Assembly: GCA_031256035.1 (NCBI GenBank)
Contig: JAIRRJ010000054.1
Location: 1-41,133 of the forward strand
Reading direction: 5' to 3'
Source of the DNA: Treponema sp.
Lineage (GTDB): Bacteria > Spirochaetota > Spirochaetia > Treponematales > Breznakiellaceae
Length of the DNA stretch: 41,133 bases
In this document: positions 1 through 41,133 of the stretch, one piece after another
How the letters are laid out: each line of letters opens with the position of its first letter
Position numbering within the stretch: position 1 is the first letter of the stretch
Position numbers and translations under genes: made by a program
Notes under the pieces: generated by a model
Database searches by the model: none
What the model saw: the letters and a program-made list of their open reading frames with translations, nothing else
Told to the model about the DNA's origin: nothing

Positions 1-274
<274 letters not shown>

Positions 275-1303
275 CTAAAACCGCATTTTACTGCGCTCCG
301 CAAAACCTGTCAGATTATGAAACTCTACGCTTGAGCCGTCATCAAGCTGCACTTTACCGGAAAAAAAACCGCAGACCTGACGGCGCGTTGTATTGTGAAA
401 AACCAGCCTGCGCCGCTCGATCCTTTCCTGATGGGGAGTGAATGTCATTTCAAGACGGTTGTCGTTGCTGGTAAAGCGCCAGGGGGCAAGCCAGTTGGCA
501 AGCGGGATATGAAATGTTACCTGATCCAGTTTGTGCAGTTTCCCATCCAGAAAAAAACCGTTTTCAGTTCCTTCAGACGAATCAGCCCCGCTGTAACCGA
601 CAGTGAAACTTACCTGCCTGTCTCCGGCAATACCGCAGGCCGCAGCCCAATAGCGGACATCCGCCTTTGGCCGGGCGCCACGGTTCCAGTCAAAAATACC
701 CCACCCGTTTCCCCGCGTAAAAAAAATCTCAGAGCTTCCGAACTGAATTACTCCTTCCACATGATACCAAGGAGAACAGCGCGAATACCGGAACACATTT
801 TTTTCATTTCTCCATGGCTGATTAGTAACAAGAGATTCCGCAGGGGAAGGTTCAAACAGGACAATTTCTCCCCGCAGGCTGCGGTGGCGTCCGAACTTGG
901 GAATATCAGCTTTGATGATTCTAACGCCTCCTTCCATGCAGATAAAATCAATTTTTGTTTTTTTGCGGCGCCAGCGGATTGAACCTGTCGAACTGCCTGT
1001 GGGCAGTTCAAACGCGCCCATTGGAAGTAATGTTTTATAATTCTGAGTCGAACGTTTTTTATCCCGAAGCGAAATTACAGAGATACTTGCAAATCCAAGT
1101 AAGCTGTCATCCCTGATTTCAAAAGTTACAAGATGAGTGGGAGAATGAACAATATAACGGTCTGATTCCGTTATTCTCCGCCTGGGTGCCGAAACCAAAA
1201 CCGGATCGTAAAAAAAACCGGGCTGTCTTGACCAGCCAAAATTCTGCGGCTGCCCGCTGTCGCCAACCACTGACACAGGCTTGTATATTTCATTTTGCGC
1301 CAT
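275..1303 (-). CDS. DUF2804 family protein
   Basis: A 342-residue protein that I recognise as DUF2804, a family of about 330-350 residues with no established reaction. It is rich in beta strands and aromatic residues, with blocks such as GNGWGIFDW and the C-terminal half carrying DGKLHKLDQV, typical of the family as I remember it. There is no signal peptide or membrane segment, so it is probably cytoplasmic. The ATG at 1303 is the only good start, but no Shine-Dalgarno sequence precedes it. It is divergent from murD with only 49 bases between the start codons, so both promoters share that gap. The stop (TAG) is at 275-277. Family assignment is fairly sure; function is unknown. Confidence 0.8.
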   Translation of the reverse strand: MAQNEIYKPVSVVGDSGQPQNFGWSRQPGFFYDPVLVSAPRRRITESDRYIVHSPTHLVTFEIRDDSLLGFASISVISLRDKKRSTQNYKTLLPMGAFELPTGSSTGSIRWRRKKTKIDFICMEGGVRIIKADIPKFGRHRSLRGEIVLFEPSPAESLVTNQPWRNEKNVFRYSRCSPWYHVEGVIQFGSSEIFFTRGNGWGIFDWNRGARPKADVRYWAAACGIAGDRQVSFTVGYSGADSSEGTENGFFLDGKLHKLDQVTFHIPLANWLAPWRFTSNDNRLEMTFTPHQERIERRRLVFHNTTRRQVCGFFSGKVQLDDGSSVEFHNLTGFAERSKMRF

Positions 1304-1317
1304 TAGAGAATGACCTG

Positions 1318-1346
1318 TTTACATAAAACTGCCCGCATGTTATTAC
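1318..1346 (+). promoter_or_regulatory. Candidate murD promoter, short or no leader
   Basis: TTTACA (1318-1323), 17-base spacer, then TATTAC (1341-1346) preceded by TG (extended -10). Only six bases separate the -10 box from the murD ATG at 1353, and no ribosome-binding site is visible, so the transcript would be leaderless or nearly so. Confidence 0.5.
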
Positions 1347-1352
1347 CATAAC

Positions 1353-2765
1353 ATGGATTATTCCGGGGCAAAAGTCCTTATAATGGGCATCGGGCTGCAC
1401 GGCGGAGGTCTTGAATCAGCGCGTTTTTTCCTGAGGCGCGGGGCATCAGTAACCGTTACTGATCTAAGAGATGAAAAAACACTGTCGCCTTCCATTGAAC
1501 AACTTGAAGCCGAATGTCGCGCGATTGCTTGCGAAAAAGTACGTTATGTTCTGGGTAAGCACGAAACAGAATATTTCCAAAAAGCCGACATTGTGATAAA
1601 AAATCCGGGCGTAATGCCGGATTCAACATTTCTTCAGGCGGCAAAACGCATTGAGACTGACATTTCAGTTTTTCTTTCAGAATCAAAGGCAAGGCTTTTT
1701 GCGGTTACAGGTTCCAAGGGAAAGTCATGCGCAGCCTCCGCTCTGCACTGGATTTTGAAAAGTACAGGCCGCCGCTCTTTTTTGGGCGGCAATATTACAG
1801 TCTCCCCTTTGAGTTTCCTTGACGGACTGACTGAAAACGACGATGTGGTTCTGGAACTTTCAAGCTGGCAGTTGGGCGACTTAAAAGGCCGCACTGTAAA
1901 CGGCGCCCCGCTGTTAAAGCCAAAAGCCGCAGTGTTAACTGCCATTATGCCGGATCATCTTGATCGTTATGCGTCAATGGAAGAGTATATCGATGACAAA
2001 AGAAATATTTACCGGGGGCAGGATAAAACTTGCGTTACTGTAGCGGGAGACGACAGTTGGGGCGCAAGTTTCCGCGCAGAGACTAAAGGCCGCCCACTTG
2101 TTTATTCACGCTCTCAGCCTGCAAGTACAAGCGGCGGGTGGCTTAATGGTTCCGGTTTTGCGCGGCTGTACGGCTGGCCGGGCGTAGCGGAAGACGCGGC
2201 GGAACTTGTGCCGTCGCAGCTTCTTACGCCGGGAGAGCATCAGAAAATGAATTTGCTTGCGGCAGCCCTTGCGCCTTACAGCCTTGGCACAGAAGCGGAA
2301 AAAATACGGGAAGCATTGGCTGTTTTTCCCGGCGTTGAACACAGGCTGGAACTGTTTCACAAGGCTAACGGCATTCATTTTTACAACGACAGCGCGGCAA
2401 CAATCCCCGAAGCTGCCGCCGCCTGCATTGAAGCCTTGATCCCACTGGGGCATCTCACTCTTGTTACAGGCGGCACAGACAAAAAACTTGATTTCTCCGT
2501 ATTGGCAAAGGCGGCGGTCAAAGCGCAGAAGGTTGTCCTGCTTGCAGGTTCTGGCAGCGAAAAGCTCATGCCTCTGTTAGCCGAAACAGGCGTTAAATAC
2601 CACGGTCCTTTTGACAATTTGGACAAGGCGGTGCAATGCGCCCTGGAAAATACGGCGAGCGGCTACATTGTCGCGCTTTCCCCGGGCTGTTCCAGTTTTC
2701 AGATGTTTACCAATGAATTTGACAGAGGGCGCAAATGGAAGGAAGCCTGCCAGCGTTTATCTTAA
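1353..2765 (+). CDS. murD: UDP-N-acetylmuramoylalanine--D-glutamate ligase
   Basis: A 470-residue Mur ligase that adds D-glutamate to UDP-MurNAc-L-alanine in peptidoglycan synthesis, in the cytoplasm. The N-terminal nucleotide-binding domain starts with a glycine-rich turn (GIGLHGGG, about 12-19). The ATP P-loop is GSKGKS at 120-125, a variant of the usual GTNGKT. LELSSWQL follows, then the PDHLDRY block and the lysine in YIDDKRNIY that corresponds to the carbamylated lysine of MurD. The C-terminal domain has HRLE, FYNDSAAT and TGGTDKKLDF. Length is normal for MurD. The stop is 12 bases before epmA, so the two genes form an operon. The family call is strong; murC lies about 8 kb away in a different, oppositely oriented operon. 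Confidence 0.96.
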   Translation: MDYSGAKVLIMGIGLHGGGLESARFFLRRGASVTVTDLRDEKTLSPSIEQLEAECRAIACEKVRYVLGKHETEYFQKADIVIKNPGVMPDSTFLQAAKRIETDISVFLSESKARLFAVTGSKGKSCAASALHWILKSTGRRSFLGGNITVSPLSFLDGLTENDDVVLELSSWQLGDLKGRTVNGAPLLKPKAAVLTAIMPDHLDRYASMEEYIDDKRNIYRGQDKTCVTVAGDDSWGASFRAETKGRPLVYSRSQPASTSGGWLNGSGFARLYGWPGVAEDAAELVPSQLLTPGEHQKMNLLAAALAPYSLGTEAEKIREALAVFPGVEHRLELFHKANGIHFYNDSAATIPEAAAACIEALIPLGHLTLVTGGTDKKLDFSVLAKAAVKAQKVVLLAGSGSEKLMPLLAETGVKYHGPFDNLDKAVQCALENTASGYIVALSPGCSSFQMFTNEFDRGRKWKEACQRLS

Positions 2766-2777
2766 AGGAGTGCATAA

Positions 2778-3743
2778 TTGGATTTAGAGTTACTGCAAAA
2801 AAGGGCTGGCGTTATAAGGCAGGTTCGCTCTTTCTTTGACAAAAAAAAATATCTGGAATTGGACACTCCCCTGCTCTCTCCTGATTTAATCCCCGAATCC
2901 TGCCTTGAAGTTTTTGAAACGCTGCGCCTTTACCCGCAAAATACAAAAAAAAGCCGCCCTCTCTATCTTATTCCTTCGCCTGAAATATGGATGAAAAAAA
3001 TAATTGCACAGCATCGCGTAAGCGTATACCAGATATGCAAATGTTTCCGTAACGGAGAATCATCGGGCTTTTTACACAGCCCCGAATTTACCATGCTTGA
3101 ATATTACACTATGGACGCCAGTTACATTGATGTTCTTTCATTGACGGAAGAGCTGTTCTCTTGCCTAGCAATGGAAGCTGGTATTCCTGCTCTCAGCCCC
3201 CCGTTTGAACGAATAACCGTAGCGCAGGCATTTGAACGTTTTGCGGGCATTGATCTTTTTGAAACCGTGGCAAACGGCGGCATGGAAGAAGCCGCCCGCA
3301 GGCTTGGGCTTGATCCGCCGCCGGGCATGGGAACGGGCGGCTATTACGATTTGATTTTCATTCACACGGTGGAACCGCACCTGAAAAAAGACAAACCTGT
3401 CGCTCTTCTTGACTATCCCGCCTTTGTACCCTGTCTTGCGAAACATTCGCAGGACGGTAAAACCGTTGAACGCTGGGAGTTGTACTACAACGGCATAGAA
3501 CTAGCAAATTGTTTTACCGAAGAAAGAGACGGCAAAAAAGTAAAAGAATTCTTTATAAACGAGACTGCCACAAAAGCAGACTCTCTTGTCAGCCATGCGG
3601 TGGATCATGATTACTGGAAAATATTCAGCCTTAATTTTCCCCGCTGTTCGGGAGTTGCGCTGGGGCTTGACAGGCTCATCATAGCTCTTACAGGAAGATC
3701 AAACATTGACGCGGTTCTGCCGTTTCCTTTGACAGAACACTAG
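2778..3743 (+). CDS. epmA: EF-P--(R)-beta-lysine ligase / lysyl-tRNA synthetase-like protein
   Basis: A 321-residue class II synthetase-like protein matching the EpmA (PoxA/GenX) family in length (about 325) and in lacking the anticodon-binding domain of LysRS. In known members it attaches beta-lysine to elongation factor P. Visible motifs: FRNGES plus HSPEFTMLEYY (motif 2 region, about 90-112), ELANCF, and GVALGLDRLI near the C-terminus (motif 3). The start is TTG at 2778, supported by AAAGGAG at 2764-2770 with a 7-base spacing; the frame lacks a better ATG. Neither efp nor epmB is in the window, so the substrate is inferred from the family. The stop codon overlaps that of the convergent lipoprotein gene within ACTAGT. 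Confidence 0.88.
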   Translation: MDLELLQKRAGVIRQVRSFFDKKKYLELDTPLLSPDLIPESCLEVFETLRLYPQNTKKSRPLYLIPSPEIWMKKIIAQHRVSVYQICKCFRNGESSGFLHSPEFTMLEYYTMDASYIDVLSLTEELFSCLAMEAGIPALSPPFERITVAQAFERFAGIDLFETVANGGMEEAARRLGLDPPPGMGTGGYYDLIFIHTVEPHLKKDKPVALLDYPAFVPCLAKHSQDGKTVERWELYYNGIELANCFTEERDGKKVKEFFINETATKADSLVSHAVDHDYWKIFSLNFPRCSGVALGLDRLIIALTGRSNIDAVLPFPLTEH

Positions 3744-4276
3744 TCGTCTTTTTTCATCACTTCTGATTCCCCTGAACGTTCAAAAGCCACCCGAAAAGAT
3801 GGCAGATGGGGAATACCGGTTTCCACTGTCGCTTCTCCGAAGAAACTGTAACGAACTCTGCGCATGGTTATAATGTCGTCCAGAAGCCGGCGGTTCATAT
3901 TGATAAAATTCATCGTGAAGCGAAATTCAGTTTCAAATGAATCCATAGCGGGAATCTGCAAAAGGCCCTTCTCAGTCCCCGATGCCCAGAAAATGCCGTT
4001 ACCGTACAATTCATAGCTGAAAGATGATATGTTAACCGCAAACGTATTGGGATTGTCTATTCTGACAACTGCCTTGAATTGGGTATTAATGAGATCGGCC
4101 TGTATGATGACGATTGAGACAACATCAAAGAAGACTCTTTCTATTTTAACATCTTCCGTTATTTCTGCCGGCTCTGTTTCCGGTGTTTCCTCCGGTTCCA
4201 TTGACGGCGGTTTTGATTTACAGGCGGCAAAAAGTGAAACTATCATCATGAAAAACAAAAAGTTGCGCATAAACAT
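3740..4276 (-). CDS. LEA14-like (LEA type 2 / WHy) lipoprotein
   Basis: A 178-residue predicted lipoprotein. The N-terminus has a hydrophobic stretch ending in the lipobox LFAAC with Cys19, followed by a charged Pro/Glu linker. Residues about 45-160 read like a LEA type 2 (water stress and hypersensitive response) domain: VRIDNPNTFAVNISSFSY, a glycine turn, then a central strand and IPAMDSFETEFRF. Treponemes commonly carry such lipoproteins. Role is unknown; the fold binds or stabilises partners in other organisms. It starts 6 bases after the MEMO gene stop, so it is co-transcribed with it. Met1 or Met3 could be the start; neither has a clear ribosome-binding site. Its stop overlaps the convergent epmA stop. 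Confidence 0.72.
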   Translation of the reverse strand: MFMRNFLFFMMIVSLFAACKSKPPSMEPEETPETEPAEITEDVKIERVFFDVVSIVIIQADLINTQFKAVVRIDNPNTFAVNISSFSYELYGNGIFWASGTEKGLLQIPAMDSFETEFRFTMNFINMNRRLLDDIITMRRVRYSFFGEATVETGIPHLPSFRVAFERSGESEVMKKDD

Positions 4277-4282
4277 ATTGAT

Positions 4283-5119
4283 CTATTCGAATGAAACCGC
4301 GCCGTAAAAAACAGTATTATTTTCAACGCCGACAGCGCTGACCATGTTCTCAGTGGAAAAATGGGAGTACATTCCGTCCAGCAAACCGCTTTCAAAAAGG
4401 CTTGCCACAAGAGCGCCGCCGCAGGCGTTGATCCTTCCGTCAAGAATCGCGCAGGCAAGAGCGGAGGGGTCTTTTTCGGAAAAAAGACGCAGGCACTCCC
4501 GCGCCAAATATTTCGCGCGGACTTCGTCATTGTCGCTGGAAAGGTTACACGACACCACAAACAACGTCTCATTCAGGACGGGAGTAATAACGGTTTTCAG
4601 AGCCTGCGCAAGATCGCTGATGTACTCCGCCCTCGGCTGCCCCATGAGTATCGGAACAATTGACGCGCCGGGAAAACAGTATTTTACAAACGGAAGGATG
4701 ATTTCGATTGAATGTTCCCCAAGGTGGGGAATGTCGTTGATTTCAAAATAATTGCCGTAGAATTCAAGCTCCTCTGTTATTTCTTCGTCTACGGGGATAT
4801 TTCCCAGAGGAGTATGAAAAGAGTGCGAATTTGACAGGAAAAGCCCCTTTTCCCGCTTGTCGTGGATTGGACCCATGATTATTACGCGGCTGACATCGCC
4901 GTTTCTGCCGGCAGCGGCTGAAAAAGCGTCTGATACCAAAGCGCCGGAGAAGCCCCAGGCGCCGTGCGGGGCAATTATCGCCCTGGCATACCCGCCCTTG
5001 TTCCTTTCAAGACCAAAAGCCCTGATATACTCCAGCGTTTCAGGTTTTTCATCGGGGTAAAACATTCCGGCCACAACAGGGCATCTAATCCGCTCCCTTT
5101 GGGCAAGTACCGCTTCCAT
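4283..5119 (-). CDS. MEMO family protein (AmmeMemoRadiSam system protein B)
   Basis: A 278-residue MEMO-fold protein, related to extradiol dioxygenases. Family landmarks: PVVAGMFYP at the N-terminus, APHGAWGFSG (first conserved His), GPIHDK (second His), EHSIEIILPF, IVPILMG, and ACGGALVASL holding the expected late Cys. The usual SSDLSHY block reads SCNLSSDN, so the conserved Asp and His there are replaced by Asn and Ser. Partners often found with this gene, the AMMECR1 protein and a radical SAM enzyme, are absent from the window. It lies 104 bases downstream of the NFACT gene and directly upstream of the LEA14 lipoprotein. A weak TTGCAT-17-TAGATT pair ends 6 bases before the ATG. Reaction unknown. 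Confidence 0.85.
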   Translation of the reverse strand: MEAVLAQRERIRCPVVAGMFYPDEKPETLEYIRAFGLERNKGGYARAIIAPHGAWGFSGALVSDAFSAAAGRNGDVSRVIIMGPIHDKREKGLFLSNSHSFHTPLGNIPVDEEITEELEFYGNYFEINDIPHLGEHSIEIILPFVKYCFPGASIVPILMGQPRAEYISDLAQALKTVITPVLNETLFVVSCNLSSDNDEVRAKYLARECLRLFSEKDPSALACAILDGRINACGGALVASLFESGLLDGMYSHFSTENMVSAVGVENNTVFYGAVSFE

Positions 5120-5223
5120 AGATCAAATCTAGTGTCTGAAATCGCAGGATGCAAGGGAAAAACAGTAAAAATCGGAGTTTCTTATCAAATTTAAATTGCC
5201 GGAAGAGCCTGTCCTGACATTAA

Positions 5224-6630
5224 TCATTCCCTGCACGATTCAAGGACGCGAAGGCGTTTATCATCAACCTTTACATGCAGATTTTTTTCCTGTGTGGGTA
5301 TAACGAGACCCTTGGGGCCGTTTTTGGCACGGCGCAGGTATTTCACCTGAGTGTAAAACAAATCGCCTTTGCCGTTGTTCCTGCCCTTTGAATAAAAAAT
5401 CGCAAGGGTTGCCGCGTCAAGGAGAATTTCCAAAGGGACAGTCTTTCCCGAACGCTGTTTGATAAATACATACGAGCCGTGATAATCCCTTGCGTGAAGC
5501 CACAGATCGTTTCCCTTTACATGGCGGCGCAGCAATTCGTCGTTTTCGGATGCGTCCCTGCCAACAATGATGAGCCAATCTCCGCGCCTGAAAGAAAGGC
5601 CGGGGCGGGCTTTTTCTTTTTTTGTCCTGGCGGCTGGGGCGCTGGTTTTCAGGAGTTTTGCAAGAACAAGGGGATTGGTTTCCGCAAGGAGGCGTTCCAG
5701 TTTGCCGTTAAGTTCTTTTAGTTCCCGTTCGCCGTCAACGATTTCCTGCCGAAGCTCCGCAAGCCCGGTTTTTGCTTTCCGGTACTGTTCATAATATTTT
5801 TCAGCCTGAGCCGCAGCGCCGGCGCGTGGATCAAGTTCAATCCGAATCGCCTCTCCTGCATCTTCAGTTTCAAGCCATTTGTCGCCCGGTTTAATCGCGC
5901 CGATATTGGAAAGGATCAAATCGCCGTATGTTTTAAGCCGCCCGGCATCCGTAAAAGACGCTTCCTTTTCCCTCAACCTTGCAAGCGCGGCGCTGATCCT
6001 CCCCATGCTGCCTTCGCAGCTGCGCCTCGCCTGTTCGCGTAACGCATCAAGCGAAAGCGGCCCTCCCTGCACGGCGTAAAACTGATCTATTTTTCTGTTG
6101 AAAGAACCTTCGCCGGGCAGTTCGCGCACTTCGTATGTACCGGTTTTTTTTGAAGAGTTTTTTTCGCTTTCTTCTTCCGGCGAATAACGCCCGCCCGTTA
6201 TTTCGCCGCGCTTTGGCAAGCGGCGCATTGCGTCTAACACGCAGCCTTCTTCGTCTGTTACGACAAAATTCGCTGCGTTTGACCATAATCTTAAATACAG
6301 CCTGAAAACCGTCTGCGCGCTATTCACCAAAAGCCGCACAATGCGGTTGTCCCCAAGCTGCCGCGCTTCGATAATCCGTCCGTTTACTATTCTTGAATTG
6401 AGAAATTGCGCAAAGCGCAGAGGTTTTTCGCTTTTCGGAGCCGCGGCGAGCGTTTCATGAATACGGCACGCGCCGGGGCTTAATGAAACCAGAAGCTGCC
6501 TCGTCTGTCCCTTTTTATGTGTCCGCAGAATCACCACATCGAAAGCGCTCTGCACGGCGCTTTGTATCTGCGCGCCCTCAAGATCAAGCTCGGTAAGGAT
6601 GAGATTTATTTCTTTCCAGTTAAGGGACAT
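5224..6630 (-). CDS. NFACT family protein (RqcH / Rqc2-like)
   Basis: A 468-residue protein of the NFACT family (formerly fibronectin-binding protein A), which in bacteria binds split 50S subunits and directs alanine tailing of stalled peptides. The N-terminal NFACT-N domain starts MSLNWKEIN and continues to about residue 180. A coiled-coil of Glu/Lys-rich helices covers about 230-340. The C-terminal NFACT-R domain has RGDWLIIVGRDASEND, LWLHARDYHGSYVFI and FYSKGRNNGKGDLFYTQVKYLR. It is shorter than Bacillus RqcH (about 570), as I recall for spirochaetes. The long frame opens at 6702, but residue 25 (ATG at 6630) starts the family homology and follows an extended -10 box by 7 bases, so I chose it. 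Where many members have a DR pair in the tRNA-contacting stretch, this one has QLGDNRIV. Confidence 0.85.
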   Translation of the reverse strand: MSLNWKEINLILTELDLEGAQIQSAVQSAFDVVILRTHKKGQTRQLLVSLSPGACRIHETLAAAPKSEKPLRFAQFLNSRIVNGRIIEARQLGDNRIVRLLVNSAQTVFRLYLRLWSNAANFVVTDEEGCVLDAMRRLPKRGEITGGRYSPEEESEKNSSKKTGTYEVRELPGEGSFNRKIDQFYAVQGGPLSLDALREQARRSCEGSMGRISAALARLREKEASFTDAGRLKTYGDLILSNIGAIKPGDKWLETEDAGEAIRIELDPRAGAAAQAEKYYEQYRKAKTGLAELRQEIVDGERELKELNGKLERLLAETNPLVLAKLLKTSAPAARTKKEKARPGLSFRRGDWLIIVGRDASENDELLRRHVKGNDLWLHARDYHGSYVFIKQRSGKTVPLEILLDAATLAIFYSKGRNNGKGDLFYTQVKYLRRAKNGPKGLVIPTQEKNLHVKVDDKRLRVLESCRE

Positions 6631-6900
6631 GAAAATGAGTATAGCATACATTTCTGAATCAACAGGTGAATGATTTCCCAGCCCCCTCTGCCACGCCCCC
6701 AAGAGACAGACTTATCAACTTACAGGGCATGTTCACCGTAGGAGTGAGGTCGTACGCAGCCGCCCATAGGCATTTTCCGGCTTTTGCAGGCAAGTTATCT
6801 ACAGAAGGGATTTTCCTCACTTTAACATTTTCGCAAAACCCCAAAAAGTCATCAACTTCGCTCGAAAGGAATGTGGTATATTGGACTTAAGAGGTGTGCT
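6631..6900. other. 270-base divergent intergenic region
   Basis: Between the NFACT gene (-) and the DUF1883 gene (+). It holds the candidate NFACT -10 box at its left edge and a possible TATATT -10 (6877-6882) for the DUF1883 gene at its right edge. The middle (about 6690-6790) is GC-rich with no recognisable RNA gene or riboswitch. I see no coding sequence in it. Confidence 0.5.
6638..6646 (-). promoter_or_regulatory. Extended -10 box for the NFACT gene
   Basis: On the minus strand TGC-TATACT (hexamer 6643-6638) forms an extended -10 box. It ends 7 bases before the ATG at 6630, so transcription would begin at or next to the start codon. No convincing -35 box lies 17 bases upstream, which is acceptable for an extended -10 promoter. 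No ribosome-binding site precedes the ATG. Confidence 0.45.
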
Positions 6901-7170
6901 ATGGGTTTTATGAAATTTGACTTAGGCAAGTTGCAGCAGGGCAAGGTTGTGGAAGTTACCTTGTCAGGAAGCGTTACTAATGTCCTGCTGCTTGATCGTT
7001 CGAATATGTACAATTATGAACGCTGCCGAGACTATGATTATCATGGAGGGATTGCAAAAAAATCCCCGGTAAGGTTTGAAATACCAAGGCAAGATAACTG
7101 GTTTATAGTGGTTGATAGGGAGGGGATAGGGACAGATGAAAAATCAACCGCTTCTGTGAAGGTATTGTGA
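6901..7170 (+). CDS. DUF1883 domain protein
   Basis: A small 89-residue protein matching DUF1883, a compact beta-rich domain of unknown role that occurs alone or attached to TIR and other signalling domains. Visible features: MKFDLGKLQQGKVVEVTLSG, NVLLLDRSNMYNY, a YDYHGG turn, and SPVRFEIPRQDNWFIVVD, which fit the family as I remember it. There is no signal peptide. I chose ATG 6901 because GAGG at 6891-6894 precedes it by 6 bases; the upstream frame to 6871 has no such support, and Met4 (6910) is possible. It is followed after 81 bases by the GH43 gene, which has its own promoter signal, so co-transcription is uncertain. Confidence 0.75.
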   Translation: MGFMKFDLGKLQQGKVVEVTLSGSVTNVLLLDRSNMYNYERCRDYDYHGGIAKKSPVRFEIPRQDNWFIVVDREGIGTDEKSTASVKVL

Positions 7171-7218
7171 GTCAAGTTAACATTTTAGACAGGTGTTAAT
7201 CCTCATTACAATTAATAT

Positions 7219-7226
7219 GATATAAT
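7219..7226 (+). promoter_or_regulatory. Extended -10 promoter and strong RBS of the GH43 gene
   Basis: An extended -10 box lies here: TG at 7218-7219, one base, then TATAAT at 7221-7226. The -35 region is weak. The gene then has an excellent ribosome-binding site, AAAAGGAGG at 7236-7244, 7 bases before the ATG at 7252. This leader contrasts with the leaderless-looking genes elsewhere in the window. Confidence 0.55.
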
Positions 7227-7251
7227 TCCCACAACAAAAGGAGGCTGTTTT

Positions 7252-8754
7252 ATGACATATAAAAATCCGGTGATCAGAGGGTATCACCCTGATCCCAGCA
7301 TTTGCAGGGCGAACGGCAAATATTTCCTCGTAACGAGTTCTTTTCAGTTTTTCCCCGGCGTTACGTTGTTTGAAAGCGATGACCTCGTGAACTGGCGGCA
7401 AATCGGGTACTGCCTCACGCGGGAGTCCCAGCTTCCCCTGGATAATACAGGAAGTTCGGGCGGAATTTATGCGCCAACAATCCGCTTTAACGGCGGCAGG
7501 TTTTACATGGTAACGACCAATGTGGGGCATGAACGCGGCGGAAATTTTTATGTATGGACCGATGATATTTACGGCGAATGGTCCGAGCCTGTTTTTGTGG
7601 AGCAGGGTGGCATCGATCCGTCTCTGTACTTTGAAAACGGCAGGGCGTATTTTATGAGTAATGGGACAGACACGGACGGCAGGAATGTTATTCTACAGTG
7701 TGAAATTGATATTGTAACCGGAAAAAAACTTTCTGAAAGCAAACCGCTTTGGCACGGTACTGGCGGACGTTATCTGGAAGCTCCGCATATGTACAAGATC
7801 GGTAAATATTATTATTTGATGGCGGCGGAAGGTGGCACTGAATACGGCCACATGATAACGTACGCAAGAAGCGATAACCTATGGGGACCGTTTGTTCCGT
7901 ATGCGGGTAACCCGGTCATAACGAACCGCAATCTTGGAGGTTACGAGCTGCAGGGAATTGGCCACGGCGACTTGCTGCAGGATGAAAAAGGCAATTGGTG
8001 GATATACGCCCTCGGTTTCCGCCAGATTCACAAATGGATGACTTATCATCATTTGGGAAGGGAAACGTGCCTTATACCCGTTACATTTAACGAAGACGCT
8101 TGGTTTACCGCAGGGGATGGGACAGCGCTCCTTACCGTGGAGACTAACAGGATTGCGCAGACTGTCGTCCAGCAATTTCAAAACGAGTTTACCTTCGCCA
8201 ATACCCGCTGGAACAGGGAATGGCAGTTCATGCGTTCGCACAGAAAAGAAAATTATTTTTTTGGTGAAGACTGCCTGAAAATAAAGAGTTCCGGTGATAC
8301 GCTGGATGTACCGGCGGGGAATCCTGCGTTTATCGGCCTTCATCAGAAAGAGTTCAATATGGATCTGTCGGTGAAGGTAAAAACGCTTGACGGAGAAGCG
8401 GGCGTTACAGTTTACATGGACGAAAATCATCATTATGATCTTGCCTTAATTAAAAGTAATGATGCATACAAAGTGATTTTGAGGCTGAACATAGGGGATA
8501 TAAAACACGAAAGAGCCTCTGTTTCAGTTGCACATAACGAAGCGCGTCTCTTGATACGTTCAGACGCAATTAACTACAGTTTTGGCTGTGCAATAGACGG
8601 AAAAGAAACAATTTTAGGCACAGCGCAGACAAAATACCTTTCATCGGAAGTGGCGGGCGGATTTACAGGCGTCATCTTGGGTCTATACAGTCAGGGCGGA
8701 GGGATGTTGCTGTTCAATGAGTTTACGGATTTTATGTGCAAATATCTTGTCTAA
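7252..8754 (+). CDS. Glycoside hydrolase family 43 (beta-xylosidase / alpha-arabinofuranosidase)
   Basis: A 500-residue GH43 enzyme, an inverting hydrolase of xylo-oligosaccharides or arabinoxylan side chains. The five-bladed propeller fills about 1-300, with the three expected catalytic acids: Asp14 in HPDPS (base), Asp122 in GGIDPS (pKa modulator) and Glu176 in YLEAPH (acid). The C-terminal part (about 310-500) is a beta-sandwich of the kind appended in GH43 xylosidases (GLHQKEFNMDLSVKVKT; Phe-rich end). There is no signal peptide, so it acts in the cytoplasm on imported oligosaccharides. No transporter or other sugar gene adjoins it, so it is an isolated plant-fibre gene, consistent with a gut habitat. 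Its stop overlaps that of the convergent kinase gene. Exact substrate cannot be read from the sequence. Confidence 0.92.
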   Translation: MTYKNPVIRGYHPDPSICRANGKYFLVTSSFQFFPGVTLFESDDLVNWRQIGYCLTRESQLPLDNTGSSGGIYAPTIRFNGGRFYMVTTNVGHERGGNFYVWTDDIYGEWSEPVFVEQGGIDPSLYFENGRAYFMSNGTDTDGRNVILQCEIDIVTGKKLSESKPLWHGTGGRYLEAPHMYKIGKYYYLMAAEGGTEYGHMITYARSDNLWGPFVPYAGNPVITNRNLGGYELQGIGHGDLLQDEKGNWWIYALGFRQIHKWMTYHHLGRETCLIPVTFNEDAWFTAGDGTALLTVETNRIAQTVVQQFQNEFTFANTRWNREWQFMRSHRKENYFFGEDCLKIKSSGDTLDVPAGNPAFIGLHQKEFNMDLSVKVKTLDGEAGVTVYMDENHHYDLALIKSNDAYKVILRLNIGDIKHERASVSVAHNEARLLIRSDAINYSFGCAIDGKETILGTAQTKYLSSEVAGGFTGVILGLYSQGGGMLLFNEFTDFMCKYLV

Positions 8755-9278
8755 ATCTCTCCGGCTTTTTTGATAATTAAATCCGCTATTTCCTGCGGAG
8801 ACATATTGTCAGTTTCGATAACCACATCCACAAAGCCGTAATCATCTGTGTCAATGCCGTAAATACGAAGATACCTGCCATGATCCTGCCTGTCCCGTTC
8901 TGCGGTAAAGGCGGCGACTTCGTCAAGGTTCCCGCCTTCCCTCTTTACAATCCGCTCCGCCCTGGTCGCGGGAGATGCGTTAAGATACACTTTCAAATCA
9001 GCCTCTTCCAGCATCCAGATCGCAAGCCTTGAGCCAAGCACGCAGCCGCCGCCTTCGCGGGCAAGCATCACTTGTCCTGTGTCCACTTCACGATCCCATG
9101 AATCGTCATTGGCGGCAAGGCTTAAGACCGTCTTCAAATCAAGTCCGCGATCCTGCGCCAGAGTACGGAATGTAAAATTGACGAAACGAAGCTTCAAGTT
9201 ATCCGCAACCATTTTGCTGATTGTTGTGTTTCCGCAGCCGCTTCTTCCTGAAATTGCAATTTTGATTTCTCTTTTCAT
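8751..9278 (-). CDS. Cytidylate kinase-like protein with altered P-loop
   Basis: A 175-residue P-loop protein of the cytidylate-kinase-like family, last gene of the 11-gene operon. The N-terminus reads AISGRSGCGNTTIS: the Walker A pattern GxxGxGKT is intact except that the phosphate-binding Lys is Asn17 (codon AAC checked). Other family features remain: VNFTFRTLA, the DTGQ segment, LKVYLNASPATRAERI and the RDRQDHGRYLRIYGID lid. With Lys missing it may be an odd-branch kinase or a non-catalytic nucleotide binder. The start is ATG 9278, preceded by GGGAGGGGG; an upstream in-frame TTG at 9290 would consume that site. It begins 29 bases after the yicC stop. A standard cmk may exist outside the window. 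Confidence 0.75.
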   Translation of the reverse strand: MKREIKIAISGRSGCGNTTISKMVADNLKLRFVNFTFRTLAQDRGLDLKTVLSLAANDDSWDREVDTGQVMLAREGGGCVLGSRLAIWMLEEADLKVYLNASPATRAERIVKREGGNLDEVAAFTAERDRQDHGRYLRIYGIDTDDYGFVDVVIETDNMSPQEIADLIIKKAGEI

Positions 9279-9307
9279 TCCCCCTCCCAAATAAGACAGA
9301 ACACCAG

Positions 9308-10174
9308 TTATTCGACATTTCTTAACTGTTCCCTGATATTTTCAAGAGCCTCCTTCATCTGCACCACTTCTCCGCTCATTTCAATTATAGCGCTTTTTGA
9401 ACCGATTGTGTTAATTTCGCGGTTAATCTCCTGACACAGAAAATCAAGTTTTTTCCCCGGCCTTGGATTCCTGCCTGTTTCCGCCCTGAACTCTTCAAGG
9501 TGCGAAGAGAGCCGCGAAATCTCCTCAGAAACGGTGTGTTTCACCAGCAAGGCGGCAGTTTCCGCAAGTATCCGGTTTTCATCAACTTGATCCCCCAAAA
9601 GTTCGGCAAAGCGCGTCTTTATATTTTCTTTGATGGCCTTTTCGACCGCCGGGGCAAAAGCCGCGACAGTTTTTACGGAAGACTCTATTTTTTCAAGGTT
9701 GGCAAAAATATCATTCGCCGTGTGCTTCCCTTCCCTTTCGCGTTCAAGAGTGAAGGCCTGAACGGCTTCATTAAGGAGCGGTTCGATTTCCTGCCAGTAG
9801 CGTTCATCATCACGGTTCTTTTCAACGTTAAGAACGCCCTCCATTTCGAGTAACACACTAAGGCTTGGTTTTTCACTGAGTCCAAGCTCTCTTGCAAGAT
9901 TATCAATCGCGCTAGAGTAGGCTTTTGCAGCATTTGTATTTACGCTGATGTTCACGGGCGCGTTATGCTCCCGTATACGGACAAACACTTCCACCTTTCC
10001 CCTGCCGCAGCAAGAACATATTTTATCGCGGATTTTTGTTTCCAGTGCGGACAGCCAGGGCGGAATGTTTACAAAAATATCAAGGAAACGGCTGTTATAA
10101 CCCTTTATTTCAACAGAGAGCGATAAATCCTGCCCCGCTTTTTCACGGTAAGAGTAACCTGTCATGCTAATCAT
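9308..10174 (-). CDS. yicC: YicC family endoribonuclease-like protein
   Basis: A 288-residue YicC protein, close to the 287 of E. coli YicC, which has been linked to RNA cleavage. The N-terminal YicC-like domain begins MISMTGYSYRE and includes VEIKGYNSRFLDIF. The C-terminal DUF1732 domain has KKLDFLCQEINREINTIGSK and ends with a helix rich in Glu. The open frame extends upstream to 10534, but that part lies inside murC. ATG 10174 gives family-typical length and has GGAG about 6 bases before it. The start overlaps the murC stop by 8 bases, so translation is coupled. Its position in a cell-wall and rRNA operon fits a conserved stress or RNA-turnover role, but no target is known here. Confidence 0.93.
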   Translation of the reverse strand: MISMTGYSYREKAGQDLSLSVEIKGYNSRFLDIFVNIPPWLSALETKIRDKICSCCGRGKVEVFVRIREHNAPVNISVNTNAAKAYSSAIDNLARELGLSEKPSLSVLLEMEGVLNVEKNRDDERYWQEIEPLLNEAVQAFTLEREREGKHTANDIFANLEKIESSVKTVAAFAPAVEKAIKENIKTRFAELLGDQVDENRILAETAALLVKHTVSEEISRLSSHLEEFRAETGRNPRPGKKLDFLCQEINREINTIGSKSAIIEMSGEVVQMKEALENIREQLRNVE

Positions 10175-11639
10175 GATTTTCTCCATCAGATGATACGGAC
10201 TTATAATGATCGAAAAGTTTTTTGCCAAGCGGCCAGTTGTTTCCTGCGCCGACAGTGATAAAAAGATCACCGGGTTTAAGGATTTTACATAACGGCTCAA
10301 AGGCATCTTCCGGCTCGTCAGTGTAAATGAGTGTTTCAGCGCCGCTGCTGGCTGCGCTGCGGTTAGCTGCAATTCGCTCAGAAAGGGTTTTGCCGGTAAC
10401 GCCGCCTGAATACTTTTCCCTTGCGGAAGCGTAAATCTTATGAAGGAAAAGAATATCGGCGTCGTTGAAGGCATGGGCAAATTCTTCCAGGAGGGCTGAT
10501 GTACGGGTATACGTGTGCGGCATAAAGCTGACAATCAGCCGCCGGGAAGGATAAAAACTTTTTATGCCTGCAAGAGATGTCTTTATAGCGGATGGATGAT
10601 GACCGTAGTCATCCATAAAAATGACCCCGCCGGCTTCGCCCAAAATTTCACTGCGGCGTTTTGAACCTTCAAAATCTACAAGAGCGCTCTTTAGTACAGC
10701 CGGATCGTATATACCGTATTCTTTTTTCGCCAATATAACCGTAAGCGCAAGAGCGGCGGCGGCATTGAGCGCCTGATGACGGCCAGGAATCCGTATTTTG
10801 AAAGCGCCGGGAATTCCCGCCAAAGTAAAAGCAGATTCTTTATTTTCTACATTAAAAGAAGTTATTATATAATCGCCGGACGCTGTAAAGCCATAGGGAA
10901 CTAATATCACTTTTGATTTTTCCTTTTCGATAATAGCGGCAACCTCGTTTGCGCCGGGATCATCGGCGCAGTAAATCAACTCTCCTCCATCGGGGAGCAG
11001 GCGGCAATAGTCAACAAATGCATCCCGTATCGATTCATAGTCGGGGAAGCAATCCTGATGATCGCTTTCCACTGCCGTAAGGATTATCCGCTTTGGATGA
11101 AAAGACAGGAAATGCCGCCGGTATTCGCAGGTTTCCGCGATGAAGTATTTATTGCCCAGATTGAGGGTTGATTTTTCGCCGAAATTCATGACTGCGCTGC
11201 CGGCAAGGATCTGGGCGGGAATACCCGCGGCGCGCATGAGCACGCCTGCCATTGCGGTTGTGGTGGTTTTGCCGTGAACGCCGCAAATGCCCGTAGAGTC
11301 AAAACCCGCCGACCAGCAGCCCAGAGCATCGGGGTATTTCATAACGGGTATGCTTCTGCGTGCGGCTTCCGCAAGTTCAGGATTTGTTTCGGCGCTGTAC
11401 GCGGCGGAATGTATAACAACGGAAACACCATCCTTGATATGCGCCGCGTCAAAGTTTTCATGGTAAGGAATTTTTAAGGTTTGCAGAATGGCGTCCGTAT
11501 AAAAAACCTCAGGAGTGTCGCTGCCAGAGACGCTCACCCCCGCCTGATGCATCAATTCAGCCAGAGCGCAGACGCCTGTCCCTTTGATGCCGACAAAGTA
11601 AACCGAAGCGCCGGGGCGGAACATTTCCACAGTACCCAT
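10167..11639 (-). CDS. murC: UDP-N-acetylmuramate--L-alanine ligase
   Basis: A 490-residue Mur ligase that adds the first amino acid, L-alanine, to UDP-MurNAc. Landmarks: YFVGIKGTGVCALAEL with the N-terminal dinucleotide-type fold (about 14-29), GVHGKTTTT P-loop (120-128), VESDHQDCF, GRHQALNAAAA, and the C-terminal DDYGHHPSAIK and FMPHTYTRT blocks. Length is normal. ATG 11639 directly precedes the homology; upstream are 38 bases to the RluA-type gene stop. It is co-transcribed with genes for rRNA modification and DNA uptake in the long leftward operon. All key residues I can identify are present. Confidence 0.97.
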   Translation of the reverse strand: MGTVEMFRPGASVYFVGIKGTGVCALAELMHQAGVSVSGSDTPEVFYTDAILQTLKIPYHENFDAAHIKDGVSVVIHSAAYSAETNPELAEAARRSIPVMKYPDALGCWSAGFDSTGICGVHGKTTTTAMAGVLMRAAGIPAQILAGSAVMNFGEKSTLNLGNKYFIAETCEYRRHFLSFHPKRIILTAVESDHQDCFPDYESIRDAFVDYCRLLPDGGELIYCADDPGANEVAAIIEKEKSKVILVPYGFTASGDYIITSFNVENKESAFTLAGIPGAFKIRIPGRHQALNAAAALALTVILAKKEYGIYDPAVLKSALVDFEGSKRRSEILGEAGGVIFMDDYGHHPSAIKTSLAGIKSFYPSRRLIVSFMPHTYTRTSALLEEFAHAFNDADILFLHKIYASAREKYSGGVTGKTLSERIAANRSAASSGAETLIYTDEPEDAFEPLCKILKPGDLFITVGAGNNWPLGKKLFDHYKSVSSDGENHD

Positions 11640-11677
11640 AATTTATTTTACCGCAAAGGCGCGCTTTTTCAAGAGAT

Positions 11678-12490
11678 TTATTCGACAAGAGGAGCGATAT
11701 TGTATTCCAGCCGCCGCCCGCTCGAAGGATCGGTAAAAAAAAGCGCCCTTGCCCGGAGTGCGAGAATGCGCCGGAGCGCGAGTGTATCTTGAAACGCAAG
11801 CGTGCCATCCTCCGCAGGGTAATTGTACAGAGGATCATTCAATATCGGAAAGCCAATCCAGCAAAGATGACAGCGTATCTGGTGGCGGAAACCGCGCCTT
11901 ATTCTCACGGTAAAAACATTGCCGTTAATAGCTCCATTATTAGCCGCGTGAGCGGCGCTGCTAATCGAAGCCAAACGAAGTTTGGCAATATCTATTATTT
12001 CTGTTCTGTAATATGTTCCCCTGTCTTTGGCGACTTCCTTGTGTTTTTTACCGTCATTGATAACAGGACGAACCTGTTTTCTGCCGAGTGCGAAGGGACG
12101 GAAAAAACTTTCAATTATCAGGGGCTTTTCCGGCGAAGCTTCACCAAGCGCCAAAGCAGGAGGAGGCGGAAAACCTGAGCTTGTGAATACGGCTCGGCTG
12201 CTTACAGCACGGCTGCACACAGCCGAGTATTCCTTGATAAATTCTCCGCCGGCCTGCAAAACCTTAAAAAAATCATAACTTTTTTTGTTATTCGCAAAAA
12301 GCGCAAGACCGTGCGTTTCATAATCCAGGCGGTGAACAAGATCAAAAGCTTTTGGATTATGTGCGGCATACCATTCAAAAAGGGTATCGCCTTTTTTTTC
12401 ACCCAGAGGGAGACAGTGCATACCCGGCGGTTTAAAAACAACGGCAAAATCGCCCGTTTCTTCCAGAATATAGGGGGCAGCGTTATCCAT
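11678..12490 (-). CDS. RluA family pseudouridine synthase
   Basis: A 270-residue pseudouridine synthase of the RluA family without an S4 domain. The catalytic motif is HRLDYETHG (Asp at about residue 56 from the chosen start). The FIKEYSAV segment, RRGFRHQIRCHL and FPILNDPLYN complete the family pattern. An insertion-like Ala/Pro-rich stretch lies about residues 100-125. I chose ATG 12490 because GAAGG stands 5 bases before it; ATG 12502 is in frame but lacks a site. The start overlaps the end of the RluD-type gene by 8 bases. Which uridine in rRNA or tRNA it modifies cannot be told from the sequence. Confidence 0.88.
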   Translation of the reverse strand: MDNAAPYILEETGDFAVVFKPPGMHCLPLGEKKGDTLFEWYAAHNPKAFDLVHRLDYETHGLALFANNKKSYDFFKVLQAGGEFIKEYSAVCSRAVSSRAVFTSSGFPPPPALALGEASPEKPLIIESFFRPFALGRKQVRPVINDGKKHKEVAKDRGTYYRTEIIDIAKLRLASISSAAHAANNGAINGNVFTVRIRRGFRHQIRCHLCWIGFPILNDPLYNYPAEDGTLAFQDTLALRRILALRARALFFTDPSSGRRLEYNIAPLVE

Positions 12491-13406
12491 GACTACCTTC
12501 ATTTAACTTACGGATAATTTTACGAAAGCGATCCGGCACCGGAGAGACAAAAAGACGTTCTTCGGTTTCACCGGGCAGGATAATCGCAAGACTCCTGGAA
12601 TGCAGCATAAGCCTTGAATCAGGGAACTTTTTATCGGCATAGCCGTAAACTGCATCCCCAAGGACCGGATGTCCAAGGTGCCTCAAATGCACTCTAAGCT
12701 GATGAGTGCGTCCGGTTTTTGGGCGCAGCATTACCAGCGTATGGTTTTGCCATGTTTTTATTACCTTAAAAAAAGTGAGCGCGTTTTTTCCGTGAGTTGA
12801 AACAGAAAACTTTTTCCGATCGCCGCCGTCCCTTGCGATGAAGGTTTCTATCCGGCCTTTCTTTTCACATAAAACTCCCTGAACTATCGCCATGTAGGTT
12901 TTCCTGACTTTGCGCATTTTGAACTGCTCGGACAGAAATACCAAAGCCTCGTCATCATAGGCGGCAATGATGATCCCCGATGTTTCTTTGTCAAGGCGGT
13001 GGACAATACCGGGGCGAATACCGGCATCATTTTTTTTGTTATTTTTTTCCAGTTTTCTGAAACAGATTGCATTGGCTAATGTATTCTGCCTGTTTCCGGC
13101 TCCGGGATGCACCACCATACCCTGCTCTTTGTTGATAACAACGCATCGTGTATTTTCATAGACAATATCAAGGGGAATGTCCTGCGGAATATTTTCCGCA
13201 GGAGGAGCGTCATTCCATAAAAGCTCAATGATGTCTCCGCATTTTACAGGACGGGATAGTTTAACATCTTTTCCATTGACTTTGGCGGTTAAGCTTCTTG
13301 CCCTGATTTGAGAGCGCGTCAGCAGTTTCAAACATTCTGACACATAACGATCAATGCGGAGATTGGGCGGCGGTTGTTCTTCAACTGTGCAGGAAAAAAA
13401 GGGCAT
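12483..13406 (-). CDS. RluD-type 23S rRNA pseudouridine synthase
   Basis: A 307-residue RluA/RluD-family enzyme with an N-terminal S4 RNA-binding domain (about 15-70, RIDRYVSECL, LTRSQIRARSLTAKVNG) followed by the synthase domain. The catalytic motif is HRLDKETSG at 136-144 with Asp139. RKTYMAIVQG, PKTGRTHQLRVHL and HPVLGDAVYG are all typical. The S4 plus catalytic order and length match RluD, which modifies helix 69 of 23S rRNA, but RluC-type specificity cannot be excluded. The start overlaps the upstream stop in TAATG, implying translational coupling. Two adjacent RluA-family genes suggest an old tandem duplication with divergence. Confidence 0.9.
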   Translation of the reverse strand: MPFFSCTVEEQPPPNLRIDRYVSECLKLLTRSQIRARSLTAKVNGKDVKLSRPVKCGDIIELLWNDAPPAENIPQDIPLDIVYENTRCVVINKEQGMVVHPGAGNRQNTLANAICFRKLEKNNKKNDAGIRPGIVHRLDKETSGIIIAAYDDEALVFLSEQFKMRKVRKTYMAIVQGVLCEKKGRIETFIARDGGDRKKFSVSTHGKNALTFFKVIKTWQNHTLVMLRPKTGRTHQLRVHLRHLGHPVLGDAVYGYADKKFPDSRLMLHSRSLAIILPGETEERLFVSPVPDRFRKIIRKLNEGSHG

Positions 13407-13903
13407 TATTCGGGATCGTCTGCGCTTTTGTCCGTCTCTTCCGGCTCCTGATACGGACTCCTGTTAATGATGATGGAGCCTGTTGGCCTGCTTTCAATGC
13501 GGCGGCGTTCTTTTTGTCTCTTTATTTTTACAATAATGAGATCCGTAAACGCAACCGCAGCCGACAGGCTTGCGGCAATAATCAACGTCCTTTCGAATTC
13601 TTCCGTGGTCATCTCAATTGCGCCTGCGGTTTTCAACGGCCAGGGCGCATAACGGCGTCCTTCCTCGGAGAAATTCATGCCGTTGGCGTTATTCCAGCGG
13701 TAGGTATCCATTGCGGTCATACTTAATAACATGGTAAAAGGAAACGAGCCGAATGCGATTATATCCCAACGGCGCATATCTTTCGCCCATTGAGGAAAAT
13801 CTGTCGTGTCAAAAGTGCTGGACTTAAGCGTATCATCGTTCTGGGCTGCTGCAGGAACCAGCAAAAAAAGAAAAAGCACTACCGTAAAACAAATCCTTCT
13901 CAT
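13406..13903 (-). CDS. Small secreted or membrane protein, unknown
   Basis: A 165-residue protein I do not recognise. The N-terminus is a clear signal peptide (RRICFTVVLFLFLLVP, likely cut after AAAQ near residue 21). Two later hydrophobic stretches, about 50-66 and 109-127 (LIIAASLSAAVAF), could be membrane helices. Between them lies a Trp/Tyr-containing segment (DTYRWNNANGMNF, YAPWPLKTAG). The C-terminus is basic then acidic (KIKRQKERRR, EPEETDKSADDPE), probably cytoplasmic or periplasmic tail. It overlaps yggS by 4 bases (ATGA) and the next gene by 1 base, so it is firmly inside the operon. Comparable small proteins occur in treponemal operons of this kind; no function is claimed. Confidence 0.7.
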   Translation of the reverse strand: MRRICFTVVLFLFLLVPAAAQNDDTLKSSTFDTTDFPQWAKDMRRWDIIAFGSFPFTMLLSMTAMDTYRWNNANGMNFSEEGRRYAPWPLKTAGAIEMTTEEFERTLIIAASLSAAVAFTDLIIVKIKRQKERRRIESRPTGSIIINRSPYQEPEETDKSADDPE

Positions 13904-14589
13904 AAGTCTCCAAAAATCAAACTGCCTATTCGCAGCATTGTTGAACCTTCTTCAACAGCAATTTCAAAATCATTTGACATTCCCATTGAAAGGCACGCCC
14001 AGTTTTCCACGGGAGGAAAACGCCTTTCCAACTCCTTCTGCGCTTTCACAAGAAGCCTGAATGAAGACCGTATCAAACCAGCATCGCTGGTGTACGGCGC
14101 CATCGTCATCAAACCTTGCGGCATCAGACAGGAACCAAGAATCATTTCCGCCGCCCGGAAAAGAGCGTCCAAACCGGCGAAACCGCTCTTTGATTCTTCT
14201 CCCGTATGAAGCTCAAGCAAAACAGCTAACGGTTTTTCCCTGTTGGCTGCGGACTTGACAAGTTCGCCGGCAAGGGCTTCCCTGTCCACGGACTGGATGC
14301 AGTCAAAAAAAAGCGCCGCAGGTTTTGCCTTGTTCCGCTGCAGGCTGCCAATCAGGTGAAGAGCAGCGCCGGAATGCTTCTCTTTGAAGACTGATAATTT
14401 TTCAATCCCTTCCTTTACTCTGCTTTCACCGAAACAACGGATGCCGGCGTTGAAGGCTTCCTCTATTACAGAAACCGGCTGGAACTTCGATACCCCCATG
14501 AGGGTAATTTCTTCCCGTCTTCTGCCGCTTGTATCGCATACTTTTTGTATCCTCTCTTCTATCCTTGCAATATTTTCGGCAATAGACAC
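13900..14589 (-). CDS. yggS: YggS family PLP homeostasis protein
   Basis: A 229-residue PLP-binding TIM-barrel protein of the YggS/PROSC family, which buffers pyridoxal phosphate and has no known enzymatic activity. The PLP lysine is Lys35 in MGVSKFQP, matching Lys36 of E. coli YggS. FGESRVKEG, LHLIGSLQRNKAK, the HTGEESKSGF block, GLMTMAPY and LSMGMSNDFEIAVEEGSTMLRIG are all present. The open frame begins at 14676 inside ksgA, but homology begins at the GTG at 14589, one base after the ksgA stop; ribosome binding there is weak, so coupling with ksgA is likely. Confidence 0.92.
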   Translation of the reverse strand: MSIAENIARIEERIQKVCDTSGRRREEITLMGVSKFQPVSVIEEAFNAGIRCFGESRVKEGIEKLSVFKEKHSGAALHLIGSLQRNKAKPAALFFDCIQSVDREALAGELVKSAANREKPLAVLLELHTGEESKSGFAGLDALFRAAEMILGSCLMPQGLMTMAPYTSDAGLIRSSFRLLVKAQKELERRFPPVENWACLSMGMSNDFEIAVEEGSTMLRIGSLIFGDL

Positions 14590-14590
14590 C

Positions 14591-15439
14591 TTACTTGTAT
14601 GTTCGCATGTTTTCAATGGACTTTGCAAGGGATAAAAAAACCTCAATGGGAAGTTTTTCCGCCCTCTCTCTGCCATCCAGGGCGTTCTCCTTCAGAATGT
14701 GAGCGCATAATTCTTCTGTCTTTTTTCCGAAGCGGGAGGCAATGAAGACTTGCAAATTATTTTTAATTGTTTTGCGCCTTGAGGCGAAAAGAGAGCGCAC
14801 AAGAGGATAAAAAACAGACGGATATGCGCCCACATTCCGGTTTTCAAGGAGAACCCCCATCGAATCCACATTTGGCTGCGGAAAAAAAGACGAGGGGCGG
14901 ATTACCATTAACGGCGTTACCTTGTATGCAGAAGCACACAATACTGAAAAAGAGGAATAATCCGGCGTACCAGCGGACGCGCCCATGCGAAGGGCAACCT
15001 CCTTTTGGACGGTCACCACCATGCGGGAAAAAAGGCGGCCTTTTTCGATTAAATCAGCAAGAAGCGCAGCCGCCACATTGTAAGGAAGATTTCCCAAAAA
15101 CAGGGGCGCTGGCTTTTCGCCGCTCCATGTTTTCATCACATCGCCTTCAACAAGGGTGAAATTCCTGTCTGCAAACAGGCGTTTGATAATGCGGATAAAA
15201 CCCGGATCGATTTCAAACGCCCGGACAGTCAAACCTTTTTCAAGGAGCATGGCTGTCATTGCGCCAAGACCCGGCCCGATTTCCCACACTTCATCCCCGC
15301 GCTCCGCTCCAAGCGCATCAACAAGCGCTTTTCTTACCTGTGGATTTATCAAAAAATTCTGACCGTATTTTTTTCTCATTCCAAGGCCTTCTTCGTCAAG
15401 AAAAGCCCGCAGGGCGGCGGCGGAATTATAATTGAGCAT
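14591..15439 (-). CDS. rsmA: 16S rRNA dimethyladenosine transferase KsgA/RsmA
   Basis: A 282-residue SAM-dependent methyltransferase that dimethylates two adjacent adenines near the 3' end of 16S rRNA. Motifs: KKYGQNFLINP (24-33), EIGPGLG SAM loop (53-59), FEIDPG acid, and NLPYN catalytic motif IV (117-121). The C-terminal rRNA-binding helical domain contains LVRSLFASRRKTIKNNL. Length is normal. The ATG at 15439 overlaps the ComEC stop in TGATG. This is one of the safest calls in the window. Confidence 0.96.
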   Translation of the reverse strand: MLNYNSAAALRAFLDEEGLGMRKKYGQNFLINPQVRKALVDALGAERGDEVWEIGPGLGAMTAMLLEKGLTVRAFEIDPGFIRIIKRLFADRNFTLVEGDVMKTWSGEKPAPLFLGNLPYNVAAALLADLIEKGRLFSRMVVTVQKEVALRMGASAGTPDYSSFSVLCASAYKVTPLMVIRPSSFFPQPNVDSMGVLLENRNVGAYPSVFYPLVRSLFASRRKTIKNNLQVFIASRFGKKTEELCAHILKENALDGRERAEKLPIEVFLSLAKSIENMRTYK

Positions 15440-16878
15440 CAGCTAAAAAGTTGTTGTTTCAAAATCGCCGCCCTCTGCCTGTGTTGCAGCCGGATAATTA
15501 ACAGCGAAATGACAAGGGAAAGCGCAATGATCGCGAAGGGCTTCCCGGAGATACCGGCAACCCTGCCAGCGATGGAAACGGTTTTTTCCATTAGCTGATA
15601 CAGAACAGATAACGGTACGTTGAGAATAAATGAAAATGAGGCAAAATCCAATACAAGCCAAAGCATCGATCCAATCATAAAGATAGTGGTAAGCGGAACA
15701 AGCAGCAGGCCTGCGGCAATTCCCACCGGCGCGATAATTCCGAAGGTGAAAGCGGTAATTCCCGCCGTTGCCAGAAAGGCTCCGCAGGACGCAGTAAACG
15801 GCTGCAGAATAAAATCAGGCGCTTTTCCTGAAAGCAATGAATACAAGGGCATCCCGATTATTAAGATACCGGCGAGAGCCGCATAGGAAAGAATAAAGGA
15901 AATGGAATTTCCCGATGCGGGAGAGATTATTATCTGCAATAAAAAGGACAACGCTAAAATCGAGAGCGGTTCTTTCGGGAATGCCCCCAGCACCGCGAGG
16001 ACTCCCAACAGGTACATCAAGGCGGCGCGGTTAAGGCTTGGCATGGGGCCGACAATAAAACAATAGAGGATGATTATTACCGCGCCTGCGATTGCCGAAA
16101 GCTTTAAGCCCAAAGGTTTTTTAAGAAGCAGGGCAATCAGGGAAGCCAGTACCGCAAGATGCATTCCCGACAGGGCAAGAATAAAAGAACAGCCCGCATT
16201 CCGGTAAAGGACTGAAAGATTAACATCAAGGTTATCACGTATCCCCACTAACAGGGCAAGAGCAAGACCGCCCCATTGGCTGCCGCTGAAACGTTCCGTT
16301 ATATTCAGCCTGATACCTGTGCGCATACGTTCCAGCGCGGATGCCGGCTTTACAATGTGCAAAGATTCCGCGCTGTAAGTCCATCCGGTTCCGCTTGCAC
16401 GTAACTTGCCCTCCGTGTAAACTGTCGTTCCCCGCCCGAATTCCTTAAGCCTTGCAGCGCTTTCTTCGGGAAAGAAAACAAGCAGCTCTCCTGTGGCTGT
16501 TGCCCGCAATCTGCCCGCACCCGCGCATTCTTTGAGGGATACCGCCGCCATTATTCTGCCGCCTGAGATAATTCTTGGATCTTCGAGTAACACACCGTTT
16601 ATGGCGGTTATTTTTTTTTCGTCAATGCCGAAATATATATTCACACGCCCCGCTTGTGATGCGCAAAAACCTAAGGAAAGCCCTGCGGCAAAAACGGCGC
16701 TGTACAATGCGGTAAGCTGCATTCTGCGTATCGCGGGATCAAGGGAAGAGAGAACACGGAAAAAACAGAGGACTACAAGGGCGATAGATAATAAATACTT
16801 TGCGCCGGGGACATAGAAACCTGCTGCCGCTCCCAAAGCTGCGCATAAAACGTAAGTTAGTCTAAGGGGTTTTACCAT
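15439..16878 (-). CDS. ComEC/Rec2 family membrane protein without nuclease domain
   Basis: A 479-residue polytopic membrane protein with the ComEC competence core. An N-terminal pair of membrane segments is followed by the DUF4131 OB-like region (about 85-190, with INGVLLEDPRI and YTEGKLRASG), then the competence domain with LSGMHLAVLASL, GPMPSLNRAALMYL and about ten helices. Full ComEC proteins (about 750 residues) end in a metallo-beta-lactamase domain that degrades the non-transported strand; here the protein stops after the last helix, with a basic tail. In competent bacteria ComEC carries DNA across the inner membrane. Whether this spirochaete takes up DNA is unknown. It overlaps the HEAT gene by 7 bases and ksgA by 1. 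Confidence 0.87.
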   Translation of the reverse strand: MVKPLRLTYVLCAALGAAAGFYVPGAKYLLSIALVVLCFFRVLSSLDPAIRRMQLTALYSAVFAAGLSLGFCASQAGRVNIYFGIDEKKITAINGVLLEDPRIISGGRIMAAVSLKECAGAGRLRATATGELLVFFPEESAARLKEFGRGTTVYTEGKLRASGTGWTYSAESLHIVKPASALERMRTGIRLNITERFSGSQWGGLALALLVGIRDNLDVNLSVLYRNAGCSFILALSGMHLAVLASLIALLLKKPLGLKLSAIAGAVIIILYCFIVGPMPSLNRAALMYLLGVLAVLGAFPKEPLSILALSFLLQIIISPASGNSISFILSYAALAGILIIGMPLYSLLSGKAPDFILQPFTASCGAFLATAGITAFTFGIIAPVGIAAGLLLVPLTTIFMIGSMLWLVLDFASFSFILNVPLSVLYQLMEKTVSIAGRVAGISGKPFAIIALSLVISLLIIRLQHRQRAAILKQQLFS

Positions 16879-18053
16879 TTAAGGCGATCTATTGCCTCCC
16901 TTGCCGCAGCCTTAATATTGTCGGAGTACGGTAAATTTTTGATACTGAGCAGAATATCATAAGCGGCCTTGTCGCCGATAAGACCAAGAGCGCGGACTGT
17001 CTCCAGCGTGATTTCCGGGTCATAACTGTATTTTCTCCCGGTTTCAGCATTGATAAAACCAAGCTGCAAAACAAGTATCAGAGCGGCGCCGGAGTTTCCC
17101 GCCGAGCCCAATAATGAAATCGATTCAATATAACGATCTTTGGAAACGTTGCCATTTTGATAATCGGCATGTACACGGTAATAATGCCTGACAGCCAGAT
17201 CGTTTGCACGCGTCCACCTTAGCGGAATAAGGGCGGAGACGGCTGCATAACGCATGGAAGTAAGATGAATATTCTCTTCATCACCGCCGGAGAAAATGAG
17301 GCTCTGTTCCAGAGCAAGCTCCGCAATCTGTCCGCATTCAGCCGGATCAAATCGTTCGCTGTAAACCCCCGCCTTAAAAGCGGCGAATTTTTCTTCCGGT
17401 GAATTTTCCCTTATTATATCACACAGAAACTGCCTGTAGTTGCCTGGGATTAATTCCATTGCGCCTAACGCTTCAAAAGCAAGTACCTCGGGGAAACCTG
17501 CGCACATTACCCTGAACAAAACGGGATATGAGGAACTGTCGCCCAATTGCAGCAGGGCGGCAATACAGGCTGAGACAAGCACGTAATCAACATACATCCC
17601 TGAAAAAAAATATTCGTTCTGTTCAGTAAGGAAATTATTCAGATTGTTGATAATGCGGCGATTCCCCCTGCCCAGTTGTCCCAGAGAAAGGAGAATTTCC
17701 GCTCCGGTATCGGAAACCTGATAAATTGAAAACAATTTCCACAGGTCATTGACACTTTCCGTATAGCCCGTTGTCCTGAGACCGGTTACGGTAACAGCAG
17801 TAAGATTAATCATGTCGGGATCGTTATTCAACAGCTCGTAATTTCGCAGGGCAAACTGCAGGGCATAATCATATAACGGCCCGATAAATTCAGATGCATT
17901 CCTGTCCGCGGCGGCTGCATTCAGAACATTCACTTTTACCGGAAGATCAGCTGAGGAAAAATTCTGTTTATATGTTTGAAGGGCTTGAGATTCACAGAAG
18001 GCAAACTTGCAGAGGCAGAAAAAGAAAACAAAAACACCTGCCTTTTTACTCAT
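16872..18053 (-). CDS. Secreted HEAT-repeat-like protein
   Basis: A 393-residue exported protein with a signal peptide (KKAGVFVFFFCLCKFAFC, cut near CES or later). The mature part is almost entirely short amphipathic helices in pairs, with Leu/Ala spacing typical of HEAT or armadillo repeats; ALGLIGDKAAYDILLSIKNL and AFEALGAMELIPG are examples. Such proteins are common scaffolds in treponemal periplasm. No catalytic motif is visible. It overlaps the PilZ gene stop by 8 bases and comEC by 7 bases, so it is the second gene of the operon. Repeat number cannot be set by eye. Confidence 0.75.
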   Translation of the reverse strand: MSKKAGVFVFFFCLCKFAFCESQALQTYKQNFSSADLPVKVNVLNAAAADRNASEFIGPLYDYALQFALRNYELLNNDPDMINLTAVTVTGLRTTGYTESVNDLWKLFSIYQVSDTGAEILLSLGQLGRGNRRIINNLNNFLTEQNEYFFSGMYVDYVLVSACIAALLQLGDSSSYPVLFRVMCAGFPEVLAFEALGAMELIPGNYRQFLCDIIRENSPEEKFAAFKAGVYSERFDPAECGQIAELALEQSLIFSGGDEENIHLTSMRYAAVSALIPLRWTRANDLAVRHYYRVHADYQNGNVSKDRYIESISLLGSAGNSGAALILVLQLGFINAETGRKYSYDPEITLETVRALGLIGDKAAYDILLSIKNLPYSDNIKAAAREAIDRLKW

Positions 18054-19146
18054 TCACTGCCTCCTGGAACTTCCGCGTAGGATCGTCATTGTTAAATCCT
18101 GTCATTGATTTCGCTTCTTCTTCCAGCACACGGAACGGCAGCTCGTCATCATCATCTTCGGGAAGCATATGGAAAACCTCGCCAAGAACATGATTGCGCA
18201 TCCGCTGCGGAAGCGGGTCGGCTTCCATGTGAACAAGAGACAGGCCGGTCTCCTCCCTGAAATCAACTGAACGGACAGTGCCAAGCATACAAATAGGTAT
18301 CCTGTCCAGAGCGAACTGCACCTTCAGGCGCAATCCCGAAGAAGCCTGCCCTTTGACAGAAAAAGCGCAGCCTGTCTCGGAAATATCCTCAAGCATGCAA
18401 TTAACCCCCGGCGCCCTTTCAAGCCTGCCCGGTCTCTCGTCAGAACCCGCAATGTACAGAAACGCTGTTTTTTTCAGTTTTATCCGCATGGATTTTCGCT
18501 TTTGGGTTCTGAAAAGCGAGTCGCAATGTTCTACCTTTAATGATGAAATCCCCTTGGAAAAAACCTCGTCCACGACATCTGTATCAAATACATAGCCAGC
18601 GTCATCTGCGCGCCAGAAGTAAATTGATATTTTAAGGCCGTGCCATTGGAGAGCGGTCGTAATTTTATTGTTTACCGGGCGGGAAACAGTAAGAGTATTT
18701 CCGGCATTTTTAATCACTTCCGACCTGTAAACCCCCGTACCGGGAACAAGAATCCGCACAGGCTGCCCTTCATCCATTTGACGGGAACTGTTAATACGGG
18801 CATGGCTTTCGGAAACTTCCATTTCTATCTTTTTGCAGTAATCGAAGAGTTTAGAAAGGAAATCCTGCGTCCACGGATCATCGTCCCCTCCTGACATTCT
18901 GATGGAACGGACAAGGGAGCGGATACAGGATTCTATCTGCTTTTGAGACTTGAAAATCATGACAGGGTCCTGGATATTACAGTTGATAGCCAACTGCCTG
19001 AGCTGTTCCATTTCCCTTAAAGAGAAACCGGCCTCTTTTCCCTTGGAAAAGAATTGAATCCAGTTTCCCGACTTTTCCTTTCTGGAATGGGAAAGGGCGA
19101 GGATCAAAATAACCGTTACTGCCAAAGCAAATAAAAAGGCAATCAT
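18046..19146 (-). CDS. PilZ domain c-di-GMP receptor, membrane-anchored
   Basis: A 366-residue protein with one N-terminal membrane helix (2-19) and a cytoplasmic body. Residues about 130-210 form a beta domain resembling the YcgR/PilZN-type region of spirochaetal PilZ proteins, and about 215-330 is a PilZ domain. Both c-di-GMP contact motifs are intact: RxxxR as RKSMR (217-221) and DxSxxG as DISETG (254-259). It should therefore bind c-di-GMP. The tail is very acidic (EDDDDE). It is the first gene of the 11-gene operon, with GAAGG before the ATG. In other spirochaetes PilZ proteins affect motility; the link to cell-wall and rRNA genes downstream is by co-transcription only. Confidence 0.87.
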   Translation of the reverse strand: MIAFLFALAVTVILILALSHSRKEKSGNWIQFFSKGKEAGFSLREMEQLRQLAINCNIQDPVMIFKSQKQIESCIRSLVRSIRMSGGDDDPWTQDFLSKLFDYCKKIEMEVSESHARINSSRQMDEGQPVRILVPGTGVYRSEVIKNAGNTLTVSRPVNNKITTALQWHGLKISIYFWRADDAGYVFDTDVVDEVFSKGISSLKVEHCDSLFRTQKRKSMRIKLKKTAFLYIAGSDERPGRLERAPGVNCMLEDISETGCAFSVKGQASSGLRLKVQFALDRIPICMLGTVRSVDFREETGLSLVHMEADPLPQRMRNHVLGEVFHMLPEDDDDELPFRVLEEEAKSMTGFNNDDPTRKFQEAVNE

Positions 19147-19174
19147 TGGTTTAACCTTCTATTTCAAGTATAAT
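19146..19174 (+). promoter_or_regulatory. Candidate promoter of the CPBP protease gene
   Basis: TTGGTT (19146-19151), 17-base spacer, TATAAT (19169-19174). The -10 box ends 10 bases before the ATG at 19185 and no ribosome-binding site is seen, so the leader would be zero to four bases. The promoter lies within the 38-base gap to the divergent PilZ operon. Confidence 0.55.
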
Positions 19175-19184
19175 ACAAATAAAT

Positions 19185-19823
19185 ATGACCGTATATATTG
19201 AAACCATAATTCTGTACGCAGTTATCTTCCTGTCAGGACAGGTAAGCCCGGTAAATGGCGGAGAAGCGGCTGATTTTTCCGTTTCTCTGCATCTTGCAAG
19301 AATTTTAATGTACTGCATCCCGTCCCTCGCCTTAATCTGGTATCTGGTAATCAAGGCAAAACCGGTTAAATATTTGGGAATAGTCCCCGGCAAAGCAGAC
19401 CTCCTTTCATTTGCGCTTTCGCTGCCCGGCCTTTTGCTCATAGGCTTTTTCATCAATTTTGCCTCGATTTATCTGACCGGCGAAACCGCCCAGCCGCTTT
19501 CTATCCCTTCCACAACCGCCGAATGGGTCATCCTCTGCGCCTCCTGCATTTTCGCCGCCTGCCTTGAAGAAAGTTTTTTCCGCTACTACATACTGTCAAG
19601 GCGAAAGGAACTGCGCCTTGGCGCAGGCGCCGCGCTGTTTTTTTCCGTAGCATTGTTCTCTGTATGCCACATTTATCAAGGCCCCTGGGGGTTCCTCAAC
19701 GCAGTCCTTTCCGGCACATTTCTCGCCTTCCTGTTCCTGCGGTACAAAGCCCTTTACGGCATCGCCCTTGCCCACGGCGTATACAACATCGCGGCATACG
19801 CCGTAGAAGCATGGACCAGATGA
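19185..19823 (+). CDS. CPBP family intramembrane metalloprotease
   Basis: A 212-residue integral membrane protein of the CPBP (CAAX protease and bacteriocin-processing, Abi) family. About six helices are visible. The family motifs are in order: EESFFR with Glu128, Glu129 and Arg133; the second motif with His162 (FSVCHIYQG); and the third with His197 and Asn201 (AHGVYN). These would form the active site inside the membrane. Family members process prenylated or anti-sigma-type membrane proteins; substrate here is unknown. It stands alone, divergent from the PilZ operon and convergent with the lipoprotein operon to its right. Confidence 0.87.
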   Translation: MTVYIETIILYAVIFLSGQVSPVNGGEAADFSVSLHLARILMYCIPSLALIWYLVIKAKPVKYLGIVPGKADLLSFALSLPGLLLIGFFINFASIYLTGETAQPLSIPSTTAEWVILCASCIFAACLEESFFRYYILSRRKELRLGAGAALFFSVALFSVCHIYQGPWGFLNAVLSGTFLAFLFLRYKALYGIALAHGVYNIAAYAVEAWTR

Positions 19824-19923
19824 GTTTGTTAAAAACATAGAAAATTATAAAGAACATACATTATATATGGCGCGAGGATGTATGGCGCTTTAGTGTTTTG
19901 GCAGAATTTTCGTCCAATCAGAT

Positions 19924-20883
19924 TTACTCACAATATATAGCGATATACCTGTCTATCGCTTCTATGATTGCATTTTCCAATGAGCTGTTCATTTTTCTTT
20001 TTGAAGTCAGGTAACTTGTTCCCAAAGAATGCCCCAATTTATTTGTTTCAATGAAAACATTTGGTATTTGCAAAGCCTCTAACGTATTATGCAAATTTTG
20101 CGAATTTGAAAATGGTACTGTTTCATCATCTGCGCTATGCACAATTAATGTTGGGAGAGTGTTCGCATTTATATAATTTATTGGGGAAATATCCCTTAAA
20201 TTATTTGCTGTTCTCTCATTAAATCCAAATTCGTTTATATCATTTTCTGTTATGCTCTGGTTTGACAATGCTGAGAACAGAGATAATAATTTTTTTGTAT
20301 TTAACCCTGTCAACCCTGCACCCCATTTACTTGATAGTGAAATAAATGCAGGATCAGTGAAATCAGATATTCCTGCAAGACTTACGCAAAACTTTATTGG
20401 GATGCTATGTGATTTTTGCAAATTCCTATAACTATAATTCAATGTCATTGCACCGCCAAGTGAATAACCGATTATGATAAGGTTTTGTATTTGAATGTTA
20501 TTATCTTTAGCCGTTTTTTCCATAGCTGCAATTGCCCTATCAAGGTCATTCAAAAGTTCATTCATATTAATGTCTTTGTGAACATCGGGAATTCTATAGT
20601 TCATATTTCCGACTATGAATTTATCCCGATAATTATCAATGAGAGTCCAATACTGCATCCTTCCCCTTGGATCAAATCCATGAATAAAAACAATTGCGGT
20701 TGTGGCATTACTGGTATTAACTGGAATTGATACGTTAATATTTTGTATTTCTTCCTTGCCATACTTAATGGCATTATAATCCTGCCACAATGTTTTATTC
20801 GCATTTTGACCAGTGCTAGAGCACGATAAAACCAAGAAGCAAATTAAGATGACAGCTATTATGATTGAAACATTCTTTTTCAT
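19924..20883 (-). CDS. Alpha/beta hydrolase lipoprotein
   Basis: A 319-residue lipoprotein (lipobox LVLSC, Cys21) with an alpha/beta hydrolase fold. FIHGFDPRGR (about 66-75) supplies the oxyanion region, Ser141 in GYSLGG is the nucleophile, one of the Asp pair in HSADDETVPF (253/254) the acid, and His286 in LGHSLG the base. It probably acts as an esterase or lipase-like enzyme in the periplasm. The coding DNA is visibly AT-richer than its neighbours, with many AAT, ATA and TTT codons, a sign of recent transfer. It is the last gene of the TetR-led operon, 10 bases after the DUF2271-like gene. Confidence 0.85.
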   Translation of the reverse strand: MKKNVSIIIAVILICFLVLSCSSTGQNANKTLWQDYNAIKYGKEEIQNINVSIPVNTSNATTAIVFIHGFDPRGRMQYWTLIDNYRDKFIVGNMNYRIPDVHKDINMNELLNDLDRAIAAMEKTAKDNNIQIQNLIIIGYSLGGAMTLNYSYRNLQKSHSIPIKFCVSLAGISDFTDPAFISLSSKWGAGLTGLNTKKLLSLFSALSNQSITENDINEFGFNERTANNLRDISPINYINANTLPTLIVHSADDETVPFSNSQNLHNTLEALQIPNVFIETNKLGHSLGTSYLTSKRKMNSSLENAIIEAIDRYIAIYCE

Positions 20884-20893
20884 GATGTATCCC

Positions 20894-21574
20894 CTACTTC
20901 ACGATAAGCAGCGCATTTTTTATGATGCTTAATGCGCTGGTAAAACTATCCAGTCTATAGGTGATATTCCCATGCGAGCCGTCAACCGATCCGTGGCCTA
21001 TGGGGATTAGGTTAATCCTTTCCGGTACACCTGCGATGAATTTTGCGTGATATATTAATGAAGGTTGTCCATTAACCCCTGAATTGTCTTTAGTCCAAAA
21101 ATCATTGTAGTTAAAACTGTGATTTACTTCCAAATAGACATTATATTCCTGCCCGTTTGATAATGAACCATTGTCTATTTGAATATCAACTGTTCCTTTT
21201 GGAGTAGCCGAACTCACAATGTCTATTTGTTCGGTACTGCTTTGCCTTTTATGATTCCATACAGGCAGCGCTTCGGGTCTCCCTTCTTTGGGAGCGCTTT
21301 TCCAGTTGTTTTTTACACTTTTACCTGTCGCGGTTATTGTCGAGATATAGTCCCCTTGATTGTTTTCAATCCATACCGCTAATTGGGGAGTTTTTTTAAA
21401 TGAAAATAAAAATATCTTCATTTTCCCGTACCAGTGTTCGCCTGTTTCAATGGTAAGTTCCATTCCGTCTGAAACAATTGATTGCATATTTTTTCCTCCT
21501 GTAGAATTGCATCCGAAACAACCGATTAGAGTTACGACAACAACTGTAAAAAACAATAAACCAAACTTTCTCAT
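20894..21574 (-). CDS. DUF2271-like lipoprotein
   Basis: A 226-residue predicted lipoprotein; the signal peptide ends in LIGC or GCFGC (Cys19 or Cys22). The body resembles DUF2271, a periplasmic domain: PQLAVWIENNQGDYISTITATGKS, then a Trp, RPEALPVWNHKR, and the strand VNHSFNYNDFW with GQPSLIYHAKF. That match is from memory and moderately sure. DUF2271 proteins are often next to FMN-binding or iron-related genes; none is seen here. It sits between the outer-membrane barrel (10-base gap) and the hydrolase (10-base gap) and is under the same TetR regulator. Confidence 0.6.
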   Translation of the reverse strand: MRKFGLLFFTVVVVTLIGCFGCNSTGGKNMQSIVSDGMELTIETGEHWYGKMKIFLFSFKKTPQLAVWIENNQGDYISTITATGKSVKNNWKSAPKEGRPEALPVWNHKRQSSTEQIDIVSSATPKGTVDIQIDNGSLSNGQEYNVYLEVNHSFNYNDFWTKDNSGVNGQPSLIYHAKFIAGVPERINLIPIGHGSVDGSHGNITYRLDSFTSALSIIKNALLIVK

Positions 21575-21584
21575 AGTTTCTCCC

Positions 21585-22577
21585 TTAAAACTTATACGTT
21601 AAAGCGGCGGCAACACGGTAGAATTCAAGATGGAACGGATTGGAATTGTCGATTGTCCGGTTCCGATAATATAAGTCCTGCCAGTTTGATTCTTGATAAT
21701 TCTTTCGTGTCCAAAATTGGGCGATCACCGCAAGGTCAATTTGTTTAGTGATGGTAAACATAAAAAGACCGGAAAAAGTCCAGCGAATTTTATTGTCTCC
21801 CCATTTCTCCCGGCCCGGTGTATCGTATAAAAACAAATCCATTTCCGTAAGCAGAGCGACCATGTTAAAAAAGATGGGCATTTGATACCCTATAAGGAAA
21901 TTGCCGTAATAATTAAAACCGTTGCAATTTTCACCGTCATCAGCTTCAAAATACCATGACTCGCCTGTCCCCGCACGAGTGTAGCCTTTGTAATTGATTT
22001 CGTGATAACTCCGGGCAACAACGTGATTCCAATCGCCCGGAAATACGGCGGCTAAATCCGCTTGCAGAGCCGCTCCTGTCTGAACTTTCCAAAGCAAACC
22101 GTCAAAGGCGCTGCCTGAATGTTCCGCCATGCTTGCGGCATTAGGGCGGTTAAGCCCAATCCCGTAAATCTCACTGCCAAAAAGCTCAAGATTCCAGCCT
22201 GTTCCCATTCTGCCGCCAGCGGCTAATTGAAAAAATGCAATGGGTGTCCAAACCGCTTCGGCTAAACCGTTAAGCGAAATAGGAGAGATTTCCGCAGTTA
22301 GAGCCAGACCGATGTTGTTATCTGCCGTCAAAGGGCTTTCTCCCTGCAAGAAAGGAAATTTGAACCGTTCGGTGAAACTCAATTTCAGTTCCGGCAGTGA
22401 TGAAATCTGCAAGAGCAGTTCGCTTGTACCTTCCGCCGAGGTCGCAGACCGAGGTTCCCCTCCGGCAGCGGTAACTCCGGACTCATCTTCCGCCAATTCT
22501 TCCGCATCTTGCAGCGAAGCTTCCTGCGCACCAAGCGCCAATAATGGCAATAGCATAAAAAATATGATCCGTTTCAT
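21585..22577 (-). CDS. Predicted outer-membrane beta-barrel protein
   Basis: A 330-residue exported protein with a signal peptide (KRIIFFMLLPLLALGAQ) and an acidic, Ser-rich linker, then alternating hydrophobic strands with Gly/Trp/Tyr turns to the end. It closes with AAALTYKF, a C-terminal Phe strand as in barrels inserted by the BAM complex. The family is not one I can name; similar barrels are frequent in treponemes. It follows tetR by 16 bases and precedes two lipoproteins, so the regulator probably controls a small envelope unit. It could be a channel for the substrate of the hydrolase, but that is inference from gene order only. Confidence 0.7.
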   Translation of the reverse strand: MKRIIFFMLLPLLALGAQEASLQDAEELAEDESGVTAAGGEPRSATSAEGTSELLLQISSLPELKLSFTERFKFPFLQGESPLTADNNIGLALTAEISPISLNGLAEAVWTPIAFFQLAAGGRMGTGWNLELFGSEIYGIGLNRPNAASMAEHSGSAFDGLLWKVQTGAALQADLAAVFPGDWNHVVARSYHEINYKGYTRAGTGESWYFEADDGENCNGFNYYGNFLIGYQMPIFFNMVALLTEMDLFLYDTPGREKWGDNKIRWTFSGLFMFTITKQIDLAVIAQFWTRKNYQESNWQDLYYRNRTIDNSNPFHLEFYRVAAALTYKF

Positions 22578-22593
22578 ACACTCTCCAAAAGAT

Positions 22594-23283
22594 TTATTGT
22601 TGTCGATTTTTGGACATTAACGATGTCATAAGCAAATCGATCATTTTGTCGGTAAAATCCACAGCCCCGCTTTTTGTCCAATATTGAGGAACAGTCCGGT
22701 TAAGGAGTACCATTTCTATCGCACCCCAGAGGGCTGCTATACAGAGGCTTGCATCAAGTAAAGTGTCCTTACTGTCCAAAACCCCCGCCTGTACCATGCG
22801 GTCAAACACCGTTTTTGCAAAACTGGTACTTTGGTAGTATTTTTTCATTTTTTCAGGATCAGCCTGGGTATCCGCCTTGAGCCGGCCCATAACCAAAAGG
22901 GCTATCCGGGGATTGGCAAAAGCCCAATCCCTGAACGCTTCAAGGCCGGCCCTACATTCAGCAAGCGGCTCCATTTTTTTTCCCTGTTTACGGGTTTTTT
23001 CGATCTTTTTGGCATTTTGCAACGAAGTTACCCGCGCATTTTGCAACGCAGTTTCCCGCGCAATTTGCGCGGAAATGGTCGCATCCATTTTTTCGATACA
23101 CATGAGCTTTATTTCCGTAAAAAGGGCTTCCTTGTCCTTGTAATAGTAGTAGAGGCTGGTGGCTGTTACCCCGCAGGCTTTGGCTATGTCCCTTGTGGAT
23201 ATTTCTTCCGGCTCTTTTTCCAGCAGCATATCAAGGGTTTTTTCCCGTATTCGCGGGGCTAAATCGGTTTCCGGTTTACTCAT
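22594..23283 (-). CDS. TetR/AcrR family regulator with octapeptide repeat insertion
   Basis: A 229-residue TetR-type repressor. The N-terminal HTH domain (about 10-58) has the usual pattern: TRDIAKACGVTATSLYYYYKDKEALF. The C-terminal ligand domain begins around AGLEAFRDWAFANPRIA. Between them, where family members usually have a short helix, is a duplicated segment ARETALQN / ARVTSLQN followed by a lysine-rich stretch. It is encoded by a 24-base tandem repeat of the dispersed element described separately. The start ATG has AAGAGG in front. It is the first gene of its operon, and a matching operator lies upstream, so autorepression is likely. The ligand is unknown. Confidence 0.9.
   Translation of the reverse strand: MSKPETDLAPRIREKTLDMLLEKEPEEISTRDIAKACGVTATSLYYYYKDKEALFTEIKLMCIEKMDATISAQIARETALQNARVTSLQNAKKIEKTRKQGKKMEPLAECRAGLEAFRDWAFANPRIALLVMGRLKADTQADPEKMKKYYQSTSFAKTVFDRMVQAGVLDSKDTLLDASLCIAALWGAIEMVLLNRTVPQYWTKSGAVDFTDKMIDLLMTSLMSKNRQQ
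23013..23060. repeat. Two 24-base tandem repeats inside tetR
   Basis: Units at 23013-23036 and 23037-23060 differ at two positions. Each contains the 20-base core GCAACGAAGTTTCCCGCGCA with one mismatch (23019-23038 and 23043-23062). The multiple of three keeps the tetR frame open. The same core occurs at 33005-33024 on the opposite strand. Confidence 0.93.
23053..23075. repeat. Inverted repeat at the edge of the tetR insertion
   Basis: The second repeat unit runs into a palindrome: CCGCGCAA at 23056-23063, one central T, and TTGCGCGG at 23065-23072, an 8-base perfect stem. It can be lengthened on both sides by TTT/AAA with one bulged C. It would form a hairpin in the tetR mRNA. Confidence 0.85.
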
Positions 23284-23299
23284 GTTAACCTCTTTTTAC

Positions 23300-23328
23300 G
23301 CCGCGCCGTTGCATAGCAACGAAGCGGC
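23300..23328. repeat. Palindromic element upstream of tetR
   Basis: Nested stem: GCCGC (23300-23304) pairs with GCGGC (23324-23328), and CGTTGC (23307-23312) pairs with GCAACG (23316-23321) around an ATA loop. It shares CGTTGCATA with the 33 kb element and GCAACGAAG with the tetR repeats, so it looks like a trimmed copy of the same palindromic family. A second small stem, GCCGCC/GGCGGC, is at 23342-23356. Confidence 0.8.
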
Positions 23329-23368
23329 AATATAATCGAACGCCGCCAACGGCGGCGATACCTCCATT

Positions 23369-23397
23369 TGCTTAACACTGTTAAGTTATTTTGTCAA
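23369..23397 (-). promoter_or_regulatory. TetR promoter and operator palindrome
   Basis: On the minus strand TTGACA (23397-23392) is a perfect -35 box, followed by 17 bases and a poor -10 (TAAGCA, 23374-23369). The 15-base palindrome CTTAACACTGTTAAG (23371-23385; 7-base arms, one central base) covers the spacer and the -10. A repressor bound there would block RNA polymerase. This is the normal layout for an autoregulated TetR operon, so I infer that the TetR protein encoded just downstream binds here. Confidence 0.72.
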
Positions 23398-23451
23398 GGA
23401 TTTCTGACAATTTTATTAAAGAATTTTTCTTATGATTTTATGGAAAAAAGG

Positions 23452-25530
23452 TTATTCCACCTTGAACCGTGAAACTTCCTTTATAAGGATACCGATAGCT
23501 TCGCGGTTTTTGACGCTTATTTCGTTTACATGATGTACTGCTGTATTTATATGATCCGCGCCGGTCGCCATCTCGTTCATGCCGGAAGTGATTTCCTGAG
23601 TCGCCTTTTCAAGGTTCTCGCTTTCCCGTATTACTTCCTTGCTGCCTTCAAGCATTTCTTGAGAGCCGGTTCTTACCTGCCGGGTAATCTCGTTCACGTT
23701 ACCGACGCCTTCAAGAAGCTGTTTGCTTCCCACGCCCTGCTCTTCCATAGCGTGGCGGATATTCTCTTCCTGCGCCGCCACAACCTTGATGCTTGAGTCA
23801 ATGGCCTCGAATTTGTTGAGTACGTTTTCAGTTGAGCGGGTGATCTTATCGATTGATTCCTTTATCTTTTTTAAGACTGAGCCGATGGTCTTGGACTGTT
23901 CGCTGGAACTTTCCGCGAGCTTTCGAATCTCATCTGCGACAACGGCAAAACCTTTGCCCGCTTCTCCCGCATGGGCGGCCTCTATCGCCGCGTTCATTGA
24001 AAGCAGGTTTGTCTGGCTTGCGATGTTTTCCATCACCGAGTTGATTTCCATAAGCCCTTCGGATTCACGGGCGATTTCCTGAATATCCGCGGCAACATCC
24101 TGCAAACCAGTACGCCCCACCTCCGAGGCATCCTTCAGGGTATTTACATTGGCGGCGTTGTTTACGAGCGTCCCGGTAACCGAATTTATGTTGGCTACCA
24201 TTTCCTCTATGGCGGACGAAGCCTGGGATATGTTGGAACTCTGTTCTTCGACCTGACCGTTGAGCTTATTAATATTTGACACAACCTGTTCCATTGTCGC
24301 GTGGGTTTCACTGACGCTGGCGCTCTGGTTAATAACACGTCCCTTAATGCTCTGGACATTGGCGGTAATCTGGTTCACAGCGGCGGCGGTCTCGTTCATG
24401 TTAGCCGCAAGATCGGTTCCTATGTCCGACAGGATATCCGCCTCTTTTTTCACGCTGTGAATAAGACCGTTCAATTTCTCCATGGTCGAATTGATGTCCC
24501 GGGACAAGTCTCCTATTTCATCATTTGATTTAAGGTTGACGCGTTTGGTGAAATCCCCATCACCGATCTTGTGCATAGTTGAGGCTATATTGACCATCGG
24601 TCTTGCAATCGATTTGCCGATGATGAACGCGATGACAATGCCTGCAAGCGAGCAGCTAATCCCGATCGCAAGCATGATGAAGCGGATACGGCTGATATGG
24701 GACAGCGCCGTGTCATGGTCAACCGCCAGCACAAGGATCCAGGGGTAGCCCGGTATTTCCGCGAAGGAGCAGACGATTCTCTTCCCTTCATAGGTGTATT
24801 CAGCGTGACCTATCTTCTCCCGTATCGCCGTCTGCGCCATATCCGCCATGGAATTAAGAGAAAGGTCTTTTGCCGCTTCTTTGATGGGGTTGAATTCCTG
24901 CAATACCCACTGGGCATTGGGATGGGCGACAACCTTCCCTTCCCTGTTGATTATAAAACCGTAGCTGCCGGCATGGGTGCTGTGAATCTGACCCAGCACG
25001 GTGTTGAGGAATGTTCCGGCATCCTTACGCGCGACCAGCACGCCGTTGACGCTTTTTTCATCGCTTGTTAAAACCGGGGAGGCAAGCATTATCACGGGTT
25101 TGTTGATGACCCGGCTGATAAGCACATCGGAAATATTGTTTTCCCCAGCGAACGCCCGCCTGACATAATCCCGGTCGCCCAGGCTGACGGTAGAATCGTC
25201 CGTAACATAGCGGGCCGTGCCGTCAGGATACACTAAACCAATATCAAGAACATCGATCCGCTGTACATCGGGCGTTAAAGACGCGCGAACAACACCCCAG
25301 TCCATACCCCGTGTGCGGGCGCGGTTGGCGATTTCCCAAAGCTGGCCAAGCAGGGAATCCAGTTTGGTTTTTATCAACTCAGCGTCCGCCCTGGCGTTGC
25401 TGGTAAGTTCGTTATATGTGGCGAGTTCCAGCTCTTTGGTGATAATAACCTCTGCGGTAATGAGGACGCTGGCGGAGCTTATCAGCACCACCAAGCCGAG
25501 TATAAGGGATATGCGAACGCTTAATTTCAT
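23452..25530 (-). CDS. Methyl-accepting chemotaxis protein 1 (dCache sensor)
   Basis: A 692-residue MCP. TM1 is about 7-28. A periplasmic double-Cache region follows to about 280, with [28 protein letters not shown] and [15 protein letters not shown] as typical Cache_1 blocks. TM2 is about 285-305, then HAMP ([17 protein letters not shown]) and a long coiled-coil signalling domain with the conserved hairpin tip [20 protein letters not shown]. The C-terminus ends SRFKVE with no NWETF-type pentapeptide for CheR. The long frame starts at a TTG at 25533; ATG 25530 has AGAGG 6 bases before it and is preferred. It lies alone between the TetR operon and the 8-TM gene. The ligand cannot be read. Confidence 0.93.
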
Positions 25531-25617
25531 CAATTGCCTCTTTTTCCTGATTAACAGGTTTGATAATACTACACTATTACTCAGTTTTACGCAAATGGTC
25601 TGTTAGCAGAGACATTG

Positions 25618-25654
25618 GAATCATTCGGGAACCAACCGGATTCCCGAATGATTC
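25618..25654. terminator. 14-base perfect hairpin after the 8-TM gene
   Basis: GAATCATTCGGGAA (25618-25631) and its exact reverse complement (25641-25654) enclose a 9-base loop. It lies 7 bases downstream of the 8-TM membrane protein stop and upstream of MCP 1, so it most likely ends the leftward TPR/8-TM transcript. There is no T-run after it in that direction, so it may be an mRNA-stabilising or attenuating structure rather than a classical intrinsic terminator. Confidence 0.7.
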
Positions 25655-25661
25655 TATTACG

Positions 25662-26528
25662 TTAAACAACGGAAGCTATCTTTTTCCACCACAATATGTT
25701 CCCTGTAATTATGCCAAAAACCAACATGGAACTGGTCATTTCTATCAGGTGACCAAATCTCACAGCATCGGGAAACAACGGGTTGGGAATTATCAACACA
25801 ACCGCTGTGCATAAATACACAAGACTCACGCCTGTTATAAAAACAGTTTTGCTCTTGTTGAGCATGAATTGCAGCGGCAGTACAAAAATACCGAATAGTA
25901 TTCCCCTCAATATTTGAAATGGAAATATTTCAGGGTTTGTTTTTATATTGTCAACAATTTTGCCCCAAAAACTTAATTTTTCCGGCGAACCTGTATAAAA
26001 AATGCGCAATTCCTCAAATTGCCATGCTACAAAGTATCCAAAAAGCATGTACACACAACAATACACTATTCCGATAATCCCCAGTTTGATGGCAATGTTC
26101 TTTATGTCGATTTTCTCTTTTTCAATAACATTGTCCTTATTCTGAAAAAATTTCATCAACAATGGTATTGTTGCCAACAACGGGAACAGACCGGCAGCCA
26201 TAATTAACATAATATCCGGTTTTGTCAGAACGGGAAACGCGGCGCCAAACAATAATGTTTCAATTTGCGTCATGAACATCGCCACAAAAAACATTGCAAA
26301 CAGTAAATTGATGAACAGTTTTATTCCGCGATAATGCGTATGCCTTATAATGAAATAAATGGCAAAACAAATCCATACGGCATTCAGCAACATAAACACC
26401 AGCCCCGTCAAGCCTCCTGAAGCGCCCAATTCCTTGAATTCAGGCGAAAACGGCATTGCGACATTTGCCGCAACAAATACAATCGTATAAACGATAGAAC
26501 AGAACAAAAGTTTCAGTGTGGTTTTCAT
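25662..26528 (-). CDS. 8-TM membrane protein, unknown
   Basis: A 288-residue integral membrane protein with about eight hydrophobic helices spread over its whole length, the first at 6-25 and the last near the C-terminus (FGIITGNILWW). Short loops, one longer charged cytoplasmic loop around 128-145 (FFQNKDNVIEKEKIDIK). I do not recognise the family and see no catalytic or transport signature. The coding DNA is AT-rich. The ATG at 26528 is one base after the TPR gene stop, with GGAG about 8 bases before it, so the two are coupled. It faces away from the LytTR-DUF3021 pair, and may be a target of that regulator by position. Confidence 0.65.
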   Translation of the reverse strand: MKTTLKLLFCSIVYTIVFVAANVAMPFSPEFKELGASGGLTGLVFMLLNAVWICFAIYFIIRHTHYRGIKLFINLLFAMFFVAMFMTQIETLLFGAAFPVLTKPDIMLIMAAGLFPLLATIPLLMKFFQNKDNVIEKEKIDIKNIAIKLGIIGIVYCCVYMLFGYFVAWQFEELRIFYTGSPEKLSFWGKIVDNIKTNPEIFPFQILRGILFGIFVLPLQFMLNKSKTVFITGVSLVYLCTAVVLIIPNPLFPDAVRFGHLIEMTSSMLVFGIITGNILWWKKIASVV

Positions 26529-26529
26529 C

Positions 26530-27246
26530 TTATATCTCCTTCAAACTTTTTTGAGCGTCTTTGTTAGTTGGATACAAAGACAATGCCAGTTCAAACCATG
26601 CGCGGGCGTCATTCGGTTTCTTTTCCTTCTGATGGACAATTCCCAAAGCATAATACACATTAAAACGGACATCATTTGGCAGCGTTTCTTCATTCTCCAG
26701 TATTTCATCAAGGAGTTTTTTCGCTTTACTCAAATTGCGGAATGGCGGATTGGCAAACGCATTACTGGCAACAAGCAGATATTTTGCTTCAACATTATTC
26801 GGGTCAAGGCTTATGGCTTTGTTCGCGTTATTGATAAAACGCATTCCATTTGCTACCTGATAGCCGAATCCTTTCACATCACACAGACACGCGATACTTT
26901 CCGCCAGAACATAGTACGCCTCTGATGTAGGCTGTTCTTCAATGGCCGATTTCGCAAAAGTTTCGCCGCGTCCGTAATAAGCGCCTGCTTCTGTCTTTTG
27001 CCCTTCCCGCTGGTATACCTGCCCCATTATGTTTTCACACCGCGCAAGCATTACATTCCTTTCATTTTTTGAAACAATTGATTCAGCTTGAGCTTTTGCC
27101 GTTTCATAAAGGGGCAAAACCTCGCTGCTGGACAATACCTGTTCCAAAACCGCATCCCTAAGCGGGATAAACCACGCCGGCGCTTCGGCATACAATACCG
27201 AAGCCGACACCAAACCGATGATACACATCATCTTCACCTTGTTCAT
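26530..27246 (-). CDS. Secreted TPR-type repeat protein
   Basis: A 238-residue exported protein with a signal peptide (KVKMMCIIGLVSASVLYAEA, cut near residue 20). The mature part has paired helices with TPR spacing: MGQVYQREGQKTEAGAYYGRGE, AYYVLAESIACL, KAISLDPNNVEAKYLLVASN, and VYYALGIVHQKEKKPNDARAWFELALSLYPTNKDA. TPR proteins act as scaffolds. The open frame extends to 27435, overlapping the LytTR gene, but ATG 27246 has GAAGGAG in front and begins the signal peptide. It heads a two-gene unit with the 8-TM protein, divergent from the LytTR regulator with 156 bases between starts. Confidence 0.8.
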   Translation of the reverse strand: MNKVKMMCIIGLVSASVLYAEAPAWFIPLRDAVLEQVLSSSEVLPLYETAKAQAESIVSKNERNVMLARCENIMGQVYQREGQKTEAGAYYGRGETFAKSAIEEQPTSEAYYVLAESIACLCDVKGFGYQVANGMRFINNANKAISLDPNNVEAKYLLVASNAFANPPFRNLSKAKKLLDEILENEETLPNDVRFNVYYALGIVHQKEKKPNDARAWFELALSLYPTNKDAQKSLKEI

Positions 27247-27367
27247 ATAATTCTCCTTCAAACTAAGATAACTTAACCATAATCGCGTATTCTCAATCCG
27301 CCAATGAAACTCAAGGTTGGAAAGCGGCAGCTTGGGCGTAAATTCCGGCAGGTTAGTCAGAATCCGC

Positions 27368-27396
27368 TTGTATAAACGCGGCGGGAGTATGATAAT
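27368..27396 (+). promoter_or_regulatory. Candidate promoter of the LytTR gene
   Basis: TTGTAT (27368-27373), 17-base spacer, GATAAT (27391-27396), then 6 bases to the ATG at 27403. No usable ribosome-binding site is at the proper distance, so the transcript would be leaderless. The gap to the divergent TPR gene is where a LytTR protein would be expected to bind. Confidence 0.5.
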
Positions 27397-27402
27397 CAAA
27401 AT

Positions 27403-27849
27403 ATGAAAATCACCATCAACACTGACGGCCGCCATGCTGAAACCGAAATTATCGTCAACTGCAGCCGCGTGAATGATGACATTGAAAAGCTGCTTGCCGC
27501 GATCCGCATGCTGGATATGAAGCTTACCGGACGGAAAGACGGGCGGCAGTATGTTCTTGACGCCGCAGACATTATGTACATTGAAAGCACCGATAAACGC
27601 ACTTTCCTCTATACCGTAACCGATGTATATGAGAGCGCTTTCAAACTCTACGAACTGGAAGAAAAACTAAAGGTTAGTGATTTTCTGCGGGCAAGTAAAA
27701 GCTGCCTTTTTAACATCAGCCACATACAGTCTATCGAACCTGACCTTGACCGCAGGCTGATATTGACGATGGAAAGAGGAATAAAACTGATGGTGTCACG
27801 GCAATATTCGGCAGAGGTCAAACAAAAATTGGAGGCATTTAATGGATAA
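27403..27849 (+). CDS. LytTR DNA-binding domain regulator
   Basis: A 148-residue single-domain regulator. The C-terminal two-thirds is a LytTR domain: the strand block VLDAADIMYIESTDKRTFLYT, then FKLYELEEKLKVSDFLRASKSCLFNISHIQSIEPD and the terminal strand MVSRQYSAEVKQKLE. The N-terminal 50 residues lack a receiver domain, so it is not phosphorylated in the usual way. Short LytTR proteins paired with a DUF3021 membrane protein form LytTR regulatory systems, in which the membrane partner restrains the regulator. That pairing is present here: the next gene overlaps by 8 bases. Confidence 0.88.
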   Translation: MKITINTDGRHAETEIIVNCSRVNDDIEKLLAAIRMLDMKLTGRKDGRQYVLDAADIMYIESTDKRTFLYTVTDVYESAFKLYELEEKLKVSDFLRASKSCLFNISHIQSIEPDLDRRLILTMERGIKLMVSRQYSAEVKQKLEAFNG

Positions 27850-28345
27850 TGAACTGAATAGAAAACCGCTCATTGTGGAATTGTTACGAACATTCTTGAT
27901 CTTTTTTGCCATCACCATTCTCGCCATGTCTTTCGCGGGGATGCTGGTTGCGCATTTTACCCCTGATGCGAAAGATGTATCTGCCTTGTTCGCCCTCGGC
28001 GCAGGTTTACCGTACAGTGTAATTCTGCAATTAGCAGGCTTTTCCTTTATTATGGCCGCTGTTTCTGTGTTGTTGTTTTCTGAACGTTTTTTTACAAAAA
28101 TGCGGTTTTTATGGCGGGGGTTTATATTGATGTTTGCTGCCCTGCTTACCGCTTCGTTTTTTTCGTTAATGTTCAAGTGGTTTCCGGCGGATGATTTACA
28201 TGGATGGCTTGGTTTTGTGTTGTGTACTTTTATCTGCTTTGTCATCAGCGGCGGCATTACTATGCTTAAGTTAAAACTGGAAGGAAAAAAATACGACAGA
28301 TTACTGGCAAATTATAAGGCACGGAACAGGGGGCAGCGGGTCTAA
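27842..28345 (+). CDS. DUF3021 membrane protein, LytTR partner
   Basis: A 167-residue protein with four membrane helices (about 17-38, 56-80, 90-112 and 122-142) and a basic C-terminal tail, matching DUF3021 in size and topology. DUF3021 genes are typically adjacent to LytTR regulators and are thought to inhibit them at the membrane. The ATG overlaps the LytTR gene by 8 bases, so translation is coupled. Its own ribosome-binding site (GGAGG, within the LytTR gene end) is good. Inducing signal unknown. Confidence 0.78.
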   Translation: MDNELNRKPLIVELLRTFLIFFAITILAMSFAGMLVAHFTPDAKDVSALFALGAGLPYSVILQLAGFSFIMAAVSVLLFSERFFTKMRFLWRGFILMFAALLTASFFSLMFKWFPADDLHGWLGFVLCTFICFVISGGITMLKLKLEGKKYDRLLANYKARNRGQRV

Positions 28346-28384
28346 CACCAGCCGTTTCAAATAAATACGGCAGCGCATGGTGAC

Positions 28385-28407
28385 TCATTGATTGTCAGCG
28401 TCAATGA
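28385..28407. terminator. Weak inverted repeat between convergent genes
   Basis: TCATTGA (28385-28391) and TCAATGA (28401-28407) form a 7-base stem with a 9-base loop, between the ends of the DUF3021 gene and MCP 2. No T-run follows on either strand, so its role as a terminator is doubtful. Confidence 0.3.
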
Positions 28408-28429
28408 ATAGAGGTGCAGGTGGTCATCA

Positions 28430-30250
28430 CTACACTTTGAACCTGGAAACTTCCTTTATTAGTGTATCAATAGCTTCACGGTTTTTGCCGCTTATTTCTT
28501 TGACGTGGTTTACCGCTTTGTTGATTTCTTCCGCGCCGGCGGCCATTTCATTCATACCGAAGCTTATCTCCTGTGTCGTTTTTTCAAGGTTTTCGCTTTC
28601 ACCTATCACTTCTTTCGCCCTTCCAAGCATTTCACCGGAATCGTTTGTTACCTGACGTGTAATTTCATTTACATTGCTCACGCCTTCAAGCACCTGTCTG
28701 CTTCCGGTCCCCTGTTCTTCCATCGCATTCCTGATGTTTTCTTCCTGTTCGGCTACGGTCTTTACACCGGAATCAATAGCTTCGAATTTACCCAGAACAT
28801 TTTCAGTAGAGCGCGTGATTTTGTCGATTGACCCCTTTATCCTTTTCAAAACATTGCCTATGGTCTTTGACTGCTCGCTGGAATTTACCGCCAGTTTGCG
28901 TATTTCGTTCGCGACAACGGCAAAACCTTTTCCCGACTCTCCCGCATGAGCCGCTTCAATGGCGGCGTTCATCGAAAGGAGGTTTGTCTGGCTTGCGATA
29001 TTCTGCATTACAGAATTGATCTCCAACAGCCCTTCGGATTCACGTGAGATTTCATGAATATTTTGAGCCACTTCGGAAAGACCGCCTCTCCCCACTTCGG
29101 CTGCATCCCTTAATGTATTTACATTAGCGGCGTTTTTAATCAATGTGTCGGTAACGGAGCGGGTATTGGCAACCATTTCCTCTATTGCTGACGATGCCTG
29201 GGAAACATTGCTGCTTTGGTTGCCGACATGAGTGTCCAGCTTGTGGATATTATCGACAAGCTGTTCCATAGTCCCGTGAGTTTGGCTGACATAGGCGCTC
29301 TGGTTGCTTATGCGAGCTTTGATGTTTTGGACATTGGCAGTGATTTGATTGATGGCAGCGGCAGTAACATTCATATTAGTTGCAAGATCATTGCCGATAT
29401 CGGAAAGCATCGCCGCTTCTTCTTTTATTTTTATGACAAGATTTTTAATTTTCATAATGGTCAAATTGAAGTAACGGGCAAGGCTGCCCATTTCATTTTG
29501 TGAATTAACGGTGATGGTGTGCGTCAGATCTCCTTCACCTTCCGATATTTCCTTCAAAATAGCATTTATTCTGTCAAGCGGAATAAAAATCCTCCGCATG
29601 AAAAATGCTGCAAGCGCAATTCCTATGGCAAGAAAAATTCCGGCAACAATTGACTGCTGCGTTCTTTCATCAATAATTGCTTTACGCAAGTGGCTTCCGT
29701 CAAAATCACAGCCGATAATCCCCACCGTCTTTCCGGCGGAATTTCTGATGGGGGCATACGCTGAAATCAACCAGCCCCATTCTCCCTGATCTACAAGGCC
29801 GGAAGATTCGATTTTTCCAGAAGTCCATACCTTTCTGAACGCAGGATCATAATCGCTTGTATCCTCTTCATCTCCGAGATCGGAGTAATTTTCTTCATCA
29901 TCAGGTTCGGCGCTGCCGTCAATAATAAACTGCCAGATATTACCCTTCAATGGAGCCATCGTACTGAGATAAACGCAGCCTGAAATATCTTTAAGCTGAA
30001 AAAGCCTGAGTCTGGTTTCTTCAAAAAACGGATCGTCTTTGTCCTGCGATTTGATCAGTGCTTCAAAAGAGTCGCCGTCAACAATCTGGACGGCTTTTTC
30101 CACAATGTGAATGCTCTGTTCGGCATAAGCCTCTATAATCGAATGAGATGTCTGCCTGATACCCAGCACAGACGTTATCACGCAAAGGGCAATGACAAAA
30201 AAAGAAAAAAGAACAATAAACTGAAGTTTAAGAGAATGTAAAATTTTCAT
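28430..30250 (-). CDS. Methyl-accepting chemotaxis protein 2
   Basis: A 606-residue MCP. TM1 is about 9-30, the periplasmic sensor 31-200, and TM2 201-218. The sensor has the late-Cache pattern [41 protein letters not shown], as in single or double Cache modules; a run of acidic residues (about 117-135) could bind cations. HAMP follows, then the coiled-coil with tip [20 protein letters not shown]. It ends in SRFKV. The output domain is very close to that of MCP 3. It starts 45 bases after the HD-GYP stop and has its own good promoter, so it may be transcribed both ways. Confidence 0.93.
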
Positions 30251-30256
30251 AGCTGC

Positions 30257-30285
30257 ATTATACCCTGTTCACACAAGATATTCAA
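30257..30285 (-). promoter_or_regulatory. Promoter of MCP 2, leaderless layout
   Basis: On the minus strand TTGAAT (30285-30280), 17-base spacer, perfect TATAAT (30262-30257), and then 6 bases to the ATG at 30250. This is the strongest promoter match in the window, and it leaves no room for a ribosome-binding site. Confidence 0.65.
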
Positions 30286-30295
30286 TTCTCCCTTT

Positions 30296-31996
30296 TCATG
30301 CGGAAACGTTCATTCCGTTGTTTCTTTGTTTTTGATCCGTGTCAAGTTTGGAAGCCCATGCTTGCTTCTTTTTCTTAACCTCCTCCGCATCATTTCTTTC
30401 GCCTAGAAGCGTGTGCAGGCGGTGGAGGGAAGCAAGAAAATTGATCCCCTTTTGAAAATCATCAAAATGTTTTGTTGACAATTCGTACTTCTCCCGGTAT
30501 CTTTCCGCCGCGCGATGGAGGAGTTCTTTGGTCATTCTCAAGTGATACAGCGTGTGTTCATAATGCGGGGAACGTGGATCGGTATTGGCAACAGCTTTTT
30601 TCAGGTCAAGAATATTTTTTGCTACAGCCGCAAACCTGCCTTCCAGTTCCACCAGCGGCCATTTCCATTTTGAATTATCCCCGTAAGCTTTTATAAGAAA
30701 TTCTATTGTTTTCCCCAATTTCTCAATCAGACGGTAACGGCTGCCGGCGTCAAGGGACGTTATTTCCGCCAGATTTCTCTCATAATCAGAAAAAGGCGCG
30801 TCTACATAATCTGTTACCACCGCTTCCAGATAAGAGACGCATTTGAACAGGGATTTCCGCCCCTCGTTAAGAGCGTCTTCATTTTTTATTTCAAGAATCG
30901 TTCTGGATACCGTGTCTATCTCAAGTTCCTGTACCGCAAGATTGAGTGCGCCTTCCGCAAGGGTAAGATGGGTCATTGCAACCTTGCCGGAATCCTGTTT
31001 CAGCAATAACAGAAGAGTTTTTTCCCTGTTTTGAATTTCGCGGATTGAATCCAGGCAAGGTTTTATTTTTTGTTGAAACTGTGTTTTATCGTCAGCCGGA
31101 ATATCTGCCGTAATTTCCATGCGGGTGAGGGGGCGGACTATGGAAATAGTTTTTGGGGAAGTATGCACTATTGTTTTTGAGTTATCAGCTAACTCCACAA
31201 TAGGGTAACGCGGGGCTTCAGGATTTACATCATACACTTGAGCTTGTCTGCCATCGGACAATAAAACCCTAAGCCCTATGGGGTAAAGCGAAAGAGAATT
31301 AACCAATGCCCGGATAACGGCGTCATCGTACTGCTTCTTTTCGTTTCTGAGCAGTTCGACCATGCCTGTATGGTGGTTCTTTTTTTTCTTGTAATGACGT
31401 TTTGCGGTACTCGCTTCATACGAACAGGCGACCGCAATTATTTTCGCGTACAGGGTTATTTTTTCCCCGGTTAATTTCCTGGGATACCCCGAGCCGTCTT
31501 CACGTTCATGATGTTCAAGTATCGCCGCCCTGATAGACGGGGAAAGATTATATGGCTCAAGGAATTTATAACCGTGTATAGGATGGGTGTCAATTAATCT
31601 TCTCTCCTGTTCTGTTAAAGCCTGATCTTTTAAGTGAAATTCCGGCGGCAGTTTGGTCATACCAATGTCGTGAAGCAGAGCCGCAATGCCCAGTTCGATA
31701 AGCCGGTGAATGGGCAGCCTGAGGTATGCGCCGATAATTATTGCAATGACGGTAGAGCGTACCATATGCGAGGCGAGATGGTTCTTGCCGTGAGCGGATT
31801 CGGCATGGAGTATGGAATGTAAAAAAGAACGGCGGTTATGTTTCAGGATGCCGCATATTTTTTTTATTTCTTCGGTAATCGAACCAATGTCCAGATTTTT
31901 GTTTGGCACACAATGGTGAATGAGAAATTCAGCATATCCCAAAAATGAGGTATAAATTGCATCAGGCTCTTGCTGCCCGGTCGTAGTATTTTCCAT
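30296..31996 (-). CDS. HD-GYP domain protein (c-di-GMP phosphodiesterase family)
   Basis: A 566-residue cytoplasmic protein. An N-terminal helical segment precedes an HD-GYP domain at about 70-230. Metal and signature residues visible: HD at 109-110 in LLHDIG, THPIHGY (His138), EHHE (162-163), and the GYP tripeptide at 170-172 in EDGSGYP. The later VADxYDAL block is VACSYEAS, so a usually conserved metal-binding Asp is Cys and another is Glu. After a beta module (about 235-300), the C-terminal 260 residues are helical with no known domain. It probably hydrolyses c-di-GMP, though the altered block weakens that. It could oppose signalling through the PilZ protein, and is followed by MCP 2. Confidence 0.85.
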   Translation of the reverse strand: MENTTTGQQEPDAIYTSFLGYAEFLIHHCVPNKNLDIGSITEEIKKICGILKHNRRSFLHSILHAESAHGKNHLASHMVRSTVIAIIIGAYLRLPIHRLIELGIAALLHDIGMTKLPPEFHLKDQALTEQERRLIDTHPIHGYKFLEPYNLSPSIRAAILEHHEREDGSGYPRKLTGEKITLYAKIIAVACSYEASTAKRHYKKKKNHHTGMVELLRNEKKQYDDAVIRALVNSLSLYPIGLRVLLSDGRQAQVYDVNPEAPRYPIVELADNSKTIVHTSPKTISIVRPLTRMEITADIPADDKTQFQQKIKPCLDSIREIQNREKTLLLLLKQDSGKVAMTHLTLAEGALNLAVQELEIDTVSRTILEIKNEDALNEGRKSLFKCVSYLEAVVTDYVDAPFSDYERNLAEITSLDAGSRYRLIEKLGKTIEFLIKAYGDNSKWKWPLVELEGRFAAVAKNILDLKKAVANTDPRSPHYEHTLYHLRMTKELLHRAAERYREKYELSTKHFDDFQKGINFLASLHRLHTLLGERNDAEEVKKKKQAWASKLDTDQKQRNNGMNVSA

Positions 31997-32080
31997 TTGT
32001 TCCCAAGTTTATGATTAATTTTTATAGAGATACCAGCAGTTGGGGGAAAATTCTGTGCCTTTTCGAGGGTGTTTTATACC

Positions 32081-33130
32081 TTAAAACTGCACCCCAATGC
32101 CAGCCCAGGGTTTTAAGTATCCGGAAGCCTCGCCTTCGGTCAGCAGGTGAGTCAAGTCAAGACCGGCCTCAAAGTATAAATATTTGCCTGCGGACAAAAG
32201 GAAAGAGACGCCTGTATTCACATGAAAAGCCATTCCGTCCGCGGTGGAAGAAACACTCTGATCGCTGCTTGTATAACTGCCTATTTGCATACCAATTCCG
32301 GCTCCTGCTCTTATAATCAAAGCTGCTACATGACCCGCAAACCAGATTCGACCCGCAAGATTGAAATCCACTGTCAGCGTATGAGCCGTTACGCTGTGAT
32401 CATCAAAAACCCTGTCAAAAGCATACCATGATGCTGCCAGTTCAATGCCCGGATTGAAAAAATCGGATTTAACAAAAACCATACCAAAACGAAGAGCCGC
32501 GCCTGCCATCTGCATTTCATCTTCATAAATAAGATCTATGCCGCCGTAGAGGGGGAACACCGGCGTCCATGCCGGTCCGATATACACATCAACATTTTTT
32601 TCAGCATAGACCGTCTTGGATTCCGGTTCGGGAGCGTCAGGAGAAGCGACGATGGGTTCCCTGATCTCCGGTATTTGAGCGGGAAGGACTTCAAAGTTGA
32701 TCCAGTCTAATCCTGTACCCGGCCTGTCAAAAAAATCATAGGGTATAACGCGATACCGGTACTGCCCCGCCGCAAGAGAAACTTCAATAAACGGCTCTCC
32801 GGTAAATTCCCGCACTGCCCGGCGGTATTCGCCGGAATCTTCTTTTTCGATTATCACTTCGTAGCGCAGGGCATAGCCATCCACCGTCCATGTCAGACGC
32901 TGAACATAACGGGTTTCCAGATAATAGCCGCCGCTTTGCGCCGCCAGCGTTGGTGCCAGTAATAAAAAAAACAAGATCAAACCACAAACCTCACGAACCG
33001 TACCTGCGCAGGAAACTTCGTTGCATAATACGGTACGACCACGAACTTTTACTTCGACATCTTTTATAGTTCGTGTTGGTTCGTGTTGGTTCGTGGTAAA
33101 TAAAAAAGATTTGCTTTTTCTAGTTCCCAT
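32081..33130 (-). CDS. Outer-membrane beta-barrel protein with disrupted signal peptide
   Basis: A 349-residue frame from ATG 33130 (GGGG about 7 bases upstream), overlapping the FecR gene stop by 11 bases. It starts with a basic MGTRKSKS, continues through about 40 residues encoded by a repeat element, then has the hydrophobic LILFFLLLAPTLAAQ. Joining the two ends gives a textbook signal peptide, so the element seems to have been inserted in frame. A TTG at 32980, with GAGG 7 bases before it, could restart translation at the hydrophobic part. The mature protein has a beta domain (about 80-170, YEVIIEKEDSGEYRR, AGQYRYRVIPYDF), a Pro/Glu linker and a barrel ending GIGVQF. It is the last gene of the MCP 3 operon. 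Confidence 0.75.
   Translation of the reverse strand: MGTRKSKSFLFTTNQHEPTRTIKDVEVKVRGRTVLCNEVSCAGTVREVCGLILFFLLLAPTLAAQSGGYYLETRYVQRLTWTVDGYALRYEVIIEKEDSGEYRRAVREFTGEPFIEVSLAAGQYRYRVIPYDFFDRPGTGLDWINFEVLPAQIPEIREPIVASPDAPEPESKTVYAEKNVDVYIGPAWTPVFPLYGGIDLIYEDEMQMAGAALRFGMVFVKSDFFNPGIELAASWYAFDRVFDDHSVTAHTLTVDFNLAGRIWFAGHVAALIIRAGAGIGMQIGSYTSSDQSVSSTADGMAFHVNTGVSFLLSAGKYLYFEAGLDLTHLLTEGEASGYLKPWAGIGVQF
32981..33097. repeat. Mosaic palindromic repeat element
   Basis: On the plus strand the parts are ACCACAAACC and TCACGAAC (32981-32998), CCGTACC (32998-33004), the 20-base core in reverse (33005-33024), CGGTACG and ACCACGAAC (33031-33046), and 10-mer repeats GTTCGTGTTG x2 plus GTTCGTGGT (33069-33097). 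CGTACC pairs with GGTACG, and ACCACGAAC pairs with the last GTTCGTGGT, so the unit can fold into nested hairpins. It stays open in the frame of the outer-membrane protein. Confidence 0.85.
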
Positions 33131-34799
33131 ATAATATCCCCGGTTCATCAGCCTGTAAACTGGGAGCGGGAATGTCAAGGACAAACAAATTATCCACAAC
33201 CCGGCCCTGCCGTTCAATTGTTCCGTCTCGTGCCTGTGATATTGCTTCCACTTGCCAGATAAAACTGCCGCGATCCAACAGACTCAGATTGGTTATTGTC
33301 AAACCGGTGCGGTTTTCAGGCGCCCTGCGGAGAATTTGCCGCCGTCCGTTTGCAGTTTGTTGATACAGGGTAAAAATATACGCATTGGCTCCCGGCACCG
33401 CCTGCCAGCTAAAGACGACGCTCTGGCTGGACATGAGTTCTTCCAGTGTGATGACGTACCCTCCTGTAGGACGGCGGTTTCCCGGCGCGGGCAGCGGCGG
33501 AAGAGGCTCAGGCTCTATCGCAGACTGAAGGTCTACAGATTGGAGAACTGACGGCTCCGGCAATTCCAAAACAAGAGCGTTATGCGCTAATTCTTCCGCT
33601 ATGTGATGCTCTATGCGAAATGATACGGCGGACGAATAAGCTGAAGCCGCTTCATAAACAGAGGGAAACACCGGCTTCACCCGCCAATACCAAGTTCCCT
33701 GCCCAAGGCTTGAATCAGTGAAAAAGACAGCCGCTGTCTGCCGGCTAAACTGCGGGTTTTCAAATTGCGGCGTTTGAGAAACCTCAACAAGATAGCTTTG
33801 CGCTTCTTCTGTTTCCGACCACTGGAATTGCAGTTTGGGCAATTCATCCCGGTAGCGGTAAACGCTGCCCGGCACAGGGCTTAAAGGCTCCGGCGCCGCA
33901 GCCGCCGTTACGGTGAAACTCCCGGCAGAAAGCGGAGTATTTTCATAGACCAGCCGCCAGTACCAGAGGCCGACATCAAGAGCCGTCAATGCTTCATTGT
34001 TCAGGTTTTCCATTAGCTGAAAGATTTGCGTAAAGTTCCGGTTCCGGCTGATTTCAAGGCACAGGGTTTCTTCAGGTTCAAGATGCTGCCTGTTCCATGC
34101 AAACCCGATGTTCAAGGGGTCTTTGCTGTTTTTAAGAAACTTCGCGTTTTGCCGGGGCTGCGTTACCATTACCGAAGGTTCCAGCTTTTCGATACCCCCG
34201 GCATCCAGGGCAAGCATCGTACCCGAAGAAACATCCCGTACGGAACCTTCTTCAATTAACAAGGCGCTTCCTTCGCTCAGTTCCACCTTCATGCCGTCCT
34301 GCCCGGCAGCGGCATTGAGTTTTGTTCCGGGGGCTGCCTGCAATTCGCGTCCCATGATGTTAAGCGTCATGTTACCGGCAGCCCCATCCCCGCTCGTAGT
34401 AAGACCCAGATTTCCCGCGCTTAATTCAACCTGAAAACTTTCGCCGTCCGCTGAGCGCAGTATGCGTATAAGTGTGTTTTCGCCGAGTTCAATACTGTTG
34501 CCGTCAATATAAAGAGTCGCGTCTGAAAGGTCAGCAACGCGGATTATATCCCCGATGTAAACAGGCGACTCTTTGGAAAGTCTGTCCCAGAGTACGCGGT
34601 TTGCAATGCGCCGCTGGACAGTGTTGTGTTTGATCGTTATTGTTCCGATTGGTTCTTCATTTTGGGAATCCAAAGTCTGGAACAGATCGAGCCTGAACAG
34701 GTTAATACCTGCCGCCGCTACGGAAAGACACAGTACAATAACAAAAAAATCCCTGAACCGGAAAGGTTTATCGGAAGCTCTGCGCGTTATGCCGCTCAT
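33120..34799 (-). CDS. FecR-domain membrane protein
   Basis: A 559-residue protein with one N-terminal membrane helix (about 17-36) and a periplasmic body. A FecR domain covers about 50-190: IGTITIKHNTVQRR, SPVYIGDIIRVADLSDATLYIDGNSIELGENT, then glycine-rich beta repeats and SEGSALLIEEG. The rest has three Ig- or fibronectin-like modules with the motif WYWRL/WRVK (about 210-300, 310-400, 440-545) and Pro-rich linkers. In treponemes such proteins are not iron regulators; they seem to be periplasmic scaffolds. Its start overlaps the cyclase stop (ATGA) and its stop overlaps the outer-membrane protein gene. Confidence 0.82.
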   Translation of the reverse strand: MSGITRRASDKPFRFRDFFVIVLCLSVAAAGINLFRLDLFQTLDSQNEEPIGTITIKHNTVQRRIANRVLWDRLSKESPVYIGDIIRVADLSDATLYIDGNSIELGENTLIRILRSADGESFQVELSAGNLGLTTSGDGAAGNMTLNIMGRELQAAPGTKLNAAAGQDGMKVELSEGSALLIEEGSVRDVSSGTMLALDAGGIEKLEPSVMVTQPRQNAKFLKNSKDPLNIGFAWNRQHLEPEETLCLEISRNRNFTQIFQLMENLNNEALTALDVGLWYWRLVYENTPLSAGSFTVTAAAAPEPLSPVPGSVYRYRDELPKLQFQWSETEEAQSYLVEVSQTPQFENPQFSRQTAAVFFTDSSLGQGTWYWRVKPVFPSVYEAASAYSSAVSFRIEHHIAEELAHNALVLELPEPSVLQSVDLQSAIEPEPLPPLPAPGNRRPTGGYVITLEELMSSQSVVFSWQAVPGANAYIFTLYQQTANGRRQILRRAPENRTGLTITNLSLLDRGSFIWQVEAISQARDGTIERQGRVVDNLFVLDIPAPSLQADEPGILYGN

Positions 34800-36856
34800 T
34801 CCTGATTCCCGCTAATCGTGAATTTTTCTTCACCGGCGTTGACATCAACTTTGGAAATGTCCGGCGGCTTTATACCCAATAACTTGCGTACATCGGCGAG
34901 AGTCTGCGGACCTTTTTCATCTTTTCTGGAATTAACAACGGCGAATATCCGAACAGGTTTTTCTTTTCCTTTCACTGATACCGGCGGCAGTTCTTCGGTG
35001 ATAAAATATTTCCTCACCATCTTCCATGTGTTCTCGGTTATAATAATGTCAGTCCCCAGAGGTTTGTTCAGAGCCTCGACACGGGAAGCAAGATTCACCG
35101 GATCTCCTATTACGGTGTATTCCATTCGCAGATCAGAGCCGATCTGCCCAGCGGTAACAATCCCGGTATTAATCCCGCAGCCGATGCGGATGGACGGGTT
35201 GCCCGGATCTCCCGGCGGACGTTTTTTGTTTACTTCATACAACGCTTTGCGCATCATAAGCGCCGTGAAGACGCAGTTGTACGCATCCTGCTCAGCGCTG
35301 CCCGAAGTGTAGGCAGTCCCCCAATGCGCCATTACTGCATCTCCAATGAATTTGTCAACAGCGCCGTTTGTCTTTTCAACACATTCAACCATGCAGGTGA
35401 GGTATTCGTTGAGCCAGTGGACAATACGGTCGGAGGCTTCAGGACCGAAAGCCACGGTGAAGTTTTCTGATTTTGACGTAAACTCCCGGATGTCCGAGAA
35501 AAAGACAGTCGCATGTTTCGGCAGGCCACCAGGTTTGATTTGACCGCGCATTGCCTTCACCGCAATATCGCGGTTGGTAAACCTGCCGAAAATGTGGAGC
35601 GCCTTGCACATTTTCTGGAAACTCGTAGTCAAAAGCCCGATCTCATCCCCGCCTTTAGGCTTTAGGTCTACTTCAAAATTACCGCCTTCGATATTACGCG
35701 CCGCGCGCGCCAGCGCCTTGAGAGGGAGAGAAATGCTTTTTGCGAAAAACCAGATGAACAATACCGAGACCGCCAGAACCACAACGGTAAGATATATGTT
35801 GCGCCGGGTGGTAGCCGCGATCCCTTCAAACACCTTGTCGTATTCAATACCGGTAATGACGATGCAGCCGCCGGTGTTCAATTTAGTGAACGCTAAAAAT
35901 TGGCGTACTGTTTTTATTTCGTCATCCGCGGATTCATCCGGCGGCTGGGAAGCATCGGCGCCAAAAGCATTGAGGACTGCGTTATGCGCCCTTTTCAACA
36001 GCGGCTGCGCATACTGTTTCAGGTTTTCCCATTTTGAAAGTAAAAATGATAATATCTTTGTATCATAGCCTCCGGTTACGCCGCTCTTCGTTTCAAATCC
36101 GAAATCAGTTTCGACCAGCGACTGGCGGCTCTTGTCGGGGCTTTCCTGTATGGTTTGGATAAAACTGTAACCTGCCACATTCACGCCGTCTCTTACCAAA
36201 TCGAAATCGGCAGAAATAAGAATATCGCCGTCTTTGTTAATGAGCCAGGACTGGTTGGTTCCGTGACCAAAGGTATCGCTTAAACCTTCCGGTGAAAACA
36301 AAACCGCCCCGCCGCCGTTATGCGAAGGGAAAAACATCGCCAACAGATGTACGGTAAAATGGGGCGCGGCGTTCAAGACAATCGTTTCTCCAAGTGCGGC
36401 GCGCCTGTGGGCTGTCCGGTTATTGTCCCGGTATGAATCCGCAAGGGAAGCGTCTATTCCCCGCGCCTCAAAGAAACGCTCATTTAGCAAAAGTTCGTCA
36501 ACCCCGGCGGCAGTAAAGAAGAGCGCCGCGACAGAAGGGTTCTCCGCAAAGAAAAAATCCGCCGCTCCCTTTGCGAGGGAACTCTGATGCCCCGCCTCGG
36601 CAATAGTCCGTATGAGAGCGCGGGACTGGGATCGCACATTCGCAAAAGAGGACTCCGCCTCCGTTGCCGAACGCCGGTTCGCTTCAAAATTATTTTCTTC
36701 AGCTGCAATCCTGAGGTCTTCGCGCACCAGCCATGACACCAGAGCGATAATGGAACCAAGAGAGACAAGCACAATGATGGTGATAATGCTTACCAGCTTT
36801 GCGCCGATGGAAAATTTTATGTTATCTGATGCGCGCCGTTTTACTTTTGCTTTCAT
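34796..36856 (-). CDS. Class III adenylate/guanylate cyclase, membrane-bound
   Basis: A 686-residue transmembrane cyclase. TM1 is about 20-44, a periplasmic sensor lies about 45-345, TM2 about 346-370, then HAMP (LPLKALARAARNIEGGNFEVDLKPKGGDE) and a C-terminal class III catalytic domain (about 445-640). Catalytic features: FFSDIREFT (first metal Asp), KFIGDAVMAHWG (base-specificity Lys and second Asp) and YTVIGDPVNLASR (Thr at the second specificity site, plus Asn and Arg). The Lys/Thr pair favours ATP, so cAMP is the likely product. It is third in the MCP 3 operon, after a receiver protein that it overlaps by 4 bases. Confidence 0.9.
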   Translation of the reverse strand: MKAKVKRRASDNIKFSIGAKLVSIITIIVLVSLGSIIALVSWLVREDLRIAAEENNFEANRRSATEAESSFANVRSQSRALIRTIAEAGHQSSLAKGAADFFFAENPSVAALFFTAAGVDELLLNERFFEARGIDASLADSYRDNNRTAHRRAALGETIVLNAAPHFTVHLLAMFFPSHNGGGAVLFSPEGLSDTFGHGTNQSWLINKDGDILISADFDLVRDGVNVAGYSFIQTIQESPDKSRQSLVETDFGFETKSGVTGGYDTKILSFLLSKWENLKQYAQPLLKRAHNAVLNAFGADASQPPDESADDEIKTVRQFLAFTKLNTGGCIVITGIEYDKVFEGIAATTRRNIYLTVVVLAVSVLFIWFFAKSISLPLKALARAARNIEGGNFEVDLKPKGGDEIGLLTTSFQKMCKALHIFGRFTNRDIAVKAMRGQIKPGGLPKHATVFFSDIREFTSKSENFTVAFGPEASDRIVHWLNEYLTCMVECVEKTNGAVDKFIGDAVMAHWGTAYTSGSAEQDAYNCVFTALMMRKALYEVNKKRPPGDPGNPSIRIGCGINTGIVTAGQIGSDLRMEYTVIGDPVNLASRVEALNKPLGTDIIITENTWKMVRKYFITEELPPVSVKGKEKPVRIFAVVNSRKDEKGPQTLADVRKLLGIKPPDISKVDVNAGEEKFTISGNQE

Positions 36857-37233
36857 TGTTTATTCACCAAAAACGCATCAATACGATTGAGCAGGAAAGA
36901 CGGCGCATAAGGCTTAACAATGTAATCAACAGCGCCCATAGAAAGACTTTCAAGCCTGTCATTCAAGCCGGTACGTGCGGAAAGGAAGATTACCGGAATA
37001 TCTTTTGTTTGAGCTTGTGACTTGAGGATTTTTATCGCTTCATAGCCGCTCATTTCCGGCATATCAATATCCAGGAGGATCATGGCGGGTATGTTTTTTT
37101 TCAAAAAACGGAAAAGCATTTCCGCTGAACGCGCGGTCGCGACACAATATTTATCGCTTAACGCGTTATAACCGGTGTGAAGATTTACCGGGTTATCGTC
37201 TACAAGAATGATAAATACTTTTTCAGTTTCCAT
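36853..37233 (-). CDS. CheY-like response regulator receiver
   Basis: A 126-residue single receiver domain. Acidic pocket: Asp12 and Asp13 (LVDDNPVN). Phosphoacceptor Asp55 (LLDIDMPEMSGYE). The Ser in FLSAR is the Thr/Ser switch site, and Lys in YIVKPY is the conserved lysine. All are intact. There is no output domain, so it works by protein contact, perhaps with the cyclase that follows it or the MCP that precedes it. It starts 5 bases after the MCP 3 stop and overlaps the cyclase ATG. No histidine kinase or other Che protein is in the window. Confidence 0.92.
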   Translation of the reverse strand: METEKVFIILVDDNPVNLHTGYNALSDKYCVATARSAEMLFRFLKKNIPAMILLDIDMPEMSGYEAIKILKSQAQTKDIPVIFLSARTGLNDRLESLSMGAVDYIVKPYAPSFLLNRIDAFLVNKQ

Positions 37234-37238
37234 TGTTC

Positions 37239-39392
37239 TTACTCCACCTTGAACCTTGAAACTTCTTTTAATAAAACATCAATTGCTTCACGGTTCTTGC
37301 CGCTTATCTCTTTGACGTGATTTACCGCCATGTTGATCTCTTCCGCGCCGGACGCCATCTCGTTCATGCCGGAGCTTATCTCCTGTGTCGTTTTTTCAAG
37401 GTTCTCGCTTTCGGTTATGACTTCTTTTGCCCTTTCCAGCATATCGCCGGAATCACTCGTTACCTGACGGGTAATCTCGTTTACATTGCCCACGCCCTCA
37501 AGCACCTGCCTGCTTCCGGCTCCCTGCTCCTCCATCGCGTTCCTGATGTTTTCTTCCTGTTCGGCAACGGTCTTCACGCTTGAGTCAATTGCCTCGAACT
37601 TGCCAAGCACGTTTTCAGTGGAGCGAGTGATCTTGTCGATTGATCCCTTTATCTTCTTCAATACGTTATTGATTGTTTTGGATTGTTTACTTGAACTTTC
37701 CGCCAGCTTGCGTATCTCATTCGCCACAACGGCGAAACCTTTTCCAGTTTCGCCGGCATGAGCCGCTTCTATCGCCGCGTTCATCGAAAGCAAATTGGTC
37801 TGGCTCGCTATATTCTGCATTACCAAATTGATCTCCATCAGCCCTTCGGATTCGTGAGAGATTTCATTTATATCCTGCGCCACTTCGGAAAGGCCGCTTC
37901 TCCCCACTTCGGACGCATCCCTTAATGTATTTACATTGGCTGCGTTTTTAATCAGCGTATTGGTAACGGAGCGGGTGTTGGCTACCATTTCTTCTATGGC
38001 TGATGATGCCTGCGATACATTGCTGCTCTGGCTGCCGACATGGGCGTCAAGCTTGTGGATATTATCGACAAGCTGTTCCATTGTCCCGTGAGTTTGGCTG
38101 ACATAGGCGCTCTGGCTGTTTATGCGTACTTTAATGCTTTGGACATTCGCGGTGATTTGATTGATTGCGCTGGCGGTAACATTCATGTTGCTCGCTAGAT
38201 CGTTGCCAATTTCGGATAACGCTGATGTTTTATCTTTGATTGCAATGACAAGCTCCCTTATTCCCTCCTGAGTCTGATTTAAAAGCCGCATCATCTGTCC
38301 GATTTCATCCTGGGAACGTACAGTCGCTTTAGCGGTTAAATCTCCTTCTTTCACCTTTTCCAAAACAGAATAGACCGCCTTAATCGGGGAACTGATGTTC
38401 CGCGCCACAAAAAATACAATTACCAGAGCTGCCAGGATAATAAGAAAAGAACTGCCCAGTATCGCCAGAATCACCGTGTTCCTTGTCCGCATGGCATAAT
38501 CTCCGTCTTTGACCGAAAGCACATACCAGGGGTCAGAAGCGCCTTCCATTATCACCGGACGGTAGCTTAGGTAGATTGTCTTACTTGCTTCACGGAATTT
38601 TGCTGAATTGATATTCCCGTTCATCATATCCGTAATCGCAGCCTTATATGCATCTGAAATTTCAAGCGGCTGTTCTTCGGTAAGATTCCCTGCCGCATTT
38701 TGCATGGGGCTGCCTTGTGCATCTTTCAAGGTTACAGTTCTGGTGAGTTTCGCGTAATTGTATAATTCATCCTGATAGGTACTGTCAGGATGAGCCACGA
38801 CCACGCCCTTGCCGTCCAGAATAAATGAAAATGAACCTGCATCGGCGGTTTCTGCAACAAGGTCGTGGAGCGCGGAAAGTTTTATGTCTCCTGCCATAAT
38901 ACCAATCATCTCTGTACCAAGAGTTATGGGATAAAAAACTGAAGCGCAGGGCATATTGGTACCCACTGAATAATAGGACTCGGAGATAAACGGTTTTCGT
39001 ACCTGTTCCATTTTAATGAACCACCAGCGTTCCTTCCGGTTTCCAAGATTACCTGATGAACGCCCTGTCTGCATCCCGTCCATGCCCTGCGCATAGAGGA
39101 GTTCAAAATAATCGTTTCTTTTAAGAGCGGATACCAAAACATCAGTCTGCCGCGCTGTGTCAAGTGAAACAATATCATTGTTAAAACTTAAATCTTCCAC
39201 TTCTTTGTATGCTGCGTTAATAAACGAATGAAGCGAACGCGCCATATACAGAGCCTCGCGTGAATTTTCTGCAATTATCTGTTCTTCATAACTTTTTGAA
39301 TAAACAAAATAAAAAATCGCCAGCACTGAAACGATAATGAGGATAACAATGAACCCAAACGATATTAGTAATTTACCAAAAAGTGTTTTCAT
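37239..39392 (-). CDS. Methyl-accepting chemotaxis protein 3 (dCache sensor)
   Basis: A 717-residue MCP, first gene of a five-gene leftward operon. TM1 is about 10-31; the double Cache sensor reaches about 305 ([64 protein letters not shown]). TM2 is about 308-330, HAMP follows, and the signalling coiled-coil has tip [20 protein letters not shown]. It ends SRFKVE. There is GGGAG before the ATG, at a rather long spacing of 9. Sensor blocks around WW and YYS resemble Cache domains that bind small organic molecules. The upstream gap holds pyrimidine-rich repeats shared with the toxin-antitoxin island. Confidence 0.93.
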
Positions 39393-39415
39393 CTCGATCT
39401 GCTCCCTGTTCTCTC

Positions 39416-39430
39416 CTCATTCCCCATTTT
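39416..39430. repeat. Left copy of a 15-base direct repeat flanking the TA island
   Basis: CTCATTCCCCATTTT occurs here and exactly again at 40708-40722, on either side of the two toxin-antitoxin modules. Both copies lie in CTCCCTG/TTCCCTG-rich intergenic DNA, so they may belong to the spreading pyrimidine repeats rather than to an insertion footprint. Confidence 0.85.
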
Positions 39431-39449
39431 TTTTCTCCTCCCTGTTCCC

Positions 39450-39478
39450 TTGCTCCCTGCTGCCTTTCATGCTATATT
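39450..39478 (+). promoter_or_regulatory. Promoter of the first antitoxin gene
   Basis: TTGCTC (39450-39455), 17-base spacer, extended -10 TGC-TATATT (hexamer 39473-39478). AAGAGG at 39486-39491 serves as ribosome-binding site for the ATG at 39498 and also lies in the near-palindrome CCTCTAAGAGG (39481-39491). The core matches the second promoter at 39955-39983 almost base for base. Confidence 0.65.
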
Positions 39479-39497
39479 TTCCTCTAAGAGGTAACCC

Positions 39498-39725
39498 ATG
39501 GGTGAACACGCTGTTTTATTACGGGAAATCCAGACGCTTCCGGCAAATTGTGTCGGCGAAGTAGTTGATTTCGTGGCATGGATAAAACACCGAAGGACAG
39601 ATTTGCCTCGACAGGGCTGGGACGATGCCTTCTCCACGGCTGCTGCCACAATGTCTGAAGCCGGAGCAGACAAACTGTTGCTGCCCGAACACATCGACAG
39701 TACAACATTTGAATGGGTTTGGTAA
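39498..39725 (+). CDS. DUF2281-like antitoxin
   Basis: A 75-residue protein resembling DUF2281 antitoxins. The N-terminal helix reads LLREIQTLPANCVGEVVDFVAWIKHRR; the C-terminal part is more variable (WDDAFSTAAATMSEAG, LLLPEHIDSTTFEWVW). Such proteins neutralise PIN- or MazF/PemK-type toxins. Here the following gene, overlapping in TAATG, is a truncated MazF/PemK. If functional, this antitoxin has no partner toxin in cis. Its own promoter and ribosome-binding site look intact. Confidence 0.72.
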   Translation: MGEHAVLLREIQTLPANCVGEVVDFVAWIKHRRTDLPRQGWDDAFSTAAATMSEAGADKLLLPEHIDSTTFEWVW

Positions 39726-39844
39726 TGGAACAATATTCCATCAGGACGATTGACAAAAGCCGGATAGTCAGAAAAATTGGAAGTCTGGATTCCACCACTA
39801 TTACGGCAGTTAAAAATGTTTTGAGCACTATGTTGGTTGAATAA
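39725..39844 (+). pseudogene. C-terminal remnant of a MazF/PemK toxin gene
   Basis: A 39-codon frame starting at the ATG that overlaps the antitoxin stop. It reads MEQYSIRTIDKSRIVRKIG, then SLDSTTITAVKNVLSTMLVE. From memory this resembles the last 35-40 residues of MazF (Bacillus: EQIRTIDKQRL, ... KVDEALQISL). A full MazF is about 110-120 residues; the N-terminal two-thirds with the catalytic loops are absent, while the start codon junction and the stop codon are kept. An internal deletion in frame best explains this. It should have no endoribonuclease activity. Confidence 0.7.
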
Positions 39845-39922
39845 TTTCATCTCACTCCATTTCCTCCAAAACATTTCCTCACTCCTCATCGCCCCCACGG
39901 TTGCGATTACTTGTTGTCACCC

Positions 39923-39938
39923 GCACGCTATCGCGTGC
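39923..39938. repeat. Small hairpin between the two TA modules
   Basis: GCACGC and GCGTGC form a 6-base stem around TATC. It lies after the MazF remnant and before the second promoter. No T-run follows, so a terminator role is only possible. Confidence 0.4.
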
Positions 39939-39954
39939 CTTGATCGGGCGTCCC

Positions 39955-39983
39955 TTGCTCCCTGCAACTTTTCATGCTATGTT
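39955..39983 (+). promoter_or_regulatory. Promoter of the VapB gene, leaderless
   Basis: TTGCTC (39955-39960), 17 bases, TGC-TATGTT (hexamer 39978-39983). It is followed by six bases and the ATG at 39990. The run from TTGCTCCCTGC through CATGCTATNTTTTCCTC matches the upstream promoter at 39450-39478. There is no ribosome-binding site, unlike the first module. Confidence 0.6.
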
Positions 39984-39989
39984 TTCCTC

Positions 39990-40268
39990 ATGTATATCGA
40001 ACAAATGGTTGTGATACCCGCTGACCGGCGGCTGCATTTGGATTTTGACCTCCCCTTCGAGATACCGATGGGAAAGGCGCGGGCTGCTCTGACATTAACG
40101 CTCGAAAAAGAACAGGAACACCCTGCCGCTGATAAATGGGTTAATCCGCTGCTGGGGCTGGCAAACGCAAAAGGATCGACACTCACTCTTGAACGCTTCA
40201 TGGAAATGCAGCGGGAAGATATCGAACTGGAAAACGAAAATGACCGGCGGCTTTGGAGCAGTAAATGA
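39990..40268 (+). CDS. VapB-type antitoxin
   Basis: A 92-residue antitoxin with an N-terminal strand pattern of the AbrB-like kind (MVVIPADRRLHLDFDLPFEIPMG) and a C-terminal helix rich in charged residues (ERFMEMQREDIELENENDRRLW) that would wrap the toxin. It overlaps the toxin gene by ATGA. The open frame extends back to 39837, but ATG 39990 begins the homology and follows the promoter by 6 bases; an internal ATG at 40005 is another option. Autorepression with VapC is expected for the family. Confidence 0.8.
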   Translation: MYIEQMVVIPADRRLHLDFDLPFEIPMGKARAALTLTLEKEQEHPAADKWVNPLLGLANAKGSTLTLERFMEMQREDIELENENDRRLWSSK

Positions 40269-40690
40269 CTCACTATGTCCTTGATGCTTGCGCCCTCATT
40301 GCTTTGCTGAAAAAAGAACAGGGCGCGGAAGCAGTTGATGATCTTTTTCAACAGACGGTTCGTGGTGAGGCCGCACTTTCCATGAGCATTGTCAATTTGC
40401 TTGAAGTCTATTATGGATTTATCGGCGAAATTGGTCTTACGGAAACTGAAGACATGATGAACACCATCGCTGACACTCCGCTTTCCATAATTGATACGAT
40501 TTCGAAGCGTGTGTACCGCGAAGCAGCGCGGCTCAAAGGGACACACCGCCGGCTTTCTCTTGCAGATGCGGTGGGCGTTGCCACTGCCGTTGAGTGTGGC
40601 GGTGTTTTCGTTACCTGTGATCACCACGAACTTGAACCAATTGAAAGAAAAGAGGCTCTTAAGTTTCTCTGGTTCCGTCCGCAATTTTAA
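40265..40690 (+). CDS. PIN-domain toxin VapC
   Basis: A 141-residue PIN ribonuclease. The four acidic residues are in place: Asp7 (YVLDACAL), Glu47 (NLLEVYYG), Asp101 (SLADAVGVATA) and Asp119 (FVTCDHHE). PIN toxins of this class cut tRNA or rRNA. The gene overlaps its antitoxin by 4 bases, the normal layout. Length and motifs are complete, so this module is probably active, in contrast to the broken one just upstream. Confidence 0.92.
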   Translation: MTHYVLDACALIALLKKEQGAEAVDDLFQQTVRGEAALSMSIVNLLEVYYGFIGEIGLTETEDMMNTIADTPLSIIDTISKRVYREAARLKGTHRRLSLADAVGVATAVECGGVFVTCDHHELEPIERKEALKFLWFRPQF

Positions 40691-40707
40691 CATTTTCCTC
40701 CTCCCTG

Positions 40708-40722
40708 CTCATTCCCCATTTT
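40708..40722. repeat. Right copy of the 15-base direct repeat
   Basis: CTCATTCCCCATTTT again, identical to 39416-39430. It is directly downstream of the VapC gene within CTCCCTG-type repeats. Confidence 0.85.
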
Positions 40723-40733
40723 CTCCCCCAAGA

Positions 40734-40782
40734 CCTCTCGCAGAGGCGCAGAGGAATGAAAAATGAACAGTGAAAAATGAAA
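40734..40782. repeat. CGCAGAGG tandem and AATGAAA heptamers
   Basis: CCTCT-CGC-AGAGG (40734-40746) is a small palindrome. CGCAGAGG is repeated at 40739-40746 and 40747-40754. Four AATGAAA-type heptamers follow (40755-40782; copies 2 and 3 have one change each). Similar phrases ('CGCAGAGGCGCAGAGG') occur between genes in many unrelated bacteria, by my recollection. Confidence 0.8.
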
Positions 40783-40793
40783 AAAGGAAGATT

Positions 40794-40856
40794 GTCCACA
40801 GATTAGCACAGATTTTCGCGGATTTAATCTGTGGTAATCCGTGTTAATCCGTGGAC
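40794..40856. repeat. 63-base inverted repeat of CACAGATT/CACGGATT units
   Basis: The outer arms are GTCCACAGATTAGCACAGATT (first 20 bases 40794-40813) and its near-complement ending GTTAATCCGTGGAC at 40856. The 21-base arms differ at four places, all changes that leave G-U pairs in the minus-strand RNA. Arms are themselves built of the units CCACAGATTA/GCACAGATT. This resembles a widespread family of enigmatic intergenic repeats. Confidence 0.85.
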
Positions 40857-40869
40857 ACTTTTCTCTCTT

Positions 40870-40911
40870 CTCCCTGTTCCCTGCTCACTGTTCCCTGCTC
40901 TCTGTTCTCTG
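40870..40911. repeat. Six CTCCCTG-type heptamers
   Basis: Consecutive 7-base units CTCCCTG, TTCCCTG, CTCACTG, TTCCCTG, CTCTCTG, TTCTCTG. First bases alternate C and T, giving a 14-base super-period. The array ends exactly at the RCC1 gene stop codon (40912-40914). Confidence 0.9.
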
Positions 40912-41133
40912 CTAAAACCCCACCATTACCGGCGTTTCCCGCTGTGTGGTAGTGCCGTCTCCCAACTGGCCGTACGCATTGCCGCCCCATGCCCAGAGAT
41001 TGCCGTCCGTATCGATCGCTAAACTGTGAGAAACTCCTGCGCCAACTGCGCTGAATGTTGTCCCCGTTTGTATCTGCACGGGGGAAGTCCGCTGGGTGGT
41101 AGTGCCGTCTCCCAGCCGTCCGCTGACATTGTT
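40912..41133 (-). CDS. RCC1-repeat protein, 3' end only
   Basis: A frame of 73 codons plus stop (TAG, 40914-40912) that runs off the window edge. It reads as two RCC1/BNR-type repeats: GRLGDGTTTQRTSPVQI, then SHSLAIDTDGNLWAWGGNAYGQLGDGTTTQRETPVMV. RCC1 repeats make seven-bladed propellers, and in bacteria they occur in large secreted or surface proteins. Only the C-terminal blades are visible; the rest lies outside. It is the only feature here that needs the neighbouring sequence. Confidence 0.85.
   Translation of the reverse strand, partial: NNVSGRLGDGTTTQRTSPVQIQTGTTFSAVGAGVSHSLAIDTDGNLWAWGGNAYGQLGDGTTTQRETPVMVGF

Follow-up and report, generated by a model that had tools for sequence, protein, structure and literature searches.

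Two nested repeats lie in frame within the signal peptide of a putative outer-membrane protein of Treponema

The locus and its genes

The window, by which we mean the whole stretch of DNA that was analysed, comprises 41,133 bp of a Treponema draft genome. On its minus strand a FecR-like gene is followed by a putative outer-membrane protein (OMP) gene that contains an insert close to its start. The match of the former to Pfam FecR (22.3 bits) is slightly under the curated cut-off of 24, and a Pfam search of the putative OMP gene identified no family at E 0.001. The features referred to below are the following, with the two repeat families designated A and B.

33120-34799, minus strand: FecR-like gene, an open reading frame (ORF) upstream of the OMP gene and overlapping its start (Pfam FecR, E 1.9e-4)
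32081-33130, minus strand: ORF of the putative OMP gene with the insert, 349 aa
33107-33130, minus strand: original start and basic n-region, MGTRKSKS
32981-33097, minus strand: composite repeat core, family A with family B nested in it, 117 bp or 39 codons
33069-33097, minus strand: family A left arm, ACCACGAACCAACACGAACCAACACGAAC
33038-33047, minus strand: family A inner complementary arm, AGTTCGTGGT
33032-33037, minus strand: CGTACC, left half of a small loop palindrome
33005-33028, plus strand: family B unit, 24 bp, TGCGCAGGAAACTTCGTTGCATAA (match C42:33006-33024, one mismatch)
32999-33004, minus strand: GGTACG, right half of the small loop palindrome
32981-32999, minus strand: family A right arm, GGTTCGTGAGGTTTGTGGT
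32978-32980, minus strand: TTG, a possible restart codon, with GAGG at 32989-32992
32939-32980, minus strand: hydrophobic core and presumed cleavage region, LILFFLLLAPTLAA
23019-23061, minus strand: two tandem family B units (19-base cores) in a TetR-like gene (22594-23283)

The FecR-like gene ends inside the start of the OMP gene (ATGGGAACTAG on the minus strand), with ATG 33130 overlapping the fecR stop (33120-33122), just as the preliminary description of this locus had stated for the MGTRKSKS start. From this ATG the protein opens MGTRKSKSFLF. Directly after this zone comes the 117-bp core, which reads ACCACGAACC...GGTTTGTGGT and is open in frame, and after it the hydrophobic core LILFFLLLAPTLAAQ. 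The earlier reading of the element as an in-frame insertion is confirmed; its 39 codons (117 bp) separate the basic start from the hydrophobic core, in a signal peptide of the Sec type. Signal peptides and cleavage regions, here and in the relatives, were judged by eye.

Two nested repeat families

A search of the window's own genome with the inserted stretch returned 32 matches (the window included; best other match E 1.8e-18) that fall into two groups. Because parts of it match elsewhere in the same genome, the stretch is a dispersed repeat, and because these parts match different sets of places, it is composed of two nested repeats. The left part leads to a palindrome with CACGAAC arms, which we call family A, and the inner right part to family B. 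The nesting is evident from an A copy at C81:11518 of the same genome (G000), which is 93 bp long, has the loop CGTACC-ATA-GGTACG and contains no B. The window copy is 117 bp long, with B within the CGTACC/GGTACG loop (93 + 24 = 117). B lies between CGTACC and GGTACG also at C75:1896.

The inserted stretch folds better than 200 of 200 shuffles (z -3.4, and -5.6 for the C20-type copy of family A), in agreement with the palindromic character first ascribed to it. Family B DNA folds no better than its shuffles (134 and 112 of 200 were as good on the two strands), and we rejected B as a palindrome for want of a significant fold. The idea of a single palindromic element thus holds for family A, and has to be replaced by two nested repeats where the inner 24 bp (33005-33028) are concerned.

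Family A copies in this genome are approximately 59-117 bp long. The frame is open through the 117 bp of the window copy and through three other copies, of 69, 78 and 93 bp, in recognisable genes (the length of 78 bp was counted by hand from the arm start at C20:7915). The copy on C24 is 70 bp, which is not a multiple of three. In a PyrK-like gene (L005, on G000:C8) the family A element is part of a larger insertion, by eye also palindromic (CTCGCAGAGGCG type), and a family B unit adjoins the final cysteine of the Fe-S motif. A relative of the C81 gene in G010 (L358, on C40) has a very long insertion, in frame, in which ISQRRGDAEDAE-type repeats are joined by what appears to be their complement-coded counterpart.

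Relatives of the outer-membrane protein gene

Relatives of the OMP gene were identified in 29 of the 39 genomes of the genus, its own counted, and we examined 29 loci (the window's own included, L055 left out). Many follow a FecR-like gene that ends in GVLYGN or a similar sequence, and there the end of the FecR-like protein overlaps the OMP start. Orthologues without the element had been predicted, and many of these fecR-adjacent relatives indeed combine the overlapping start with a short ordinary signal peptide and no insert (e.g., L035, L038-L041, L047 and L049).

Other relatives have repeats in the n-region. The gene of G020 retains a left-arm remnant of family A, which the pattern search lists as well, and those of G016 and G021 a probable right-arm remnant (by eye, identical to the C20 copy at 17 of 19 bases). 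The G024 gene has a CACGGAG palindrome of another family (ACCACGGAG...CTCCGTGGT), and that of G036 has small palindromes strung together in frame, with a less certain start. Family A occupies the n-region of L424 (G010), another match of the OMP query. The CACGGAG pattern is absent from the window's genome but matches at 138 sites in G024 and at 165 in G036; these sites were only counted, the one that was read being L046, which came from another search. Several of the inserts in congeners are degenerate and could represent one old insertion that is decaying instead of repeated events.

Recurrence of family A at signal-peptide n-regions

A HEAT-repeat protein (Pfam) encoded on C20 of the window's genome likewise has family A before its hydrophobic core. 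Four of the five relatives compared are without A, and that of G010 has a remnant. The hydrophobic core of the HEAT-repeat protein itself (L003), right after the A copy, is encoded by a run of GTTCACT-like repeats.

We scored 62 family A elements, from the window's genome and from four others, the sites in the latter being fetched regardless of context. Copies were taken from G008, G010, G009 (minus one contig) and part of G001, other A-bearing genomes being left out, and the 60 fetched regions provided 46 elements under the scoring rule, with the other sites falling short of that rule. Open frames of at least 150 aa contain 28 of the 62 elements; nine of these 28 precede an N-terminal hydrophobic segment, compared with 464 of 31,736 background positions (1.5%) drawn from 73 family B host ORFs and not from all genes. 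The window copy is not among the nine because its open frame runs upstream, and L388 and L413 are similar by eye, but are without a Met by the rule. Within the 28, the elements on C11 and C24 of the window's genome appear to be situated in open leaders, upstream of the probable ATG, and the one at C66:8993 is ambiguous. Among the n-region hosts are a ZnuA-like protein, a periplasmic binding protein of the Peripla_BP_2 family and a FecCD permease, in which the hydrophobic segment is a membrane helix and not a signal peptide. Enrichment at N-termini is not unique to family A, since family B copies that satisfy the same rule (8 of 102) also exceed the background.

Proposed translation and fate of the insert

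We consider it likely that the insert is a selfish family A palindrome, with B in its loop, lying in frame in the n-region of the OMP signal peptide, that translation starts at ATG 33130 and that the inserted residues are cleaved off. The A element would have inserted into the n-region of the putative OMP gene, with the 24 bp of B probably entering the loop of that copy afterwards. As the insert is divisible into whole codons and contains no stop in frame, the gene stays intact. Translation most likely still begins at the conserved ATG 33130, so that the 39 extra codons would be read as protein and would lengthen the n-region. After the predicted export and cleavage the extra residues would be removed along with the signal peptide, and the mature protein would therefore be unchanged. 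The elements would be neutral passengers. A very stable hairpin near the start could lower translation.

Alternatively, the element may be an untranslated leader, with the gene starting at TTG 32980 to give the short signal peptide MILFFLLLAPTLAA. Such a restart was raised in the preliminary description, and the TTG indeed has GAGG 8 nt upstream, whereas the only Shine-Dalgarno-like match of ATG 33130 is GGGG. Restarting is thus possible in the window, but the peptide from TTG would have no basic residue before its core, and the arrangement is not general. Starts were compared in 11 n-region cases, comprising the window copy, nine more with family A, and L046, which has the other palindrome. 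A Shine-Dalgarno-like match precedes the first ATG in 10 of the 11, but in three of these (the window copy, L424 and L046) it amounts to no more than GGGG. Only in the window copy, and in none of the ten other cases, is there a match at a start near the end of the element or beyond it, and L415 and L046 have no alternative start. The leader explanation also has to accommodate the frames kept open through the insert here and through the three shorter copies in recognisable genes. We regard it as unlikely.

A regulatory role, in which the hairpin tunes the translation of secreted proteins and insertion at the start is selected, would fit the strong fold of family A and its repeated presence at N-termini of membrane or exported proteins such as the ZnuA-like protein, the periplasmic binding protein and the FecCD permease. 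It is difficult to reconcile with the 34 of 62 A elements outside long ORFs, with elements in the middle of genes (PyrK-like and, by eye, PurL-like and RimO-like) and with degenerate remnants that survive where the stem is lost, and we judge it improbable. An artefact of assembly or binning, conceivable given that the genus set consists of drafts in many contigs and that the named matches are mostly metagenome-assembled genome (MAG) records, is hardly credible for a pattern that occurs in many assemblies, with frames kept open and orthologous sites shared.

Family B in genes

The sequence GCGCGGGAAACTTCGTTGC has 135 matches in the window's genome at up to two mismatches, versus 0 for the reversed control. 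The 110 copies in fetched stretches were read; they form 89 clusters, 74 of them single and 15 tandem, with a unit spacing of 24 bp. All but five clusters (84 of 89) are within open frames of at least 150 aa, and since 1322 of 1500 random 19-mers from the same stretches are within long ORFs as well, B neither avoids nor clearly prefers genes. All six classes of frame and orientation are occupied (23, 19, 12, 11, 10 and 9). In its AAAA form the unit is free of stops in all six frames, and the ATAA form has a stop in one frame; as to stop-codon avoidance in this frame at risk, the counts are 0 of 13, versus 10 of 95 elsewhere, too small to argue for it.

Comparison of 15 host genes with up to five congeners each identified 10 that have exactly eight extra residues per unit relative to at least one relative. 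FabD, MnmA, IspH, TruA, HisC, FumA, HflX and TrkH have one unit and a clean eight-residue difference. Two units are present in Der (clean against one relative, from G024) and in a radical-SAM protein, where the pair lies directly after the third cysteine of CxxxCxxC. Against some other relatives, FabD, MnmA, HisC and Der show smaller length differences. TrmD, PurN, RNase HII, Fmt and PurL have no clean insertion length because B is located in a variable linker or in an extension of the N-terminus. The names of nine of the 10 clean hosts are backed by NCBIfam (FabD, HisC and TrkH slightly below curated cut-offs; 'FumA' matches tartrate dehydratase alpha and fumarase-type models), and the radical-SAM protein has only a distant match.

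In the best solved relatives, the eight residues at the B site are absent, as a single gap in HisC (3hdo) and as a one-residue and a seven-residue gap in IspH (3dnf). FabD, MnmA, IspH, TruA, TrmD, HisC and Der each have one strong match in the window's genome, the interrupted gene; the other matches of these seven queries are far weaker and for the most part involve the GTPase portion of a query. At L084 (G000:C52:90 and 501), B and a near-identical downstream coding sequence occur twice near a contig end, which may be a partial duplication or an assembly repeat.

Mobility and distribution of family B

One gene has B at the same spot in opposite orientations in G006 (L126, C96) and G010 (L149, C39), and is empty in a second G006 copy and in G013. 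At the DNA level the difference is exactly 24 nt, with a duplication of 0-1 nt. At one site in a histidine kinase gene there is one unit in G006 (L131) versus five in G007 (L136), with closely similar flanks. Single copies are preceded by T in 68 of 73 cases and have G at +24 in 61 of 73 (GC in 45 of 73). These flanks hint at a strict TGC target duplication, which we rejected, as the empty site shows only 0-1 nt.

Movement of A or B by RAYT was considered and rejected, since we identified no association at the nine Y1 loci looked at. Genes for Y1 transposases are present in 17 of the 39 genomes, with one in the window's genome. Among the nine distinct loci scanned, B is in none, a single short A-arm match is in three, and there is no A/B array. 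Several A-bearing genomes (e.g., G001, G006, G009 and G032) are without a Y1 match. Carriage of B by phages was also rejected, with 0 exact matches in viral contigs.

Matches to B occur in 20 of the 39 genomes, the window's own included. Most are in the latter, followed by G007 (27), G006 (13) and G010 (10); many other genomes have one or two matches, some perhaps by chance, and the reversed control has one, in G028. The exact B 19-mer is found in 32 stretches of the species collection, for which we calculate about two chance matches, and 29 of these are titled Treponema or Spirochaetia. Across the 32 loci, 28 of 36 B clusters are in long ORFs. The three remaining stretches are from Ramlibacter, Ignavibacteriae and an Oscillospiraceae MAG. 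The last (L133, Co191P1bin31) has an exact B core in another phylum, either through transfer or through mis-binning; its binning is suspect because listed Treponema MAGs also bear the prefix Co191. This prefix and others, such as Emb289, presumably denote termite samples, and one exact match is from a goat reticulum sample.

Tentatively, and at rather less than even odds, we suggest that B is a mobile micro-element suited to genes, which inserts at approximately T/TG sites with hardly any target duplication and grows and shrinks in tandem, and that n-regions are safe harbours where palindromic inserts are removed at the protein level. Because 24 bp correspond to eight codons and the AAAA form is open in six frames, neither a single insertion nor tandem growth can shift the frame. 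If the suggestion is correct, few known gene inserts that spread by themselves would be as small as B, adding eight residues to core proteins that are encoded once.

Comparison with known repeats and significance

REPs and REPINs (RAYT systems) are also short high-copy palindromes, but REPs are extragenic, whereas A and B are often in genes and form no array beside the nine Y1 loci. Family A resembles MITEs in being short with terminal inverted repeats; B differs from them in its 0-1 nt duplication at the DNA-level empty site and its lack of a significant fold. Small dispersed repeats (SDR) of Nostoc (Elhai 2008, cited in PMC3116915) are reportedly 21-27 nt long and nested in other repeats; a hairpin is common to some of their families, and they are not known for insertion into genes in frame. 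B is similar in its 24 nt, its dispersed high copy number and its nesting, and different in that it has no significant fold and is mostly in genes. PARCELs are coding repeats from palindromic DNA too, but they are tandem amphipathic repeat domains and not single in-frame insertions in housekeeping genes (PMC2996958).

In mode of working the repeats resemble Rickettsia palindromic elements (RPEs). RPEs are described as approximately 150 bp long, nearly half of them in ORFs (PMC10969869), and RPE-like protein-coding palindromes are cited for Wolbachia and Methanocaldococcus (PMC2996958). The preliminary description likened the element to RPEs, which insert inside coding genes, and the comparison is apt: RPEs are palindromic repeats that lie in frame in many unrelated genes (PMC10969869, PMC2996958), and so is family A. 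It has a long stem, but is shorter than the RPE; 28 of its 62 elements are in ORFs, two or three of them perhaps in leaders, and most compared relatives are without A. The treponeme repeats differ from RPEs in being spirochaetal, mostly about 60-130 bp long, with apparently different arms and recurrent at n-regions. Family B is far shorter, at 24 bp, and without a significant fold.

Among the literature matches listed, outside which most subscription journals fall, we found no report of such repeats in treponemes or of palindromes in signal-peptide n-regions. As far as these searches show, the 24-bp six-frame unit and the recurrence at signal peptides are new within the literature searched, and in-frame gene-invading repeats as such were already known. 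Known from Rickettsia, Wolbachia and a few others, repeats of this kind now extend to treponemes, including their single-copy core genes. Family B provides a natural catalogue of protein sites that tolerate eight extra residues and a test case for the spread of so short a DNA unit. In the OMP, signal peptidase may be what removes the insert, in place of processing of DNA or RNA.
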